The position numbers and the translations under genes are program-made. A model generated the notes under the pieces. It was not told the DNA's origin, did no database searches, and saw nothing but the letters and a program-made list of their open reading frames with translations. Shown here piece after piece: positions 1 to 64,000 of a DNA stretch of 64,000 bases; position 1 is the first letter of the stretch; every line of letters begins with the position of its first letter. Source of the DNA: Mucilaginibacter roseus (GTDB lineage: Bacteria > Bacteroidota > Bacteroidia > Sphingobacteriales > Sphingobacteriaceae); assembly GCF_021215455.1 (NCBI RefSeq), contig NZ_JAJPWV010000001.1, positions 496,001 to 560,000 of the forward strand, given 5' to 3'.

Positions 1-1355
1 GCACGGCTTATCTTGGCCGATTTTTCAGACAGGCGCACTTCGGTAATATCCTGCGTAACGCCTGATATGCGTTTAACCAGGCCATCATCAGTATAGCTAA
101 CCTCACCACGAATGATTTTGATATACTTAAGCGTACCTTTTTCGGTGACGATTTTGTGCTCAAACGTATGTATATCGCTTAAGCCAAGGTTTTGAATAAA
201 ATGTTGTGTTGCCGCATAATCGTCCGGATGAACGCGTGACAAGTAATATTGCTCGTGAGAAAGATCGGCCGGTAAGCCGTCAATCTCAAAAATAGTAAAC
301 ATGTACGGCGACCAGTGGCTTTCGCCTGTGATATCATCATGCCACCAGTTAGCTAATTTGGCAATGGTTTGCGCCTCAAGCAACAACTCTTGGTTTGTTT
401 GCAGTGCTGTTTCGTAATCTTTTTGATTGGTTATGTCCGTTATAGCGATGGATATACGGCCGGTATAATTGGCCTGCCTGTCATACACCGGGCTGATCTT
501 TGCGGAGAACCATTTATTGGCGCCAAAAATCGACCGGAATTCGATAGAGGTAGCTGCACGATTTTTTATGACAAAATCAATGGCATTGGATAGTGGCTGG
601 CTTTTTTCCCTATCCACAACATCCGCCATGCGATTATCAAAAAATACTTTAGGGTCAAAGTGCAGCGGCTTTTTTTCGTCGTACCAAATATTTAAAGCCT
701 GGCGGTTTTCGTCAATTTCAAAAACAATGTCGTTTATAGAGTTGATAAGAGAATGTAGCTGGTTGCGACTGTCGCGCAGCTTTTGTTCGCTTAGCTTTAA
801 CGAAACGTTGGTTTTAGTAAGTGAGTCAACAGCTTTTTTAAGCTTAAGCCGGTAAACCATGCGTACAATAAAAACTATGTAGCCCGTTATAGTAAAAGTT
901 GCAAGCAGGCCTATAAGCGACGGTATGCTAATCTCTGGTGTTACCGACATTATATAGGCACTCAAAACAAGCGCGAGGTTAAGTGCGGTAACGGCTATAA
1001 ACTCATATTGCTTTATACAAAAAATAGCCAGCCCCATAAATATTACCAGGGAGCCAAATATATAAATGGGGCTGAACTGCGAATGCGATAGTAACCAGTA
1101 ATTGTTTAACGCCAGGTGGCTGATTATGGTAACGTATAAACCAGTTTTGAAATAGTATTTATTTTTGATGAACGACAGGCCGATGGTGCCAATGCATATT
1201 GCGCTGTTAAGTAACCGAAGGTCAAGCGGGTCGGCAAAATCCTGCCGGCATAAAAAGTGGAATGCGGGGCTCGCTATACACAAGGCAATCAGCAGGAGAC
1301 GGTATATACTCCTGTCATTATGTATCAATAATACAAGCCTGTTATTTAGAGACAT
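1..1355 (-). CDS. Membrane PAS-domain sensor protein, C-terminal part missing (runs off left edge)
   Basis: Reading the minus strand from an ATG at 1355 gives an open frame of about 451 codons that continues past base 1. The first ~165 residues are mostly hydrophobic and form several membrane segments. A short linker follows, then two PAS-like sensory domains at roughly residues 200-310 and 330-450; the second has the typical PAS/PAC ending (residues ...SGVTQDITE). In this family such an N-terminus usually leads to a histidine kinase or a diguanylate cyclase, but the output domain lies outside the window, so the enzymatic role is unknown. It is divergent from citrate synthase. The domain calls are by eye. 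Confidence 0.8.
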   Translation of the reverse strand, partial: MSLNNRLVLLIHNDRSIYRLLLIALCIASPAFHFLCRQDFADPLDLRLLNSAICIGTIGLSFIKNKYYFKTGLYVTIISHLALNNYWLLSHSQFSPIYIFGSLVIFMGLAIFCIKQYEFIAVTALNLALVLSAYIMSVTPEISIPSLIGLLATFTITGYIVFIVRMVYRLKLKKAVDSLTKTNVSLKLSEQKLRDSRNQLHSLINSINDIVFEIDENRQALNIWYDEKKPLHFDPKVFFDNRMADVVDREKSQPLSNAIDFVIKNRAATSIEFRSIFGANKWFSAKISPVYDRQANYTGRISIAITDITNQKDYETALQTNQELLLEAQTIAKLANWWHDDITGESHWSPYMFTIFEIDGLPADLSHEQYYLSRVHPDDYAATQHFIQNLGLSDIHTFEHKIVTEKGTLKYIKIIRGEVSYTDDGLVKRISGVTQDITEVRLSEKSAKISR

Positions 1356-1481
1356 CTGCCAGTTAATATTTCGAAAATATTTAAACTAAAAACATAAAAT
1401 AAAGGTTTGTAAGGTATGTTAAAAAAACATAAAAATTACATTACAAAACCCTTGTAGCCGATAATAATACACAGATTTATT

Positions 1482-1489
1482 TACATTTG
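1482..1489 (+). promoter_or_regulatory. -7 promoter box (TACATTTG) for citrate synthase
   Basis: TACATTTG matches the Bacteroidota -7 consensus TAnnTTTG and lies 20 bases upstream of the gltA ATG. I see no convincing TTG -33 element at the usual distance. Confidence 0.5.
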
Positions 1490-1509
1490 CTCCACTTACA
1501 TTTTTTTCT

Positions 1510-2796
1510 ATGGCAGAAATAGCACAACTAATTATAAGCGAAAATACCCACGAGTTACCGGTTATTACGGGCTCTGAAGGAGAGAAGGCAATCGATATTT
1601 CTAAGCTTCGCGATCAAAGCGGATATGTAACACTTGATATAGGCTATAAAAACACTGGCGCCACCAAAAGCGCCATTACTTTTTTAGATGGGGAAAAAGG
1701 TATACTTAAATATCGCGGTTATTCAATTGAAGAACTTGCCGAAAAATCAACCTTTATTGAAGTTGCTTATTTACTGATATACGGCTCACTGCCAACTGCC
1801 GATCAGTTAAATGATTTTCAATATCAGCTTAGCCGCCACACACTGGTGCATGAGGATATGAAGAAATTTTTCGATGGCTTTCCGCAGCGTTCGCATCCGA
1901 TGGGGCAGCTGTCATCGCTGGTATGTGCCATGTCGGCCTTTTACCCGGAGTCGTTAAAGTCAAACCAAACTACTGAGGAAGTTAACCTGAGCATTGTTAA
2001 AATGCTGGCCAAAATGTCAACCCTGGTATCATGGATCTATAAAAAATCACTGGGCCATCCGTACATCTATCCTCAAAATAAATTTGATTACGTTACCAAT
2101 TACCTGCACATGACTTTCGGGCAGCGTACCGAGCAGGTAGAGATTGACCCGGTAATTGTAAGCGCCATGAACAAGCTGCTTATTCTGCATGCCGATCATG
2201 AGCAAAACTGTTCAACATCAACCGTACGTATTGTAGGCTCATCTGATTCAAATATCTACGCGTCAATTTCTGCAGGTATATCAGCGCTTTGGGGCCCGCT
2301 GCATGGTGGCGCCAATCAGGCTGTTATCGAGATGCTCGAAAAAATTCAGGAAGATGGCGGCGATACCGATAAATGGATTGCCAAGGCTAAGGACAAAAAT
2401 GACCCTTTCCGTTTAATGGGCTTTGGCCACCGCGTTTACAAAAACTTTGACCCACGCGCCAAGATCATCAAAAAAGCCTGCGACGAAATACTGGAGAAAT
2501 TAGGTGTGAATGATGAAGTGCTGGAGATTGCCAAGAAATTGGAAGAAGTAGCACTTAAAGACCCATATTTTGTTGAGCGTAAGCTTTACCCGAATGTGGA
2601 TTTTTACTCAGGCATCATCTACCGCGCATTAGGTTTCCCTACAGACATGTTTACTGTATTATTCGCACTTGGCCGCTTGCCGGGTTGGATAGCGCAGTGG
2701 AAAGAAATGAAAGAGAACAAAGAGCCTATTGGCCGCCCACGCCAAATTTATGTTGGCGAAACCGACAGAAGCTATGTTGAGCTTAACCAACGTTAA
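1510..2796 (+). CDS. gltA: Citrate synthase
   Basis: Condenses acetyl-CoA and oxaloacetate to citrate as the entry step of the TCA cycle in the cytoplasm. The 428-residue length is that of type II (hexameric) bacterial citrate synthase. Visible active-site segments are the catalytic-His region 'LHGGANQ', the second His region 'GFGHRVYKNFDPRAK', and a C-terminal stretch with the conserved Asp/Arg ('FPTDMFTVLFALGR'). The N-terminal beta-rich domain of the type II enzymes is present. It is a single gene with its own promoter box and a strong terminator just after the stop. The next gene, recQ, converges on it. Confidence 0.97.
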   Translation: MAEIAQLIISENTHELPVITGSEGEKAIDISKLRDQSGYVTLDIGYKNTGATKSAITFLDGEKGILKYRGYSIEELAEKSTFIEVAYLLIYGSLPTADQLNDFQYQLSRHTLVHEDMKKFFDGFPQRSHPMGQLSSLVCAMSAFYPESLKSNQTTEEVNLSIVKMLAKMSTLVSWIYKKSLGHPYIYPQNKFDYVTNYLHMTFGQRTEQVEIDPVIVSAMNKLLILHADHEQNCSTSTVRIVGSSDSNIYASISAGISALWGPLHGGANQAVIEMLEKIQEDGGDTDKWIAKAKDKNDPFRLMGFGHRVYKNFDPRAKIIKKACDEILEKLGVNDEVLEIAKKLEEVALKDPYFVERKLYPNVDFYSGIIYRALGFPTDMFTVLFALGRLPGWIAQWKEMKENKEPIGRPRQIYVGETDRSYVELNQR

Positions 2797-2812
2797 TATC
2801 AACTATAATTAC

Positions 2813-2848
2813 AACAAGAAAGCCTGCACACATGCAGGCTTTCTTGTT
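2813..2848. terminator. Bidirectional rho-independent terminator between gltA and recQ
   Basis: A perfect 16-bp inverted repeat (2813-2828 and 2833-2848) around a 4-base loop, A-rich on one side and T-rich on the other. It serves both convergent genes; its last base is the first base of the recQ stop triplet. Confidence 0.92.
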
Positions 2849-4743
2849 TATACATAATACCGTTCTCCGTCGGCCTTTATACGGCCCGAGTCTAACAGTT
2901 CTCGTAGGGCGCCTATCTTTTGGTTGTCATTCCCTTTTTTTAGGGATGATATCAGGGTGTTGAGGGTTAAGGGTTCGATGCTTACCAACTGCAAAATTTC
3001 ATCGGCAAGTACCTCACCGATGTTTTCGTTATCGCGCTTGCGTTTTTCATCGAGGCATACGTCGCAAACACCACATTTGCGGGCATCATCTTCATCAAAA
3101 TAGCCTAAAAGCATCTGGCTGCGGCATTTTTGGTGGGTGGCATAAGCCATTACCGCCTCAACTTTATTGCGGTATATTTCTTTACGCTTCTCAATGTAAG
3201 CACGGTTGATGTATAGCTCGCTGGCTTGCAAACGTGGTTTCAGGTAAGTGATCTGCGGTTGGTCGGTTTGCTGCAGGTAGTTTATCAGCTTATAATCCTG
3301 TAATTGTTTTAGCCCTTCAATTACTTGTTGAACGCTCATGCCGGTACGGCGCGCAAGGTCAAACTCCTTGATGCGTACATAACTATCAAACGAGCCACCG
3401 TACGAGCGCAGCAGTGTTTTAATAAATGCATCCCAGCCCTGGTTGGCCACCTGGAAACCATAAAGCGTAGCGTTATCTACAATAAAACGATAGCGGGATG
3501 GCAGGTAAACACTCTCGTTAAAGGAAATATATTCATCCTGCTCCAAAAATTTGAGGGCGTTCAGGGTTTTAAAAATATCGAGGTTAAAGCGCTTGCAAAA
3601 ATCGGTTATATCAAAATCAAAGCTAAGGCCGGCACCGGCGCCATAGGCGATCTGGTATTGGTTAGCCAATTGATGGTATACCAACTTGATCTCATCAACC
3701 GACGGAAAGCTGGTTTCGAACTTTCGTTCCTGCTTGTAACGGTCGTTATTGTTGTATAGCAATACACCGTACGCCTTTTGCCCATCGCGACCGGCACGTC
3801 CAGCTTCCTGGTAATAAGCCTCGAGGCTTTCTGGTGCGTCCTTGTGTATCACGAACCTTACGTCGGGTTTATCAATACCCATCCCGAATGCGCTGGTGGC
3901 TACAATAATGCGTATACGATTGTCCTTCCATTCCTGCTGGTGCAAAGCCCGCTGATCCATAGGCATGCCGGCATGGTAGTTAGCTGCGGAAATGCCATTT
4001 TCAATAAAAAAACGGGTAAGCTCAACGGTTTCCTTCCGGCTGCGAACATAAACAATGCCACTGCCGTTAACGCCGTTGGCAACGTTAAGCATTTTGCGCA
4101 GCTTATCCTCGGTATGTTGTACCACATAGCTCAGGTTTGCCCGCTCAAAACTTTGCTGGAATACCTTGCAACCGGGCTTAAACAGCAGCTTTTGCTTAAT
4201 GTCTTCCTTTACATCAGTAGTAGCAGTGGCTGTGAGGGCGAGCACCGGTACATCAGGTTTTATATCTCGCAGATCGGCAATGTGCAGGTAGGGCGGGCGG
4301 AAGTCATATCCCCATTGCGATATACAGTGCGCCTCGTCGATAGCGATCAGGTTCACCTTCATGTACGATACCCGCTCGCGCACCAGTTCAGACAGCAACC
4401 GCTCGGGCGAGAGGTACAGGAACTTTACCCGGCCATAAATACAGTTATCCAACGCGATATCGATTTCCCGTTTACCCATACCGGATACAATGGCCACCGC
4501 CTCAATGCCCTTGGCTTTCAGGTTCTCTACCTGGTCCTTCATCAGCGCTATAAGCGGCGATACCACAATGCAGATGCCCTCCATAGCCATGGCAGGTACC
4601 TGGAAGCACACCGATTTGCCACCACCCGTGGGCAGCAAAGCCAGCGTATCATTTCCGGCCAATACCGAGTTGATGATATCCTCTTGCAGCGGCCGAAATG
4701 TATCGTGTTTCCAGTATTGTTGTAATATGCTATGGATTGTCAT
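2848..4743 (-). CDS. recQ: ATP-dependent DNA helicase RecQ (short form)
   Basis: A 3'-5' superfamily 2 DNA helicase for recombination and stalled-fork repair. Visible features are the Q-motif 'FRPLQEDII' near the N-terminus, Walker A 'PTGGGKS' (residues 38-44), the DEAH box (136-139) followed by the RecQ signature 'CISQWGYDFRP', motif VI 'QEAGRAGRDG', and the RQC zinc cysteines (CRSQ...CGVCDVC, about residues 540-575). At 631 residues it ends in a short helix-rich tail, and I see no clear HRDC domain, so it is the compact version. The ATG at 4743 follows a -7 box by only ten bases. Confidence 0.96.
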   Translation of the reverse strand: MTIHSILQQYWKHDTFRPLQEDIINSVLAGNDTLALLPTGGGKSVCFQVPAMAMEGICIVVSPLIALMKDQVENLKAKGIEAVAIVSGMGKREIDIALDNCIYGRVKFLYLSPERLLSELVRERVSYMKVNLIAIDEAHCISQWGYDFRPPYLHIADLRDIKPDVPVLALTATATTDVKEDIKQKLLFKPGCKVFQQSFERANLSYVVQHTEDKLRKMLNVANGVNGSGIVYVRSRKETVELTRFFIENGISAANYHAGMPMDQRALHQQEWKDNRIRIIVATSAFGMGIDKPDVRFVIHKDAPESLEAYYQEAGRAGRDGQKAYGVLLYNNNDRYKQERKFETSFPSVDEIKLVYHQLANQYQIAYGAGAGLSFDFDITDFCKRFNLDIFKTLNALKFLEQDEYISFNESVYLPSRYRFIVDNATLYGFQVANQGWDAFIKTLLRSYGGSFDSYVRIKEFDLARRTGMSVQQVIEGLKQLQDYKLINYLQQTDQPQITYLKPRLQASELYINRAYIEKRKEIYRNKVEAVMAYATHQKCRSQMLLGYFDEDDARKCGVCDVCLDEKRKRDNENIGEVLADEILQLVSIEPLTLNTLISSLKKGNDNQKIGALRELLDSGRIKADGERYYV

Positions 4744-4753
4744 GCAAAAGTGG

Positions 4754-4761
4754 CAAAGCTA
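4754..4761 (-). promoter_or_regulatory. -7 promoter box (TAGCTTTG) for recQ
   Basis: On the minus strand TAGCTTTG (4761 to 4754) is a full TAnnTTTG match. A TTG at 4780-4778 could be the -33 element, with a 16-base spacer that is slightly short. The predicted start of transcription lies only a few bases before the recQ ATG. Confidence 0.55.
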
Positions 4762-4815
4762 AAACTGTAAAGTGTTTCAATATAATTAAATTCGTCGCTG
4801 TAATAATTTGAGTTC

Positions 4816-7800
4816 ATGAAAAAAGTTTACCCCATCCTTTTATTTGCCGTTTTTTCGCTGTCGGCCAGTGCGCAAAAATGGAACGTTGAAAACACCTCGG
4901 GCCAATCAAAAAAAGTAACTATTACAACCGACGAAGGTACCTGGATGAACCTCGATGTTAGTCCGGATGGCAAAACTATTGTTTTTGATTTGCTGGGCGA
5001 CATTTATAGCATGCCCATAACCGGTGGCAGGGCGACTATACTGGCAGGCGGCCGGGCCTGGGAAGTGCAGCCGCGCTATAGCCCGGACGGTAAATTTATA
5101 TCATTCACCAGCGATAAGGAAGGGGGCGACAATATATGGATAATGAACAGTGACGGCAGCAATAAACACTCCATTACTAAGGAGAACTTCAGGCTGCTCA
5201 ACAACGCGTCATGGTCACCGGATGGTAATTACCTTGTTGCCCGCAAGCATTTTACCGGAAGCCGCTCGTTAGGCGCCGGGGAGATGTGGTTATATTACCG
5301 CACAGGTGGGGATGGCGTGCAGCTTACCAGCCGAAAAAATGATCAGCAGGACGCAGGTGAACCTGTAATATCGCCCGATGGTAAATATGTTTACTGGAGT
5401 GAAGATGTTACGCCGGGTCCGTTTTTTCAGTATAATAAAGACCCATACCCGGGCATTTATGCCATTAAACGCCTTAACCGACAAACCGGCGAAATTGAAA
5501 CCGTTACCGGTGATGCCGGTGGCGCTTGCCGCCCGGAGCTATCGCCGGATGGTAAGTTGCTTGCCTTTGTTAAGCGCATCCGGTTAAAATCAGTACTATA
5601 CCTGCGCAACCTGGAAACAGGCGAGGAGTGGCCGGTGTACGACAGCCTCTCACACGATCAGCAGGAAACATGGGCCATTTTTGGCGTTTACCCAAGCTTT
5701 AGCTTTACGCCCGATAGCAAGAATATTGTACTTTACGCCAAAGGCAAGATATGGAACCTGGATATTACCTCGCTAAATGCCGTGCAGATACCGTTTGAAG
5801 TAACCACGCAGCAAATCGTGTCTGAATCATTACACTTTCAGCAAAAGGTTTTTCAGGATGAATTTACGGTAAAAATGATACGTCAGCTTACAACTTCGCC
5901 TGATGGTAAACTGGTCGCGTTCAATGCTGCCGGGCATATTTACATAAAGGAGTTGCCTAACGGCAAACCACAGCGCATAACCAACACTGCCGATCTGGAG
6001 TATGAGCCAAGCTTTAGCCCCGATGGAAAAACTTTGGTTTATGTAAGCTGGACGGACGAACTGAAAGGCGGCATCAACAAAATTGATTTGGTTACCAAAA
6101 CGGTAACGCGCCTAACCATAGATAAAGGCTTTTATTATTCGCCAAAATTTAACAACAAGGGCGATGTAATTGTGTACCGTAAAGGCGAAGGTAACCAGGA
6201 TTTGGGGTATGCCTTTGGTACCAATCCGGGTATATATGTATTGGCAGTAGCGGGTGGCACACCACGATTGGTGCTGGATAACGGTATCCGCCCGCAGTTC
6301 TCGGCTGACGATTCCAGAATTTATTATCAAAGCAGTGAGGACGGTAAAAAAGCTTTCAAGGTGATGGACTTGTTTGGCGGTAACAGGCATACCTTATATA
6401 CATCGACCTATGCAACACAGTTTTGCCCCAGCCCTGATGGCAAGTGGATGGCCTTTACCGAACTATATAACTGCTACATTACGCCGATGACGCAGGCGGG
6501 TAACCCGCAGGATCTATCGGCGGGTAGCCGGGCTTTGCCTTTAAACAAATTAACCCGTGATGCCGGCACTTACCTGCATTGGAGTAAGGACAGCCAGAAA
6601 CTGATGTGGACGCTTGGCCCTAAATATTACGCACGAGACATTAAAACAGCGTTCCCGTTCACTGATGCTAATCCTGATAAGGCACCTGCTATTGACACCA
6701 ATGCCACTGCCGATATCGGCCTTAAACTAAAAGGTGATGCCCCAACCGGAAAGATCGCATTTACAAATGCGCGCATCATCACCATGAAGGGCGAGGAAGT
6801 AATTACAAAAGGCAACATAGTGGTGGTGAATAACAAGATAGCCGCCATTGGTAAAACTGCAGACGTTGAAGTGCCTGCTGATGCCAAGGTGTACGATATG
6901 GATGGCAAAACTATAATTCCGGGTTTAGTTGACGTGCACGCGCATTTACATACCAGCCCTGACGGGGTAACACCACAGCAGGATTGGAGCTATTACGCCA
7001 ACCTGGCCTTCGGCGTAACTACCTCGCATGATCCATCGAGCAATACGGAGATGGTATTTAGCCAGAACGAGATGCTACGGGCAGGATTGATGGTGGGGCC
7101 AAGGGTGTACTCAACCGGAACCATCTTATATGGTGCCGATGGCGATTTTAAAGCCGTAATTAACAGTTTGGACGATGCCCGCTCAACCCTCCGCAGGCTA
7201 AAGGCAGTGGGTGCATTCTCTGTAAAAAGCTATAACCAGCCACGCCGCGAGCAGCGGCAGCAGATAATTGAGGCTGCCCGCGAGCTGCAAATGGAAGTGG
7301 TGCCGGAAGGCGGCTCAACATTTTTTACCAATATGACGCAGGTAATTGATGGCCACACCGGCATTGAGCATAACATACCTGTTTACCCGGTTTACAAAGA
7401 CGTGCGCAGCTTATGGAACGCCACCAAAGTAGGTTACACACCAACGCTGATAGTAAGCTACGGTACCCAGTTTGGTGAGAATTTTTGGTATGACCGTACG
7501 GAGGTGTGGAAGAATGACCGACTGATATCATTTACGCCGCCATCAATGGTTGATGCGCGCTCGCGCAGGCGCACCACATCAGAGTATGGCGATTATGGGC
7601 ATATTGACGTAGCAAAGGCAACCAAGTACTTAGCCGATGGCGGCACGAAGGTAAACTTGGGTGCGCACGGCCAAATGCAGGGCATAGGCGCGCACTGGGA
7701 ACTGTGGATGTTGGCACAGGGGGGCATGTCGCCGTTGCAGGCTTTGCGTTGCGCAACTATAAACGGAGCATCATATTTAGGCATGGATAAAGAGATAGGA

Positions 7801-8055
7801 TCATTGGAGCCTGGTAAACTGGCTGACCTGGTGGTGCTTAATGAAAATCCGCTTGAGGATATCCGTAACAGCGAGAACATAAAGTATGTAATGTTGAACG
7901 GCAGATTATACGACTCCGACTCGATGAACGAAATTGGTAACCGCGATAAGCCACGTCTGCGTTTCTGGTGGCAAATGGGCCGCGGCGGCGATATGCTTAA
8001 CCTGCCCGTAAACAATACCGAAACTTATTTATTTGGTACGCAAGATTGCGATTAA
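4816..8055 (+). CDS. Secreted TolB-type beta-propeller / amidohydrolase fusion
   Basis: A 1079-residue protein with a signal peptide (cut near 'SLSASAQ'). Residues ~30-610 contain repeated PD40/TolB-like blades with the recurring 'SPDGK' motif. Residues ~650-1050 form a metal-dependent amidohydrolase domain: beta-sandwich start 'NARIITMKGE', metal motif 'VDVHAHLH' near residue 705, and the terminal 'GSLEPGKLADLVVL' typical of imidazolonepropionase/dihydroorotase-like hydrolases. It probably hydrolyses a cyclic amide or peptide-like substrate in the periplasm; the substrate cannot be read from sequence. It stands alone, divergent from recQ and closed by a terminator. Confidence 0.9.
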   Translation: MKKVYPILLFAVFSLSASAQKWNVENTSGQSKKVTITTDEGTWMNLDVSPDGKTIVFDLLGDIYSMPITGGRATILAGGRAWEVQPRYSPDGKFISFTSDKEGGDNIWIMNSDGSNKHSITKENFRLLNNASWSPDGNYLVARKHFTGSRSLGAGEMWLYYRTGGDGVQLTSRKNDQQDAGEPVISPDGKYVYWSEDVTPGPFFQYNKDPYPGIYAIKRLNRQTGEIETVTGDAGGACRPELSPDGKLLAFVKRIRLKSVLYLRNLETGEEWPVYDSLSHDQQETWAIFGVYPSFSFTPDSKNIVLYAKGKIWNLDITSLNAVQIPFEVTTQQIVSESLHFQQKVFQDEFTVKMIRQLTTSPDGKLVAFNAAGHIYIKELPNGKPQRITNTADLEYEPSFSPDGKTLVYVSWTDELKGGINKIDLVTKTVTRLTIDKGFYYSPKFNNKGDVIVYRKGEGNQDLGYAFGTNPGIYVLAVAGGTPRLVLDNGIRPQFSADDSRIYYQSSEDGKKAFKVMDLFGGNRHTLYTSTYATQFCPSPDGKWMAFTELYNCYITPMTQAGNPQDLSAGSRALPLNKLTRDAGTYLHWSKDSQKLMWTLGPKYYARDIKTAFPFTDANPDKAPAIDTNATADIGLKLKGDAPTGKIAFTNARIITMKGEEVITKGNIVVVNNKIAAIGKTADVEVPADAKVYDMDGKTIIPGLVDVHAHLHTSPDGVTPQQDWSYYANLAFGVTTSHDPSSNTEMVFSQNEMLRAGLMVGPRVYSTGTILYGADGDFKAVINSLDDARSTLRRLKAVGAFSVKSYNQPRREQRQQIIEAARELQMEVVPEGGSTFFTNMTQVIDGHTGIEHNIPVYPVYKDVRSLWNATKVGYTPTLIVSYGTQFGENFWYDRTEVWKNDRLISFTPPSMVDARSRRRTTSEYGDYGHIDVAKATKYLADGGTKVNLGAHGQMQGIGAHWELWMLAQGGMSPLQALRCATINGASYLGMDKEIGSLEPGKLADLVVLNENPLEDIRNSENIKYVMLNGRLYDSDSMNEIGNRDKPRLRFWWQMGRGGDMLNLPVNNTETYLFGTQDCD

Positions 8056-8058
8056 CCA

Positions 8059-8088
8059 AGAAAAAGCCACCAAACAGTGGCTTTTTCT
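8059..8088 (+). terminator. Rho-independent terminator after the amidohydrolase gene
   Basis: A 12-bp perfect stem (8059-8070 with 8077-8088) and 6-base loop ending in a T-run, four bases after the stop codon. Confidence 0.9.
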
Positions 8089-8128
8089 ATTGTTGCTTAA
8101 TAGCTATTTTCCCGGCAATGTTTATATT

Positions 8129-8136
8129 TACTCTTG
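8129..8136 (+). promoter_or_regulatory. Probable -7 box (TACTCTTG)
   Basis: One mismatch from TAnnTTTG, 23 bases upstream of the ATG at 8160 and just after the preceding terminator, so it is in the right place to drive the two tandem paralogs. Confidence 0.4.
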
Positions 8137-8159
8137 CCCAATTCAGATAAGCCTTACTT

Positions 8160-9506
8160 ATGAAAACAACCTGCCTAACCTTGCTATTGCTGTTTGCATC
8201 AATTATAGCTTTCGCCCAGTTTACAATAACCGGCAAGGTTATAAGCACAGAGGATAATACACCCGTAGAAAGTGCCACGGTATTTATTAATAATACCGTC
8301 CACGCCGGTAAAACCAACAAGAAAGGGGAGTTTAGTATACGTAATGTGCAAGCCGGCCAGTATGAACTAATTGTATCAATGGTTGGTTTCAAAGCGGTTA
8401 AAACACCAATTACGCTGCATGCCGATTTAAAACTATCGACAATATATATTAAACCAAGAGTTCAAAACCTGGAAGAAGTAGTTGTAAGCAGGCCGAAAAA
8501 GCTTCCCAACAAATATCTGGAAATGTTCAAGCGTGAAATACTTGGTACGTCAAAATTTGCAAAGGATTGTCACATCGATAATCCGAAAGTTATTCAGCTT
8601 GATTTTGACAGTAAAGAGAAACGGTTAAGCGCTTACACATCAGATTTTATGGTGGTGCAAAACAACGCGCTGGGGTATCGCCTGAAATATTTAGTTGAGG
8701 ATTTTGAGCGGAATGAGCATACCGAGCTGTTATCATACATCGGCTATGTGTTGTTTGAGGAAATGGATGGCTCTGAAAAGCAAAAAGCCGAATGGTATGC
8801 TAACCGTATTGAAGCTTACACCGGTTCGATGCAGCACTTTTTCAGATCAGTTGCAGGTAACAATATCAATTTATTACGAGAGCCTGGCTTTTTAGTACGT
8901 ACACTAACGCGAACTTTAAACCCTTATCATTTACCCGATAGCGTGGTTAACGCTCATGTGCGGTACTATGCTAACAAAAGTGGAATAAGTAACCGCGATT
9001 CATTATACTACTGGCAAAATCAGGCGAAAATACCGCGCTTTGTAGAAGTAATTGATACAGCGAGATTACAAGCCGAACAAGTATTGCGATTTACCGATCA
9101 GCCGGGTGTTTACGCTTTACGCATCAGCGATACTAACTATCTAAAAAAATGGGAGCATATAAATGTTCCGGGCGTAAAAGTAACGCAACGGTTTAATTTT
9201 GATACGTGCAAGTATCAAAATATGCTATATATAACTTACATTAAAAAACCATTTTTTAGCCCGCCACGCGCTCAGGGTAGTACCGGGCGAAGCTTTATAA
9301 TCAAGCCGGAAATGGAAGAAAAAGCAAGCCTGATAGTACCGGTGGATGGTAACATGTTATTTAATAGTAATGGAGTGTTGTTAGATCCTATGAATTTAAA
9401 GATGGAAAAATATTGGGCACGGCTGCGGTTAGGCGATTTGTTGCCCATTGATTATTTACCTAACACCGGCAATGGTGGTATACACACGGTAGCCAGCACC
9501 AATTAA
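8160..9506 (+). CDS. Secreted protein with N-terminal carboxypeptidase-like regulatory domain (paralog 1)
   Basis: 448 residues. A signal peptide (about 1-19, ending 'AFAQ') is followed by a CarboxypepD_reg-like beta-sandwich at ~20-95 ('FTITGKVISTEDNTPVESA', 'VSMVGFKA'). The remaining ~350 residues match no family I recognise. They contain a block shared with the next gene, 'YLEMFKREILG', and a shared C-terminal 'RLGDLLPIDYLPNTG'. The N-terminal module is the one found on TonB-dependent receptors, but there is no plug or barrel here. It is likely periplasmic or outer-membrane associated. It starts a two-gene unit with its paralog 31 bases downstream. Confidence 0.85.
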   Translation: MKTTCLTLLLLFASIIAFAQFTITGKVISTEDNTPVESATVFINNTVHAGKTNKKGEFSIRNVQAGQYELIVSMVGFKAVKTPITLHADLKLSTIYIKPRVQNLEEVVVSRPKKLPNKYLEMFKREILGTSKFAKDCHIDNPKVIQLDFDSKEKRLSAYTSDFMVVQNNALGYRLKYLVEDFERNEHTELLSYIGYVLFEEMDGSEKQKAEWYANRIEAYTGSMQHFFRSVAGNNINLLREPGFLVRTLTRTLNPYHLPDSVVNAHVRYYANKSGISNRDSLYYWQNQAKIPRFVEVIDTARLQAEQVLRFTDQPGVYALRISDTNYLKKWEHINVPGVKVTQRFNFDTCKYQNMLYITYIKKPFFSPPRAQGSTGRSFIIKPEMEEKASLIVPVDGNMLFNSNGVLLDPMNLKMEKYWARLRLGDLLPIDYLPNTGNGGIHTVASTN

Positions 9507-9537
9507 TGCAAAAGAATTTACGTCTGCACATTTTGAT

Positions 9538-10890
9538 ATGAAGAGATACCTGCTCAGTTTATGTTTGTTGCTTTCGTCAATTGTTGCCTCAGCACAGTTT
9601 ACCATAACCGGCAAAGTGATAAATATGGCCGATAAAAAGCCGGTGGAAAGCGCCACCGTCTTTATTAATAATACCAGTTATGGTACCAAAACCGATGCGC
9701 AAGGCAATTTTGTTGTTTACAACGTGCAGGCCGGGCAGTATGATCTCATAATTTCAGTAGTAGGTTTCAAAACTCAAAAAACTTCTGTTTCTGTAACCTC
9801 GAACATAACCCTGACGCCAATAGCCATCAGTGAGCGTAAATTTGAATTGAATGAGGTAAGGATAACTAAATTGCGACGTGTTGATAACAGATACCTTGAG
9901 ATGTTTAAGCGAGAAATACTGGGTTCATCGAAATTCGGATTGAACTGCCGGATAACCAATCCAAAGGTGATCGAGTTAAGTTATGAAAAAGCTACAGCTA
10001 AGCTAACAGGCTATACCTCGGATTTTATGCAGATTGAAAACAGATTGCTCGGTTATAACGTAAAATACCTGGTTGAGGATTTTGAACGTGACGAGAACGG
10101 GGGTACTATTAACTACGTTGGCTATGTGCTGTTTGAAGAAATGAAAGGCACCGAGGAACAGCAGCGCCAATGGTATGCCAACCGGCTCGAAGCCTATAAC
10201 GGCTCCTCTCAGCACTTCTTTAGATCTTTGTTAGGTAACTCCATCAACATGGCCGGCGACCCCGGCTTTTTTGTGATGACTATGACCCGTACACTAAACC
10301 CTCGCAGGCCGCCCGATAGTTTGATCAGGGCGGGCATTCGTTACTATAACGATAAACGAAGCGGCAGCGCAAGGGATTCTATCAATTACTGGATCAGAAT
10401 GTTAAAAATACCCCGGTATATTCAGGTGATGGATACCACGCGATTAACCGCCGCTGACATTGTTCAGCTAACTGATCAACGTGGGCTATATGCGCTAAAA
10501 ATTAGCGATAAAAACTACCTTAAAAACTGGAAGTATATTAAAATACCAGGTATGAGTGAAAAATATGAATATAGCTGCGATACTTGCGCGTATACCAACT
10601 CCTTATATGTTACTTATATAAAAAGGGTTCCTGCTCAAATTGTATTTAAAAATGAAATTGGCGTGTTCTCGTCAGAAAGTAATTTTACCCCAACTGCCGA
10701 AATGCAAAAAATGGCAACCACACTCACCATGAACGAGAAAACTTTTTTTGACAGAAACGGTATGATAGCCAATCCGTTTAGCTTACGAGTTGAAGGTTTC
10801 TGGGCACGCCAACGCATTGGCGATTTGCTGCCGGTTGATTATCTGCCCAACACTGGCTTTGGCGGAAGCCAGGCTAACTCCGGGAAATAG
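9538..10890 (+). CDS. Secreted protein with N-terminal carboxypeptidase-like regulatory domain (paralog 2)
   Basis: 450 residues and clearly homologous to the preceding gene over its whole length: same signal peptide plus 'FTITGKVI' start, same 'YLEMFKREILGSSKF' block, same 'VLFEEMKGTEEQQRQWYANR'-like segment and the same end 'IGDLLPVDYLPNTGFGG'. The pair is a tandem duplication that has diverged substantially, so it is not recent. The function of the large C-terminal region is unknown; an exported role at the cell envelope is inferred from the signal peptide and the regulatory domain. Confidence 0.85.
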   Translation: MKRYLLSLCLLLSSIVASAQFTITGKVINMADKKPVESATVFINNTSYGTKTDAQGNFVVYNVQAGQYDLIISVVGFKTQKTSVSVTSNITLTPIAISERKFELNEVRITKLRRVDNRYLEMFKREILGSSKFGLNCRITNPKVIELSYEKATAKLTGYTSDFMQIENRLLGYNVKYLVEDFERDENGGTINYVGYVLFEEMKGTEEQQRQWYANRLEAYNGSSQHFFRSLLGNSINMAGDPGFFVMTMTRTLNPRRPPDSLIRAGIRYYNDKRSGSARDSINYWIRMLKIPRYIQVMDTTRLTAADIVQLTDQRGLYALKISDKNYLKNWKYIKIPGMSEKYEYSCDTCAYTNSLYVTYIKRVPAQIVFKNEIGVFSSESNFTPTAEMQKMATTLTMNEKTFFDRNGMIANPFSLRVEGFWARQRIGDLLPVDYLPNTGFGGSQANSGK

Positions 10891-11184
10891 TTTCGCGCCG
10901 TTTCCATATAGCATAATCTCATTGTTGATCTTGTCAACTTTAATTATGAGGTTTACTTCATAAACAGGTTCCATAGATCAAATAAGACCTCTATTGCGTT
11001 AATTTTGGTAAGTGTATTGTCTACACTTTCTTGTTTTCACCGACACATTTTGACCGTTCACCGAGGTTTACCCCGGTTACGCCTATTTGAGGCTATTCTG
11101 CTGTAACGTTGGGGTGGGTGCGGGTGTCTTATAGATGTATTTAAAAAGATAACATAAATAATTCACAATCAAAATCATAAAGTC

Positions 11185-11790
11185 ATGAAAACTACTATAA
11201 TCACCATCGCCACTATCTGTTCATTAGCTTTCGGTTCAGTAAACGCTGCCACTGCTGATAAATTTAACGACAACGCCGCCACCGTATTAAGCGACGTAAA
11301 GAATATTAACAAAATTGAGGTTCGCGGTAACGTTGAACTGTATGTATCAAACAGCGTTAACGACAGGGTAAAGGTTTACAACCGCTACTATACTGAAAGC
11401 GCTCTTGTGCAAAATAATAACGGTGTATTACGCATCTCATCATACTCAGCCAAAAAACTGGTTGTTTGGGTATCAGCAAATGATCTTCGCTCAATTACCG
11501 CTTATGATAATGCTACCGTAAAATCATTCGGTACCTTATCAGCCATCAACCTTAACGTTACCTTAAACAATAAAGCGACCGCACAATTGGACATCGACTC
11601 ATACAGCGCTGATGTAAAAGTGAACGATAACGCCAAAGCCGACTTAACCGGTAGCGTTACTGATTACGCTATCAACTACGGTGGCTCAACAAGTGTAAAC
11701 TACGGTAAGCTGGTTGCCATGGGTAAAGGCCAGGTTGTAAAAAACGCTGAAAAATACACTATAGCCAAGAACGAGCTTGCCGCTCTTTAA
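11185..11790 (+). CDS. Secreted DUF2807 (GIN-type) beta-helical protein
   Basis: 201 residues with a signal peptide (about 1-22, 'GSVNAA'). The mature part has the regular alternation of short beta strands and Asn/Asp turns seen in the 'putative auto-transporter adhesin head GIN' domain (DUF2807), e.g. 'INKIEVRGNVELYVSN' and 'LRSITAYDNATVKSFG'. Proteins of this family are common exported proteins in Bacteroidota without a defined biochemical role. It is monocistronic and followed by a terminator. The next gene encodes a second, lipoprotein version. The ~290-base gap before it holds no gene that I can see. Confidence 0.85.
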   Translation: MKTTIITIATICSLAFGSVNAATADKFNDNAATVLSDVKNINKIEVRGNVELYVSNSVNDRVKVYNRYYTESALVQNNNGVLRISSYSAKKLVVWVSANDLRSITAYDNATVKSFGTLSAINLNVTLNNKATAQLDIDSYSADVKVNDNAKADLTGSVTDYAINYGGSTSVNYGKLVAMGKGQVVKNAEKYTIAKNELAAL

Positions 11791-11825
11791 CCCGCACTTT
11801 TGCAAAAGTTCAACATATATTAAAG

Positions 11826-11856
11826 GAAAGGCCATCATTACAATTGATGGCTTTTC
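11826..11856 (+). terminator. Rho-independent terminator
   Basis: A 12-bp stem (11826-11837 with 11845-11856, one G-U pair) with a 7-base loop, followed by a T-rich stretch, 35 bases after the DUF2807 stop. Confidence 0.85.
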
Positions 11857-11924
11857 TGATTTTTAAAGTGTAACTTCACGCTAATAATAAACGTCCCAAA
11901 TCAATAAACAACTCAAAGCCGATC

Positions 11925-12641
11925 ATGAAAAAAATAATCTATACTATCGCAATCGCCGCTGCGGCAACGCTTTCGTTTTCATCATGTAAAATGAAGTGTA
12001 AAAAAGGATCGGGAACAATTGTTACCGATAACCGTAAAGTAGCTGATTTTACCAAGCTTGAAGTAAACGGCGGCTTTAAAGTAATCTTAAAGCAGGATAG
12101 CTCGCTTAATGTAGGACTGAGCATTGATGATAACTTGCTTGAATATGTAAAAACTGACGTTAGCGGCGGTAAACTGGTAATATCAACTAAAAAGAATATC
12201 TGTGCAAGCAATGATGCCGTGGTAACCATCGGCGTTAAAAATCTCGAAGAAATTAAAGGGTCAGGTGCTATAACTTTCAACAGTGAGGGCAAGCTGAATG
12301 TAAAGGATTTTTACATTGACCTTTCGGGTGCCGGCCGCACCGACCTTGACCTGAGCGCCGCCAATGTACGTACCGAGGGCAGCGGCGCTACTGAGATCAA
12401 GCTTAAAGGACAAGCGGCATCAAACACCGTTGACCTGAAAGGTAGCAGCAAAGTTAGCGCGCTCGATTTTGTGGTAGGCAGTTATAATATTGAAACTACC
12501 GGAGCCGGCGATTATAAAATTAATGTACTTAAATCGCTTATCGTGAAAACCACCGGCGCTTCATCAATTGAATACCGCGGCAATCCGACCACAGTAGAGA
12601 AAAAAGAAACCGGATCATCATCCATTAAAAAAATAGATTAA
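11925..12641 (+). CDS. DUF2807 (GIN-type) lipoprotein
   Basis: 238 residues. The N-terminus is a lipoprotein signal with lipobox 'SFSSC' and Cys21 as the predicted lipidated residue. The mature domain is a DUF2807 head domain with repeating strands ('FTKLEVNGGFKVILKQDSS', 'LEEIKGSGAITF', 'IETTGAGDYKIN') that would fold as a right-handed beta-helix. It is anchored in a membrane leaflet, probably the outer membrane. It is a paralog of the preceding gene but separately terminated, so the two are adjacent singletons rather than one operon. The function is unknown. Confidence 0.87.
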   Translation: MKKIIYTIAIAAAATLSFSSCKMKCKKGSGTIVTDNRKVADFTKLEVNGGFKVILKQDSSLNVGLSIDDNLLEYVKTDVSGGKLVISTKKNICASNDAVVTIGVKNLEEIKGSGAITFNSEGKLNVKDFYIDLSGAGRTDLDLSAANVRTEGSGATEIKLKGQAASNTVDLKGSSKVSALDFVVGSYNIETTGAGDYKINVLKSLIVKTTGASSIEYRGNPTTVEKKETGSSSIKKID

Positions 12642-12658
12642 GCAGCCTTTTTATTAGT

Positions 12659-12683
12659 AAAACCCGCCCGCCCGGCGGGTTTT
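12659..12683 (+). terminator. Rho-independent terminator after the DUF2807 lipoprotein
   Basis: A GC-rich 10-bp stem (12659-12668 with 12674-12683) with a 5-base loop, followed by a T-rich tail. Confidence 0.88.
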
Positions 12684-12791
12684 GTTGTTTATGGCTATGT
12701 TGTTGGTTAATAAAATTTTACGTAGCTTGTAGCATTTGAGTGCCTGACTGCGTCTAAGTAAAAAACTCAAAATAATCAACCAAACCACACA

Positions 12792-13781
12792 ATGAAAAAG
12801 TTAACCAAATGGATAGCTATTATCCTGATTTTAGTTGTAATGATAGCTATAGCAGGGCTATCTTACGTTAATTATGCACTGCCAGACGTAGGCAAACCCG
12901 AAAACATAACCGTAGAACTTACCCCGCAACGTATTGAGCGCGGCAAATACTTGGCTAATCATGTAGCCGTATGCGTTGATTGCCATTCAACACGAGATTT
13001 CAGCAAGTTTGCCGGGCCAATTGACACTGCGCACATCGGCGTAGGCGGAGATAAATTTGATAAAAGCATCGGTTTTCCCGGATTGGTATATGTGCCTAAT
13101 ATCACACCGCTCAATTTAAAAAGCTGGACGGACGGCGAAATATTCAGAGCCATTACCACCGGGGTAAAAAAGGATGGTTCGGCCATATTCCCGATTATGC
13201 CATGGCAATACTATTCAAAAATGGATAGGGAAGATGTTTACGCCATCATAGCGTATATGCGCACGCTGAAGGCTGACGGCAAAAATTATCCGGCTCATCA
13301 GCTCGATTTCCCCTTAAACTTTATTGTAAACACTATGCCACAACCGGCAACCCTTAATAAACGCCCGCCGGAGAGCGACACACTTAAATACGGCGAGTAC
13401 TTGGTGCAGATAGCTGCCTGCCGCGATTGCCATAGTCAGGATGATAAGGGTGAGCTGATAGCCGGGCTTGAGTTTGCAGGGGGCAAAACATTTAACCTGC
13501 CCGGGGCAACGCTTAAATCATCAAACATAACGCCCGATAAAGAAAGCGGTATTGGCCGGTGGACAAAACAGGACTTTGTAAACCGTTTCAGTATGTATGC
13601 AGATAGTACTATGCGCGCTACAGCCGTAAAGCCAGGCGAATTTCAAACCATAATGCCCTGGTGGAAGTATGGCAGCATGAAAGTAACCGACCTTGAAGCC
13701 ATGTATGCTTACCTGCAAACCATTAAGCCTGTGCAAAACCCGGTAGTAAAATTTCAGGCCAACTCAATTGAAGCTAAATAA
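12792..13781 (+). CDS. Membrane-anchored diheme cytochrome c
   Basis: 329 residues. An uncleaved N-terminal membrane anchor (residues ~6-28) precedes two cytochrome c domains. The heme-binding motifs are C61-V-D-C64-H65 and C210-R-D-C213-H214, and the 'IMPW' motifs in each half are the likely axial-Met regions. The architecture matches the diheme cytochromes that serve as electron acceptors of periplasmic dehydrogenases such as gluconate or alcohol dehydrogenases, but no dehydrogenase gene is adjacent, so its partner is unknown. Heme attachment would depend on the CcmE/CcmF genes at 40.7-43.6 kb. Confidence 0.9.
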   Translation: MKKLTKWIAIILILVVMIAIAGLSYVNYALPDVGKPENITVELTPQRIERGKYLANHVAVCVDCHSTRDFSKFAGPIDTAHIGVGGDKFDKSIGFPGLVYVPNITPLNLKSWTDGEIFRAITTGVKKDGSAIFPIMPWQYYSKMDREDVYAIIAYMRTLKADGKNYPAHQLDFPLNFIVNTMPQPATLNKRPPESDTLKYGEYLVQIAACRDCHSQDDKGELIAGLEFAGGKTFNLPGATLKSSNITPDKESGIGRWTKQDFVNRFSMYADSTMRATAVKPGEFQTIMPWWKYGSMKVTDLEAMYAYLQTIKPVQNPVVKFQANSIEAK

Positions 13782-13797
13782 ATTAAAATAAAATTTA

Positions 13798-13805
13798 TAC
13801 TTTTG
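13798..13805 (+). promoter_or_regulatory. -7 promoter box (TACTTTTG) for tig
   Basis: Perfect TAnnTTTG match 59 bases upstream of the trigger-factor ATG, directly after the cytochrome gene. No clear -33 TTG was found. Confidence 0.6.
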
Positions 13806-13864
13806 CGCCTCAAAATACGGTACGGCAATGCTGTGCCCTGTTTAAATTTAAATATCCGCAGAAG

Positions 13865-15214
13865 ATGAATATTACACAGGAAAAAGTTGATAACCTGAAC
13901 TCAGTTCTTAAAATTAACCTTGCACCGGAAGATTATGCTCCGCGTGTTGACAAAGCCATTAAAGACCACGCTAAAAAAGCCAAACTTCCGGGTTTCCGTC
14001 CGGGTATGGTGCCTGCCGGTCATATCAAAAAGATGTATGGCAAAAGCATTTTGGTTGATGAGATCAACAACCTGTTATCAGATACACTGAACAATTACAT
14101 TGACGAGCAAAAGCTGAACATATTAGGCCAGCCACTGCCAAAGCCTGATGATAACAAAGAGTACAACTGGGATTTTGCCGACACCTTTGAGTTTAACTAC
14201 GAGATTGGTTTAGCACCGGAGTTTGACCTGGAGTTCACATCAAAAGATAAAGTTACCCAGTATGTAATCAAAGTAGATGACGAAACATTAGCGTCGCGTA
14301 CTAAAAACATCCGTCGTAGCTATGGCAAAATGACAAATCCTGACGTATCGGCAGATGATGATGTGCTTTACTCGCAATTAGAGCAGCTTTCTCCGGATGG
14401 CTCTGTTTTTGAAGATGGCATCAACGAAACTGTATCGGTTCGTTTAGATCAGGTTAAAGATGATGCTATTAAAGCATCATTAATAGGTTTGAAAAAAGAC
14501 GATACCGTTGAGTTTGATATTCAGAAAGCTTATGATGGCGACGCGGCTAAAATTGCCGGTCTGTTAAAAATAGACGAGGAAACTGCTGCCGACCTTAAAT
14601 CAAACTTCCGTTTAACTGTTAAAAATGTTAACCGTTTAGAGGAAAGCGATCTGAACCAGGAGTTCTTTGATAAATTATTTGGTGAAGGTACTGTAACTAC
14701 CGAAGAGGAGTTTAAAGCTAAGATAACTGAAGAGCTTGAGGCTATGATGCAGCAAGACAGCGAGCGTAAACTGCAGGACGAGATTTACAACTATGCTACC
14801 GGTAAAGTTGATTTCCCGCTGCCTGACGAGTTTTTAAAACGCTGGTTAAAAGTTACCAACGAAAAACTGAGCGACCAAGAGCTTGAAGAAGGTTATGCCG
14901 AGTTCTCTAAAAACCTGAAATGGACGCTGATCGCTAACAAGATCATCGTTGAGAACAACATCGAGATTAAGTACGAGGAAGTTTTTGAAGCCGCTAAACA
15001 ACGTTTGGATGCACAGTTCAGAATGTACAGCCCTCAGCCTTTAACGGATGAGCAATTAGGCCAGTACACTGTACAGTACCTGCAAAACAAAGAGAATGCT
15101 AACCGCACTTTTGAAGAGGTTAAAGCGCTTAAAGTATTTGAGTACATTAAGAGCATTATCACCCTCGATCAAAAAGAGATTGCTTACAACGAGTTTACCA
15201 AGCTGGCAAACTAA
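13865..15214 (+). CDS. tig: Trigger factor (ribosome-associated chaperone)
   Basis: Binds near the ribosomal exit tunnel and shields nascent chains. 449 residues. The ribosome-binding N-domain carries the signature loop 'GFRPGMVPAGHIKKMYG' (about residues 43-60). The central segment (~150-260) corresponds to the FKBP-type PPIase region but is degenerate, as is usual in Bacteroidota, so isomerase activity is doubtful. The helical C-terminal chaperone domain follows. It sits just upstream of clpP and clpX, the classical order, with a terminator between. Confidence 0.95.
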   Translation: MNITQEKVDNLNSVLKINLAPEDYAPRVDKAIKDHAKKAKLPGFRPGMVPAGHIKKMYGKSILVDEINNLLSDTLNNYIDEQKLNILGQPLPKPDDNKEYNWDFADTFEFNYEIGLAPEFDLEFTSKDKVTQYVIKVDDETLASRTKNIRRSYGKMTNPDVSADDDVLYSQLEQLSPDGSVFEDGINETVSVRLDQVKDDAIKASLIGLKKDDTVEFDIQKAYDGDAAKIAGLLKIDEETAADLKSNFRLTVKNVNRLEESDLNQEFFDKLFGEGTVTTEEEFKAKITEELEAMMQQDSERKLQDEIYNYATGKVDFPLPDEFLKRWLKVTNEKLSDQELEEGYAEFSKNLKWTLIANKIIVENNIEIKYEEVFEAAKQRLDAQFRMYSPQPLTDEQLGQYTVQYLQNKENANRTFEEVKALKVFEYIKSIITLDQKEIAYNEFTKLAN

Positions 15215-15239
15215 TCGATAGCTTCTATATAATATTCAC

Positions 15240-15268
15240 CAAAAGCAACTTGAATAAAGTTGCTTTTG
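15240..15268 (+). terminator. Rho-independent terminator after tig
   Basis: A perfect 12-bp stem (15240-15251 with 15257-15268), 5-base loop and T-rich tail, 25 bases after the tig stop. The rest of the ~250-base gap to clpP is AT-rich with no gene. Confidence 0.9.
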
Positions 15269-15471
15269 TGTTTTACAAGGTAGCGGTTGGAGGTTAGCGA
15301 TCAGACATTGGTAGTTTATGTAAACTATCTCCCACTCTTCTCGTAGCAGGGGAAGGTTAATCACACCAAATATTTTTACTTTTTGAAAACCTTAGACCCA
15401 AAATAGTATTCAAGTAAAAAGTATATATTTAACACGGGCAACAACGCCCAACCTAAAAAACAATTAATACA

Positions 15472-16179
15472 ATGAGCAGTAATATCGACAGAGACGAATT
15501 CAGAAAATATGCTGTTAAGCACCACCGCATTAACAGCCTGCACGTAGATAAATTTATGGCAAATGTTGACAGGGCTCACCTGCCAACCGGCATGACACCA
15601 TATATTATTGAAGAGCGCCAGCTTAACGTAGCGCAAATGGACGTTTTCTCGCGTTTGATGATGGACCGTATCATCTTTTTAGGTGATGCTATATATGACA
15701 GCATTGCCAATATTATACAAGCACAGTTGCTATTCCTGCAATCAGCAGATAGCAAGCGTGATATTCAGATCTATATCAACTCACCAGGTGGTTCGGTTTA
15801 TGCCGGTTTGGGTATTTATGATACTATGCAGTTTATCTCAAACGATGTAGCAACCATTTGTACCGGTATGGCCGCTTCAATGGGGGCTGTATTATTGTGC
15901 GCAGGTACTAAAGGCAAGCGCGCGGCGTTACCACATTCAAGGGTGATGATCCACCAGCCATCAGGCGGTGCACAAGGTCAGCAATCTGACATTGAGATCA
16001 CTTACCACGAGATCACTAAGCTGAAAAAAGAACTATACCAGATCATTGCCGATCACAGCGGTTCATCTTTCGAGAAAGTTTGGGACGCATCTGACCGTGA
16101 CCACTGGATGATTGCTGAAGAAGCGAAAGAATTTGGTATGGTTGATGAGGTATTGCGTGGCAATAATCCTAAAAAATAA
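15472..16179 (+). CDS. clpP: ATP-dependent Clp protease, proteolytic subunit
   Basis: Serine peptidase that forms the tetradecameric chamber of ClpXP. 235 residues. The catalytic triad is visible as Ser136 in 'GMAASMGA', His161 in 'MIHQPSGG' and Asp210 in 'SDRDHW'; the 25- and 49-residue spacings equal those of E. coli ClpP. Residues 1 to ~45 form an N-terminal extension about 25 residues longer than the E. coli precursor, probably a removable propeptide. clpX follows 106 bases downstream, separated by a strong hairpin and a separate promoter. Confidence 0.96.
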   Translation: MSSNIDRDEFRKYAVKHHRINSLHVDKFMANVDRAHLPTGMTPYIIEERQLNVAQMDVFSRLMMDRIIFLGDAIYDSIANIIQAQLLFLQSADSKRDIQIYINSPGGSVYAGLGIYDTMQFISNDVATICTGMAASMGAVLLCAGTKGKRAALPHSRVMIHQPSGGAQGQQSDIEITYHEITKLKKELYQIIADHSGSSFEKVWDASDRDHWMIAEEAKEFGMVDEVLRGNNPKK

Positions 16180-16183
16180 GCAG

Positions 16184-16226
16184 TTAGCGGCGTGTTGCTA
16201 AAACTAAAAAGGCAACGCGCCGTTAA
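16184..16226 (+). other. Stable hairpin between clpP and clpX
   Basis: 15-bp stem (16184-16198 with 16212-16226, two G-U pairs) around a 13-base A-rich loop, starting four bases after the clpP stop. No T-run follows, so it may be an attenuator or mRNA 3'-end stabiliser rather than a standard terminator. Confidence 0.6.
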
Positions 16227-16228
16227 TG

Positions 16229-16260
16229 TTGTACAAACTGGATTATTTTTAGTAAATTTG
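16229..16260 (+). promoter_or_regulatory. clpX promoter: TTG ... TAAATTTG
   Basis: TTG at 16229-16231 and TAAATTTG at 16253-16260 are separated by 21 bases, a good match to the Bacteroidota two-part promoter. The ATG is 25 bases after the box. clpX therefore has its own promoter besides any read-through from clpP. Confidence 0.7.
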
Positions 16261-16285
16261 TCCAATTTAATCAAAGCAAAAAGCA

Positions 16286-17524
16286 ATGACTAAAAACAGC
16301 AAGGAGATCAGGTGTTCGTTTTGTGGTGCAGGTAAGCAGGATAGCCTGATGCTCATAGCCGGTTTAGACGCGCATATTTGCGATAAGTGCGTAAACCAGG
16401 CTAACGAGATTTTAGCTGAAGAACTTAAAGTTCGTAAAGTTAAAAGCTCACCTTCAACTCCCTCGGTACTAAAGCCGGGCGAGATCAAAACCCATCTTGA
16501 TCAGTATATCATCGGTCAGGATGATGCCAAAAAAATACTTTCGGTGGCGGTATATAATCACTACAAACGCCTTAACCAACGTGTTGATAAGGACGAGGTG
16601 GAGATTGAAAAATCAAACATCATTATGGTGGGCGAAACCGGTACCGGCAAAACCTTATTAGCAAAAACCCTTGCGAAGGTGTTAAATGTGCCTTTTTGCA
16701 TATGCGATGCTACCGTATTAACCGAAGCCGGTTATGTAGGCGAAGACGTTGAGAGTATACTTACCCGATTATTGCAAGCCGCTGATTATGATGTAGCTGC
16801 CGCGGAACGTGGAATAGTTTACATTGACGAGGTTGACAAGATTGCACGCAAGAGCGATAATGCATCCATCACCCGCGACGTTTCCGGTGAGGGTGTACAG
16901 CAAGCGCTTTTAAAAATATTAGAAGGTACGATGGTTAACGTACCACCTCAAGGTGGCCGTAAACACCCCGATCAGAAAATGATCACGGTTAACACCAGCA
17001 ACATCTTGTTTATTTGCGGTGGTGCTTTTGATGGCATTGAGCGCAAAATAGCAGGCCGTTTACGTACCCAAACTGTTGGTTACAAGTTTAACCATGATGA
17101 CGCTGAGGTTGATCTTAAAAACCTTTATAAATACATCACCCCGCAGGATTTAAAATCATTCGGGCTGATACCTGAGTTGATCGGCCGTTTGCCGGTATTA
17201 ACATACCTAAACCCGCTTGATCGTGATGCCCTGCACAACATACTTACCGAGCCTAAGAACTCGCTGCTTAAACAGTACAAAAAGTTGTTTGAGTACGAAG
17301 GAGTGAAGCTTGAAGTTGAGGATGAGGTGCTTGATTTTATAGTAGATAAAGCAATGGAATTTAAGTTAGGAGCCAGGGGGCTTCGTTCCATCTGCGAAGC
17401 AATAATGATAGACGCGATGTTCGAATTCCCATCACAAAAGGATGTGAAAGAACTTACCGTTAATTTGGATTATGCACGCGAAAAGTTTGAGAAATCAGAT
17501 CTTAAAAAGTTAAAAGTAGCTTAA
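16286..17524 (+). CDS. clpX: ATP-dependent Clp protease, ATP-binding subunit ClpX
   Basis: AAA+ unfoldase that feeds substrates to ClpP. 412 residues. The N-terminal zinc-binding domain has Cys10, Cys13, Cys32 and Cys35. The AAA+ core contains Walker A 'GETGTGKT', the pore-loop 'GYVGED', Walker B '[13 protein letters not shown]', the ClpP-contacting IGF-type region and sensor 2 '[12 protein letters not shown]'. The zinc domain is complete. A hairpin-plus-T terminator follows the stop. Confidence 0.97.
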
Positions 17525-17534
17525 CAATAACCCA

Positions 17535-17557
17535 ATAGCGCGAGCGCTATCTTTATT
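17535..17557 (+). terminator. Rho-independent terminator after clpX
   Basis: 6-bp GC-rich stem (17535-17540 with 17545-17550), tetraloop and T-rich tail. A second hairpin at 17571-17593 (8-bp stem, one G-U pair) ending in T-rich sequence probably reinforces it. Confidence 0.75.
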
Positions 17558-17709
17558 GAAAATAAATACGAACCCTGGTGAAACGCCGGGGTTTGTTGTA
17601 TCCGGTAGTTCAGTAAACCGGTTTTCTCAATAAAAGCATCAGCGTAATCAACAACTAAAATCGGTGTAATCCAAAAACAACATCAGTGTAATCACAAAAA
17701 TCAATATAT

Positions 17710-18573
17710 ATGAATGAAGAAACCGTAGTAAAGAAAGACGAAGACATTGTTGAGAATGCAAAGAAGGTAAAAGAGGTAGAGAGCCCGATACGCCGCGGTT
17801 TAAAAACTAAAGACGCTATTGTGGCCAACTGGTTGCCGCGTTATACCGGCCGCCCGCTTGACCAGTTCGGGCAGTACATCATCCTCACCAATTTTTCAAA
17901 ATATATCCAATTGTTTTCGCAGTGGAATGATGATGCACCGGTAATGGGTTTAGATAAACCAATGCAAAGTGTTACCGCCGGCAACATCACCATCATCAAT
18001 TTTGGTATGGGCAGCCCGGTTGCTGCAACTGTGATGGATTTGCTCACGGCCATCAAACCTAAAGCCGTAATATTTTTAGGTAAATGCGGCGGCCTTAAAA
18101 AGAAGAATAACGTGGGCGACCTGATATTACCTATAGCCGCCATAAGGGGCGAAGGAACGTCAAATGATTATATGCCTGCCGAGGTGCCTGCGCTACCGTC
18201 GTTTTCGTTGCAAAAAGCAATATCTACCACCATCCGTGATATGTCGCTCGATTATTGGACCGGCACCTGCTACACCACCAACCGCCGCGTTTGGGAGCAC
18301 GATAAAGAGTTTAAGGCTTACCTTAAAAAGCTACGCGCCATGGCTGTTGACATGGAAACCGCAACCGTGTTTGTAACCGGCTTTGCTAATAAGATACCTA
18401 CCGGCGCGCTGCTCCTGGTGTCTGATCAGCCAATGATACCCGAGGGTGTAAAAACCAGCGAAAGCGACTCGAAAGTTACTGAAGGCTATGTGGAAACACA
18501 CCTTAAAATTGGTATCGAATCGTTAAAGCAACTTATTAACAACGGTCTTACAGTTAAGCACCTGCGGTTTTAA
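17710..18573 (+). CDS. amn: AMP nucleosidase (short Bacteroidota type)
   Basis: Predicted to cleave AMP to adenine and ribose 5-phosphate. 287 residues; it has the phosphorylase/nucleosidase superfamily fold with 'NFGMGSPVAATV' (substrate-binding Gly loop), 'KCGGLKKKNNVGDLILP', 'VDMETATVF' (the Met-Glu motif that contacts ribose) and a terminal 'LLVSDQPM' with the catalytic Asp. It lacks the extra N-terminal regulatory domain of the long E. coli enzyme; the first ~35 residues are charged and poorly structured. Its stop overlaps that of the converging giant gene by four bases. Confidence 0.88.
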   Translation: MNEETVVKKDEDIVENAKKVKEVESPIRRGLKTKDAIVANWLPRYTGRPLDQFGQYIILTNFSKYIQLFSQWNDDAPVMGLDKPMQSVTAGNITIINFGMGSPVAATVMDLLTAIKPKAVIFLGKCGGLKKKNNVGDLILPIAAIRGEGTSNDYMPAEVPALPSFSLQKAISTTIRDMSLDYWTGTCYTTNRRVWEHDKEFKAYLKKLRAMAVDMETATVFVTGFANKIPTGALLLVSDQPMIPEGVKTSESDSKVTEGYVETHLKIGIESLKQLINNGLTVKHLRF

Positions 18574-21500
18574 TTACCGCCGATGCTCACTTTTTTCAGG
18601 CTCTCGCGCCCATAAAACACAGGGAAATACATCAGCTCGGCCTTTGCCGGGTTAAGGGTGTATTCCCCATCATAGCGGGGCATAAGTTCAACCTCGAATT
18701 TGTACTGCCCTTGTTTAAGCTTGCGGCAAAATATGCTCACCTTTTCTTTAAAGTATTCGCGGTGTATTTCGTTGTTACGCCACGATTGCGTTTTGCTCTC
18801 GTACGAGCATCCGGCGGGGATTGGTATCTCAATCATTACAAACTCGCCATCGGCACGTCCGGTAACATCAGCTACCAGTGTAACTTTTTTGCCGCCTTTT
18901 AAGTTAACAGTTTTATCGCCGTTGTTTTCAAACCAGGTATTCACGGTAAAATCTTTACTTACCTTTTCAGGCTTGCTGTTCCAAAATTGTTGGTAACCGG
19001 TAATGTACACCGGTAAGGTGCCGGTTTTGTTGATACTTAGTGCCTGGCTGTCAAACGTCGCAGAATAAGGGAAAGTGGTAACGGTTTCATTTTTACCGCC
19101 GGCTAACACCAATTTAGATTGTTTAAGGCCCTTCTGCTCTTTCATTAAATCAGGCAAAATAGTTTCCAATATTAATGACGATTCATACGTGTTACGCCAT
19201 CCGCCATCACGACGTTGTTCGAGCAGGTAACCGGTTATCCTGTCAAGCAAAGCCTGATTGTTGCCCGAGTTTTTAATAAGTTGGTAAGCAAGTATGCTTA
19301 ACTGTACAGAATTATCAAAGAACGCATAACTGCTGTTTTCGCCCCAGTAGACATTGCCAAACATGGTGGTTTTCTTGCCGCTCAACAATTCATCCACGTT
19401 AACAGGCAGCCCGGCTTTTTGCTTAATTAGCATTAGCCGGTATCTATTATATACTGAAACATATTTTAATGCCGATTGCTCTTTTTGAATAGTAGCTATG
19501 TACTTTTTATAATCAGCCTTTGCCCCGAGTTTGAGCAGCAATTCAACTACATTAAGTCTGTCATAGGTGTTATACCTATCAGCCTGGAGTAACAAGTATT
19601 GGGTGATTTTCTGCTTGTCAAAATGGGTGCCGTAACCGGCTTTTTCGGCATCCAGCAAGGCCTCAAAAACATGCCGGCTGATCCACATCTCCTCGTCGCT
19701 TTCTTTCCACCATCCCCAAAGGCCGCTGCCTTTTTTGTTTTCGTTTAGTTTTTTTATGATCTCGAGGATATTTTTTTCACGTGTAAAAGGCTGTTTAAGA
19801 TATTTCCTGATCCGTTCTTCACTAAGCAATCCCTTCAGTTTCGAGGCCAGTTGCTCGTTGCACAGGTAGCGGTATTCGCGCAGCTTATCGGTCTCCTCAA
19901 TCAGTGCGGGCAAGGCTGATGCCTCAGCCCGGAACGTTACCTTACCAAGGGTGGCATCAAACTTCAGGTTCACGCTGGTATCGCCACGCAATACTTCAAA
20001 AATACCTTTGGTCTCCTGTACGCCGGGCTTAACAACCGGTATTTTACGTTGCTCGCCATCGCTGTAACCATTTGCACGTTTTAGGGCGTACTCAAAAGTT
20101 AAGCTATCATTAGCTGAAGCGGTTATAGCCAATGTATCAATTTTTGAGTTGACTACCGATAACGAATCCTGCTTTAAAGGTTTACCGTTATAACTAAACG
20201 TGCGTTGCATTGTGGCAGGGGTGGGGTTATAATTCATCACCTTGCCAATGATGTTCATTTTATCGCCCTCAACAGCGAACTGCGGCGTAATTAAGGAAGC
20301 GCTTACAGGTTTGAACGATTTTATGCTGCCCTCTACAAGCGCGGTTTCCATGTTGTTACTTATGCCGATAAAATATGTACGCCAGTTGGTGATATCATCC
20401 GGAAACACGGTAGTGAAGCTGACTTTGCCGTTGGCATCTGTAGTTAACCTTGGCTGCCAGTAGCTATAATCCTTAAAGTTTTTACGCAGCGTATTGCCAC
20501 CGTTTTGCGCGGCCAGATGGGCTTCGGCTTCATCAGCTGCCTGTTTCTTTTTGGTGGTTATAATTATAACACCATTGGCGGCACGGGCACCGTAAATAGC
20601 CATGGCCGCTGCATCTTTCAAAACAGAAATATCCCCGATTTCGGTTTTGTCTATGCCGTTGAATTCAGCCTCCGTTATTACTTTACCGTCAACTACCACA
20701 AGCGGATTGGCACCCGTAGTAACCGTATTTGCGCCTCTTACTTGTATAGTATATCCGCTTCCAGGTGAAACATTTGTTATGGATAAGCCGGCCACTTTTC
20801 CTTGTAACGCACCATAAAACCCGGTGGTGCGCACAGATGTACTTGCCGTTAAGCTTTGTTTTTTTTGCGCACCATAGCCCAATACAACTACCTCGTTAAG
20901 TTGATTCGAACTTTCGTTTAGCGTTAAAACATAATTATCCCCGGGCCTAATCGTGAACTCTTCTGTAATGTAACCGATAAATGCTACCGTTATCTTGCCG
21001 GTTTTGGGTACCGTAAGACTGAAATTACCTTTGGAATCGGTGACCATCCCGTGTCTAGTGCCTTTTACCAATATACTAACGCCGGGTAAAGGAGCTTTAT
21101 CCTTTGCATCGATGACTGTTCCGGTAATGACGTTAGTGAAGTTTTTGATCTCGGTGTACTTTTCGTTGAATGTTTCTTTAATCAGTAAGGCGTCATTCCT
21201 GATTTCTTTATCGGTGTTATTATACATGCCTGTACGCTGCTGTATCACTTGGTTAATTTTTATACTTACCGAGTCGCGCGGGTGAGCTTTAATCGCTATG
21301 GTATATAAATTTGCGCCGTGGGGTTTTACAATAATGTTTTCCTGTACAAAATATTCGTCCCCTTTCAACAAGAACATCAACCGGTATTTACCCGGTTCCA
21401 GGTTGCCGAAGTCTCGCTCTATACCCCGGTATATCTTTAAAAATTCAATATCATTATTCTTATAAATCAATATGTTTTTTACAAAGAGTTTTTCTTCGGC

Positions 21501-24425
21501 AGCGAATTTAATTTTCAATCTCCCGTTTTTTTCTATGGGAACATAAGGGTTTTCAAAGAGATTAGTCGTTTGGCTGCGCCTGTCCAAATAGTTTTGCCAA
21601 AGCGTGTCAATCGCGGTAGGCGTAAGCGCCAGTTGTGTGTAGTCAACCGCAGCATCTCCGTAATTTAGCTTTTTATTGTAAGGGTTACCATCAAAACTTT
21701 TTTGCTTTAATAAACCCGGTAAAAAGGTATAGTTATAACCTGTTTCGGCAATAAAGTTTTGATCCTTTTCGGCGCCGAGTTTGTAGGTAGCCAGATTTGG
21801 CGCAATTGGACCGGTTAAAACCCGCTGCCGGCTGCGTCCGTTAGCTTCCGGATTAAGTAAGTACACCCTTTCGCCTTGTTGCAGCGTTGCCAGCTGCATT
21901 TTAAAAGTATTCTCTACGCTGATCAGGTAATTGTTCAGCATCCGCTTTTCGTCGTTCATCAATGTGTCCGGTGCTTTATTTATAAAAATGTCAAAGCGCT
22001 TTAGCGTCGAATCGGCATTGATGCTGAAAATGGTTTTCTTTCCATGCGCTATCACCACATCTTTAACCTCTATATCCATCTTATCCGTGCGTAGGCGTAT
22101 ATCATGCATCCCGGAGTCAACCCTGAAACTATAGCGTTTCAGGTCCTCCGTTTGTGAAAAATACACCGGAGTATTATCAATGTAAACAATATGCACAGGT
22201 AGTATGTCGCCATTTTTTACAACAAAGGGCGCTATTTGCGTTATGTTGTCTACGGTTTTCTCTGTTGTTGTATAAATGGTATCAGGATGGGTGAATTTAT
22301 AGTATTCTATGGTGTCCAGTCCCATTTCACTGCCCCATCTTTTCCAATTAAGCACGAGCGACTGCGTATTGTCAAGTCGCAGGCTTTGGTATCGCATATT
22401 AAAGTAAGGTGCTTTGCCAAACTTGCCGAAGTAAGGCACTGATGGAGCGCTGTATTCCTCAAATTTTGATGTAAGCGACCAGGCAGTAATATCAGCATCG
22501 GCAACAGGCTTACCTTTGTTATTTGTTACGGTAAGCTCAGTGGTAACTTTCTGGCCGGGATAAATGGTCATGGGTTGCTGTACATCAATCTTGAGTGATT
22601 TATCGTAATTAATGAAAGACTGCCTGCTGGTTTGTAAACGGCCACCCCACAAATAGTAGGCAAAAACCGTAATGCTACCCTTTGAACTGATACGCTTTTT
22701 ATACTGAAGTGAGTCTGCTTCGCCACGTTCAAGCAGTTTATCATCAAGGTAAATGCTATACCAAAAATGTAATTTACGCTTACTTTTAACCGCAACTTTT
22801 GCTGAGTCGGCCGTACGTTCACCGGTTATAGTTATTCCACTTTCCTCACTTGTTAAAATGAAATTGGTTTGGGTACTATCAGCTATAATAAGGTAATCGC
22901 TTACGTATGGATCAATGGTTATGCGTGCCGGTAATACAAGGCTTTGCTTTTTAAGGGTATCGTTATTGCTGATAGCAAAAAGCGTCGCTTTTAATGGTGA
23001 TTCCTTGCCGTGCATATAGCCGTCTATTTTCAGCGTATCACCGTTTACTTTAGTTTTTATCTGGTAATTATCCGCCTTATAATTTAGATACTTAGTTTGG
23101 GAGCGGTGTTCATTTGATGAATTAAGAAAGTCAGCCTCGATGTAATATGACATACTTACCGGTGGAAATATAGAACCGGGAATGGTAACCTTAGTTTCTC
23201 CCAGCGGGTCGAGTTGTACGGTATGCTTCCATAAAGTATCAGGCACAAAAGCGTGATCGACTTTGTAATTGTTAATAAAACTGCTTTTAACAAGCAAGTC
23301 TACCCGGCCATCAGGCACCGGTAACCCATTTTCGTCGGTAGCTTTTAAATAAAGGTTTAGGGTATCTCCCGGTTGATTCGATTCTTTGTCGGTACGGACA
23401 GTAAAGTTGATGGCTTTTAGCTCGTACTCTTCGTACTCAAACTTTGTGCTTACAAATTGTAAGTGATTTTTTTCGCTCTCCTCTAATTCTTCTTCCTCAT
23501 CATCATCGTCGTCATCTTCATTGTCTTTCTTCTGCAGTTTTTTTGTGTCAGTGAGTATGATCTGGTAGGTATCATCCAGGTCGATATCCAGGCTATCGGT
23601 CAGCACAAAGCTATACTCATACATCCCCGGGCGATAGCTGTTTATGGTAGCCAGTGTTTTAAAGTCATCATCCCCATATTGATCTGCTAGGCGTACCAGG
23701 ACAGGTTTGTTTTTAAACGGCTTTCTACTCTTTTTATCAACTATAAATGCTTTCAATCTTACCGTATCGCCACGCTTGTATTTTGGTTTATTAAGCACTA
23801 CAAAACCCGGATAATCCGCATGTTGGTTATAGCTGTGATATCGCTGTTTTGGCTTCTTTGAAAAGAGCCCCTTAAACCATCGTGTTAAAAAGAATTGCTT
23901 TTTGACCTCATGCTCACTGAGGTTTAAAAAACTAGTAACGCCATTATATATTACTTTTATAACATTCTGCTTTGCCGGATTAACCGAGTAAAGCCCTTTG
24001 GCTTGGTTGTAGGATACCTTTTTGCCGTTATTAGTTACGGCAGCGTTAGTAATTATGGTGCCGTTTTTATCCGTCAACAAAAATTCAATCTGTTTATCCT
24101 GAGACAGCAGTTGCATGGAAACATTTTGCTTTTCGAGCAGGGTAAACATCAACCTATTCTCGGTTGCGTAAACCTTCACATAATTACCGTATGGCAATTT
24201 GGGCTTATGAAATGCCTGATTCTTGGTTAAAATGGAATCTACCTTTTGCTTTAAAATTTTATCTGTAGGTTTTTTATCCGGATGCAGGTAAAGGTCCGCC
24301 ACATCGTCATCGCTTATTTTATAGTAGTAGGTGTATTGGCTGTTCCTGATGCTTTGAGTTAGTTTTTGCTGCGCCAGGCTATTTATCGAAATCAGGAGAA
24401 GTAATAATAATGAAAGTTTTCTCAT
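18570..24425 (-). CDS. Giant alpha-2-macroglobulin-family protein with an embedded TonB plug domain
   Basis: About 1951 residues from the ATG at 24425, which gives a clean signal peptide ('LLLLLISINSLAQQ'); an upstream ATG at 24452 would add nine residues in front and is less likely. Macroglobulin-like beta domains (e.g. 'YKRGDTVRLKAFIVD') fill ~1-1090, broken by an acidic run near 303-317. Then come a carboxypeptidase-regulatory domain (~1098-1171), a SusC-type TonB plug (~1186-1294: 'VVVLGYGAQKK', 'VRGANT', 'YGARAANGVIIITTKK'), the A2M core signature ('YWQPRLTTDANGK', ~1322), and an alpha-toroid thioester domain whose motif C-N-E-Q (~1522-1525) keeps the thioester Cys and Gln. No TonB barrel is present. 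Family members trap proteases; the plug is the oddity. Confidence 0.88.
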   Translation of the reverse strand: MRKLSLLLLLLISINSLAQQKLTQSIRNSQYTYYYKISDDDVADLYLHPDKKPTDKILKQKVDSILTKNQAFHKPKLPYGNYVKVYATENRLMFTLLEKQNVSMQLLSQDKQIEFLLTDKNGTIITNAAVTNNGKKVSYNQAKGLYSVNPAKQNVIKVIYNGVTSFLNLSEHEVKKQFFLTRWFKGLFSKKPKQRYHSYNQHADYPGFVVLNKPKYKRGDTVRLKAFIVDKKSRKPFKNKPVLVRLADQYGDDDFKTLATINSYRPGMYEYSFVLTDSLDIDLDDTYQIILTDTKKLQKKDNEDDDDDDEEEELEESEKNHLQFVSTKFEYEEYELKAINFTVRTDKESNQPGDTLNLYLKATDENGLPVPDGRVDLLVKSSFINNYKVDHAFVPDTLWKHTVQLDPLGETKVTIPGSIFPPVSMSYYIEADFLNSSNEHRSQTKYLNYKADNYQIKTKVNGDTLKIDGYMHGKESPLKATLFAISNNDTLKKQSLVLPARITIDPYVSDYLIIADSTQTNFILTSEESGITITGERTADSAKVAVKSKRKLHFWYSIYLDDKLLERGEADSLQYKKRISSKGSITVFAYYLWGGRLQTSRQSFINYDKSLKIDVQQPMTIYPGQKVTTELTVTNNKGKPVADADITAWSLTSKFEEYSAPSVPYFGKFGKAPYFNMRYQSLRLDNTQSLVLNWKRWGSEMGLDTIEYYKFTHPDTIYTTTEKTVDNITQIAPFVVKNGDILPVHIVYIDNTPVYFSQTEDLKRYSFRVDSGMHDIRLRTDKMDIEVKDVVIAHGKKTIFSINADSTLKRFDIFINKAPDTLMNDEKRMLNNYLISVENTFKMQLATLQQGERVYLLNPEANGRSRQRVLTGPIAPNLATYKLGAEKDQNFIAETGYNYTFLPGLLKQKSFDGNPYNKKLNYGDAAVDYTQLALTPTAIDTLWQNYLDRRSQTTNLFENPYVPIEKNGRLKIKFAAEEKLFVKNILIYKNNDIEFLKIYRGIERDFGNLEPGKYRLMFLLKGDEYFVQENIIVKPHGANLYTIAIKAHPRDSVSIKINQVIQQRTGMYNNTDKEIRNDALLIKETFNEKYTEIKNFTNVITGTVIDAKDKAPLPGVSILVKGTRHGMVTDSKGNFSLTVPKTGKITVAFIGYITEEFTIRPGDNYVLTLNESSNQLNEVVVLGYGAQKKQSLTASTSVRTTGFYGALQGKVAGLSITNVSPGSGYTIQVRGANTVTTGANPLVVVDGKVITEAEFNGIDKTEIGDISVLKDAAAMAIYGARAANGVIIITTKKKQAADEAEAHLAAQNGGNTLRKNFKDYSYWQPRLTTDANGKVSFTTVFPDDITNWRTYFIGISNNMETALVEGSIKSFKPVSASLITPQFAVEGDKMNIIGKVMNYNPTPATMQRTFSYNGKPLKQDSLSVVNSKIDTLAITASANDSLTFEYALKRANGYSDGEQRKIPVVKPGVQETKGIFEVLRGDTSVNLKFDATLGKVTFRAEASALPALIEETDKLREYRYLCNEQLASKLKGLLSEERIRKYLKQPFTREKNILEIIKKLNENKKGSGLWGWWKESDEEMWISRHVFEALLDAEKAGYGTHFDKQKITQYLLLQADRYNTYDRLNVVELLLKLGAKADYKKYIATIQKEQSALKYVSVYNRYRLMLIKQKAGLPVNVDELLSGKKTTMFGNVYWGENSSYAFFDNSVQLSILAYQLIKNSGNNQALLDRITGYLLEQRRDGGWRNTYESSLILETILPDLMKEQKGLKQSKLVLAGGKNETVTTFPYSATFDSQALSINKTGTLPVYITGYQQFWNSKPEKVSKDFTVNTWFENNGDKTVNLKGGKKVTLVADVTGRADGEFVMIEIPIPAGCSYESKTQSWRNNEIHREYFKEKVSIFCRKLKQGQYKFEVELMPRYDGEYTLNPAKAELMYFPVFYGRESLKKVSIGGN

Positions 24426-24558
24426 TGTGGGTAAAGGCTCGTGGTAACGCACCTAATATACCGTTTGTACGCGTTGTTTTGAAACTAATTATACGGGATA
24501 GGGTTAGTTTATATATCCCTTATGTGATATTTGATTTATTAAAATCTGATAAAATCTA

Positions 24559-24566
24559 TAGCTTTG
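24559..24566 (+). promoter_or_regulatory. -7 promoter box (TAGCTTTG) deciding the start of the next gene
   Basis: Perfect TAnnTTTG match; TTTG at 24530-24533 could be the -33 element, though the 25-base spacer is long. An in-frame TTG at 24564 lies inside this box, so it cannot be the start codon; the ATG at 24585 is used. Confidence 0.65.
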
Positions 24567-24584
24567 CTATACAAAACACTTTTT

Positions 24585-25946
24585 ATGTGGTATAACAACA
24601 TCCTCGAAACTATTGGTAATACGCCGCTGGTTAAACTTAATAAAATTGTAAAAGACATTCCGGCAACTGTTCTGGCTAAAATTGAAACCACTAATCCGGG
24701 TAATTCAATTAAGGATCGTATGGCGCTTAAAATGATAGAGGATGCTGAAAAAAGTGGCAAGCTTAAACCCGGCGGCACTATAATAGAAGGTACATCCGGT
24801 AATACCGGTATGGGCCTGGCTATAGCAGCCGTTATAAAAGGCTATAAATGTATTTTTACGAGTACCGACAAGCAGTCGAAAGAAAAATTTGATGCCTTGC
24901 GAGCCTTTGGCGCCGAGGTGATTGTTTGCCCTACTAATGTCGACCCGGAAGATCCGCGTTCGTACTACTCGGTATCATCACGCCTGGAGCGTGAGGTGCC
25001 AAATTCATGGAAGCCAAATCAGTATGATAACCTGTCCAACTCACAGGCACATTACGAGCAAACAGGCCCGGAAATATGGGAGCAAACCGAAGGCAAGATA
25101 ACGCACCTTGTAGTAGGCGTGGGCACAGGTGGCACCATTTCAGGCACGGCGCGTTATCTCAAAGAGAAAAATCCGGCTATACAGGTGTTAGGTATTGATA
25201 CTTATGGTTCAGTATTTAAAAAATACAAGGAAACCGGCGTTTTTGATAAGAATGAGATTTATCCTTACATCACTGAAGGCATCGGCGAAGATTTTCTGCC
25301 GCAAAACGTAGACTTTAGCCTGATAGACCATTTTGAAAAAGTAACCGATAAAGATGCCGCTTTGATGACACGCGAAATAGCGCGTAAGGAAGGCATCTTT
25401 GCTGGTAATTCTACCGGTTCGGCAGTGGCGGGTGTGCTGCAAATGAAGGACCGGTTTAAAGAGGGCGACGTGGTGGTGATTGTGTTCCCCGATCATGGCT
25501 CACGTTACATGGGTAAAATGTACAATGACGACTGGCTGCGCGACCGTGGCTTTCTAAAGGACGATAAACTCACCGCTCGCGACATCATCAGCAAAAAAGA
25601 GAGCGCCGAGATTATTACTATCGATAGCGAAAAAACGGTTATCGAGGCCATCAATACCATCAAAACACTCAATATTTCGCAAATACCGGTTACGCAGCAT
25701 GGCAATATTATTGGCAAGGTAACCGAAAGCGATATTCTGGATGCCCTGCTTGAAAGCCCAAGCCTTAAATCGCAGCCTGTAAAAAATATCACCACGGCAC
25801 CGTTCCCTTATGTTGATTTGAATACGTCGATTGATCGCATATCATCCATGATCAATAAGGATAACATCGCCGTGTTGGTAACCGATGAGAAAGGAAACGC
25901 AGAGATTATTACGCAGTACGATATTATTAACGCTATATCAGCGTAG
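24585..25946 (+). CDS. PLP-dependent cystathionine beta-synthase / cysteine synthase with C-terminal CBS pair
   Basis: 453 residues from ATG 24585. The N-terminal fold-type II PLP domain begins 'ILETIGNTPLVKLN'. The PLP lysine is Lys43 in 'NPGNSIKDR', the substrate loop is 'EGTSGNTGMG', and the phosphate loop is 'GVGTGGTISGTARY'. From ~330 there are two CBS domains, which usually bind adenosyl ligands and regulate activity. The domain order and length match cystathionine beta-synthase, which condenses serine (or O-acetylserine) with homocysteine; sequence alone does not exclude cysteine synthase. It is monocistronic and divergent from the macroglobulin gene. Confidence 0.9.
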   Translation: MWYNNILETIGNTPLVKLNKIVKDIPATVLAKIETTNPGNSIKDRMALKMIEDAEKSGKLKPGGTIIEGTSGNTGMGLAIAAVIKGYKCIFTSTDKQSKEKFDALRAFGAEVIVCPTNVDPEDPRSYYSVSSRLEREVPNSWKPNQYDNLSNSQAHYEQTGPEIWEQTEGKITHLVVGVGTGGTISGTARYLKEKNPAIQVLGIDTYGSVFKKYKETGVFDKNEIYPYITEGIGEDFLPQNVDFSLIDHFEKVTDKDAALMTREIARKEGIFAGNSTGSAVAGVLQMKDRFKEGDVVVIVFPDHGSRYMGKMYNDDWLRDRGFLKDDKLTARDIISKKESAEIITIDSEKTVIEAINTIKTLNISQIPVTQHGNIIGKVTESDILDALLESPSLKSQPVKNITTAPFPYVDLNTSIDRISSMINKDNIAVLVTDEKGNAEIITQYDIINAISA

Positions 25947-26047
25947 AGGTAGATTGCGGATTTCGGAAGGGTGATTGCGGATCGAGTTAGAGTAAGTAGT
26001 CTGTTAATAATTAGCCTAAAAAAGTACAAGCGAAATTTATTAAACCA

Positions 26048-26416
26048 TTAAAAATCTTTTGGATCAAGAAATAAAGAAGCCAAATACAGAATAACAAACA
26101 ACGCTACAGGAATTATGAATGCTAAGTAGTTGAACACTTCTAATGGTACAGCTATTAAGCGGCCTATTATTGGTAGTGTTAATAATAAAAAGCATAATAA
26201 GTCAATCCTGATACGTTTTGCAGGTCTTGATTCTTTAGGGGTGATAATTATGAATAATGCGACGATGGCTAAAAGAGAAAGTAACTGATCGATATTCCAA
26301 AAGTCAAATAAGGATAAAGGTAGCCATAGTAAAAATGGCAATCCAATCATTTCTCCTTTCAGCACAATACACAGATAGGCAATGAGGGATAGTGTTTTGA
26401 CTTTTGAGCGCGACAT
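26048..26416 (-). CDS. Small hypothetical membrane protein
   Basis: 122 residues, about four hydrophobic segments (around 10-35, 43-60, 70-90 and 95-115) and a charged 'PKESRPAKRIRID' loop in the middle. No family recognised. It lies between the cystathionine synthase-like gene (convergent) and the GT39 gene (same strand, 92 bases upstream). The ~100 bases after it contain a short repeated phrase 'GATTGCGGAT' (25956 and 25971), probably a remnant of a low-complexity intergenic repeat. Confidence 0.55.
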   Translation of the reverse strand: MSRSKVKTLSLIAYLCIVLKGEMIGLPFLLWLPLSLFDFWNIDQLLSLLAIVALFIIITPKESRPAKRIRIDLLCFLLLTLPIIGRLIAVPLEVFNYLAFIIPVALFVILYLASLFLDPKDF

Positions 26417-26508
26417 ATTGCAAAAAATACTTAGAATATCAAAGATTAAAAACTTAGCCCCGCCAAAGTTTATAGAAATAGAAAACGTTCTAAAGCTGCC
26501 TTAATCTT

Positions 26509-28062
26509 TTACTTTCTAAGTTCAGCAAGTTCTTTTTGATAGCGTTGGTTTAGCGATGGCTGCGGGTTATACAGTAAATACACGCCCGAACCTTTTTCCC
26601 TCGCCAGCGGATTGTTGATAGTGCCTATTTTAACATAGCGTTCAATAAAGGGCTGTAGTTCTTTCACGCCATCTTCATTCTCGGCAATATAAATTAGGTA
26701 TTTGGGTACCAGGCTGTCGGGCGCCCAAAGCGAAAAGCTGCTGCTTAGGGATATTACCTGAGGAATATTAAACCGTTTGCCATACACGGTAATGGCTCCC
26801 GCCTGTCCGTAGTTTTCAGCAAAGATGCGTGTTTGCGTTTTGGCCTGATCGCTTAAACCGTGGTAGGCTTTGGCAGTAAGTTTAGCCATTTCATCCCAGC
26901 CCAGCATATCGGCGTAATCCTGTGTGGTGGCATGTTGTTGCTGATCTTCCCACCGGGTTAAAAAATCTAAGGCCGGTACCATACTTTTAGTAAAGCTGAT
27001 AGCCTTTACGGTTTGCTGCAACGGCAATACCGGTAAAACAGTTGGTAAGAGTATTACATTGGGCAAGGTTACCATTACGATAGCTACGGCGCGTAACGGA
27101 TTTCCGGCTGTTTTAAACAGTCGGTCAAACCCGCAGCCACCGGCCGCGAACAGCATAGGGTAGGCGCCAAAAAGGTAATAGCTTTTGCCATTCATCTGCA
27201 CTAAAAAAATGAAGATGAGTATATAGGCAAATGCCAGAAACTGATACTTGCGAAGCCTGAACGATACCAGCAAAAACACAAAGCCGGTTAACCATACAAA
27301 CAGCGCTATACCATTTACCATCAATTGCTGCGCTATAAAATCGCCTGCTTTAATATATTCAAGCTGCGTTTCGCGCAGTTCGCTCATGTGATGCAATACG
27401 GGGAAGTTATGCTGCCACTGCCATATCAGGTTTGGCAAAAAAACAATCAGCGCTAACAAGGCCGCGCCAAGCGTATGCTTGGTGAACAATAGTTTACGCT
27501 GCCTGCTGATTAATACGGATAATACTAATGCCACAGCAAAAAAGGCCATGGTATATTTGGTGAGCATACCCACGCCTGTAGTTAAGCCAAAGCCATATAA
27601 AAATATAACGGACGATGTGTTTACGTACTTTACTATACACCAGGCCGCTAAAACCCACCACAACTGATCGAACACAACAGGCTGAAACAAGTAGCCACTG
27701 GCTGCGAATGCCGGCGCAAATATCATGGACAGGCAGGCTATAGCAATGGCAAATTTACGACCGCCAAGTTCAATGGTGATCATGCCGGTTAGCCAGATGA
27801 TGATGCCGCTGGCAATGGTAGTGAAAAGGCGGGAAGCAAATACAGAATCACCGAACAGGCCTAATGATATTTTGGCAAGCAGCGCAATAAAGGGTGGCAC
27901 TTCCTTAAAGCCCCAGTCAAGGTGATCGGCCAGGGAAAGGTGCAGCAATTCGTCGCGGTGAAAACCGAAATTTGAAATGGCTAACAAGTTAAGCGCTACC
28001 TTAACGAGCACAAATATCAGTACAAACTTGTGATACTCGGCCCGCTTATTCCTGTAGATCAT
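26509..28062 (-). CDS. Glycosyltransferase family 39 (PMT/ArnT-like) membrane protein
   Basis: 517 residues. The first ~400 residues contain about ten or more hydrophobic segments; the C-terminal ~120 residues form a soluble, presumably periplasmic domain. The first external loop holds 'FGFHRDELLHLS', with the Asp37-Glu38 pair in the position of the catalytic acidic residue of the PMT/ArnT family. These enzymes move a sugar from a polyprenyl-phosphate donor to an acceptor on the outside of the inner membrane (lipid A, protein or glycan). The acceptor cannot be told. It is monocistronic. Confidence 0.85.
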   Translation of the reverse strand: MIYRNKRAEYHKFVLIFVLVKVALNLLAISNFGFHRDELLHLSLADHLDWGFKEVPPFIALLAKISLGLFGDSVFASRLFTTIASGIIIWLTGMITIELGGRKFAIAIACLSMIFAPAFAASGYLFQPVVFDQLWWVLAAWCIVKYVNTSSVIFLYGFGLTTGVGMLTKYTMAFFAVALVLSVLISRQRKLLFTKHTLGAALLALIVFLPNLIWQWQHNFPVLHHMSELRETQLEYIKAGDFIAQQLMVNGIALFVWLTGFVFLLVSFRLRKYQFLAFAYILIFIFLVQMNGKSYYLFGAYPMLFAAGGCGFDRLFKTAGNPLRAVAIVMVTLPNVILLPTVLPVLPLQQTVKAISFTKSMVPALDFLTRWEDQQQHATTQDYADMLGWDEMAKLTAKAYHGLSDQAKTQTRIFAENYGQAGAITVYGKRFNIPQVISLSSSFSLWAPDSLVPKYLIYIAENEDGVKELQPFIERYVKIGTINNPLAREKGSGVYLLYNPQPSLNQRYQKELAELRK

Positions 28063-28128
28063 GCGTGGTGGTTAAAACTGGTTTGATAAAGTTAATATTT
28101 AAGTCTGTTATCTTCCAAATAATAAAAA

Positions 28129-28191
28129 GGGCCGAACTGCTGACGGTGGGGTAATCAACTCATCATCCCACTCAAATCAACAGTTCAGCCC
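28129..28191 (-). terminator. Long-stem terminator downstream of murA
   Basis: Imperfect 15-bp outer stem (28129-28143 with 28177-28191) plus an inner GTGGG/CCCAC stem. On the minus strand the stem ends in a T-rich run, 26 bases after the murA stop. Confidence 0.65.
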
Positions 28192-28216
28192 CCTGGTAAA
28201 GTAACTAAAAGTCTAT

Positions 28217-29524
28217 TTAGATACGCTTTATATCGGCGCCTAACGCGATAAGCCTTTTATCAATATGCTGATAGCCACGCTCAATTTGTTCAATATTATA
28301 AATGGTTGATTTACCTTTTGCTGATAAGGCAGCGATCAATAACGATACGCCGGCACGAATATCAGGCGAGGTCATGGAGATACCGCGCAGTTGTATACGT
28401 TTATCCAAGCCTATAACGGTAGCACGGTGCGGATCGCAAAGTATGATGTTGGCGCCCATATCCAGCAGCTTATCAACAAAGAACAAACGGCTCTCAAACA
28501 TTTTTTGGTGTATAAGCACCGAGCCTTTAGCCTGTGTGGCTACTACCAGCACAATGCTCAACAGGTCAGGCGTAAAGCCCGGCCACGGCGCATCGGCAAC
28601 AGTAAGTATTGATCCATCTATAAAGGTATCAATCTCATAATGATCCTGTTCCGGGATGAAGATGTCATCGCCACGGAGCTCCATTTTAATACCCAGGCGC
28701 TTGAATACCTCAGGTATAATACCTAACTCTTTGTACTGAACATCCTTAATGGTGATCTCTGAACCGGTCATAGCTGCAAGGCCGATGAACGAGCCAATCT
28801 CGATCATATCCGGCAGCATACGGTGCTCGGTACCACCCAGGCGTTCAACGCCTTCAATGGTAAGCAAATTTGAACCTATGCCGCTGATATTGGCACCCAT
28901 GCGGTTAAGCATTTTACAAAGCTGCTGCAGGTAAGGCTCGCAGGCGGCGTTATAAATAGTAGTGGTACCTTTAGCTAATACAGCCGCCATCACAATATTG
29001 GCGGTACCGGTTACCGAGGCTTCGTCAAGCAAAATATAAGTACCTTGTAGGTTCGACGCGTCAACATTAAAAAATTCTTCTGTAGTATCGTAGTTAAAGC
29101 GTGCGCCCAGTTTTTCAAAACCAAGGAAGTGGGTATCCAAACGGCGACGGCCAATTTTATCGCCACCCGGTTTCGGGATGGCAGCCTTGCCAAAACGGGC
29201 CAGCAGCGGGCCAACAATCATGATAGAACCGCGTAAGCTACCACCTTTAGCCTTAAATGCTTCAGACTGAAAGAAGTTTTGGTCAATGTTTTTGGCTTCA
29301 AAGGTGTAGGTATCGTCATTGAGGCGCTCAATGGCAACCCCCATATCGCCCAATAATTCTATCAGCTTGTTAACATCAACAATATCGGGTATGTTGCTTA
29401 TGGTAACTTTTTCTTCGGTTAGCAGTACAGCTGAAAGTATCTGCAGCGATTCGTTCTTTGCGCCCTGTGGTACAATTTCGCCCTTAAGCTTTTTGCCGCC
29501 AATTATTTCAAATGCGTTCTTCAT
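28217..29524 (-). CDS. murA: UDP-N-acetylglucosamine 1-carboxyvinyltransferase (Asp-type MurA)
   Basis: First committed step of peptidoglycan synthesis: transfers enolpyruvate from PEP to UDP-GlcNAc. 435 residues with the two-domain EPSP-synthase fold. Lys23-Asn24 of 'GAKNESL' are the conserved substrate-binding pair. The flexible active-site loop reads 'PKPGGDKIGRRRLDTH': the residue aligned with the E. coli catalytic and fosfomycin-target Cys115 is Asp122. An Asp at this site is known in mycobacterial and chlamydial MurA, where it keeps activity and gives fosfomycin insensitivity. The gene lies 102 bases downstream of the DUF4290 gene on the same strand, probably one transcript. Confidence 0.95.
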   Translation of the reverse strand: MKNAFEIIGGKKLKGEIVPQGAKNESLQILSAVLLTEEKVTISNIPDIVDVNKLIELLGDMGVAIERLNDDTYTFEAKNIDQNFFQSEAFKAKGGSLRGSIMIVGPLLARFGKAAIPKPGGDKIGRRRLDTHFLGFEKLGARFNYDTTEEFFNVDASNLQGTYILLDEASVTGTANIVMAAVLAKGTTTIYNAACEPYLQQLCKMLNRMGANISGIGSNLLTIEGVERLGGTEHRMLPDMIEIGSFIGLAAMTGSEITIKDVQYKELGIIPEVFKRLGIKMELRGDDIFIPEQDHYEIDTFIDGSILTVADAPWPGFTPDLLSIVLVVATQAKGSVLIHQKMFESRLFFVDKLLDMGANIILCDPHRATVIGLDKRIQLRGISMTSPDIRAGVSLLIAALSAKGKSTIYNIEQIERGYQHIDKRLIALGADIKRI

Positions 29525-29626
29525 AAATTAGTGTTGGTAATAAACAGATATGGCAAGGTTAATACCTTGCCCATCCTTAAAAAGTTTTTCGGTTCAAAAA
29601 TAAAAAAAGCCTGAAGTTTTTAACGC

Positions 29627-30346
29627 TTAAAATTTACGCCCGCCGCCATTACTGCGGTTACGGTTGTTTTGGTTATTGTTGCGTTGGCCGCCACTACCAT
29701 TGTTATTGCTGCGGCCGCGGTTGTTTTGATTATTGTTTTTTCCGCGGTTGTTTTGGTTGTTAACCGGGTTGGTGCGGTACTCAACCTTATTCAGGTTAAC
29801 ATTATCATCAAGCTTAAGCTCCCCGCGCGACATGCTTGCCAGATCAGCCAGTATGATCTCGTCAGACACCGAATCCTTGTTCCACTGCACATAAGCCATT
29901 TTCATGAAATTGGCAATTGATTGTACCATGTGGCGTTTACGCTCAGGTTCCTCAATGGCTTTGGCACGCTCTATCATCAGCTCAATGGTTTTGCCATAGT
30001 GCTTGGCGCGTATGCGCTGGTTAGGATAGTTAAGCGGCTGAGGTTTTATGTGGATTGACTCGGGGGTTGGTTTTGGGTAGGGCGAGTCAACATCTATCTT
30101 ATAATCAGATATAATGTGCAGGTGATCCCAGAGTTTATGCTTAAAGTCGGCAACATCGCGCAGGTGAGGGTTCAAAAAACCCATCAAATCAATAACCACC
30201 TGTGCGTAGCGGTTACGTTCCTCTTTACTGTCAAGATTGCAGATATATTTGACCATGTTTTGCACATTACGGCCATATTCGGTCAATATTAGTTTGTTCC
30301 TTGTAGAGTTATAATCAAACTCGGCAGGCGCTTTGGTATAAGCCAT
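29627..30346 (-). CDS. DUF4290 protein with Asn/Gly/Arg-rich tail
   Basis: 239 residues. Residues ~1-185 are a helical DUF4290 domain ('EYGRNVQNMVKYICNL', 'FMKMAYVQWNKDS'), a family I know only from Bacteroidota. From ~190 the protein becomes a low-complexity tail of Asn, Gly and Arg ('NNRGKNNNQNNRGRSNNN'), which resembles RGG-type RNA-binding or phase-separating tails and ends in 'GGGRKF'. The gene precedes murA on the same strand, a pairing that suggests a link to cell-wall synthesis or its control, but no function is established from the sequence. Confidence 0.88.
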   Translation of the reverse strand: MAYTKAPAEFDYNSTRNKLILTEYGRNVQNMVKYICNLDSKEERNRYAQVVIDLMGFLNPHLRDVADFKHKLWDHLHIISDYKIDVDSPYPKPTPESIHIKPQPLNYPNQRIRAKHYGKTIELMIERAKAIEEPERKRHMVQSIANFMKMAYVQWNKDSVSDEIILADLASMSRGELKLDDNVNLNKVEYRTNPVNNQNNRGKNNNQNNRGRSNNNGSGGQRNNNQNNRNRSNGGGRKF

Positions 30347-30533
30347 GTATTATTATGAATGAAAATTTAATGTAGCCCCTGGCGCTTAAACAGCAGCCTG
30401 ACTAAAAATGACAAGTTGTATTAATAATTTTTCTTGTAGTAACGCAAATATAATGCAAATGTGTTAATGTACAAATAACATTATTAGGGCTGTAAGTTTA
30501 ATTACTTTATTTTAGCAGATAAACTCTGCCACT

Positions 30534-31646
30534 TTGAAACAGGAAATAATCATAACCGGGATAAACATTTACCGCTTCAATATACCAATGGAGCCATTTA
30601 GTATAGCTACCGGCACAATGGATCATGCACAGAATGTATTTATCCGGGTGCATACCGATGCGGGTTTTTATGGGGTGGGCGAGTGCTCGGCCTTCCCGAT
30701 GATTGTAGGCGAAACGCAGGATACCTGCCTGGTTATGGCAAAAGAATTTGCCCGTTTATGGGTTGGTAACAACGCCCTGGATATTGAAGCCCGTATGCAG
30801 CAACTGCATAGTTTTACCGCAGGTAATACTACCATCAAGAGCGCGTTTGATATGGCCCTTTTTGATATTGCCGCCAAGAACGCAGGCTTACCGCTATACA
30901 AATTTTTAGGCGGTGCGGTACGAGATATTGAAACTGACATCACCATAGGTATTGGTATACCCGAAGCCATGGCCGAAAAGGCTGCGCATTTTAAGGCTAC
31001 CGGTGCTACTATATTAAAGGTAAAATTGGGTAAGGACGCGCTCACGGATGTTGAGCGCATAAAACAGATTCGCAATGCTGTGGGAGATAGTATGCGCATT
31101 CGCGTGGATGCCAATCAGGGTTGGAGTTTTGACGATGCTGTTTTAGCACTAAATGGCATAGCACCATATAATATAGAATTTTGCGAGCAGCCTATGCGCA
31201 CCTGGTATGACGACCGCTTGCCCGAACTCATGCAACAATCGTCTGTAAAAATTATGGCTGATGAAAGCGTGTATAATCATCATGATGCACGTAAACAGAT
31301 CGAAAGCGGATCATGCCATTATATTAACATTAAATTCTCCAAATCAGGCGGCATGCTCGAAGCGAAAAAGATTCATGATGTAGCAGCCCTGCACAATATA
31401 CCGTGCATGATGGGCGGCATGCTCGAAAGCCGTATTGGCCTGAGCGCTAAGCTGCACTTTGCCTACTCAAGCCCGAATATTAAATTTTATGATATGGACA
31501 CCTGTATGCTTGGGCACCTGGCCGACCCATGTGTAGGCGGCGTAAAATATAACGGATATTATTTGAAGATAGATGATGTACCCGGAATTGGCGCAGATGC
31601 CGATGAGAACTTTTTAGCGAATTGTGAAAGGTTTACCATCGAATAA
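30534..31646 (+). CDS. Dipeptide epimerase (L-Ala-D/L-Glu epimerase type), TTG start
   Basis: Enolase-superfamily enzyme of the muconate-lactonising/dipeptide-epimerase group, 370 residues. The catalytic 'LKVKLG' K-x-K, the metal ligands in 'RVDANQGWS', 'FCEQPM' and 'MADESV', and the second catalytic Lys in 'INIKFSKSGG' are all present. Such enzymes turn L-Ala-D-Glu from murein tripeptide into L-Ala-L-Glu during cell-wall recycling, though other dipeptides are possible. The start is TTG at 30534: an in-frame stop lies 21 bases upstream, and the next Met (residue 17) would remove the first beta strand. The NlpC/P60 peptidase at 56.9 kb could supply its substrate. Confidence 0.87.
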   Translation: MKQEIIITGINIYRFNIPMEPFSIATGTMDHAQNVFIRVHTDAGFYGVGECSAFPMIVGETQDTCLVMAKEFARLWVGNNALDIEARMQQLHSFTAGNTTIKSAFDMALFDIAAKNAGLPLYKFLGGAVRDIETDITIGIGIPEAMAEKAAHFKATGATILKVKLGKDALTDVERIKQIRNAVGDSMRIRVDANQGWSFDDAVLALNGIAPYNIEFCEQPMRTWYDDRLPELMQQSSVKIMADESVYNHHDARKQIESGSCHYINIKFSKSGGMLEAKKIHDVAALHNIPCMMGGMLESRIGLSAKLHFAYSSPNIKFYDMDTCMLGHLADPCVGGVKYNGYYLKIDDVPGIGADADENFLANCERFTIE

Positions 31647-31650
31647 ACAA

Positions 31651-31680
31651 AAAGGCTCCTGACGATCATCAGGAGCCTTT
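31651..31680. terminator. Bidirectional terminator between epimerase and M20 peptidase
   Basis: Perfect 12-bp stem (31651-31662 with 31669-31680) and 6-base loop, with A-rich and T-rich flanks, between two converging genes. Confidence 0.92.
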
Positions 31681-31701
31681 CATTCATATATAAGGTCACG
31701 T

Positions 31702-33072
31702 TTACTTGCTCAAATCAGCAAAATGCTTAAAGAACAGCGGTATAGTTTCAATGCCTTTAAAGTAGTTGGCAATATCATACTTTTCGTTTGGTGAGTGCAG
31801 GTTGTCACTATCCAGGCCAAAGCCCATCAATACGGTTTTTATGCCAAGCTCTGCTTCAAATAATGCTACGATGGGTATGCTGCCGCCGCCACGGGTTGGT
31901 ATAGGCTCTTTCCCGAATGATTCGGCAATGGCTTGTTGTGCCGCTTTGTAGGCTATGCTATCAGTTGGCGTAACCACCGGTTCGCCGCCGTGGTGCGGGG
32001 TTACTTTTACTTTAACTGTGGCCGGAGCTATACTCAAAAAATAATCAGTAAACAATTTGGTTATTTTAGCTGAACCCTGGTTGGGCACCAAACGCATAGA
32101 TATTTTGGCACTTGCTTTTGATGGCAATACGGTTTTGGCACCTTCGCCAATGTAGCCACCCCAAATGCCGTTTACCTCAAGGGTAGGGCGGGTACCGGTA
32201 CGTTCAAAGGTGGAATAACCTTTTTCGCCCCAAAGTTCGTTAACGCCAAGGTCGGCTTTATATTCCGCATCATCGTAAGGCGCACTGTTTAGGGCATCAC
32301 GTTCGGCACTACTCAAATCTATTACATCATCGTAAAAACCGGGGATGGCTATGCGGTTATTTTCGTCATGTAGTGAAGCAATCATTTTAGCCAGTATAGT
32401 GGCCGGGTTGGCAACTGCACCGCCGTAAACGCCGGAGTGCAGATCGCGGTTAGGACCGGTAACTTCAACCTCAAGATAGGAGAGGCCACGTAAACCGGTT
32501 TCAAGAGACGGGTGTTCCATACTGATCATGGCCGTGTCTGATATTAATATAACGTCGGCTTTTAGCCTGTTTTTATTCTGCTTAACAAAATCGCCCAGGT
32601 TGTCTGAACCTACTTCTTCTTCTCCCTCAATCATAAATTTAATGTTGCAGGGCAGGCCGTCAGTTTGCATCATCAGCTCAAAAGCCTTTACATGCATATA
32701 AAACTGGCCTTTGTCATCACACGCGCCACGGGCAAATATCTTACCGTCGCGTATGGTGGGCTCAAACGGTGGTGTTTCCCACAGTTCCAGTGGGTCAGGC
32801 GGTTGTACATCGTAATGCCCGTAAACCAAAACCGTTGGTTTATTGGCATCAATAATTTTTTCTCCGTAAACAATAGGGTAGCCGGCTGTTTGGCATACTT
32901 CTACGTTATCGGCGCCGGCTTCAATTAGCTTCTTTGCAACAAAGTCAGCTGTTTTTAAAACGTCGGCTTTATATTTTGGGTCTGCGCTTACAGACGGGTA
33001 GCGCAGTAAATCAAACAGTTCATCAAGCATTCGCTGCTCATGCTGTGCAACATAATTTTTTATGACTGACAT
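31702..33072 (-). CDS. M20-family dipeptidase
   Basis: Zinc metallopeptidase of the M20/ArgE/PepV group, 456 residues from ATG 33072. Metal-binding motifs are 'VYGHYDVQPPDP' (His and Asp), 'GACDDKGQ' (bridging Asp) and 'EGEEEVGS' (general-base Glu and metal Glu); the lid domain sits in the middle (~210-330). It has no signal peptide, so it probably hydrolyses dipeptides in the cytoplasm. An in-frame TTG at 33093 would add seven residues, but it lies within the -7 promoter box and is rejected. It converges with the dipeptide epimerase, so both neighbours act on small peptides. Confidence 0.92.
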   Translation of the reverse strand: MSVIKNYVAQHEQRMLDELFDLLRYPSVSADPKYKADVLKTADFVAKKLIEAGADNVEVCQTAGYPIVYGEKIIDANKPTVLVYGHYDVQPPDPLELWETPPFEPTIRDGKIFARGACDDKGQFYMHVKAFELMMQTDGLPCNIKFMIEGEEEVGSDNLGDFVKQNKNRLKADVILISDTAMISMEHPSLETGLRGLSYLEVEVTGPNRDLHSGVYGGAVANPATILAKMIASLHDENNRIAIPGFYDDVIDLSSAERDALNSAPYDDAEYKADLGVNELWGEKGYSTFERTGTRPTLEVNGIWGGYIGEGAKTVLPSKASAKISMRLVPNQGSAKITKLFTDYFLSIAPATVKVKVTPHHGGEPVVTPTDSIAYKAAQQAIAESFGKEPIPTRGGGSIPIVALFEAELGIKTVLMGFGLDSDNLHSPNEKYDIANYFKGIETIPLFFKHFADLSK

Positions 33073-33090
33073 AAATAAATGTATTTGCAG

Positions 33091-33098
33091 CAAATATA
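33091..33098 (-). promoter_or_regulatory. -7 promoter box (TATATTTG) for the M20 peptidase
   Basis: Perfect TAnnTTTG on the minus strand, 18 bases upstream of ATG 33072. Its final TTG is what creates the false upstream start at 33093. Confidence 0.65.
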
Positions 33099-33178
33099 GC
33101 GTAAGTTGCTTTTAAACCATGCCGTTTTTCAATAACCGTGCAGCGTTGCGCCGCCGGAATTATATATAGGTACTGATA

Positions 33179-33349
33179 TCAATCAGCAGTTGATATATCA
33201 TGTATAGTACTGCCCGGAGCTTTCTCGTTTAAACGAGCCTTTTCTATTTTAATAGTATTCTCGGCAGGTACGTCGTTTTTCTTGTTAAATGACCATGCAG
33301 TTATGCCTGATGTAAGTATGATGGCAGCTGCTATAAAGTATTTTTTCAT
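33179..33349 (-). CDS. Small secreted peptide with C-terminal DISTAD motif (member 1 of 10)
   Basis: A 56-residue product starting 'MKKYFIAAAIILTSGITAW', i.e. a signal peptide or membrane anchor, then a charged mature part that ends exactly at the stop with 'GSTIHDISTAD'. The ending is a variant of the G-x-K-K-D-[IV]-S-x-A-D terminus shared by the nine genes upstream on the same strand. It is the most diverged and most downstream member. There is no match to a family I know. Function unknown. Confidence 0.75.
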   Translation of the reverse strand: MKKYFIAAAIILTSGITAWSFNKKNDVPAENTIKIEKARLNEKAPGSTIHDISTAD

Positions 33350-33393
33350 CGTTCTGAAATGTCTAATGCTTAAAAATCTTCCTCACGTTACAA

Positions 33394-33585
33394 TTAGTCT
33401 GCTGAAGACACATCTTTTTTATCACCTGCTTTAGTGAAATCGGCTGAAGAAACGTCCTTTTTGTCGCCTGCTTTAGCGTCTGCTGATGACACGTCTTTTT
33501 TATCGCCGGCCTTGTTTTCTGTTGCTGCTACTGAAGAGAATACGGTTGAAAGAACTAATGCTGCTGCTATGATTGACTTTTTCAT
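33394..33585 (-). CDS. Triple-repeat secreted peptide precursor (member 2; tandem copy A)
   Basis: 63 residues: signal peptide 'MKKSIIAAALVLSTVFSSV', predicted cut near Ala20-Ala21, then three copies of 'AGDKKDVSSAD' at residues 26-36, 39-49 and 53-63, the last ending at the stop codon. Linkers are 'AK' and 'FTK'. At DNA level the first and second repeats differ in 7 of 11 codons, all silent, so the peptide itself is under selection. It is one of five near-identical 258-bp units. The function is unknown; it looks like a multi-copy peptide precursor. Confidence 0.85.
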   Translation of the reverse strand: MKKSIIAAALVLSTVFSSVAATENKAGDKKDVSSADAKAGDKKDVSSADFTKAGDKKDVSSAD

Positions 33586-33651
33586 GATCTGTATTTTATT
33601 GGGTGTTTGTTTGTTGTTGTATGTTGATTACCTGTAAGTTGTGTGTTGTAA

Positions 33652-33843
33652 TTAGTCTGCTGAAGACACATCTTTTTTATCACCTGCGTTAGTGAAATCT
33701 GCTGAGCTTACATCTTTTTTATCGCCTGCTTTTGAGTCTGCTGATGACACGTCTTTTTTATCGCCGGCCTTGTTTTCGGTTGCTGCTACTGAAGAGAATA
33801 CGGTTGAAAGCACTAATGCTGCTGCTATGATTGACTTTTTCAT
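33652..33843 (-). CDS. Triple-repeat secreted peptide precursor (member 3; tandem copy B)
   Basis: 63 residues, same signal peptide and three 'AGDKKDVSSAD' repeats as copy A, with linkers 'SK' and 'FTN'. The 'SK' linker and the 'GTGTCTGC'-type spacer upstream are shared with the copy at 34168 but not with the copies at 33394 and 33910, an alternating pattern that points to duplication of a two-gene, 516-bp block. Confidence 0.85.
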   Translation of the reverse strand: MKKSIIAAALVLSTVFSSVAATENKAGDKKDVSSADSKAGDKKDVSSADFTNAGDKKDVSSAD

Positions 33844-33909
33844 GATCTGTATTTTATTGGGTGTCTGCTTGTTGTTATATGTTGATTATCTGTAAGTTGT
33901 ATATTGTAA

Positions 33910-34101
33910 TTAGTCGGCTGAAGACACATCTTTTTTATCACCTGCGTTAGTGAAATCCGCCGAAGAAACGTCCTTTTTGTCGCCTGCTTTAGCGTCTGCT
34001 GATGACACGTCTTTTTTATCGCCGGCTTTATTTTCTGTTGCTGCTATTGAAGAGAATACGGTTGAAAGAACTAATGCTGCTGCTATGATTGACTTTTTCA
34101 T
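33910..34101 (-). CDS. Triple-repeat secreted peptide precursor (member 4; tandem copy C)
   Basis: 63 residues; signal peptide differs from copy A by one residue ('SSIAA' for 'SSVAA'). The linkers are 'AK' and 'FTN', and the three 'AGDKKDVSSAD' repeats are unchanged. The upstream spacer matches that of copy A. The conservative Val/Ile change falls in the signal peptide while the repeated motif stays fixed. Confidence 0.85.
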   Translation of the reverse strand: MKKSIIAAALVLSTVFSSIAATENKAGDKKDVSSADAKAGDKKDVSSADFTNAGDKKDVSSAD

Positions 34102-34167
34102 GATCTGTATTTTATTGGGTGTTTGTTTGTTGTTGTATGTTGATTATCTGTAAGTTGTGTATTGTAA

Positions 34168-34359
34168 TTAGTCTGCTGAAGACACATCTTTTTTATCGCC
34201 TGCTTTAGTGAAATCCGCCGAAGAAACATCCTTTTTATCGCCTGCTTTTGAGTCTGCTGATGACACGTCTTTTTTATCGCCGGCCTTGTTTTCGGTTGCT
34301 GCTACTGAAGAGAATACGGTTGAAAGCACTAATGCTGCTGCTATGATTGACTTTTTCAT
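34168..34359 (-). CDS. Triple-repeat secreted peptide precursor (member 5; tandem copy D)
   Basis: 63 residues with linkers 'SK' and 'FTK' between the three 'AGDKKDVSSAD' repeats; it pairs with copy B by linker and spacer sequence. Same strand and same 66-base gap as its neighbours, with no promoter box in the gap, so the array is likely read as one message. Confidence 0.85.
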   Translation of the reverse strand: MKKSIIAAALVLSTVFSSVAATENKAGDKKDVSSADSKAGDKKDVSSADFTKAGDKKDVSSAD

Positions 34360-34425
34360 GATCTGTATTTTATTGGGTGTCTACTTGTTGTTATATGTTG
34401 ATTATCTGTAAGTTGTGTATTGTAA

Positions 34426-34617
34426 TTAGTCTGCTGACGACACATCTTTTTTATCACCTGCATTGGTAAAATCCGCTGAAGAAACATCCTTTTTGTCGCC
34501 TGCTTTAGCGTCTGCTGATGACACGTCTTTTTTATCGCCGGCCTTGTTTTCTGTTGCTGCTACTGAAGAGAATACGGTTGAAAGAACTAATGCTGCTGCT
34601 ATGATTGACTTTTTCAT
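34426..34617 (-). CDS. Triple-repeat secreted peptide precursor (member 6; tandem copy E)
   Basis: 63 residues from the ATG at 34617, with linkers 'AK' and 'FTN'. The frame stays open upstream to an ATG at 34716, but that extension reads through the intergenic spacer and would bury the signal peptide, so the start aligned with the sister copies is chosen. The upstream spacer differs slightly (one extra base), marking the edge of the near-identical array. Confidence 0.85.
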   Translation of the reverse strand: MKKSIIAAALVLSTVFSSVAATENKAGDKKDVSSADAKAGDKKDVSSADFTNAGDKKDVSSAD

Positions 34618-34684
34618 GATCTGTATTTTTATTGGGGTATTTATTGTTGTTGTATATTGATTATCTGTAAGTTGTGTGTTGTAA

Positions 34685-34876
34685 TTAGTCTGCTGAAGAC
34701 ACATCTTTTTTATCACCTGCGTTAGTGAAATCTGCTGAGCTTACATCCTTTTTATCGCCTACTTTATAGTCTGCTGACGATACGTCTTTCTTGTCACCTG
34801 CATTGGTAGTGTTTGCTGATACCGAGGTGAATACTGTTACTAAAGCCAGTGCGCTTGCTAAGAATATCTTTTTCAT
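34685..34876 (-). CDS. Triple-repeat secreted peptide precursor (member 7; diverged copy F)
   Basis: 63 residues. The signal peptide is different ('MKKIFLASALALVTVFTSV'), yet the three repeats are kept: 'AGDKKDVSSAD', 'VGDKKDVSSAD', 'AGDKKDVSSAD', with linkers 'YK' and 'FTN'. A diverged leader with a conserved repeat shows that the repeat, not the leader, carries the function. It is likely the ancestral single copy from which the five-copy array arose. Confidence 0.85.
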   Translation of the reverse strand: MKKIFLASALALVTVFTSVSANTTNAGDKKDVSSADYKVGDKKDVSSADFTNAGDKKDVSSAD

Positions 34877-34945
34877 ATCTGTATATTTTAAATTTTATAG
34901 TCTTTGTGTAATAAATATTTTTTATATATGATTATATTTGTTATT

Positions 34946-35083
34946 TCAATCGGCTGAACTGATGTCGTTCTTAAATCCAATCAGTACATGAAGAGGCGCC
35001 TGGGGCTTAGGCTCATGCTTTTTTTGGCATGACGCTAAAAATCCACCCACTGCTATCAATGATATCCATGCTAACTTTTTCAT
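34946..35083 (-). CDS. Small lipoprotein ending GFKNDISSAD (member 8)
   Basis: 45 residues. Lipoprotein signal with lipobox 'FLASC' (Cys19), a Lys/His/Pro-rich linker ('QKKHEPKPQAPLH'), and a C-terminus 'GFKNDISSAD' that ends at the stop. It has one copy of the motif instead of three. A lipid anchor with a short stalk would display the C-terminal motif at a membrane surface. It is shorter than usual gene-calling cutoffs. Confidence 0.75.
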   Translation of the reverse strand: MKKLAWISLIAVGGFLASCQKKHEPKPQAPLHVLIGFKNDISSAD

Positions 35084-35119
35084 GATGATTTGTTTTATAA
35101 GTTTTTGTAGTACAAATGT

Positions 35120-35263
35120 TTAGTCTGCAACGCTAATGTCTTTTTTAAAGCCGGCCAGTGTTTTGGCTGGTGCTTCTATTCGCAGCTTAGCTTCTTTTTT
35201 ACAAGATGTAAGTGAAGTTGCGCCTACGGTGGCTATAGCTATAATTATGGCGATCTTTTTCAT
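35120..35263 (-). CDS. Small lipoprotein ending GFKKDISVAD (member 9)
   Basis: 47 residues. Lipoprotein signal with lipobox 'SLTSC' (Cys21), a short Lys/Ala-rich stalk ('KKEAKLRIEAPAKTLA') and the single C-terminal motif 'GFKKDISVAD'. Same layout as member 8 with a different stalk sequence, so only the lipobox and C-terminus are conserved between them. Confidence 0.75.
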   Translation of the reverse strand: MKKIAIIIAIATVGATSLTSCKKEAKLRIEAPAKTLAGFKKDISVAD

Positions 35264-35296
35264 GTTCGTTGCTTATTAAAATTGTATAGTTAAGTA

Positions 35297-35449
35297 TTAG
35301 TCGGCTACGCTTATATCTTTTTTAAATCCACTCAATTTGCTTAGTGATGCGCCGATTTGCTCATTTTTTTGAGTAACCTTAGAATTGGCATTCAAAGAAA
35401 ATGAACCAATAACTAATAAAATTGCTGTAATAAAAAATAAAAATTTCAT
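35297..35449 (-). CDS. Small secreted peptide ending GFKKDISVAD (member 10, first of the cluster)
   Basis: 50 residues. A signal peptide ('MKFLFFITAILLVIGSF') without a lipobox, a short polar segment, and the C-terminus 'SGFKKDISVAD'. It is the most upstream gene of the leftward cluster; any promoter would be within 35450-35600, but no TAnnTTTG box is evident on that strand. The next gene rightward is divergent and encodes the TPR/DHp protein. Confidence 0.72.
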   Translation of the reverse strand: MKFLFFITAILLVIGSFSLNANSKVTQKNEQIGASLSKLSGFKKDISVAD

Positions 35450-35754
35450 ATAATTTATATTTTAATCTATAGTTAATATAATATTCATACCAATGCTTTC
35501 TCGTTTTTTTCGCTCAGATTAAACGAACAACTTGCTTACCCCGCGGATGTGTTTCATTTAAACAAACCGCTGATATTGCTGCATATTTTTCTAAATATTA
35601 TTTTATCATATAATGTGTTGTTAGTCAATTATTTAACAGTTGCAAATATACCTATGTTTATGCAATGCTCAAGAATTTTAAAAAAAAGTTTTCAACAAGG
35701 CTTTTATTGCTATTTTTATAACTTTCGGTAATAAAGGCCGTATAAGAGTGTTTG
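35450..35754. other. AT-rich divergent intergenic region between peptide cluster and TPR gene
   Basis: 305 bases with no convincing gene (the short frame at 35549-35731 is low complexity). A possible operator is the inverted repeat TGTTT-CATTT-AAACA at 35550-35564. TAACTTTC at 35719-35726 is one base off the -7 consensus and could serve the TPR gene. Otherwise only A/T runs are seen. Confidence 0.4.
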
Positions 35755-37194
35755 ATGAATAGATACCTTCTCTTCCTAATCCTGTTTACTTTGGGCTTTA
35801 ACGTTTACGCATTTAGCGGTACAAATGTTATGCTTCAGGATACCAGTGAGGTTATCAAATTTAATAAGCAGGGTTACGATAGCCGGCTTACCGATCCCGA
35901 ACAAACTTTAGCCAACGCTAACCGCGCGCTTGACCTTTCAAAAAAGCTTAATTATGTGCGTGGTATGGGCGAATCGTACCGGGTGTTAGGTATAGGGTAC
36001 TACTATTTGAACGAGGCTGAAAAATCAATAGATAATTACCTTAAGGCGCTGGAGTATTTCAGGCGTATAAATGATTTGCAAAGCGAGGCAAAGGTTTATA
36101 ACAACATTGGTAACCTTTTTAGGGACAACGATTATGAACAGTCTCTCAATTATCTGAACAAGTCTCTTACAATAGCTTTAAAGCTTAAGGATAGGGAGCT
36201 TATAGCTTCGTTATACCTCAATATCGGAAACATTAAGTACCGGCAAAAAAGCTTTAACCAGGCGCTTGATTATTATAACCGTAGCAGTGTTATATTTTCT
36301 GAACTACAGGATACGGTGAACATAATTAAGTGTATCCAAAACAAGGGTGTAATTTACTTTTACCTTAATGATTATGGCAAGTCGGAGAAATTGCTGCTGC
36401 AGGCCAATGATGCAGCTAAGCGGCATGATCTTAACCAGACCGTTGCCAGTATTAATTTAACGCTTGCATCGTTATACATAGCAAAAGATAAATTTGCTGA
36501 CGCGGTTAGGGTAGTGGAAGAAGGTAAAACCTATTCAAACATTATTAAAGATCAAAAACTGATTTACGATTACGAGTATACCAATTACCAGCTGGAGTTT
36601 AAGCGTAAGAATTACGAGAAGGCTTTACGCTACTTGCAGGCGATATACCGGCAGGACAGCACCTTGCACAAATCTAACGAGTCAACCAAAATCAACCTGA
36701 TACAAAAGCAGTTTGAGCAGGCGGAAACAGAGCGGAAGGCCGCCTTGTTATTACAAAGGCAAGCGTATGATAAGCAACGGTTTTTTGGCGTTACCATAGT
36801 GGCTATACTGCTTTTGGTAGTAGTAGGGTTGCTGGTAGGTAATGTTAAACGTAAAGCTAAAACCAATTCGCAACTTACGGAACTGAACGCTGAAGTGTCC
36901 AAACAAAAAGACAATCTGGACAGGATTAATCATCACTTGGAGGAAATTATTGATGAACGGACAAAGGATCTTCAGGTTAAGAATCGTAAATTGTCCGAAT
37001 ACTCGTCTTATCTTTCACATCAAATTAGAGGGCCTATAGCTACGCTTAAAGGATTAATGAACCTGGAACGAGAAGGTTTGGTAGCGCAGGATGAGTGTAT
37101 CAGGATGATGGATAAATGTGTAACAGATATCGACTCGCGTATTATTGAAATGAGCGATATGTTGCACAACCCGGCTAGGGATGCGCTCGATTAA
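35755..37194 (+). CDS. Periplasmic TPR protein with TM segment and histidine-kinase DHp helix but no ATPase domain
   Basis: 479 residues from ATG 35755 (a TTG one codon earlier is ignored). A signal sequence (1-24) leads to about six TPR repeats (~50-310, e.g. 'AKVYNNIGNLF', 'ASLYLNIGNIKYRQ'). One membrane segment (~343-362, 'GVTIVAILLLVVVGLLVG') and a coiled coil follow, then a HisKA-like helix with the H-box 'SHQIRGPIATLKG' (His422). The protein stops ~57 residues later, before any N/G1/G2 ATP-binding boxes, and the DNA downstream holds no remnant of them. Two-domain kinases with this front half are common in Bacteroidota; the missing catalytic half suggests a dimerising or phospho-accepting partner. 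It is divergent from the peptide cluster. Confidence 0.85.
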   Translation: MNRYLLFLILFTLGFNVYAFSGTNVMLQDTSEVIKFNKQGYDSRLTDPEQTLANANRALDLSKKLNYVRGMGESYRVLGIGYYYLNEAEKSIDNYLKALEYFRRINDLQSEAKVYNNIGNLFRDNDYEQSLNYLNKSLTIALKLKDRELIASLYLNIGNIKYRQKSFNQALDYYNRSSVIFSELQDTVNIIKCIQNKGVIYFYLNDYGKSEKLLLQANDAAKRHDLNQTVASINLTLASLYIAKDKFADAVRVVEEGKTYSNIIKDQKLIYDYEYTNYQLEFKRKNYEKALRYLQAIYRQDSTLHKSNESTKINLIQKQFEQAETERKAALLLQRQAYDKQRFFGVTIVAILLLVVVGLLVGNVKRKAKTNSQLTELNAEVSKQKDNLDRINHHLEEIIDERTKDLQVKNRKLSEYSSYLSHQIRGPIATLKGLMNLEREGLVAQDECIRMMDKCVTDIDSRIIEMSDMLHNPARDALD

Positions 37195-37475
37195 GGCCAG
37201 TTAGGATAAATACGCGCCTCAAATAACCCCAAGTAACTGCAATACCACGATATCATTTGCAGAATTAACAATTCGCGGTGCTTTTTGTAGCCCTTAGTTT
37301 CAAACGCTAAAACTTCGTCGTTAGCGGTTACAAAAAAACGCATTTCGCCTTTGCTGGGTTTAAATTTCGATTTCAATACATCGAATACCCTTACTTTTAA
37401 CTTGCTCGCCGGATCGTGAATGATGCCACCGGCAGCCGTTTCATGGTTAGCTATAGATATAAGGTAGTTTGACAT
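37191..37475 (-). CDS. Conserved-looking hypothetical protein
   Basis: 94 residues, soluble, no signal peptide; mixed alpha/beta composition with 'FKPSKGEMRFFVTANDEV' in the centre and an aromatic C-terminus ending 'LFEARIYPNWP'. I do not recognise a family. Its stop overlaps that of the TPR/DHp gene by four bases in a tail-to-tail arrangement without an obvious terminator. Coding seems likely from the balanced composition and the uninterrupted frame. Confidence 0.55.
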   Translation of the reverse strand: MSNYLISIANHETAAGGIIHDPASKLKVRVFDVLKSKFKPSKGEMRFFVTANDEVLAFETKGYKKHRELLILQMISWYCSYLGLFEARIYPNWP

Positions 37476-37610
37476 TGTTAATCGCTATTTTGGTAAAACG
37501 ATACAATATTCAAACCAAAAACTACCAAGCAAGCATGTTTAACCGGTTGCTAAGTAAGCCGAATTAATTTTTGTTCGTTTCAGCATACTAATTAACCGGT
37601 GCTTAAAATG

Positions 37611-37647
37611 CAAAATGCCCTGTTTCGTATAAAAACAGGGCATTTTG
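37611..37647 (-). terminator. Terminator of the XRE regulator gene
   Basis: Perfect 15-bp stem (37611-37625 with 37633-37647) and 7-base loop, 19 bases past the stop on the minus strand, followed there by a T-rich stretch. Confidence 0.88.
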
Positions 37648-37666
37648 TAGGCATTTATAAACAATA

Positions 37667-38017
37667 TCAGGCTTTGGCGCGCAATTCTTCGTACAAAAGA
37701 ATCACTTTACGCTGCAATGTTGCTATTTCATTTTCACGCTCAAGGAGCTTCTTCTGTGCAACGCTTAAGTTTGAAGGCTCCGGTTCGGTTTCTTCAATAT
37801 CGCTTGCAAGCAGATAAACTACCGCTACTTCGAAAATATTGGCAATTTGCTCGAGACGTGACAGGTTGATGTCCGTGACACCTGTTTCAATTTTTGAAAA
37901 GGCGGGTATTGATATGCCTAATCTGTTAGCTACGTCCTCCTGGCTCCAGCCACGTTGGTGACGTAATATTCGGATGTTTTTTCCGATTGACTTGTTTGTT
38001 TTCTTTTTCTCGCTCAT
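37667..38017 (-). CDS. XRE-family transcriptional regulator with C-terminal coiled coil
   Basis: 116 residues. The HTH_3 domain is at ~10-65 with the typical helix-turn-helix 'WSQEDVANRLGISIPAFSK' and 'DINLSRLEQIANIF'. The C-terminal ~40 residues ('LSVAQKKLLERENEIATLQ') would form a coiled coil for dimerisation. The gene is monocistronic with its own terminator. Two inverted-repeat systems lie just upstream and are plausible autoregulatory operators. Targets are unknown; it is the nearest regulator to the peptide cluster but not adjacent to it. Confidence 0.88.
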   Translation of the reverse strand: MSEKKKTNKSIGKNIRILRHQRGWSQEDVANRLGISIPAFSKIETGVTDINLSRLEQIANIFEVAVVYLLASDIEETEPEPSNLSVAQKKLLERENEIATLQRKVILLYEELRAKA

Positions 38018-38021
38018 ACCT

Positions 38022-38190
38022 AATATATCTCAATAGTTTATAGGGGAAAGGGTTGTTTAAATATTTATATTCCAAACTCAATGCCATTTTAAAAAAGGGG
38101 CATTATTTAACTAAAATGTAACTCTGGCTTGAAATACCGTTCCCCAATTGTAGATAATATTCTACAAATATGGGAAATGTGAGATATATT
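38022..38190. repeat. 11-bp inverted repeats bracketing the XRE control region
   Basis: AATATATCTCA at 38022-38032 is the exact reverse complement of TGAGATATATT at 38180-38190. The arms flank almost the whole intergenic region, one next to the XRE start and one next to the end of uvrD. Confidence 0.5.
38148..38167. promoter_or_regulatory. Palindromic operator candidate upstream of the XRE gene
   Basis: Perfect 7-6-7 inverted repeat, TTGTAGA (38148-38154) and TCTACAA (38161-38167), about 130 bases upstream of the XRE ATG. Half-site length and spacing suit an XRE dimer. Confidence 0.5.
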
Positions 38191-38195
38191 TTTCT

Positions 38196-40469
38196 TCAAT
38201 TTAAAACGTGAAGTTTTGCGAATTTAAGTAAAAGCTGCTTCTGGCCCACCTCTTTAAAAAATATGGTGGCTTTTACATCTGGTTTATTACCCTCTAAGCT
38301 GATTACCTTGCCAAAGCCAAAACGTTCATGTTCAACTTCCATACCTACCTGCAGGTTCGACGTGTCAGACGGTTTAAAGTCAGGCGAGGGCACGTGGGCC
38401 TTAGCTAAAACTGATGTGGTTTTAACGGGTGCCGATGCCGGTTTGGGCTTGGAAAAAGTATCTCCGCCGCCGCGGCTCCAGGCGGCCCGCTCGTTATTAA
38501 ATGATCCGGATGACGGTGCGGGCTTGGCGGTAAAATCAAGCTCCAGGTACTTGGCATCTATCTCATCCAGAAAGCGGCTTGGCTCACAATTTATCAGCGT
38601 ACCAAATTTAAAGCGCGATGTAGCATAACTTATGGTGAGTTTATGCTCGGCACGTGTAATGGCTACATAAAATAACCTGCGTTCTTCCTCAAGGTCGCTG
38701 CGGGAGTTAAGCGACATTTGCGACGGAAACAGGTTTTCCTCCAAGCCCACCACGTGCACGTTCGGGAATTCAAGGCCTTTTGATGAGTGGATGGTCATGA
38801 GCGATACCGTGTCGGCATCTTTGTTCTTATCGTTATCATCATTGGTAAGTAAGGCTACATCCTGCATAAATACATCCAGTCCGCGCTCCTCAATATCCTC
38901 ACGCTCCTGAAATTCCTTTATACCGTTTAATAATTCCTGAATGTTCTCATAACGGTTTAAACCTTCTACAGATTTATCTTCATACAGATCTTTCAATACA
39001 CCGGAATGCTGCGCAATGTGCAAAGCGGCATCATAAGCCAGCTGGTTTTTAGCGATCACCTGGAAACTCTGAATCATGGTAGCAAAGTTTGGCAGTGATG
39101 CAGGGCTTTTGTCGATATACTTAGAAGGAGCGAGGATCACCTCCCACGGCGTGATCTGGTGCTGATCGGCTGCCAGGATAATCTTATCTACCGTGGTATC
39201 GCCAATGCCGCGTTTAGGGTAATTGATCACACGTTTCAGTGCTTCCTCATCATTGGGGTTAAAGGTTAGCCTGAAATAGGCTATCAGGTCCTTGATCTCT
39301 TTACGCTGATAAAAAGACAGGCCGCCATATATCTTATAAGGTATATTCAGTTTGCGCAAACCTTCCTCCATCGAGCGCGATTGCGCATTGGTGCGGTAAA
39401 GTATGGCAAAATCGTTCCACTTGAGGCCGTTGGTGGTGCGGCGCTGCATAATTTCTTCAGCTATGATCTTACCTTCCTCGTTATCGCTGAAAGCGCGGAT
39501 CACCTTTATTTTATCGCCGGTTTCTTTTTCAGAGAATACGTTTTTCTTAAGTTGTTCCTTATTATTGGCGATAATGCTGTTAGCAACATTAACTATGTTT
39601 TGAGTAGAGCGATAGTTCTGCTCCAGTTTAAACACTTTCAGGTCCGGGTAGTCCTTCTCAAAGTTGAGAATGTTTTGGATGTTGGCACCACGGAAAGCGT
39701 AGATACTCTGTGCATCGTCGCCCACTACACACAGGTTCTCGGTAACGGCTGCCAGCTTTTTTACGATCAGGTACTGCGAAAAGTTGGTATCCTGATACTC
39801 ATCCACCATCAGGTATTTAAATTTATGCTGGTACTTGTTCAATACGTCCGGATGATCGCGCAGCAATTCGTTTGTTTTGAAGAGTAGATCATCAAAATCC
39901 ATCGCCCCGGCACGGAAGCATCTTTTAGCATAATTTTCATACACCTTGCCCAAATGGCCACGGCCGCTGCTAAAATCATCAGCCTGTATCTGCGTGTTCT
40001 GTTGGTAATCCATCCACGATACCAGGTTGTTTTTGGCTGCTGATATGCGGTTATATACAAAGTTGGCGTTGTACAGCTTATCGTCAAGGTTCATCTCTTT
40101 GAGGATGGCCCGCAAAACGCTTTTGCTGTCGTCGGTATCGTAAATAGTGAAGTTGTTCGGGTAGCCAATCTTGTCAGCTTCAACACGCAAAATCTTGGCA
40201 AACACCGAGTGGAAGGTACCCATCCATATATTTTTTGCATCGGCACCAACCAGGTTATTTATACGCTCGCGCATCTCCTTGGCGGCCTTATTGGTAAAGG
40301 TTAGTACCAATATATTAAAGGCATCAACGCCTTTATTTATAAGGTGCGCCACCCTGAAAGTAATTACCCGGGTTTTGCCTGATCCGGCACCTGCAATAAT
40401 CATCACTGGTCCTTCGGTTTGCTCAACCGCAGCACGCTGTTCCCTGTTTAATCCCGCTAAATAATCCAA
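38196..40469 (-). CDS. uvrD: UvrD/PcrA-type superfamily 1 DNA helicase
   Basis: 3'-5' DNA helicase for nucleotide excision and mismatch repair. 757 residues: N-terminal Q-motif 'LNREQRAAV', Walker A 'GAGSGKT' (27-33), Walker B in 'MVDEYQDTN', motif III 'VGDDAQSIYAFRGA', motif IV 'NYRSTQNI', motif V 'MTIHSSKGLEFPNV' and motif VI 'YVAITRAEHKL'. The C-terminal ~60 residues ('VEHERFGFGKVISLEG') form the Tudor-like domain that binds RNA polymerase in PcrA/UvrD. All motifs are intact. It is monocistronic. Confidence 0.96.
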   Translation of the reverse strand: MDYLAGLNREQRAAVEQTEGPVMIIAGAGSGKTRVITFRVAHLINKGVDAFNILVLTFTNKAAKEMRERINNLVGADAKNIWMGTFHSVFAKILRVEADKIGYPNNFTIYDTDDSKSVLRAILKEMNLDDKLYNANFVYNRISAAKNNLVSWMDYQQNTQIQADDFSSGRGHLGKVYENYAKRCFRAGAMDFDDLLFKTNELLRDHPDVLNKYQHKFKYLMVDEYQDTNFSQYLIVKKLAAVTENLCVVGDDAQSIYAFRGANIQNILNFEKDYPDLKVFKLEQNYRSTQNIVNVANSIIANNKEQLKKNVFSEKETGDKIKVIRAFSDNEEGKIIAEEIMQRRTTNGLKWNDFAILYRTNAQSRSMEEGLRKLNIPYKIYGGLSFYQRKEIKDLIAYFRLTFNPNDEEALKRVINYPKRGIGDTTVDKIILAADQHQITPWEVILAPSKYIDKSPASLPNFATMIQSFQVIAKNQLAYDAALHIAQHSGVLKDLYEDKSVEGLNRYENIQELLNGIKEFQEREDIEERGLDVFMQDVALLTNDDNDKNKDADTVSLMTIHSSKGLEFPNVHVVGLEENLFPSQMSLNSRSDLEEERRLFYVAITRAEHKLTISYATSRFKFGTLINCEPSRFLDEIDAKYLELDFTAKPAPSSGSFNNERAAWSRGGGDTFSKPKPASAPVKTTSVLAKAHVPSPDFKPSDTSNLQVGMEVEHERFGFGKVISLEGNKPDVKATIFFKEVGQKQLLLKFAKLHVLN

Positions 40470-40631
40470 TGCTATCCCTCTCTTTTTAACATGGCGAAAT
40501 TAGGGTTTTAAGGCGAAAGCTGAAAATAACGCCAGTCAAGCTTTTTACACATTGTTAACATGAAGATTTATTGATAATGATTCTAAATAGTATATATCCC
40601 CTACAATAAACATTATTAGCTGCCCGTTTCG

Positions 40632-40639
40632 TATTTTTG
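40632..40639 (+). promoter_or_regulatory. -7 promoter box (TATTTTTG) for ccmE-ccmF
   Basis: Perfect TAnnTTTG match 30 bases upstream of the ccmE ATG in an otherwise AT-rich divergent gap. Confidence 0.6.
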
Positions 40640-40669
40640 TAACCTCGAATTACAAAGTGTAAACCGCAA

Positions 40670-41080
40670 ATGAAAAAAAGTTCAATTTTCGGAATAATCA
40701 TTATAGCCATTGCCATCGCGGTGGTTATTAGTACTTATTCAAATTCAAGCACATACGGTACCTTCACTGAAGCTACCGAAACCCAGGCCGAACTGCACGT
40801 GGTTGGCCAGCTTAATAAAGGCAAAGAACTGTATTACGATGCTACCAAGGATGCTAACTATTTTTCGTTTTTTATGAAGGATAAGGACGGCAAGGAATGT
40901 AAAGTAATATTCACAGGTACCAAGCCGCAGGATTTTGAGCGCTCAGAACAATTGGTGCTTACCGGCAAAATGCAGGGCAACGAGTTTCATGCGTCAAAAA
41001 TTTTGATGAAATGCCCGTCGAAGTATAACGACAATAAACTCAACGTAGCCGAGGCTACGCCAAAAACCGCTAACCTTTAA
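40670..41080 (+). CDS. ccmE: Cytochrome c maturation heme chaperone CcmE, CxxxY type
   Basis: Carries heme in the periplasm from the CcmABCD release complex to the CcmF lyase. 136 residues: one N-terminal membrane anchor (~7-23) and an OB-fold domain ('AELHVVGQLNKGKEL', 'CKVIFTGTKPQDFE', 'LVLTGKMQGNEFHASK'). The heme-binding motif, H-x-x-x-Y in E. coli, is here C115-P-S-K-Y119, the C-x-x-x-Y variant known from Desulfovibrio and archaea. It is followed 21 bases later by ccmF, so the two are co-transcribed. The mature function serves the diheme cytochrome at 12.8 kb among others. Confidence 0.92.
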   Translation: MKKSSIFGIIIIAIAIAVVISTYSNSSTYGTFTEATETQAELHVVGQLNKGKELYYDATKDANYFSFFMKDKDGKECKVIFTGTKPQDFERSEQLVLTGKMQGNEFHASKILMKCPSKYNDNKLNVAEATPKTANL

Positions 41081-41101
41081 TTTTTTTGCCCCTGTAGTTT
41101 A

Positions 41102-43558
41102 ATGGATATTGCTTTTAAGAATGAACATTTATTTGTTGGCGATTTAGGACGTTTATTTGTAGCACTGGCATTTGGCGGTGCGCTTATATCTTTCATCAGT
41201 TACTTTTTTGCAACCCGCGAAGAAAGTCTAAACAAGGATACATCATGGCACAAACTGGCCCGAGTAGGCTTTTGGCTTAACTCGCTGGCTATTGTGGGTA
41301 TGGGCGTATGCCTTTTCATGATACTGTATAACCATTATTTTGAGTATCACTACGCATGGTCATACACCTCACGTTCGTTACCTGTATATTACTTAATATC
41401 AGGCTTTTGGAATGGACAAGAGGGCGGCTTTTTGCTGTGGATGTTCTGGCAGGCGGTGCTGGGTAATATCCTGATACGCAAGGCCGGCTCATGGGAAAAA
41501 CCGGTGATGACGGTAATTGCCCTTTCGCAAGCTATACTGGGCACCATGGTGCTTGGTATTGATATTTTTGGAGCCCGCATAGGCAGCTCGCCATTTTTGC
41601 TATTGCGTAACGCCATGGAGGGACCGATATTCCAAAATCCGGATTACCTGTCGTTCATCAAAGATGGCCGCGGCATGAACCCGACGCTGCAAAACTACTG
41701 GATGGTGATACACCCGCCAACGCTATTTTTGGGTTTTGCATCTGTAGTAGTACCGTTTGCTTATGCTATAGCCGGTTTATGGCAAAAACGTTATAAGGAT
41801 TGGGTTAAACCAGCCTTATCTTATGGCTTATTCTCTGCCATGATATTGGGTACCGGTATCATTATGGGTGCTTTCTGGGCGTATGAGTCGCTTAACTTTG
41901 GTGGCTTTTGGGCCTGGGACCCGGTAGAAAATGCCTCGGTATTCCCGTGGTTAACCTTGGTGGCTGCTTTGCACGTGATGATCGTGTTTAAAAATACCGG
42001 TCATTCCTACTTTACAGCTACGTTTTTAGTGCTCATAAGTTTTGTGCTGGTATGGTATTCATCATTCCTGGCACGTAGCGGCATACTGGGCGAATCATCT
42101 GTACACTCGTTTACCGATTTAGGGATGTTCTGGCACCTGGTACTTGCTATCATTATATTCCTTGTGTTATCAATTTACTTTTTGGTTGTACGATGGAAAG
42201 AGTTGCCTATCACCCAAAAAGATGAGGACACTTACTCGCGCGAATTCTGGATGTTTGTGGGTGCGGTGTTTTTGGCGCTGGCTTGTTTTCATTTGATAGT
42301 GGTCACCTCGTTTCCGGTATGGAATAAGATGTTTGGAACCGAACTTGCTCCGCCAACCAATGTGGTTAAGCATTACAACATCATACAAGCATGCTTCGCG
42401 GTTGTTATTATGTTCTTTACTGGCTTAACACAGTTCTTAAAGTATAAAAAAACAGATTCGAAGGTTTTTGTTATTACAAACTTTGTGTATCTGGGTTTTG
42501 CCGGCTTACTTACTGTATTGATATTTTTTGTGGCTGGCTTGAGCAAGCTTCAATACCTTTACTTGGTAGTCATATTTACATCGCTATATAGCATAATGGC
42601 TAATGGTAAAATATTAGCGGAAGCATTGAAAGGCAAATTTAAACTGGCCGGGTCAGCAGTGGCGCATATTGGTTTCGGGTTGATGCTGGTAGGTGCTGTA
42701 ATAGCAGCCGGAACCAGCAAGGTAGTATCTGAAAACAATACCGGCGAACAATACAGCGCCGAATTCGCTAAGGAAGAAAATCCTCGTGAGAATGTGCTGC
42801 TTTACCGCAATGAGCCTATCGAGATGAATGGCTACTCGGTTACCTTTTTGGGTGACACCATTGAAGGCGCGCAACACCTTTTCAACATCGCTTACGAGCG
42901 TAAAGATAAGGATGGCAAGCTGGTAGAAAATTTTGTGCTTCGCCCTAACGTGATACAATCGCAGGATGGCATGTCGTCATCTCCGGATACCAAACATTAC
43001 CTGACGTACGACCTGTACACCCACGTTACCATGACCAACGTGCTGCAAAACAAACCCGAAGAGGAAAAAGGCGGGCATGACGAGCAGCAGGATGATGACA
43101 AGAATTACGATGCCCCAATGACGCATGAAGTAGGAGTGGGCGATACTATTCGTTACCGCGATGGCGTGATCGTGTTTAAGGGCGTGAACAAGCAAGCCAA
43201 ATTACAGAACATACCATTAACTGATAAGGACGTGGCTGTCGGCGCGCAGTTGGAGGTAATTACCCACGGCCGCACCATTAATGCCGAGCCTATCTACATG
43301 ATAAAGAACGGCAGCGCGTTTGACTTCCCTAAGAAACTGGAAGATGCCGGACTCAAACTTCGCATCAGCAAAATACTGCCTGAAAAGCAAAAGTTTGAGA
43401 TCACGGTTTATCAGCAACCTGAGAGCAAAAAGCAATTTATAGTTTTAAAGGCCATACAATTCCCGTACATCAACTTCCTGTGGGCGGGTGTGGTAATTAT
43501 GGTTATCGGCTTCCTGATGTCTATCTTCCGCAGAAATAAGGAGCTTAAAACAACCTGA
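41102..43558 (+). CDS. ccmF: Heme lyase CcmF/CcsA-type cytochrome c assembly protein
   Basis: Attaches heme to apocytochrome c at CxxCH. 818 residues with about 14 membrane segments; the heme-handling WWD motif is 'FGGFWAWDPVENASVFPW' near residue 265, and conserved His residues lie in external loops ('VIHPPTLFLGF', 'SSVHSFTDLG'). A large periplasmic domain (~540-780) includes an acidic, His-rich insert ('KGGHDEQQDDDKNYD'), and the final membrane segment is at the C-terminus. It is longer than E. coli CcmF (~650). It is paired with ccmE, and other ccm genes are not in the window. Confidence 0.93.
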   Translation: MDIAFKNEHLFVGDLGRLFVALAFGGALISFISYFFATREESLNKDTSWHKLARVGFWLNSLAIVGMGVCLFMILYNHYFEYHYAWSYTSRSLPVYYLISGFWNGQEGGFLLWMFWQAVLGNILIRKAGSWEKPVMTVIALSQAILGTMVLGIDIFGARIGSSPFLLLRNAMEGPIFQNPDYLSFIKDGRGMNPTLQNYWMVIHPPTLFLGFASVVVPFAYAIAGLWQKRYKDWVKPALSYGLFSAMILGTGIIMGAFWAYESLNFGGFWAWDPVENASVFPWLTLVAALHVMIVFKNTGHSYFTATFLVLISFVLVWYSSFLARSGILGESSVHSFTDLGMFWHLVLAIIIFLVLSIYFLVVRWKELPITQKDEDTYSREFWMFVGAVFLALACFHLIVVTSFPVWNKMFGTELAPPTNVVKHYNIIQACFAVVIMFFTGLTQFLKYKKTDSKVFVITNFVYLGFAGLLTVLIFFVAGLSKLQYLYLVVIFTSLYSIMANGKILAEALKGKFKLAGSAVAHIGFGLMLVGAVIAAGTSKVVSENNTGEQYSAEFAKEENPRENVLLYRNEPIEMNGYSVTFLGDTIEGAQHLFNIAYERKDKDGKLVENFVLRPNVIQSQDGMSSSPDTKHYLTYDLYTHVTMTNVLQNKPEEEKGGHDEQQDDDKNYDAPMTHEVGVGDTIRYRDGVIVFKGVNKQAKLQNIPLTDKDVAVGAQLEVITHGRTINAEPIYMIKNGSAFDFPKKLEDAGLKLRISKILPEKQKFEITVYQQPESKKQFIVLKAIQFPYINFLWAGVVIMVIGFLMSIFRRNKELKTT

Positions 43559-43592
43559 TGTTTTTTGACGCTGACGATCACAAGCATAATTT

Positions 43593-43625
43593 AAGGCAGG
43601 ATGGTTTTACCATGCTGCCTTTTTT
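43593..43625 (+). terminator. Rho-independent terminator after ccmF
   Basis: 12-bp stem with one mismatch (43593-43604 with 43610-43621), 5-base loop and T-run, 34 bases after the stop. Confidence 0.85.
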
Positions 43626-43633
43626 GTTGGCTG

Positions 43634-44307
43634 TTATTTAGTAATAGTTCCTGTTTTTATTCCAAGGCTGATAAAATACTTTTTCAGCAAATCGTACTTC
43701 TGCGTGCACAAATCACCAATGTTGATCTTGTCTGATTGCGAGGCGTAGTTATTGCATTCAAAGCAAATTTCGAGGTAATCATAAATCTTGCCTTGTTTGT
43801 TAATAAATAAAAGGCGTTTCTGGGCATGAAGCAACCACCATGGTCAGTACTATTAAGGCCTTCTACTTTATAGCCGGTATTGTACAAAAGATCCGTCAGC
43901 TTCTCAATTTGCAGCGGAGTAAGCTTTTTGATCTCAACCAGGCGGGTTGTATCTAAAACGCCATTAACTATTTTTATTCCATACTTTGTTGGGTCTTTTT
44001 TTGCTTTAATTTTGTGCAAACTACTATCCGGTTTATCATAAATGATGTCTGCCTCCTCATTATTAAAGTAATGGTAGGATACAGCCAATACCTTAGCCGC
44101 TTTATTAAAAGGATATATGCTTAGTCGCTTAGTTAGGGTATAACGGTTACGACGCAGACAATCGTCATGTTCCGGCCTCCAATTATTTAATTGTTCTAAA
44201 GGTGTAAGGCTACGCTTTTTTGTTTGCTTAGGCGTTTTTGTGGATTGTGCGTAGCTGGCAACAGAAAGAGCAAAAAATATCAGTGTGGTGATAAGCAGGT
44301 TCTTCAT
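43634..44307 (-). pseudogene. Secreted hypothetical protein broken by a one-base frameshift
   Basis: A signal peptide ('MKNLLITTLIFFALSVASYA') starts at 44307 and the frame is sensible down to 'HGGCFMPRNAF' near 43812, after which it reads nonsense and ends at 43684 in an unnatural tail. In the -1 frame the sequence continues naturally as 'LFINKQGKIYDYLEICFEC' to a stop at 43634. Adding one T to the run of four at 43809-43812 (A on the plus strand) would restore a ~224-residue protein. It is therefore either a recent pseudogene or a sequencing/assembly indel. The family is not recognised; the mature part is basic near its N-terminus and has a Cys-containing C-terminal region. Confidence 0.75.
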
Positions 44308-44352
44308 GCTTTAAATATCCAATTAAAATATCATCCTGCAAAACCAAACCCT

Positions 44353-44360
44353 TAGCTTTG
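44353..44360 (+). promoter_or_regulatory. -7 promoter box (TAGCTTTG) four bases before an ATG
   Basis: Perfect TAnnTTTG match ending four bases before the ATG at 44365. Transcription would begin at or inside the start codon, so the mRNA is predicted to be leaderless. Confidence 0.55.
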
Positions 44361-44364
44361 CGCT

Positions 44365-45135
44365 ATGCGTATCACCATCATCGGGGCGGGCAATGTGGCT
44401 ACACACATGGCCGCGGCCTTTAAAAATGCGGGCCATCGTATTGTGCAGGTTTACAGCCCCACCATGCAAAATGCCGCCCTGCTGGCCTACCATGTAGGGG
44501 CGGAGGCTATCGACAACTTGGCAGGCATCAACCCCGAAACGGATCTATTCCTCATCGCCGTAAAGGATGATGCGATTATGGATGTAGCCAAACAACTGGC
44601 CCCGTACAATAAGCTTGTAGTACATACATCCGGCGCTACCAGTATTTCGGCGTTGGAGATATTTACCGGTAACTGCGGCGTGTTCTACCCGCTGCAAACA
44701 TTTAGTAAGATACGTGAGCTCAATTTTCTGAATGTGCCCCTTTGTGTTGAAGGGGCTGATGATGATATAACCAACCACTTACAACACCTTGCCCAAACCA
44801 TTAGCAACAAGGTTTACCGGGTAAACTCCGATCAGCGGAAGATACTGCACCTGGCAGCGGTATTCGCCTGCAATTTTCCTAATTATTTATACCATGTTGC
44901 CGAGCAGTTGCTCAATAAAAATCACCTGGATTTTAATATCATCCGTCCGTTAATTGATGAAACGGCGCAAAAGGTGCAGCAGGCATCTCCCGCAAAGGTG
45001 CAAACCGGCCCGGCCGTACGCGGCGACGAAAAAACCATGCAGGCGCATTTGGAGTTGTTAGATAATGATGCTGACTTACAGGCGGTTTACCGGATGCTAA
45101 GTCAGGCCATTATCAAAATGGATAAATCAGAATAA
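44365..45135 (+). CDS. Rossmann-fold / DUF2520 NAD(P)-dependent oxidoreductase-like protein
   Basis: 256 residues. The N-terminal Rossmann domain has the dinucleotide motif 'IIGAGNVATHMA' (GxGxxA) and resembles the pyrroline-5-carboxylate reductase / hydroxyisobutyrate dehydrogenase group. The C-terminal all-alpha DUF2520 domain ('LHLAAVFACNFPNYLYHVA') holds the 'TGPAVRGDEKTM' motif characteristic of the family. The substrate is unknown. It heads a run of rightward genes (ferredoxin, IscX, KdsC) with short gaps, although the ferredoxin has its own promoter box. Confidence 0.88.
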   Translation: MRITIIGAGNVATHMAAAFKNAGHRIVQVYSPTMQNAALLAYHVGAEAIDNLAGINPETDLFLIAVKDDAIMDVAKQLAPYNKLVVHTSGATSISALEIFTGNCGVFYPLQTFSKIRELNFLNVPLCVEGADDDITNHLQHLAQTISNKVYRVNSDQRKILHLAAVFACNFPNYLYHVAEQLLNKNHLDFNIIRPLIDETAQKVQQASPAKVQTGPAVRGDEKTMQAHLELLDNDADLQAVYRMLSQAIIKMDKSE

Positions 45136-45153
45136 CTACACGGCTAATTTTGT

Positions 45154-45161
45154 TACTTTTG
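45154..45161 (+). promoter_or_regulatory. -7 promoter box (TACTTTTG) five bases before the ferredoxin ATG
   Basis: Perfect TAnnTTTG match ending at 45161; the ATG is at 45167. This is a second predicted leaderless or near-leaderless transcript. Confidence 0.5.
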
Positions 45162-45166
45162 CCCAA

Positions 45167-45499
45167 ATGAATGTTTTTAAAGTAAAGATAAACTTTGAGG
45201 AGAAGGATCACCAGACGGTTGAACTCCCCATAGCTGAAGGCGAATCGGTGCTGGATGTTTGTCTTGAGAATGGTATTGAGCTGCAGCACAACTGCGGCGG
45301 CGTTTGCGGGTGCAGTACCTGCCATATTTACGTGAACAAGGGTATGGATAATATCCAGGAAATATCAGACAAGGAAGAGGATTTTATCGATCGTGCGGTA
45401 AACCCGCGCATCAACTCTCGCCTGGGCTGCCAATGCGTAGTTATTGATGGCGATATTGAAGTTACCCTGCCCGATCAATCACAATTTTTAGGACACTAA
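45167..45499 (+). CDS. fdx: Adrenodoxin-type 2Fe-2S ferredoxin
   Basis: 110 residues. The cluster ligands follow the C-x5-C-x2-C-x35-C pattern: Cys43, Cys49, Cys52 and Cys88 (in 'NCGGVCGCSTC' and 'RLGCQC'), with additional Cys47 and Cys90. This arrangement is that of Isc-system Fdx and adrenodoxin. It likely donates electrons for iron-sulfur cluster assembly, and iscX follows 21 bases downstream. Confidence 0.92.
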   Translation: MNVFKVKINFEEKDHQTVELPIAEGESVLDVCLENGIELQHNCGGVCGCSTCHIYVNKGMDNIQEISDKEEDFIDRAVNPRINSRLGCQCVVIDGDIEVTLPDQSQFLGH

Positions 45500-45520
45500 C
45501 AAGCACTCACTATACCGAAC

Positions 45521-45763
45521 ATGACACAAGATAAATTTGCCCTGCCTATACACTGGAACGAATACGAAGACATTGCCATGGGACTTTACGAAAAGTTTGG
45601 CGATGAATTTACCGAGGCGAAAATTTACCGCATACGTTTTACCGACCTGCTGGAGTGGGTGCTATCGTTGCCTAACTTTGCCGGTACGCGCGAAGAAGCT
45701 AATGAAGGCCACCTGGAGCAGATACAATCGGCATGGGTGTACGAGTGGCGCGATAATCAATAA
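45521..45763 (+). CDS. iscX: Fe-S assembly protein IscX
   Basis: 80 residues, small acidic helical protein with the family signatures 'IHWNEYEDIAMGLYEKF' and a C-terminal 'IQSAWVYEWRDN'. IscX binds IscS and iron and modulates cluster assembly. Its position directly after fdx repeats the fdx-iscX order of the E. coli isc operon, though iscS, iscU and hscAB are not here. It is nine bases before kdsC, so all three are probably co-transcribed. Confidence 0.93.
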   Translation: MTQDKFALPIHWNEYEDIAMGLYEKFGDEFTEAKIYRIRFTDLLEWVLSLPNFAGTREEANEGHLEQIQSAWVYEWRDNQ

Positions 45764-45772
45764 TCACGCAGC

Positions 45773-46294
45773 ATGGAATCGTTTTTAACCAAGCTGAAAG
45801 ATATTACCACCTTTATTTTTGACGTTGACGGTGTACTGACCGATGGATCGGTATTTGTTGCTGACGATGGCGTGCAAACGCGCGCGTTTAATATAAAGGA
45901 TGGTTATGCGTTACAATTGGCCGTTAAACTGGGTTATAATGTTTGCGCTATTTCCGGCAGTCGCTCAAAAAGCATCATCCACCGCCTTAATAGCTTGGGT
46001 ATAACCGATGTTTATATTGGCGCCCGTAACAAGGACGAACGCTTTAAACTTTACCTGGAAGAAAAGCGCATCAAAGCCACCAACGTTGTTTATTTAGGTG
46101 ACGATATACCCGATTTGACCGTTATACAGTTAGCCGGTTTGCGCGTTTGCCCTGCCGATGCCGTAGAAGAAATAAAGGCCGTGTGCGACTATGTATCACC
46201 AATACCCGGCGGCAAAGGCTGCGCGCGCGACATCATCGAAAAAGTACTCAAAGTACAAGGCAAATGGATGAACGCCGAAGCGTATAGCTGGTAA
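45773..46294 (+). CDS. kdsC: 3-deoxy-D-manno-octulosonate 8-phosphate phosphatase
   Basis: HAD-superfamily phosphatase of lipopolysaccharide core synthesis, removing phosphate from KDO-8-P. 173 residues without a cap domain, which is the tetrameric C0-type KdsC form. Motif I 'FDVDGVLTDGS' (nucleophile Asp), motif II 'AISGSRS', the conserved Lys in 'GARNKDERFKLY', and motif III 'YLGDDIPDL' are present. It is the last gene before a 138-base repeat region. Confidence 0.92.
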   Translation: MESFLTKLKDITTFIFDVDGVLTDGSVFVADDGVQTRAFNIKDGYALQLAVKLGYNVCAISGSRSKSIIHRLNSLGITDVYIGARNKDERFKLYLEEKRIKATNVVYLGDDIPDLTVIQLAGLRVCPADAVEEIKAVCDYVSPIPGGKGCARDIIEKVLKVQGKWMNAEAYSW

Positions 46295-46296
46295 GT

Positions 46297-46432
46297 TCGT
46301 CCATAGTCCATGGTCGATGGACCATAGTAGGAGAACTTACTACGATAATTGAAACACTATGGTCTATGGACTATTGTCTATCGACTTAAATAATAACCAT
46401 GGGCTATGGTCCATTGTCTATCGACTGAAAAT
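46297..46432. repeat. Intergenic repeat made of TCCATAG/CTATGGA words (copy 1)
   Basis: A patchwork of short inverted words such as GTCCATAG, CCATGG and CTATGGAC, with 'TGTCTATCGACT' present twice. It fills the whole gap between kdsC and maf. An ATG inside it (46406) is in frame with maf but is not the gene's start. Related blocks lie at 54131-54232 and 58536-58678. Confidence 0.75.
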
Positions 46433-47002
46433 ATGAGCAAATTCCCACCTGTAATTCTGGCTTCAAAATCACCGCGCAGGCAGCAGTTGCTGCAACTGAT
46501 GGATGTCGATTTCCGTGTGGTGTTAAAGGATGTTGACGAGAGTTTTCCTGAAGGCCTTACACCCGAGGAGGTTGCTGTATACATTGCCACCCAAAAAGCC
46601 GAGGCTTTTGATGAGGAAGTTGCCGACGAGGTGGTGCTTACTGCCGATACCATAGTTACTATTGATGGCGAAATACTCGGCAAACCTGAATCGGCAGAGC
46701 ATGCGGTCGAGATGCTTAAAAAGTTGTCAGGCAGGGTGCACCGTGTAGTAACCGGCGTTTGTTTATTATATAAAGGCAATTATAATAAGTTTTTTGATGT
46801 AAGCGAGGTGTTCTTCCGCAAGCTAACCGATGCCGAAATACAAAGTTACGTGGATGAATACCAGCCGCTTGACAAGGCGGGATCATACGGTATTCAGGAG
46901 CGTATAGGGCTGATCGGCATTGAGCGTATCAACGGATCATATACCAACGTTGTTGGCCTGCCAACCGAAAAGGTTTATAAGCAATTACCCCGCTTATCCT
47001 GA
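46433..47002 (+). CDS. maf: Maf-family nucleoside triphosphate pyrophosphatase
   Basis: 189 residues from ATG 46433. Hydrolyses non-canonical or methylated nucleoside triphosphates (dTTP/UTP type). The family motifs 'ILASKSPRRQQLL', 'ADTIVTIDGEILGKP' (catalytic Asp) and 'SYGIQERIG' are present. The frame extends 27 bases upstream to an ATG lying in the repeat element, but the start at 46433 aligns with family N-termini, so the extension is rejected. Confidence 0.93.
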   Translation: MSKFPPVILASKSPRRQQLLQLMDVDFRVVLKDVDESFPEGLTPEEVAVYIATQKAEAFDEEVADEVVLTADTIVTIDGEILGKPESAEHAVEMLKKLSGRVHRVVTGVCLLYKGNYNKFFDVSEVFFRKLTDAEIQSYVDEYQPLDKAGSYGIQERIGLIGIERINGSYTNVVGLPTEKVYKQLPRLS

Positions 47003-47041
47003 TAAAGCGTCAAAATGTGTATTTTGCCGTAAAAACCGGCT

Positions 47042-47788
47042 TTGCATTTTCCTGTAGACTTACATATCGGCAAACTTTCGCTACCCATACACTTCATCTG
47101 CGAAACGTTATCTTACTTTATTGGCTACCGGTATTACAGCTACCTGCGAAGGCATGTTTACGATACGATAAGCGATTATAACCGCCTGCTCATTTTTATT
47201 GGCGCTGCTGCCGGGGCTTTTTTAGGCTCACATGTGGTAGGTGTCTTTGAAAATCCCGAATATTTAAAACAACTCAGTCTTTATAATTTCATGGCCAACA
47301 AAACCATAATTGGTGGTTTGCTTGGCGGGTTGATAGGAGTTGAACTGGTAAAGAAGGTTATCGGCGTAAAAGCCTCTTCCGGTGATCTGATGGTTTACCC
47401 CTTGATCATTGCTATGATCATCGGCCGTACCGGCTGCTTTTTTGCCGGGTTGGAAGATGGTACTTATGGCATCGCGACGACCTTACCCTGGGCCATCAAC
47501 TTTGGCGATGGTGTTTACCGGCATCCCACCAATTTATATGAGATTTTATTTTGGTTGATCCTGTGGATAGCGATTGGCGCTATCAGCAGAAGGTACACTT
47601 TAGCCGATGGCGCTAAGTTCAAACTATTTATGGTGAGCTACCTGTTGTTCAGATTATTTATTGAGTTTATTAAGCCCGCCTACTTCTTCAATATCGGGTT
47701 ATCAACAATACAGTTGGTTTGTTTAGGCGGATTATTGTATTATTACAAGGTATTCATCAAACCTGTAAAACTAATTGCACATGCCTGA
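47042..47788 (+). CDS. Divergent Lgt-family (prolipoprotein diacylglyceryl transferase-like) membrane protein, TTG start
   Basis: 248 residues with about seven membrane segments. The Lgt landmarks are recognisable but altered: E. coli 'HGGLIG' with catalytic His103 is here 'LGGLIG', and 'GRxGNFxNGE' is 'IGRTGCFFAGLEDGTYG', keeping the Arg and Gly but replacing the Asn by Cys. It is therefore a divergent paralog, perhaps using another lipid substrate, and not a safe call for the lipoprotein-modifying enzyme. The TTG at 47042 is the only start candidate, since an in-frame stop lies 12 bases upstream. It overlaps the next gene by eight bases, so they are translationally coupled. Confidence 0.75.
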   Translation: MHFPVDLHIGKLSLPIHFICETLSYFIGYRYYSYLRRHVYDTISDYNRLLIFIGAAAGAFLGSHVVGVFENPEYLKQLSLYNFMANKTIIGGLLGGLIGVELVKKVIGVKASSGDLMVYPLIIAMIIGRTGCFFAGLEDGTYGIATTLPWAINFGDGVYRHPTNLYEILFWLILWIAIGAISRRYTLADGAKFKLFMVSYLLFRLFIEFIKPAYFFNIGLSTIQLVCLGGLLYYYKVFIKPVKLIAHA

Positions 47789-49178
47789 GCGCCCGTATAT
47801 ATATTATGATTTTACCCTGAGCATTTGCTCAACCTGCCTGCGGCGGGTGGATGCCAAAATCGTGTTTGAGGATGAAAAGGTGTACATGCTGAAAGTATGC
47901 CCAAAACATGGCCGCGAAAAAGTTTTGATAGCTACCGATATTGAATACTATAAAAATTGTCGCAACTACGCCAAGCGCAGCGAAATGCCTTTAAGGTTTA
48001 ATACGGCAACACACTACGGTTGCCCTTATGATTGCGGTTTGTGTGCCGACCACGAGCAGCACTCATGCCTTACCGTTATAGAGGTGACCGACCGCTGTAA
48101 CCTTACCTGCCCAACCTGTTATGCCATGTCGTCGCCGCATTACGGGCGGCACCGTACTTTGGAGGAGATTGAACAAATGTTGAATGTGGTGGTACGCAAC
48201 GAGGGCGAGCCCGATGTGATACAACTAAGCGGCGGCGAACCTACGGTGCATCCTCAATTTTTTGAGATACTGGACATTGCTAAAACCAAACCCATCAGGC
48301 ATCTCATGCTCAATACCAACGGTATCCGCATTGCCAAGGATGAAGCCTTTGTGGAGCGATTGGCCAGCTATATGCCCGATTTTGAGATCTACCTGCAATT
48401 TGATTCATTTGAGCAAGAAGCACTGGAGAAATTGCGTGGCGAGGATTTGCGGTGGGTGAGAGAAAAGGCAATTGAGCATCTTAATAAATACAATCTGTCG
48501 ACCACGCTGGTGGTAACCCTGCAAAAAGGGGTGAATACGCACGAGATAGGCAAGATTATTGAGTATGCGTTAAAGCAGCGTTGTGTGCGTGGTGTAACCT
48601 TTCAGCCAACGCAGCAGGCGGGCAGGCTTGAAAATTATAACGAGGCCACCGAGCGTTATACCATGACCGAAGTGCGTAGCGCCATACTGGAGCAAACGGA
48701 TGTTTTTAACCATAATGACCTGATCCCGGTACCCTGCAACCCGGATGCGCTGGTGATGGGGTATGCCCTTAAACTGGGCGAGCAGGTATTCCCGCTTACG
48801 CGGATGATTAACCCGGATGACTTGCTTGATAATTCGAAGAATACCATCGTTTATGAGCAGGACGAGCAATTGAAACTGCACCTGCTCAATATGTTCAGCA
48901 CCGGTAATTCAGTTGATAAGGCAAAGGAGCATTTAAAATCCATCATGTGCTGTTTGCCCGAAATTGATGCGCCCAACTTGGGGTATGATAACCTGTTCAG
49001 GGTTATTATTATGAATTTTATAGATGCGCAGAACTTTGATGTACGCGCCATCAAAAAATCGTGTGTGCACATCGTGAACAAGGATATGAAGATTATCCCC
49101 TTTGAAACCATGAACCTGTTTTACCGTGATGACAAAATAGAATACCTCAACCAGTTACGTAATGAAATACCTGTATGA
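47781..49178 (+). CDS. COG1964-type radical SAM enzyme (Tes/MJ0619-like)
   Basis: 465 residues from ATG 47781. The radical SAM triad is C106-x3-C110-x2-C113 ('RCNLTCPTC'). In front of it is a Cys-rich N-terminal region with C16, C19, C40, C60, C81, C85, C88 and C96 ('GCPYDCGLC', 'QHSCL'), which would bind extra metal or Fe-S clusters. This 'GCPYDCGLC ... C ... IEVTDRCNL' arrangement is the hallmark of the MJ0619 / tetraether-lipid synthase group. Members join lipid alkyl chains or methylate pterins. The assignment to the group is firm; the substrate is not. It is embedded between two membrane-protein genes with overlapping ends. Confidence 0.82.
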   Translation: MPERPYIYYDFTLSICSTCLRRVDAKIVFEDEKVYMLKVCPKHGREKVLIATDIEYYKNCRNYAKRSEMPLRFNTATHYGCPYDCGLCADHEQHSCLTVIEVTDRCNLTCPTCYAMSSPHYGRHRTLEEIEQMLNVVVRNEGEPDVIQLSGGEPTVHPQFFEILDIAKTKPIRHLMLNTNGIRIAKDEAFVERLASYMPDFEIYLQFDSFEQEALEKLRGEDLRWVREKAIEHLNKYNLSTTLVVTLQKGVNTHEIGKIIEYALKQRCVRGVTFQPTQQAGRLENYNEATERYTMTEVRSAILEQTDVFNHNDLIPVPCNPDALVMGYALKLGEQVFPLTRMINPDDLLDNSKNTIVYEQDEQLKLHLLNMFSTGNSVDKAKEHLKSIMCCLPEIDAPNLGYDNLFRVIIMNFIDAQNFDVRAIKKSCVHIVNKDMKIIPFETMNLFYRDDKIEYLNQLRNEIPV

Positions 49179-49465
49179 CGCCTGAACAAAATCCTGAACC
49201 TAATAAGCGCCCAATCTACATGGGCATTACCGGCATCAATTTAATGGTGATGATAGGTTACACGTTGATGTGTGGTTTGGCTGGTGAAGAAGGTCTGCTT
49301 GTACAAATATTTCTTGTTATAATACATGCTATAGTTTGCGTAATTGTTGCGCCGTTTGCACGTAAATGGGAGTGGGTGCTTGCAGGCTTGCTGGTGTTGA
49401 TTATAGGTGTATCAAGTTGTTTTGGGTTACTGGAACTGCAAGGTGGTTTACATTTAAACCATTAA
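49175..49465 (+). CDS. Small membrane protein coupled to the radical SAM gene
   Basis: 96 residues with three hydrophobic segments (about 16-38, 42-62, 66-86). Its ATG overlaps the radical SAM stop in an ATGA, showing translational coupling, so it likely works with that enzyme or the Lgt-like protein. No family recognised. Its stop overlaps the converging ppx-like gene by four bases. Confidence 0.7.
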   Translation: MTPEQNPEPNKRPIYMGITGINLMVMIGYTLMCGLAGEEGLLVQIFLVIIHAIVCVIVAPFARKWEWVLAGLLVLIIGVSSCFGLLELQGGLHLNH

Positions 49466-50400
49466 TTAGCCAGCTCCTGTGCCAACACACCTTCTTTTAA
49501 TGAGTAGGTTGACATAGCCACATCATGAATATCTAAACGCCGCATCACAAAGCGCGTAATTAATGATGCTACCACGATCATATCAACCCTAACGGGATTG
49601 ATGGCCGGGTTTGTTGCCCTTTCATCGTGCGATGAAGAAATAATATCGTCGGTTACTTTGGTAAGATACTCGTAATCAAAATCGTAATTCCGTACGTCCT
49701 TTAATTTAAAGTTCGGATTTTTCGGCTTTTCAATTAACGCTGTAAAGGTTTCAAAAGCGCCGGATGAACCAATTAGTTTATTTACTTTAAGATGTTCGGC
49801 CGCTTGAAACAATGGTTCAAGATTATCGTCGAGGTAATTATTTAGGTCAACAATTGACGCCTGCGGTATTGGGTCCGTTTGGTGGAATTTATCCATCAGG
49901 CGGGCTGCGCCAATTTCAAAGCTTTGTTTCCAGGTGATACCGTTGTTATTACCCAAAATGAACTCTACGCTTCCGCCGCCAATATCCATGATAAGCGTAT
50001 TATTGGCCGAGAGGCAGCCGGATGCCTTAATGCCCTCATAGATCAAACCCGCCTCGGTATCGCCATCAATAATTTCGATGTGTATTCCCGTAATCCCTTT
50101 TACCTGTTGTATAAAATCGTGCCCGTTACCGGCATTGCGTAGGGCAGAGGTGGCGATGGCCCGAACATGATCAACCTGGTGCTTATCGATCAGCTTTTTG
50201 AATTGCTGCATGGTACTCAGTCCACGCGCGAATGCTTCAGGTTGAATAGTGCCTTTATTGATACCGCCTTCACCTAATTTTACGGCGATGTGCTCATGCT
50301 CCAGAACAACGTGATCGGCAATGCTTCCTTCGGTAATCAGCAAATGGAATGTGTTGGTACCAAGGTCCATCACCGCGATGCGTTTATTCATAGTAGCCAT
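49462..50400 (-). CDS. Ppx/GppA-family phosphatase (exopolyphosphatase-like)
   Basis: 312 residues of the actin/ASKHA fold. Phosphate-binding motifs are 'VMDLGTNTFHLLI' at the N-terminus and 'IMDIGGGSVEFI' in the middle, with 'ALRNAGNGHDF' and the catalytic Glu in 'IDGDTEAGLIYEG'. It removes terminal phosphates from polyphosphate or pppGpp. It lacks the extra C-terminal domains of long Ppx/GppA proteins, so it is the compact form. A small membrane protein gene lies 28 bases upstream on the same strand. Confidence 0.9.
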   Translation of the reverse strand: MATMNKRIAVMDLGTNTFHLLITEGSIADHVVLEHEHIAVKLGEGGINKGTIQPEAFARGLSTMQQFKKLIDKHQVDHVRAIATSALRNAGNGHDFIQQVKGITGIHIEIIDGDTEAGLIYEGIKASGCLSANNTLIMDIGGGSVEFILGNNNGITWKQSFEIGAARLMDKFHQTDPIPQASIVDLNNYLDDNLEPLFQAAEHLKVNKLIGSSGAFETFTALIEKPKNPNFKLKDVRNYDFDYEYLTKVTDDIISSSHDERATNPAINPVRVDMIVVASLITRFVMRRLDIHDVAMSTYSLKEGVLAQELAN

Positions 50401-50428
50401 AAAACCTTAAAGCTGATGAATGGTTTGG

Positions 50429-51046
50429 TTAAACTTTTTTGTTAACAGTTGTGCCGCCGTTAAGCAGCAGCCATACTTTTTGCAGGATAAAGAAAATGGC
50501 GAAGCCCGGTAGTAAATTAACTAATTCAACTGCCGCTATGGACAATTTATTCACAGTTGGCGTTTGTACCGCAGGCATTAAAGTCGGCAGATAATGACTT
50601 ATTAGGGCTGATAGTATCACCACGATAAAAAAGGCTCTGAAAGCTGTGCCCAATGTAGTAGGAGTAATGCGGAACGAGGTCATCATCATCACAATAATCG
50701 CCGCGAAAGTAGCAAACACAGGTATGGCCAGTATAAAGCTGGTGGATGCTGTTAAGGTAAGCAAGCCGGTATGGTAAGCTATAGGTATAAAAAAGCTGAT
50801 GATGCTAAGCGCAAGGTAAATACCCAGCCACAAAGCGGTCGATTTTGACTGCCAGTGCCTTAGCGCACCAATCAAAAATATGATGACCGCCACAAAGCTT
50901 AACTCGGCTAAAAATATTAAAAAGTACTGCAAGCCTTGAGGTATAATTAAAGGGATGATTTTAACCGCAGCCGAAATGCCCCGACTCACGATATAAATAA
51001 TATTCAGTAAAAAAGCCAGCTGGGCTGATTTTAGAGAGATTTTCAT
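50429..51046 (-). CDS. Hypothetical membrane protein
   Basis: 205 residues with about six hydrophobic helices and short polar loops; the N-terminus 'MKISLKSAQLAFLLNIIYI' and C-terminus 'LLNGGTTVNKKV' are probably cytoplasmic. No family recognised. It is likely co-transcribed with the Ppx/GppA-like gene 28 bases downstream. Confidence 0.65.
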   Translation of the reverse strand: MKISLKSAQLAFLLNIIYIVSRGISAAVKIIPLIIPQGLQYFLIFLAELSFVAVIIFLIGALRHWQSKSTALWLGIYLALSIISFFIPIAYHTGLLTLTASTSFILAIPVFATFAAIIVMMMTSFRITPTTLGTAFRAFFIVVILSALISHYLPTLMPAVQTPTVNKLSIAAVELVNLLPGFAIFFILQKVWLLLNGGTTVNKKV

Positions 51047-51084
51047 GTAAACAGATTTAGCAGTAAATATAGTACATAAACAAA

Positions 51085-51107
51085 ACAGCCCGGAATAACC
51101 GGGCTGT
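51085..51107 (-). terminator. Rho-independent terminator after dnaJ
   Basis: Perfect GC-rich 9-bp stem (51085-51093 with 51099-51107), 5-base loop, T-rich on the minus strand, 22 bases after the dnaJ stop. Confidence 0.88.
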
Positions 51108-51129
51108 ATATTACTTTACGCTTACTTTG

Positions 51130-52293
51130 TTACTCAAAATATTCCTTCATCCGTTCAAAAAAGCTCTTTTCGTTTTTGCCCGGGTTGGGTTTAAAGTTGG
51201 GTGAACTTTGCAGCTTTTCCAGTGTTTCGCGTTCCTCTCGGCTAAGCGCCTTTGGTGTCCATATGTTTACGTGCACCAACTGGTCGCCACGGTGGTACGA
51301 ATTTACTTCCGGCACGCCTTTGCCTTTCAACCGCAATATCTTGCCACCTTGTGTGCCCGCGTCTATCTTGATCTTGGCTTTGCCATCAATAGTTGGCACT
51401 TCAACGCTGGTACCTAAAGCGGCATCAATAAAGCTGATGTGCAGATCGTAAATCACATTATTACCATCGCGTTTCAATGTTTCGTGCGGTACTTCCTCAA
51501 TCAGGATGATCAGGTCGCCGGGTACACCGCCACGTGGGGCCGCGTTACCCTTGCCGCTCATGCTTAATTGCATACCTTCGCTAACACCGGCAGGTACGTT
51601 AATGGTAATAGTTTCTTCGCCGCGAACAACACCATCGCCATGGCAAACATTACATTTTGAAGTAATGATAGAACCTTCGCCGTTACAGGTAGGGCAGGTG
51701 CTGGTAGTTTGCATCTGGCCCAAAATCGTGTTGGTCACCCTGCGTACCGCGCCGCTGCCGCCGCAGGTTTTACAGGTTTGAAAGGATGATTTATCCTTTG
51801 CGCCACTGCCATCGCAGGTTTTACAAACCACCTGCTTGTTAACCTTGATCTTTTTCTCGGCACCGTTGGCAATTTCCTCAAGTGTAAGCTTTACCTTGAT
51901 ACGCAGGTTGCTGCCGCGGGCTACACGCCTGCCGCCGCCACCCTGACGCCCACCGCCGCCAAAGAAACCCTCAAACGGACTACCGCCGCCAAATATATCG
52001 CCAAACTGGCTGAATATGTCTTCCATATTCATGCCGCCGCCGCCATAGCCGCCGCCGGTTGCTGATTGCGCATTGGCTGCATGGCCAAACTGATTATAGC
52101 GCTGGCGTTTTTCAGGGTTGCTTAACACCTCGTAAGCTTCGGCTGCTTCCTTAAATTTTTCCTCTGCCTCTTTATCGCCCTGGTTTTTGTCAGGGTGATA
52201 TTTGATAGCCATCTTGCGGTAGGCCTTCTTTATTTCATCGGCGTCGGCATTACGCGAAACCCCAAGTACGTCGTAATAATCTCTTTTTGACAT
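51130..52293 (-). CDS. dnaJ: Chaperone protein DnaJ (Hsp40)
   Basis: Type I J-protein that delivers substrates to DnaK and stimulates its ATPase. 387 residues in canonical order: J domain with HPD ('IKYHPDKN', ~33-38), Gly/Phe-rich linker (~75-125, very Gly-rich), four zinc repeats C-x-x-C-x-G-x-G ('CKTCDGSG', 'CKTCGGSG', 'CPTCNGEG', 'CNVCHGDG'), and C-terminal substrate-binding domains. It follows grpE on the same strand after a 108-base repeat-like spacer. dnaK is not in the window. Confidence 0.97.
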
Positions 52294-52401
52294 CTCTGTT
52301 TATGTTCAATTATCTCAATTATCGAATTATTGATTGCCGGAATTATTGATTTTCTCTCATTCAATAAATCAGTAATTCAATAATTTTCAATAACGCAATA
52401 T
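52294..52401. repeat. AT-rich low-complexity spacer between grpE and dnaJ
   Basis: The whole gap is built from variants of ATTATTGAT and ATTCAATAA in both orientations. It resembles the other word-based intergenic repeats in the window but uses different words. Confidence 0.5.
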
Positions 52402-52989
52402 TTAATTTCCTACAATAACTTTAGCAAAGCGAACTACCTTATCGCCAAGGTAGTAGCCCTTTTCCATCTGGTCTATAACTTTGCCTTTCATATCGTCCGT
52501 TGGTGCGGGAATGTTGGTAATTGCCTCATGCAAGTCAGCGTCGAAAGGTTCGCCAACAGCTTCCATCGGTTTTAAACCTTTTTGTGAAAGGATATTGTTT
52601 AGTTTGCTATGTATAAGCTCAACGCCCGCCTTAACCGCAACAACATCGGTCGCTTGATCCATTGATTTAAAAGCACGCTCAAAATCATCCAGTACCGGCA
52701 ATAATGATACAATGATCTCTTTACCGGCGGTTTGCAACAGCTCAACGCGTTCTTTGGTAGTGCGCCTTCTGAAATTATCAAACTCGGCATACAGGCGCAG
52801 ATATTTGTCATTGGCCTGTGCTAATTCTTCTTTCAACTTAGCTTCAGCGGTAGGCTCTTGCATTGTTTCCTCGGCTGGTTGCTGAGTAGTATCTTGTTCG
52901 GCAGCTGTTTGCTCGTTCAGCTCCTCGTTATTCTCTTGCATATTGGTATGTTCTTTCTTTTTTTTCTTCAACATATCATTAAATTTCAT
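52402..52989 (-). CDS. grpE: Nucleotide exchange factor GrpE
   Basis: Releases ADP from DnaK. 195 residues: a Lys-rich start ('MLKKKKKEH'), an unusually long Gln/Glu-rich disordered N-terminus (~17-48), the long dimerising helix ('ANDKYLRLYAEFDNFRRRT'), and the C-terminal beta domain with 'PFDADLHEAI' and 'GYYLGDKVVRFAKVIV'. Two later Met residues (6 and 17) could also start the protein; the first is kept. It lies upstream of dnaJ. Confidence 0.95.
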   Translation of the reverse strand: MKFNDMLKKKKKEHTNMQENNEELNEQTAAEQDTTQQPAEETMQEPTAEAKLKEELAQANDKYLRLYAEFDNFRRRTTKERVELLQTAGKEIIVSLLPVLDDFERAFKSMDQATDVVAVKAGVELIHSKLNNILSQKGLKPMEAVGEPFDADLHEAITNIPAPTDDMKGKVIDQMEKGYYLGDKVVRFAKVIVGN

Positions 52990-53060
52990 AGCTAAATAGT
53001 GCCAAACAAATGCCTTGCCATAGCTGTAAAACAGCCAAGCTGACAGCGGCAGTCGTATTA

Positions 53061-53227
53061 TTTAGGAAGCAATGACAGAATTTGACAGAGGTGGCAGTGG
53101 CGGTTACAGTAAAACTCATAAAAAAGCAGTAGCGTTTGCGATAGTAGTTATTAAGTTTTTAATGCAATCGCTACCGCAATTGCCACCCAAAAAACTACTG
53201 CTACTGCCACCGCGACTGCTTCCTAAA
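53061..53227. repeat. 167-bp imperfect palindromic element between ftsE and grpE
   Basis: The terminal 11-bp arms TTTAGGAAGCA (53061-53071) and TGCTTCCTAAA (53217-53227) are exact inverted repeats. Inside are further inverted matches (GGTGGCAGT at 53090-53098 with ACTGCCACC at 53203-53211, plus degenerate GCAGTAGCG/CGCTACCGC words). The short frame through it is not a credible gene. It looks like a miniature, non-coding palindromic element. Confidence 0.6.
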
Positions 53228-53233
53228 CTAAAC

Positions 53234-53920
53234 TCAGGCTATTTGCACATCCTCTAATACCTTACCGTTCTCACATTTAATGATGCGTGATGGGAAGGTG
53301 CGGATGATATGATAATCATGCGTAGCCACAACAACCGCAGTGCCCATTTGCTGGCTTATCTGCTTAAGCAGCATTACAATTTCTTCGGATGTATCAGGGT
53401 CGAGGTTACCGGTAGGCTCATCAGCCAAAATGATCTCCGGATCATTAAGCAGGGCACGCGCAATTACCACACGTTGCTGCTCGCCGCCTGACAGCTCATG
53501 CGGCATTTTTTTAAGTTTAGAGCGTAAGCCCACTTTTTCCAACACGTCGAGCGTACGGTCTGTCACGAGCTTTTTGTCTGTCCAGCCCGTGGCGTTTAGC
53601 ACAAAGTGCAAGTTTTGCTCAATGGTACGGTCTGTAAGCAATTGAAAATCCTGGAAAACTATGCCCAGCTTGCGGCGCAGAAAAGGTACATCACGGTCAG
53701 CCAGCTTACCCAGGTCATACCCGCAGGCATATCCGCTGCCATTGGCAATATTTAAATCGCCGTACAATATTTTCAGCAAACTACTCTTGCCAGATCCGGT
53801 TTGACCTATAAGCCAAACGAAATCATTTTTATCAATATGCAGGTTTACGTTTGAAAGCACGAGGTGCTTTTGCTGAAATATATCAACGCCGGTAAGTTTT
53901 ATAATAGAATTTCCAATCAT
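53234..53920 (-). CDS. ftsE: FtsE-like cell-division ABC transporter ATPase
   Basis: 228 residues. Walker A 'GQTGSGKSSLLK', Q-loop 'GIVFQDFQLL', signature 'LSGGEQQRVVIARAL', Walker B 'ILADEPTGNLDP' and the H-loop 'VVVATHDY'. The short size and overall sequence match FtsE, which with FtsX controls peptidoglycan hydrolases at the septum. ftsX is not adjacent in the window. A 67-residue conserved-looking gene lies eight bases upstream and is likely co-transcribed. Confidence 0.88.
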   Translation of the reverse strand: MIGNSIIKLTGVDIFQQKHLVLSNVNLHIDKNDFVWLIGQTGSGKSSLLKILYGDLNIANGSGYACGYDLGKLADRDVPFLRRKLGIVFQDFQLLTDRTIEQNLHFVLNATGWTDKKLVTDRTLDVLEKVGLRSKLKKMPHELSGGEQQRVVIARALLNDPEIILADEPTGNLDPDTSEEIVMLLKQISQQMGTAVVVATHDYHIIRTFPSRIIKCENGKVLEDVQIA

Positions 53921-53928
53921 GGTAGTTT

Positions 53929-54132
53929 TTACAGCTCTAATTTTAAAATCTGCCCGAAAGGCAGGTCGTTAATAATATTCATTATCTGCTCAGATTTATC
54001 ACCGAGCCCCACTTTATCAAGTGATTTATCAGGCCTGTCAACCCTGAAATAGGCCAGCAGCGTAAACTTGTCATCACGCAGCTGCACATAATCCGGTATT
54101 TTGGCAACGCCCTTTACTTTTATAATATACAT
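53929..54132 (-). CDS. Small hypothetical protein upstream of ftsE
   Basis: 67 residues, mostly beta-strand ('MYIIKVKGVAKIPDYVQLRD', 'FTLLAYFRV') then a helix and a final 'LPFGQILKLEL'. No signal peptide or membrane segment. The eight-base gap to ftsE suggests one transcript. No family recognised with confidence. Confidence 0.6.
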   Translation of the reverse strand: MYIIKVKGVAKIPDYVQLRDDKFTLLAYFRVDRPDKSLDKVGLGDKSEQIMNIINDLPFGQILKLEL

Positions 54133-54232
54133 TTAGTCGATGGTCTATAGTCGATAGTCCATAGTTTGTTTAAATAATCAAAAAAGGCCTTTACCATTGA
54201 CTATGGTCTATCAACTATGGCCTCCTCCAAAG
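54131..54232. repeat. Intergenic TCCATAG/CTATGGA-word repeat (copy 2)
   Basis: Contains GTCGATGG, GTCTATAG, GTCGATAG, GTCCATAG and, after a short AT spacer, TTGACTATGG and GTCTATCAAC. It occupies nearly the whole gap between the acyl-CoA reductase and the 67-residue gene. Confidence 0.7.
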
Positions 54233-54243
54233 TTATCGTTATT

Positions 54244-55269
54244 TTAAAGATCAGCCAAAAATTTCATGGTATCAATTCCATCGGCGTAATCGGCGAGGCC
54301 GGGTTGCTGGCTTTGGCCAAACTTTACCACTTGGTTATTCACCTGTAAATCGGCGTCGCTCACCACGCATTGTATCTTATCAGTATTAGCGATAATTTGC
54401 TGTTGAGCGGCTTCCAGGCTGTCGTATTCCTCATAAAACAATACCGCCAGGGGCGAGGCCAAACGTTTATCCTGCTTCACCAGTAAAAAGCCGTTATCAT
54501 AATGCTTATCGCGGTTTACCAGGTATATTGATTTATTATAATCGTAATTGTTATGATACTTATGGTGATTGTTTACCTCACTATAGCTTTCAATCGACTC
54601 AAAAAAGCTCGTAAAATCATAACCCGCAGGCACCAACACCTTTGATACGTTGCGGCAGCCCAGACCGAAGTAGTCAAAAATATCGTGCCCGAGCGTATGC
54701 AATTGTTCTCGCGTTTCAGTACCTGTGAGCACCGCTATGCTATTACGATTTTTGCGGATGATGTGTGGCACTTTGCCAAAGTAGTACTCAAAGTAACGAG
54801 AGGTATTATCGCTGCCCGTGGCAATAATGGCATCAAAGCCCTGTAGCTTGTCAACAAAAGTAAAGCTATCCTCAATGGCGCTGTTAATTTGCACCAGCTT
54901 GTTAAGCAAAAAGCGTATCAGGCGGCTATCCTGTGATGAGGCTTTGATGAGCGCCTTATTGCCTGACAAAATTACGCACAACACATCATGAAAACCTACC
55001 AATGGAATATTGCCTGCCAGTATCAGTCCCACGTTCTTAGGCTGCCTGTAGGCTTTTACATTGTAACCTGTCAGCCATTCCTTTAAATTAGATATGGTGA
55101 GATTGCTGGCTATGGCATCAATGGCCGATTGTATATTCTCTGGCGTGAACCAGGCATTCTGCTGTTTCTCGGTTTGTATGATGTTTTGCAGTAGCTCATC
55201 GGGCTGGCACAGGTATTCACCCAGCGCGGCAAAAGCCTGTATGTATGTATCCGGATTGTAATTTGACAT
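54244..55269 (-). CDS. Acyl-CoA reductase (LuxC-like)
   Basis: 341 residues, an aldehyde-dehydrogenase-superfamily protein of the LuxC branch that reduces acyl-CoA to fatty aldehyde. Visible elements are the NAD(P)-binding region 'VGLILAGNIPLVGFHDVL' and the catalytic Cys in 'FDYFGLGCRNVSKVLVP'. It has no lux operon around it. It is divergent from a 4Fe-4S ferredoxin that could supply reducing power, and the two -7 boxes face each other. Shorter than typical LuxC (~480), it corresponds to the compact Bacteroidota form. Confidence 0.85.
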   Translation of the reverse strand: MSNYNPDTYIQAFAALGEYLCQPDELLQNIIQTEKQQNAWFTPENIQSAIDAIASNLTISNLKEWLTGYNVKAYRQPKNVGLILAGNIPLVGFHDVLCVILSGNKALIKASSQDSRLIRFLLNKLVQINSAIEDSFTFVDKLQGFDAIIATGSDNTSRYFEYYFGKVPHIIRKNRNSIAVLTGTETREQLHTLGHDIFDYFGLGCRNVSKVLVPAGYDFTSFFESIESYSEVNNHHKYHNNYDYNKSIYLVNRDKHYDNGFLLVKQDKRLASPLAVLFYEEYDSLEAAQQQIIANTDKIQCVVSDADLQVNNQVVKFGQSQQPGLADYADGIDTMKFLADL

Positions 55270-55312
55270 ATTAAATGTGGTATCAGTGTAAACCCTGAAA
55301 CCCTTTTTTTGT

Positions 55313-55335
55313 TATATTTGCAGCTTGCAAAGTTA
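55313..55335. promoter_or_regulatory. Face-to-face -7 boxes for acyl-CoA reductase and ferredoxin
   Basis: TATATTTG (55313-55320, plus) and TAACTTTG (55335-55328, minus) are both perfect TAnnTTTG matches, seven bases apart. They point toward each other, and the centre TTTGCA-GCT-TGCAAA is palindromic. Both genes cannot easily be initiated at once. Confidence 0.6.
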
Positions 55336-55359
55336 ATTTAGAATATATAATAATAAAAT

Positions 55360-55713
55360 ATGGCGATCAAAATCACCGACGAATGCATAAACTGCGGGGC
55401 CTGCGAACCGGAATGCCCTAATAACGCTATTTATGATGCAGGTGCCGCCTGGCGTTTTTCTGATGGTACAGGTTTAAAGGGGCTTATCGACTTTGGCGAT
55501 GGCAATACCCTGAATGCTGAAGAAGCTCAGGCTGCATTATCTGATGATATATATTATATAGTACCCGATAAGTGTACCGAATGTGTTGGTTTTCACGATG
55601 AGCCACAGTGTGCTGCCGTTTGTCCGGTAGATTGCTGTGTGGACGACGAAGATATCCGCGAAACCGAAGAAGAATTGCTTGCCAAAAAAGATTGGCTGCA
55701 CATGGGTGAGTAA
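55360..55713 (+). CDS. 4Fe-4S dicluster ferredoxin
   Basis: 117 residues. The first cluster motif is 'CINCGACEPECP' near the N-terminus, and the second has the long-spaced form 'CTECVGFHDEPQCAAVCP', as in the seven-iron/YfhL-type bacterial ferredoxins. A ~35-residue segment between the motifs and an acidic C-terminus are present. A soluble electron carrier; the divergent acyl-CoA reductase is a possible partner. A strong terminator follows. Confidence 0.93.
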   Translation: MAIKITDECINCGACEPECPNNAIYDAGAAWRFSDGTGLKGLIDFGDGNTLNAEEAQAALSDDIYYIVPDKCTECVGFHDEPQCAAVCPVDCCVDDEDIRETEEELLAKKDWLHMGE

Positions 55714-55740
55714 TTAATCATCTTTTTAGTAAATATTGAA

Positions 55741-55771
55741 AAGGAGCATCGTTTGATGCTCCTTTTTTTTG
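55741..55771 (+). terminator. Rho-independent terminator after the ferredoxin gene
   Basis: Perfect 10-bp stem (55741-55750 with 55755-55764), tetraloop and a run of T residues. Confidence 0.93.
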
Positions 55772-55800
55772 ACCCCACCTAACCCTTCTAAGGGAGGGGT
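55772..55800. repeat. C/G palindromic repeat (copy a)
   Basis: ACCCCACCTAACCC ... AAGGGAGGGGT, a diverged member of the CCCCCTAAAGGGGG repeat family found four more times in the histidine operon. Confidence 0.6.
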
Positions 55801-55822
55801 TTAACAAATTGTCCTGCTAACC

Positions 55823-56764
55823 TTACAAATACATCTCCATCTTCACATCTGCCCGTTTATAAGGTGAATCACCTACCGGAATATCCTTGAAACCGAACTT
55901 GCGATATATGGCAAGGGCAGGGGCGAGCTTACTATTTGAGCCCAGCCAGACACGTTTGGCGCCCAGGCTGCGAACGGTATCAACAACTGAGGTCATTAAT
56001 GCCTGACCTATCTTACGGCCCTGGTATTTGGGGCTTACGCCCATTTTGGCTATTTCATATTCCAGGTAACCCGTTTTTATTAAGGCGCAAGTGCCTGCTA
56101 TATCCCCATCAACCTCGGCAAAAATAATTCGGCCGCCGTTGTTCAATATATGTTCCGGATGATCGAGTTGCTCCAGGTCGTGGGCTTCAACAGTAAAATA
56201 AGTATTGATCCATTCCACGTTGAGCGATTTGAAGTAAGGCGCAAGCTCAGGCTTGTAATCCAATATCTTAACTTCAGTAGGCCCGGAGTAACTGAACATT
56301 TCCTTAAAGCGCTGGTAATAATTCTTTTCGGCTAACTGATCCTCTGTTTCAATAACGGCTTGTAACAAATGGTTTTGTTGATTGCTGAATAACGACTTGT
56401 TCAAGCTGGTTATCTTAGCCCAAACGTGTTCAAACTTTACCAGCGATTGTTTCCCTTTTTCGGATAGGCGCAGGTTACGCTTACGGCTATCTGTTTTTGA
56501 TTTTACCGATTCAATGTAACCTAAAGCCTCTAATTCTTTAGCCAAATGTATAACTCCGGGATGACTTAGGGCCAACTCTTCCGAAATTTCAGTAATGCCT
56601 ATTTCTTCCCGGCGACTAATCAGGTAGTATAAAGCAAAATATTTTGGTTCAAATGTAAGTCCTTCATCTTTATATATAAGCGCTACACTTTCGGCAAAAG
56701 TATCATACAAACGCTTCATTCTTGCGCCAATGGCAAGTTCTTGCAAGTCATCAATTATCGACAT
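55823..56764 (-). CDS. MarR-type regulator fused to a GNAT acetyltransferase
   Basis: 313 residues. The N-terminal winged-helix MarR domain (~1-145) has 'ITEISEELALSHPGVIHLAK' as recognition region and the wing 'SKTDSRKRNLRLSEKG'. The C-terminal GNAT domain (~165-313) has the acetyl-CoA loop 'VSPKYQGRKIGQALM' and a C-terminal 'AIYRKFGFKDI'. Such fusions couple DNA binding to N-acetylation of a small molecule or protein. The gene sits directly beside a large perfect palindrome that covers its own start of transcription and so is probably autoregulated. Confidence 0.9.
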   Translation of the reverse strand: MSIIDDLQELAIGARMKRLYDTFAESVALIYKDEGLTFEPKYFALYYLISRREEIGITEISEELALSHPGVIHLAKELEALGYIESVKSKTDSRKRNLRLSEKGKQSLVKFEHVWAKITSLNKSLFSNQQNHLLQAVIETEDQLAEKNYYQRFKEMFSYSGPTEVKILDYKPELAPYFKSLNVEWINTYFTVEAHDLEQLDHPEHILNNGGRIIFAEVDGDIAGTCALIKTGYLEYEIAKMGVSPKYQGRKIGQALMTSVVDTVRSLGAKRVWLGSNSKLAPALAIYRKFGFKDIPVGDSPYKRADVKMEMYL

Positions 56765-56774
56765 ATCAATTTTA

Positions 56775-56812
56775 TGTAAGTACTTACGTAATTGTTTACG
56801 TAAGTACTTACA
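56775..56812. promoter_or_regulatory. 38-bp palindromic MarR operator with overlapping divergent promoters
   Basis: A perfect 17-4-17 inverted repeat (56775-56791 and 56796-56812), itself made of two GTAAGTACTTAC palindromes plus TTACGTAA cores. The minus-strand -7 box TATATTTG (56818-56811) overlaps its edge, and the plus-strand box TACCTTTG lies at 56837-56844. A bound repressor would cover the MarR-GNAT start site and the -33 region of the NlpC gene. Confidence 0.85.
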
Positions 56813-56860
56813 AATATATTATTTATTTCGAATGATTACCTTTGAGACAAATATTTTTTA

Positions 56861-57631
56861 ATGGAATACGGTATTTGCAATATGGCCATCGCGCCTTTAA
56901 AGGCTGAACCATCTGAGCGCAGCGAGATAATGACACAAGTATTGTTTGGTGAAGCTTTTGAGATATTGGAACGCCAGGAGCATTGGGTAAAGATCACTAC
57001 CGCTTATGAAAATTATACCGGCTGGATAGGTAAGCTGTTGTTCACCAATTTAGATGAGGTTGATTACAATCACATCAAACAAACGCCGCCTGTTATTACC
57101 AACTCGGCTGTAACCTGGGCATTTAAAAAGCCCGAAATGGCTTTGTTGTATTTGCCCTTTGGTAGCTCGCTGCCTTTTTTAGAGGGGGATGAATGCCGGG
57201 TTGGCGACGATTACTATGCGGTACCTGAAGTTGATGATGAACTGGAAGATACCTTGATAGAAACCGCTATGCAATTTCTGAATGCGCCTTATTTGTGGGG
57301 AGGGCGTACACATTTCGGTATTGACTGCTCTGGATTAACACAGGCTGTTTTTAAGCTGCATGGAATTAAAATAGACAGGGATGCATCGCAACAGGCACAG
57401 CAAGGCGAATTAGTTGCAGATCTGGATTCAGCGCAAGAAGGTGACCTGGCATTTTTTACTAATGCCGAAGGCCGTATTACTCACGTGGGTATTTTGCTGG
57501 GCGATGGCAACATCATCCATGCATCCGGACGTGTTAAGATTGAGCAGATTGATGAAAAGGGAATTTACTCAGAAGAGCAGGGGAAGTACACGCATAAGTT
57601 AGCCGTTATCAAACGCTACTTCAATCACTAA
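56861..57631 (+). CDS. Cytosolic NlpC/P60 endopeptidase with N-terminal SH3 domains
   Basis: 256 residues, no signal peptide. Two SH3-like beta domains (~1-65 and ~80-125, the first with 'WVKITTAYENYTGWIG') precede a NlpC/P60 cysteine-peptidase domain with Cys156 in 'DCSGLTQAVF', His208 in 'THVGILLGDG' and a third polar site at His220 in 'IIHASG'. This is the YkfC-like layout, cutting gamma-D-Glu-diamino acid bonds in imported murein peptides and releasing L-Ala-D-Glu, the substrate of the epimerase at 30.5 kb. It is probably under the MarR-GNAT operator. Its 3' end overlaps the WD40 gene by 11 bases. Confidence 0.9.
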   Translation: MEYGICNMAIAPLKAEPSERSEIMTQVLFGEAFEILERQEHWVKITTAYENYTGWIGKLLFTNLDEVDYNHIKQTPPVITNSAVTWAFKKPEMALLYLPFGSSLPFLEGDECRVGDDYYAVPEVDDELEDTLIETAMQFLNAPYLWGGRTHFGIDCSGLTQAVFKLHGIKIDRDASQQAQQGELVADLDSAQEGDLAFFTNAEGRITHVGILLGDGNIIHASGRVKIEQIDEKGIYSEEQGKYTHKLAVIKRYFNH

Positions 57632-58532
57632 AGCTAACATCCCATATCAACACGGTTTTATCATCGCTTACGGATATCAGGTGGTCGCCATTCCATACCA
57701 GTTTGTTAACCGATAATACATGCGATGGCAGGCCTTTTTCGCGGCTTATGATTTTGCGGAGCTTAAAGTTATGCGCGTCCCATATTTTGATGCTTTTATC
57801 CATACTGGCCGTAGCAAAATACGGTCGAGTTGGGTGAAAGGCAATATTATTAATAGCGAACATATGTGCCGCTACATTTTCTTGTAAAGAGTAATTGGTG
57901 GTATCCCAAACTTTGAGTTGCGCATCGCGCGAGCCGGTTAGCAGGTAGCTTCCGTCCGGCGAGTACTGCGCTGAAAATACGGCCATTGTATGCTCGTTTA
58001 GCGAGGTAATAAAACCGTAATCGTCCATATCATATATCTTAACGCTGCTGTCGCGACAGCCAAAGGCTATGTGCTTTTTGGCGAGAGATATGGTTATGCA
58101 GCGAATGGTATCGACCGATACCTGAATGGTATGCAGTAGCTCCAGCGTTTCGAGACTCCAAACGGTTACCGAGCCATCTTCGCTGGCCACTAAAAGTTCT
58201 TTTTTGGGAGTGACGGCTTTAATATCAAACACCGGCTTAACGTGATGCTTGAGCAGCTTGATCACTTTTTGCTGTATAAAATCAAACACAGCCACATCGC
58301 CGGTACGTAATCCCACAAACATGTACGGATAGCCCTCCGGGCAGTGAATAGCATAGACCGAAGCAGGCACCGGGAACATCACCTTGATAAAAGTATTGTC
58401 CCTCAGGCTCCACTCAACCACGCCCTTGTCATTGCCTCCGGTAAACAATATCCCCGGCTTTTGCGATAGTTCAGCCGTAAATATCGGGTTGCCATGCCCG
58501 GTAAGTTCAGCTATTTTTTGTACTTCGATCAT
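57621..58532 (-). CDS. WD40 repeat beta-propeller protein
   Basis: 303 residues with no signal peptide. About seven WD40 blades; the clearest are 'LLTGSRDAQLKVWDTTNYSL', 'FATASMDKSIKIWDAHNF' and 'LISVSDDKTVLIWDVSF'. A cytoplasmic scaffold protein of unknown partner. It is read leftward, 146 bases downstream of hisIE with a repeat block between, so it may be at the tail of the his operon or separate. Confidence 0.88.
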   Translation of the reverse strand: MIEVQKIAELTGHGNPIFTAELSQKPGILFTGGNDKGVVEWSLRDNTFIKVMFPVPASVYAIHCPEGYPYMFVGLRTGDVAVFDFIQQKVIKLLKHHVKPVFDIKAVTPKKELLVASEDGSVTVWSLETLELLHTIQVSVDTIRCITISLAKKHIAFGCRDSSVKIYDMDDYGFITSLNEHTMAVFSAQYSPDGSYLLTGSRDAQLKVWDTTNYSLQENVAAHMFAINNIAFHPTRPYFATASMDKSIKIWDAHNFKLRKIISREKGLPSHVLSVNKLVWNGDHLISVSDDKTVLIWDVSFSD

Positions 58533-58535
58533 AAA

Positions 58536-58678
58536 TTAGTCAATAGTTGATCGTCCATAGTTCATGGTTTATTTAGAGAGTCCATGGACGATAGGCCATA
58601 GTCCATAGTGTTCTTCAATTAATCGTTTGTCAATAATTTAAATACATTCACTATTGACCATTGACTATTGACCATGGT
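58536..58678. repeat. Intergenic TCCATAG/CTATGGA-word repeat (copy 3)
   Basis: Contains GTCAATAG, CGTCCATAG, GTCCATGGAC, GGCCATAGTCCATAG and, at the right end, TTGACCATTGACTATTGACC followed by ATGG. It fills the gap between the WD40 gene and hisIE. Confidence 0.72.
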
Positions 58679-59266
58679 CTACTTATGCCTCTCCTCTAAA
58701 TTCTTGGCTATAGTTTCAAGGCTGATACCTTTTTCGCGCAGTAGCACCAGCAGGTGAAACATCAGGTCAGATGACTCATTGATAAAGTCGTGCTCGGTTT
58801 CATTTAAAGCGGCTATTACGGTTTCAACGGCCTCTTCGCCAACCTTTTGGCTTATTTTATTTAAACCTTTTTTGTGCAGTTTATTCACGTACGAGCCTTC
58901 CTGCGGATTTTCGTAACGATCAGCTATAATGCGTTCTAACTCGTGAATGAAATTTTGGTTGTACTCCGTGTTAAAACAACTGCGTGAGCCGGTATGGCAG
59001 GTTGGGCCATCAGCTTTAACTTTTATAAGCAGGGTATCGTTATCGCAATCAATGTCAATGTTTTTTACATGCAGATAGTTGCCGCTGGTTTCGCCCTTTT
59101 TCCACAGGCGGTTTTTTGAGCGGGAGAAAAACGTCACCACGTTTTCCTGAACGGTTTTGTCGTATGCCTCTTTATCCATGTAACCGAGCATCAGCACCTC
59201 GAGGGTTTGCTCGTCTTGTATAATAACCGGCACCAGGCCGTCGCTTTTATCGAAATCGATGTTCAT
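58679..59266 (-). CDS. hisIE: Bifunctional phosphoribosyl-AMP cyclohydrolase / phosphoribosyl-ATP pyrophosphohydrolase
   Basis: Steps 2 and 3 of histidine synthesis. 195 residues: the HisI domain (~1-105) with metal-binding Cys/His residues ('[11 protein letters not shown]', '[10 protein letters not shown]') and the HisE helical domain (~110-195) with the MazG-like '[15 protein letters not shown]' and '[13 protein letters not shown]'. The usual fused form. It is the last his gene in the operon, 42 bases after hisF. Confidence 0.95.
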
Positions 59267-59308
59267 TATAAGAGTTTTTTGATAGGGGATGTTGACTTAG
59301 CAAAGCTA

Positions 59309-60379
59309 TCAAACCATCCGCACTTCAATGCTATGTTGTTGTAAAGTGTTTTTCAGATCGGGTATCAATATCTCGCCGTAATGAAAAACCGATGCGGCCA
59401 AAGCGGCATCAACATTAGTTTTTTCAAATACATCCACAAAATGCTGTACCGAACCCGCGCCGCCCGAGGCTATTACCGGAATATGTACGGCATCGTTAAC
59501 GGTTTTAAGCAAGCCATTGTCAAACCCCGCCTTAGTGCCATCATGATCCATAGAAGTAAGCAGGATCTCGCCTGCGCCGCGACTTTCGGCCTCTAATATC
59601 CATTCCAGTGTTTCGCGCTCCGTAGGCAGGCGCCCGCCATTCAGGTGAACAATGTTTTTATCGCCAATGCTGCGGGTATCAACCGCTATCACCACAAACT
59701 GCACCCCGAAGGCTTTAGCCAACTGATCAATCAGCGCGGGGTTGCGCACGGCTGCTGAGTTGATTGAAATTTTATCTGCGCCGGCATTCAGCAAGGCATC
59801 GGCATCGGCTATCTCGTTGATTCCGCCACCTATAGTGAATGGTATATTGATCTGCCGGGCTACGGCCTTAACCAGCTCAACCATGGTTTTACGGCGTTCA
59901 ACCGTTGCGGTTATGTCCAGGAACACCAGTTCGTCCGCTCCTTGGTTTGAATAGTTCCAGGCCAGCTCCACCGGGTCGCCGGCATCGCGCAGGTCAACAA
60001 AGTTTACGCCTTTAACTGTGCGCCCGTCCTTAACGTCAAGGCAGGGGATAATTCGTTTGCTAAGGCCCCCCGGCCCCCTAAAGGGGGAGGTTGTGGCTTG
60101 TATTATTGTATCCAATACTTTTTGTAATTGATTATATATCTCATCGTTTGTAAAACGAAGTACCTTGATTCCGTCATCTTCAATATTCAGTTGCCTCTTA
60201 ATATCGTTAACAGCAACCCTGGGTAAATTATGAATGCCGCCATCTACCTCAATAACCAATTTATGTTGATGACAATAAAAATCGGCAATATAAATGCCTA
60301 ATGGGTGTTGCCTCCTGAATTTTGCGCCAAGCTGGCTGCCTTTTAAATGTCCCCATAGCAGCATCTCCGCATCTGTCAT
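59309..60379 (-). CDS. hisF: Imidazole glycerol phosphate synthase cyclase HisF fused to an N-terminal DUF559 endonuclease-like domain
   Basis: 356 residues in one frame. Residues 1-95 are a DUF559 (PD-(D/E)xK, Vsr-like) domain: '[19 protein letters not shown]', '[11 protein letters not shown]', 'VLRFTNDEI'. A linker '[10 protein letters not shown]' is encoded by a C/G palindromic repeat. From residue ~108 HisF is complete ('[13 protein letters not shown]', 'ITATVERR', 'VIAVDTRS', 'IASGGAGS'), lacking only its own Met. No ATG, GTG or TTG start is available at the HisF boundary, so the cyclase must be made as a fusion or from an unusual start. HisF normally is ~255 residues and pairs with HisH. 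Confidence 0.92.
60064..60091. repeat. C/G palindromic repeat inside hisF (copy b)
   Basis: CCCCC-TAAA-GGGGG core at 60074-60087 with C-rich flank, lying in frame and encoding the linker between the DUF559 and HisF domains. Confidence 0.85.
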
Positions 60380-60459
60380 GTTATTTCATAGGCGCCCGGC
60401 ATTTTTAAATATCAAACTACTTGCGCCAAGAAACATCTTCTTTTTCATGAGATAAAATG

Positions 60460-60481
60460 CTCCCCTTTAGGGGTTGGGGGC
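60460..60481. repeat. C/G palindromic repeat between hisF and hisA (copy c)
   Basis: CTCCCCTTTAGGGGTTGGGGG, beginning two bases past the hisA stop. The remaining ~80 bases up to the DUF559 start hold no gene. Confidence 0.8.
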
Positions 60482-60482
60482 T

Positions 60483-61232
60483 CTAAATCGATATTAGCGC
60501 TTCCAGATTCCAGTTTTTCACATCCTCGATAGAAATATGGCCTTCATAGATAGCTTTACCTACCACGCACGATTCTACTTTAATGCGGCTCAGCTTTTCA
60601 ATATCCTGCATGGAGCTTACCCCGCCGGAGGCGATCAGCTTGATGAAAGGAGAATGGTCTAAAAGTTTTTCGTACAATTCAATGCCGGCACCGCCTAATT
60701 TTCCGTCCTTATTAATATCTGTACATAAAAAGCGGAAGAAGCCCAGCGCCAGGCACTTATCTACATAATCCATTAATTTGATAGGTGAGCTTTCCATCCA
60801 GCCTGAGTACTTGATCACTTCATCCAGTACGTCGATCGCGATAACCACCTGATCAGAACATTTATAGTTACCGCAGATGGATTTGCTCAGATCAACCAAA
60901 AAGCTGGGATTAGTAAGTGCTTGTGTACCCACTATAACGCGATGAACTCCGGCATCAATCAACTCCTTCACTTTTTCAATGCTGCGAACGCCGCCGCCAT
61001 ATTGTATTTTCATGTCCGTTTTGCGGATCACATTAAAGAGGTATTCCTGGTTAGAGAAATCGTTTTTTGCGCCGTTAAGGTCGATAACGTGAATAAAATT
61101 GGTACCGTTTGACTGGTAGCGCTCTATCATCTCTTCCAATGATACATCGTACTCTGTAACTTGCTGGTAATCGCCTTCGCGCAGGCGCACAACTTTTTTG
61201 TTCAGAATATCTATAGCGGGAATAATATACAT
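60483..61232 (-). CDS. hisA: HisA, ProFAR isomerase
   Basis: Phosphoribosylformimino-5-aminoimidazole carboxamide ribotide isomerase, a (beta/alpha)8 barrel of 249 residues. Visible are the N-terminal catalytic Asp in 'IIPAIDILNKKVVRL', 'QYGGGVRS' (phosphate loop), 'VIVGTQAL', the second catalytic Asp in 'CTDINKDGKLGG', and 'LIASGGVSSM'. The segment around residues 120-145 is longer and less conserved than in enteric HisA. Six bases downstream of hisH, so tightly coupled. Confidence 0.94.
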   Translation of the reverse strand: MYIIPAIDILNKKVVRLREGDYQQVTEYDVSLEEMIERYQSNGTNFIHVIDLNGAKNDFSNQEYLFNVIRKTDMKIQYGGGVRSIEKVKELIDAGVHRVIVGTQALTNPSFLVDLSKSICGNYKCSDQVVIAIDVLDEVIKYSGWMESSPIKLMDYVDKCLALGFFRFLCTDINKDGKLGGAGIELYEKLLDHSPFIKLIASGGVSSMQDIEKLSRIKVESCVVGKAIYEGHISIEDVKNWNLEALISI

Positions 61233-61238
61233 GCCTTT

Positions 61239-61901
61239 TTAAATTTTTGAAAAGTTAGTTAAGAGTGTTTCACCATATATGCCTGATTTTTCGGGATGAA
61301 ACTGAACCCCGAAAAAATTATTTAGCCAAATTGATGCCGAAAACTTGTTATTATAAGTTGCTGACGACAAAGTGTATGCACCGTTGTACTCAATAAAATA
61401 TGAATGTACAAAGTAAAAGTGCGAACCTTGCGGAATATTTGCAAACAGTTTATTCTCTTTTTCGGAGTAAACCTGGTTCCAGCCGGTGTGCGGAACTTTG
61501 TATTCAGCGCTATCAGCAAAGCGGCGGGTTTTTACCGGAACGATGCTTAACAGGTTTGAATCGCCTTCTTCAGAATGTTCGGTCAGCAACTGCATTCCAA
61601 CACAAATGCCCAACACAGGCTTGGTAAGCGAACGGATTTTAGGTACTAAGCCGGTATTTTGTAACTTTTGCATGGCAGCGCCCGCGTGGCCTACGCCGGG
61701 TATGATATAGCGATCAAACTGTTCAAAATCAGCTTCATTGTGTATCATTCCGTAGGCAATACCCAGCCTGTCTAAAGCCGCAGTGAGCGAAAATATATTG
61801 CCGGCTCCGTATCTGATAATTCCGATCCCCCCGCCCCCTGAAGGGGGAGCAGCTTCACCAGTGAGCGAAGCCAGGGTACTGTTAGTGTTCATTTCATCCA
61901 T
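61239..61901 (-). CDS. hisH: Imidazole glycerol phosphate synthase glutaminase HisH with repeat-encoded N-terminal extension
   Basis: Supplies ammonia from glutamine to HisF. 220 residues. The triad is seen as Cys in 'GICVGMQLL', His in 'GVQFHPEKSG' and the following Glu; 'HFYFVHSYF' is also typical. Native HisH begins near 'IGIIRYGAGNIFS', but here ~24 extra residues precede it, ending 'AAPPSGGGG', encoded by a C/G palindromic repeat that has replaced the normal start. No closer start codon is available, so the extension must be translated. Confidence 0.93.
   Translation of the reverse strand: MDEMNTNSTLASLTGEAAPPSGGGGIGIIRYGAGNIFSLTAALDRLGIAYGMIHNEADFEQFDRYIIPGVGHAGAAMQKLQNTGLVPKIRSLTKPVLGICVGMQLLTEHSEEGDSNLLSIVPVKTRRFADSAEYKVPHTGWNQVYSEKENKLFANIPQGSHFYFVHSYFIEYNGAYTLSSATYNNKFSASIWLNNFFGVQFHPEKSGIYGETLLTNFSKI
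61826..61850. repeat. C/G palindromic repeat inside hisH (copy d)
   Basis: CCCCC-TGAA-GGGGG core (61834-61847) with C-rich flank; in frame, it encodes the 'APPSGGGG' stretch at the HisH N-terminus. Confidence 0.85.
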
Positions 61902-61918
61902 TGCAATTCAAACTTCTG

Positions 61919-61943
61919 TTCCCCCTTTAGGGGGTTAGGGGGC
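61919..61943. repeat. C/G palindromic repeat between hisB and hisH (copy e)
   Basis: TTCCCCCTTTAGGGGGTTAG followed by GGGGC, abutting the hisB stop triplet. Confidence 0.85.
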
Positions 61944-63089
61944 CTACAGTACTCCCTTAGTGCTTGGTAAAACCATCTTGTCCACATCGCGCTTTACGGC
62001 CATTTTGATGGCTTTGGCAAAGGCTTTAAATATCGCTTCAATTTTGTGATGCTCGTTAACACCTTCGGCTTTTATGTTGAGGTTGCACTTAGCGGCATCA
62101 CTGAATGATTTAAAGAAATGGTAAAACATTTCGGTAGGTACATCGCCCACTTTTTCCCGCTTGAATTCGGCATCCCAAACAATCCAGTTGCGGCCGCCAA
62201 AATCAATAGCTGCCTGCGCCAGGCAATCATCCATCGGGAGGCAAAAACCATAACGCTCAATTCCTTTTTTATTGCCTAATGCCTCGGCAAAAACCTCACC
62301 CAGGGCTATGCCGGTATCTTCAACGGTGTGGTGTTCGTCAATATGCAGGTCGCCTTTGGCAATAACTTCCAGATCAACACTGCCATGGCGCGCTATCTGA
62401 TCCAACATGTGGTCGAAGAAATTTAAACCTGTCGAAATCTTAGCTTCGCCCGTACCATCAAGATTTAGTTTGATAAAGATGTCGGTTTCCTTGGTAGTGC
62501 GGCGGTGTTCAACTACCCGTTGCCCCAGTTTCAGGTATTCATAAATATCCTTCCAATCGGTGCTTTCAATAGCGATGCTCTCCTTAATGCTTTCGGGCCA
62601 TTTGTCGGTATCAAATTCGGCTCCACCAAGATTGGTGTCATTATTTAACCAGATGGCCTTAGCACCCAGATTTTTGGCTAATAACACATCATTCTTACGG
62701 TCGCCGATAACGAAAGAGCCTTGCAGATCGTACTCGTCGGCGTTTAGATATTGCGTGAGCAGCGCCGTGCCCGGTTTGCGGGTAGGAGCATTGTCGCGTG
62801 CAAAGGTGCGGTCAATAAATATGGCATCGAAGGTTACGCCCTCGTTCTCAAAGGTTTTTAAAATGAAATCGTGCACCGGGTAAAAGTTAGCTTCCGGGTG
62901 CGATGATGTACCCAGGCCATCCTGGTTGGTAACCATCACCAGCTCAAAACCAAGTTGGGCTATTTTAGGCAGCCATTGCAGCGCGCCGGGATAAAACTCC
63001 AGTTTGGCAAACGAGTCGATCTGCTCATCGGCAGGCTCGTTGATCAGGGTGCCGTCGCGGTCAATAAAAAGTACTTTTTTCAGGCTCAT
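61944..63089 (-). CDS. hisB: Bifunctional histidinol-phosphatase / imidazoleglycerol-phosphate dehydratase
   Basis: 381 residues. The N-terminal HAD phosphatase (~1-165) starts '[13 protein letters not shown]' and has a later acidic pair in '[15 protein letters not shown]'. The C-terminal dehydratase (~190-381) has the two metal-binding His repeats '[15 protein letters not shown]' and '[16 protein letters not shown]'. This is the fused form found in E. coli and many Bacteroidota. Its ATG overlaps the hisC stop (ATGA), so it is translationally coupled. Confidence 0.95.
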
Positions 63090-64000
63090 TTATAATTTTG
63101 TAAAGCGTTGATCAATGTTTCATTTTCGGCTGGCGTGCCGATGGTAATGCGCAGGCAACCCTCGCAGAGCTCCACTTTTGAACGGTCGCGGACGATAATG
63201 CCCTGTTGCACCAGGTAGTTGTAAATATCCCGCGCGCCGGTAGTTTTTACCAAGATAAAGTTAGCGTCGGAAGGATAAATATCCAGCACAAAATCAAAGT
63301 TTTTTAACTGAAGTACAAGTTTATCCCGTTGTGTTAAAGTTTCTTTAATCCAGCTATTTACGGTGTCAATATTGTTCAAGGCCTCCAATGCTAATTGCTG
63401 CGAAGCTTCGTTGATGTTGTAAGGCGGTTTCACCTTGTTCATCACCTCGATGATCTCCTCGCTGGCAAAGGCCATACCCACACGCAGCCCGGCTAAGCCC
63501 CATGCTTTCGACAAGGTTTGCAACACTACAAGGTTGGCATATTCGGTGAGTTCCTGTATAAAGGTTTTTTGGCGACTAAAGTTGATATAAGCTTCATCAA
63601 CCACTACTAAACCACTAAAGTTGGCCAGTAATGTTTCCACATCTTCACGATTAATGGAGTTGCCGGTGGGGTTGTTGGGTGAGCAAATGAAGATCATTTT
63701 GGTGTGCTCGTCAATCGCTTCGGCAATGCCTTCCAGGTTGAGCTGATAATCTTCGGTAAGTAATACCTTGCGGGTTTCAATATCATTGATGTTAGCCGAT
63801 ACCTCATACATGCCGTAGGTGGGTGGTACCAGTATCACATTATCAACTCCCGGATTACAAAAGCTGCGGAATAGCACATCAATAGCCTCATCGCTGCCAT
63901 TACCCAAAAATATGTTGCGCGGCGGCACGCCTTTAATTTCGCTCAGGCGCTTTTTAACCTTGTATTGCAACGGATCTGGGTAGCGATTATAGGCGGTATC
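63086..64000 (-). CDS. hisC: Histidinol-phosphate aminotransferase, N-terminus beyond right edge
   Basis: Fold-type I PLP aminotransferase converting imidazole acetol phosphate to histidinol phosphate. The frame runs off base 64000; the first visible residues '[19 protein letters not shown]' correspond to about residue 45 of a full protein, so the Met at 63970 is internal. Seen: '[15 protein letters not shown]', '[10 protein letters not shown]', 'SPNNPTGN', 'VVDEAYINF', the PLP Lys in '[14 protein letters not shown]' and the C-terminal '[11 protein letters not shown]'. hisG and hisD are presumably further right. Confidence 0.95.

Follow-up and report, generated by a model that had tools for sequence, protein, structure and literature searches.

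Ten small secreted-peptide genes beside a divergent TPR protein gene in Mucilaginibacter: candidate precursors of a peptide ligand

Introduction

A run of ten minus-strand open reading frames (ORFs) at positions 33179–35449 of a 64,000-nt stretch of the Mucilaginibacter roseus genome (the window, to which all coordinates refer) raises the question of what purpose so many small secreted or lipidated peptides with a common motif might serve. The host of this run is a soil bacterium. Peptide quorum sensing through TPR receptors has been described for Gram-positive Bacillota. Judged from sequence, the pairing of these genes with a divergent gene for a TPR protein suggests that Gram-negative bacteria have a peptide-sensing system not yet described, and no description of such a peptide/TPR system was found in the literature searched (open-licence papers, preprints excluded).

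Results

Anatomy of the ten-gene cluster

The ten ORFs encode six peptides of 63 aa and one each of 45, 47, 50, and 56 aa. The cluster is made up of six tandem duplicates (258-bp period), three genes with a single C-terminal motif copy, and one divergent gene:

35297–35449, minus strand: gene 1, 50-aa secreted peptide with a signal peptide and one C-terminal GFKKDISVAD
35120–35263, minus strand: gene 2, 47-aa lipoprotein (LTSC), C-terminal GFKKDISVAD
34946–35083, minus strand: gene 3, 45-aa lipoprotein (LASC), C-terminal GFKNDISSAD
34685–34876, minus strand: gene 4, 63-aa secreted peptide with three GDKKDVSSAD copies, the most divergent of the six duplicates
34426–34617, minus strand: gene 5, 63-aa triple-repeat peptide from the ATG start
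34168–34359, minus strand: gene 6, 63-aa triple-repeat peptide
33910–34101, minus strand: gene 7, 63-aa triple-repeat peptide
33652–33843, minus strand: gene 8, 63-aa triple-repeat peptide
33394–33585, minus strand: gene 9, 63-aa triple-repeat peptide
33179–33349, minus strand: gene 10, closing gene of the cluster and a distinct paralog type; 56-aa secreted peptide ending in TIHDISTAD

An earlier, sequence-only reading of the window had described ten small leftward ORFs with a signal peptide or lipobox, four of them shorter than 60 aa, and all ten ending in HDISTAD, KKDVSSAD, KNDISSAD, or KKDISVAD directly before the stop codon; all of this was borne out (signals judged by eye). Its statement that leaders and stalks differ completely and only the C-terminus is shared was incorrect: the five copies at 33394–34617 are 91–97% identical in DNA, leader included, at a 258-bp period, and the sixth tandem copy is 76–81% identical to the other five. 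The 96-aa form of gene 5 results from an upstream in-frame GTG and extends to 34716; the ATG gives 63 aa.

Each of the six duplicates carries three internal copies of GDKKDVSSAD, 18 repeats in total, so the conserved unit is the repeat and not only a C-terminal tag. The 18 repeats occur in 12 DNA versions that vary at all 10 codons and encode a single peptide; thus, selection acts on the protein, and the repeat peptide is under coding selection. The last nine codons of gene 1, which has counterparts in five genomes (G168, G082, G198, G136, and G255), likewise show synonymous differences only (5 vs. 0 bases relative to G168, and 3 vs. 0 relative to G082). A 258-bp tandem array might be expected to contain chance ORFs with no coding function, but this explanation is contradicted by the synonymous-only variation across the 18 repeats and by the position of repeated-motif genes next to a TPR gene in 100 of 126 loci, and we give it practically no credence.

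Outside the cluster, the window has 522 ORFs of 30 aa or more; none of them (0 of 522) has the motif-type ending [DN][ILV][SGA]xAD, and 9 have Asp as the final residue. When the DNA pattern of the ending was searched in the same genome with at most one mismatch, all 12 matches fell within the cluster. None of the six window peptides tested reached the cut-off of a Pfam or NCBIfam model; a YfaZ match (residues 1–55 of 63) was below cut-off and was set aside.

The divergent TPR protein and the neighborhood

Three further features of the window bear on the cluster:

35450–35751, no strand: intergenic region between the divergent genes, presumed site of both promoters
35752–37194, plus strand: candidate receptor gene, encoding a signal peptide, a TPR array (predicted periplasmic), one TM helix, a coiled coil, and an H-box (HisKA-like) hairpin
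31702–33093, minus strand: M20 dipeptidase (NCBIfam PRK08201.1, 2.3e-170, above cut-off), a conserved neighbor beyond the cluster

The TPR protein matched Pfam TPR_12 (2.9e-21) and, below the cut-off of that model, HisKA (3.9e-4). No HATPase domain was matched in Pfam up to E 1, and the protein ends only 57 aa past the H-box His. No HTH match was found, the domain order being signal peptide, TPR, TM, coiled coil, H-box. Full-length orthologs have open frames of mostly 475–530 aa (maximum, 563 aa). His423, Arg426, and Pro428 are kept in all 121 aligned TPR proteins; conservation was also seen at Arg45, Arg77, Asn117, Asn118, and Asn157. No partner kinase or regulator of this ATPase-less protein was found.

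The TPR array is predicted to resemble the peptide-binding Rap and NprR receptors in fold. The predicted model aligned with Rap-Phr and NprR-NprX entries at Z 22–23.5 over 263–285 residues and with LGN-peptide complexes at Z up to 26.2; TPR folds score well against one another, and these Z scores are evidence of fold, not of function.

No promoter of the Bacteroidetes-type consensus was identified in the window. Upstream of the first peptide gene, the full promoter pattern was present in 7 of 114 loci (0.5 in shuffles) and its −7 part in 25 of 114 (10.2 in shuffles). The pattern is therefore commoner than chance upstream of first peptide genes, yet there is no common promoter. The M20 dipeptidase was present in 89 of 121 regions tested, and the whole neighborhood is conserved, housekeeping genes among it.

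Distribution across genomes and loci

Of the 149 Mucilaginibacter genomes, 137 had the TPR protein (116 of the 117 good ones), as did 11 of the 25 Sphingobacteriaceae genera sampled. A class-wide search (E 1e-40) matched 6 of 295 genomes, all of the same family, and no relative was found in the virus contigs searched. Among 126 TPR loci read, 100 had adjacent secreted or lipoprotein genes that carry at least two copies of a lineage-specific motif (98 by the rule of at least two copies of one motif across the shared intergenic region, 2 by eye), and a further 19 had one small gene with such an ending, 18 of these lying outside the genus. Of the 87 Mucilaginibacter loci, 85 had a comparable gene pair, and so did loci of nine further genera; the peptide genes are oriented divergently from the TPR gene. 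Signal peptides at these loci were judged by a simple hydrophobicity rule and lipoboxes by pattern. Small lipoproteins without a clear motif occurred at three loci (L183, L212, and L215), and one genome of the genus (G207) had TPR copies with no peptides seen. The sequence-only reading had been prepared to give up its idea if related genomes lacked homologous C-termini beside similar genes; these were looked for and found, and the idea survived.

A strict motif search had made the feature look rare (7 of 399 family genomes and 7 of 149 genus genomes; a reversed control pattern also gave one match in the family). This reading was ruled out as a limit of the pattern: a broader pattern matched 41 of 149 genus genomes, and reading of the TPR loci extended this to nearly all. 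One strict match (genome G116) was a lone one, with no cluster. The apparent lack of a cluster in 20 of 80 genus loci was similarly a limit of the regular expression and not a true absence, as 9 of these loci had small-gene clusters or a single repeat gene of variant motif and 10 had one longer repeat protein; L114 ends approximately 1.2 kb upstream.

A profile of the non-Mucilaginibacter lipoproteins gave near-full-length matches in short ORFs of all nine TPR-positive genomes and, among the matches listed, no such match in 20 TPR-negative genomes of the family.

Properties of motifs and precursors

Motifs were specific to lineages and included KKDIGTAD, KRDLGSAD, and LGTWD. The motif peptides of the window lineage are KAGDKKDVSSAD and GFKKDISVAD; those of other lineages include NKKDVGTAD, FKRDLGSAD, and DKGNLGTWD. 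The motif code thus differs between lineages, and many of the peptide genes have fewer than 60 codons. Up to 37 motif copies were counted per locus. The earlier description of conservation as pinned to the exact C-terminus stood for the 391 of 494 catalogued genes that end at the motif Asp and failed for the other 103, which carry a tail (1–4 aa in 73 genes, longer in 30). Many other clusters are closed by genes ending in PKSDIATAD, LASWD, and similar sequences. By eye, the penultimate residues of lipoproteins and closing gene were Phe/Phe (L178) and Tyr/Tyr (L179), but Met/Trp (L197) and Tyr/Trp (L205), too few cases to compare.

Ten lipoproteins of other genera reached the cut-off of no NCBIfam model. 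All 14 lipoproteins of set A3 matched the PG1828-family lipoprotein model (E up to 0.01, best 2.5e-7); in a direct comparison, 9 of the ten lipoproteins matched it with 20–31 of 50 bits over residues 1–35, that is, leader and stalk. We read this match, a comparison made through the model only, as a probable sign of a shared leader.

Repeated cores behind leaders could also suggest precursors of a RiPP or antimicrobial peptide, the TPR protein then being a regulator or immunity protein. The NCBIfam model of chryseobasin-related RiPP precursors is weakly matched by 3 of the 10 lipoproteins (at most 20.4 of 40 bits) and by 3 of the 14 in set A3, but these matches are below cut-off and lie mainly over leader, lipobox, and stalk. 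Moreover, the motif is hydrophilic and the precursors have a Sec signal instead of a RiPP leader. That no RiPP enzyme is nearby, as had been claimed from the sequence, held as far as the region from 24.5 to 45.1 kb was tested: no modifying enzyme was recognized among 14 of its larger ORFs, 2 of which had no Pfam family, and the ORF at 26048–26416 lay outside this set. We consider the RiPP reading very unlikely.

Lipidation differed between groups. By pattern, 292 of 413 Mucilaginibacter precursors had no lipobox; of the 81 motif-matching genes in other genera, 78 encode lipoproteins, and the closing genes there have no lipobox. X-K-(D/E)2, which the excerpted text of PMC5080379 gives as a Bacteroidetes surface export signal, was present in 49 of the 78 lipoproteins. 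With such signals, the precursors would leave the reach of a periplasmic receptor, except where cleavage or capture precedes export. The lipoboxes and export signals outside the genus, the predicted periplasmic position of the TPR array, and the presence of several ligand genes per receptor would all suit an export sentinel. An inner-membrane sensor would then detect cheap reporter peptides, lipidated or secreted, only during their passage through the periplasm or when they fail to leave it, and the pair would monitor the state of lipoprotein or protein export instead of carrying a signal between cells. Such a sentinel would need neither a lineage-specific motif nor 20–37 copies, and the lipobox is missing from most Mucilaginibacter precursors and from the closing genes outside the genus; we regard it as unlikely.

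Correlated divergence of motif and receptor

Motif distance was correlated with the distance of the TPR half, given the cytoplasmic half, with a partial r of 0.54 in the genus (n = 80) and 0.56 outside it (n = 34), values reached by 0 of 2000 permutations in each case. The reverse (cytoplasmic half, given the TPR half) gave 0.01 and −0.33. Given the neighboring peptidase, the TPR half retained 0.54 in the genus (n = 54) and 0.41 outside (n = 33), and the reverse gave −0.02 and −0.03. In the pooled sets, partial correlations were 0.40 for the TPR half vs. 0.24 for the cytoplasmic half (n = 114) and 0.32 for the TPR half vs. 0.27 for the peptidase (n = 87), so that the control keeps a correlation. 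Inside and outside the genus, the motif thus diverges more in step with the periplasmic TPR half than with the cytoplasmic half or the peptidase, and the difference is smaller in the pooled sets; phylogeny is not taken into account by the Mantel permutations, and the faster evolution of the TPR half makes it a finer clock than the controls. In a column-level test meant to place the specificity site, the concave TPR helices did not perform better than the convex ones (P = 0.24 and 0.38).

These correlations bear on the reading that the peptides have an extracellular job of their own (surface display, adhesion, ion or mineral binding, matrix), with the TPR protein a mere regulator or an old neighbor without contact. 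The products are charged and repetitive, and the conservation of the entire neighborhood, together with the frequent M20 peptidase, would fit an old neighbor. Inside the genus and outside it, the motif nevertheless tracks the TPR half and neither the cytoplasmic half nor the peptidase, and the peptides were not seen, among the matches listed, in the 20 TPR-negative genomes tested. We judge this reading improbable.

Discussion

Proposed explanation

The class suggested by the sequence-only reading, a peptide ligand that is displayed or released much as Phr/RRNPP precursors are, is the best-supported one, given the secretion or lipidation signals, the multiple lineage-specific copies, and the adjoining TPR protein with a modeled Rap/NprR fold. 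That reading had missed both the link to the TPR gene and the internal repeats. That the ten genes are precursors of a peptide ligand for the divergent, periplasmic TPR receptor is a proposal to which we give about even weight. The products of the genes would be precursors of a short peptide that is specific to its lineage (here K-K-D-[IV]-S-x-A-D). Sec would export some of them as lipoproteins and others as soluble multi-copy precursors, and gene duplication or intragenic repeats would raise the peptide dose. We infer that the TPR array lies on the periplasmic side of the membrane, and that the peptide may be released by proteolysis and act as an extracellular or autocrine signal. Once bound in the TPR groove, the peptide would alter the cytoplasmic H-box coiled coil of the membrane-spanning protein, and any output would pass from there to some partner kinase or regulator.

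If the two genes are ligand and receptor, two questions could be tested directly: whether Bacteroidota signal through peptides, and to what their TPR-type sensors respond. A binding test would be cheap, as peptides this short can be synthesized and the receptor domain, by prediction, forms a unit of its own in the periplasm. More tentatively, and with somewhat less confidence than an even call, the pair may represent peptide communication across the Sphingobacteriaceae, in which multi-copy, lineage-coded precursors, both lipidated and secreted, carry a C-terminal motif read by a kinase-less periplasmic TPR receptor. If true, the TPR-type sensors of Bacteroidota would thereby gain their first ligand class, and RRNPP quorum sensing a counterpart bound to the membrane.

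Comparison with known systems

The FimS-type TPR sensor histidine kinases of Bacteroidetes (NCBIfam NF053520) also begin with a signal peptide and a periplasmic TPR array, to which a TM helix and a histidine-kinase-like region are joined, and their profile was matched by all 12 members of TPR-protein set A2 (best 6e-25). According to excerpts of PMC11053733, the signal of FimS is unknown, and its authors raise the possibility that the TPR motifs are bound by a polypeptide. Unlike this family, the window protein scores 74.9 bits against a family cut-off of 600, has no HATPase_c domain, and has a ligand candidate encoded next door.

Yeast alpha-factor pheromone precursors, which are encoded by several genes, are secreted and each contain several identical short peptides. 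The multi-copy peptides in secreted precursors from several genes are alike in the two systems; the receptor class is different. Carboxylate-clamp TPR domains, described in excerpted sources as binding the C-terminal EEVD of Hsp70/Hsp90, share with the candidate system an acidic C-terminus, the motif here ending in an Asp that is terminal in 391 of 494 catalogued genes; unlike EEVD, the motif is followed by a tail in 103 of them.

The closest parallel is the RRNPPA group of Bacillota (Rap-Phr, NprR-NprX, PlcR, AimR), in which a small gene for a Sec-exported propeptide adjoins a TPR receptor gene, the receptors share the TPR superfold of our predicted model (Z 22–23.5), and motifs are specific to receptors. 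The Phr pheromone, according to excerpts of PMC11343458, is usually C-terminal in the propeptide and can be repeated. The RRNPP survey of PMC10075063, in its excerpted text, analyzed only Firmicutes and virus genomes. RRNPPA receptors are cytoplasmic, with an N-terminal HTH or Rap effector domain, neither of which is present in the window receptor, and a C-terminal TPR array; the window receptor is predicted to span the membrane, with a periplasmic TPR array and a cytoplasmic H-box. The mature RRNPPA peptide is re-imported by Opp, which a periplasmic receptor, as predicted here, would not need. The host here is Gram-negative, and its loci often have many propeptide genes, up to 37 motif copies, and many lipoprotein precursors. 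The window system is thus analogous to RRNPP quorum sensing and not a member of it, because receptor architecture and compartment differ.

Peptide cluster of the window

The sequence-only reading had described ten consecutive small genes for secreted peptides or lipoproteins, and reading the ORFs confirmed them. The locus and its neighbors are as follows:

30534-31646: enolase-superfamily (MR_MLE) protein
31702-33093 (-): M20 dipeptidase
33179-35449 (-): peptide genes 1-10, gene 1 nearest 35449, gene 10 at 33179-33349
35752-37194 (+): TPR gene, encoding the candidate receptor
37191-37475: unassigned 94-aa ORF
37667-38017: Cro/CI-type HTH protein

Six of the ten peptide genes were 192 bp long and recurred every 258 bp (once after 259). 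Five of these duplicates were 91-97% identical to each other in DNA, and the sixth was 76-81% identical to those five. Each of the six encoded three units of the motif GDKKDVSSAD, and the 18 units comprised 12 DNA sequences specifying one peptide, with synonymous variation in all ten codons. The nine codons before the stop in genes 1-3 showed 11 synonymous and 0 nonsynonymous base differences from genome G168, and 10 and 2 from G082, whereas the same genes outside these codons showed 27 and 23 (G168) and 35 and 80 (G082). The ending of gene 10 gave a weaker signal (2 and 1 from G168; 3 and 4 from G082). Because the motif codons differ mostly synonymously and the remainder of the genes does not, the motif is under protein-level selection and the leaders and stalks are drifting. 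No further copy of the cluster was found in the same genome.

The 94-aa ORF and the HTH gene, both after the TPR gene, were kept in 24/24 and 23/24 Mucilaginibacter loci, respectively, and could be circuit members or simple synteny. Taken together, the MR_MLE protein and the M20 dipeptidase near the cluster resemble a peptide-catabolic pair; the dipeptidase might degrade the cluster peptides.

Distribution of the system

A strict motif pattern matched in 7 of 149 Mucilaginibacter genomes and 7 of 399 Sphingobacteriaceae genomes, and a broader pattern in 41 of the 149. Of the 149 genus genomes, 137 had an ortholog of the TPR gene (116 of the 117 of good quality), as did 157 of 399 family genomes (11 of 25 genera); outside the family, none was found among 295 class genomes (E 1e-40; six matches, all within the family). 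The extent of the system thus became clear because the search went through the TPR gene and not through motif patterns.

The upstream side of the TPR gene was read at 126 loci: that of the window, those of five relatives, of 80 further genus genomes, and of the genus genome G207, and 39 in genomes from ten other genera. Motif genes were called automatically by a 9-mer ending in D with at least five identities to the locus motif (hand-set in 20 loci), a rule that biases motif counts to endings in D and leaves most closing nonlipoprotein genes outside the genus (..LASWD and the like, more than a dozen loci) below the identity threshold and thus undercounted. The rule was positive at 117 loci (83 genus, 34 other): 98 of them had two or more motif copies (82 and 16), and at the remaining 19 (1 and 18) the motif was the end of one small gene. 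Adding L105 and L117, whose repeat proteins have masked stretches, motif genes occurred in 85 of 87 genus loci and 34 of 39 others (9 of 10 other genera). Among loci without them, L114, L184, and L187 were cut by contig ends; L183, L212, and L215 had small lipoproteins beside the TPR gene with no clear motif; and L217 (G207) had TPR genes with no motif peptides among the upstream genes read. Three TPR paralogs occur in G207 (L217, L240): a tandem pair with no motif peptides seen alongside, and a third copy at a contig start.

The 79 distinct motifs had D-K-K-D-L-G-T-A-D as their commonest residues, and the final D was preceded by A (37), W (20), G (13), or Y (4). Motif copies per locus had a median of 19 (1-37) in the genus and 1 (1-8) outside. 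Several copies lay within one gene in 186/413 catalogued genus genes vs. 2/81 outside, and a lipobox was found by pattern in 121/413 vs. 78/81. Some Mucilaginibacter carry up to 12 catalogued small genes per locus; others carry a single secreted protein, 158-553 aa long, in which 5-37 copies were counted (e.g., DKKNTGSAD, DKHTVGSGD, EKGQTGTGD), two of ten such proteins being partly masked. The secreted proteins of L105 (553 aa, partly masked) and L108 (490 aa, 37 repeats counted) contain many GDKNTTGSGD-like and EKGQTGTGD repeats. Outside the genus, the typical gene encodes a 45- to 50-aa lipoprotein ending in LGTWD, LGSFD, LGSYD, DMGGWD, or similar, and 16 of 34 loci have it in tandem. In genus g21 (L188, L190, L193, L199, L200), a lipoprotein variant has CxxC ahead of the ending (CRGCGDWD or CGGCGQWD) and a longer tail after it; this variant may be metal- or heme-binding or contain a disulfide. 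Lipoproteins of L185, L192, L194, L196, L179, L181, L202, L206, and L211 match the NCBIfam PG1828-family lipoprotein model in leader and stalk at 20-31 of 50 bits.

Thirty genomes were searched with a profile built from 14 nongenus lipoproteins. Each of the nine TPR-positive genomes had matches in short ORFs extending to position 44-46. Among the matches listed for 20 TPR-negative family genomes, none in a short ORF extended to position 40; most were leader matches of larger proteins, and two extending to 42 and 44 belonged to longer frames (412 and 294 aa). A single short ORF of TPR-negative G050, inspected by sequence, had no motif-type ending, and the single outgroup genome had no match among those listed. 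G357, which alone among the good-quality genus genomes lacks the TPR gene, had no broad-pattern match, which is weak evidence because that pattern detects only 41/149 genus genomes.

Candidate receptor

In the TPR protein, a signal peptide precedes TPR repeats (Pfam TPR_12, 2.9e-21); a TM helix follows, and then an H-box region that HisKA matches at 3.9e-4, under that model's cut-off. We infer the membrane side of the TPR array on the strength of two features, the signal peptide and basic residues following the TM helix. His423, Arg426, and Pro428 were invariant in 121/121 aligned sequences; the phosphoacceptor His of this histidine kinase-like protein is thus retained, although no ATPase domain was found. 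Because fetched ortholog stretches end at the last matched residue, absence of that domain from the orthologs was judged from open-frame lengths (mostly 475-530 aa in full-length orthologs, maximum 563). The protein may be a phosphotransfer or dimerization partner of another kinase.

An AlphaFold2 model had a mean pLDDT of 80.2 (83-97 per block of ten across residues 31-290). Its nearest solved structures were LGN-peptide complexes (up to Z 26.2), followed by RapF with an inhibitory peptide, Rap-Phi3T, Rap-CSF, and NprR-NprX (Z 22.1-23.5; 263-285 residues; rmsd 3.0-4.5); Foldseek matched Rap-CSF at E 1e-6. Because TPR folds resemble one another, this similarity is permissive evidence.

Correlated divergence of peptide and candidate receptor

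Motif distance was compared with TPR-half distance at 114 loci by partial correlation given the cytoplasmic half, with 2000 permutations. The correlation was 0.538 in the genus and 0.557 in other genera (0/2000 each), and the reverse, cytoplasmic half given TPR half, was 0.011 (836/2000) and -0.333. Pooled values were 0.397 and, in reverse, 0.243 (1/2000). With the M20 dipeptidase as control, they were 0.536 and 0.413 (reverse, -0.018 and -0.030), and both directions persisted when the 87 loci were pooled (0.322; reverse, 0.265). Distances slightly favored concave over convex TPR helices (0.296 vs. 0.225 in the genus; 0.249 vs. 0.093 in others), but the column-by-column difference was not significant. 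TPR columns as a whole exceeded cytoplasmic columns in the other genera (p about 1e-5); in the genus there was hardly any excess (p 0.05-0.08). This correlated divergence favors ligand-receptor pairing, as support short of proof because the permutations ignore phylogeny and no part evolves faster than the TPR half.

The main rival is that peptides and TPR protein form a sentinel of lipoprotein export: X-K-(D/E)2, described in PMC5080379 as directing lipoproteins to the surface in Bacteroidetes, was matched by 49 of 78 nongenus lipoproteins vs. 2 of 121 in the genus. We consider the chances about even that peptides and TPR protein are ligand and receptor; cell-to-cell signaling is the likely but unproven use of such a putative pair. 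Of 494 catalogued motif genes, 391 end exactly at the motif Asp, 73 have 1-4 extra residues, and 30 have more than four. Such frequent termination in Asp-COOH points, at the sequence level, to a possible carboxylate clamp in the TPR domain; because 103 of the 494 have tails, such an end would be made by proteolysis or a free carboxylate would not be needed.

Relation to known systems

Six window peptides matched no Pfam or NCBIfam model, and ten lipoproteins of other genera no NCBIfam model, at its cut-off; Pfam gave one weak match among those listed for 14 lipoproteins. No description of this peptide/TPR system was found in open-licence papers. By receptor architecture, the TPR protein of the window falls outside RRNPP; the peptide/TPR pair is nevertheless proposed to work in the manner of Phr/RRNPP.
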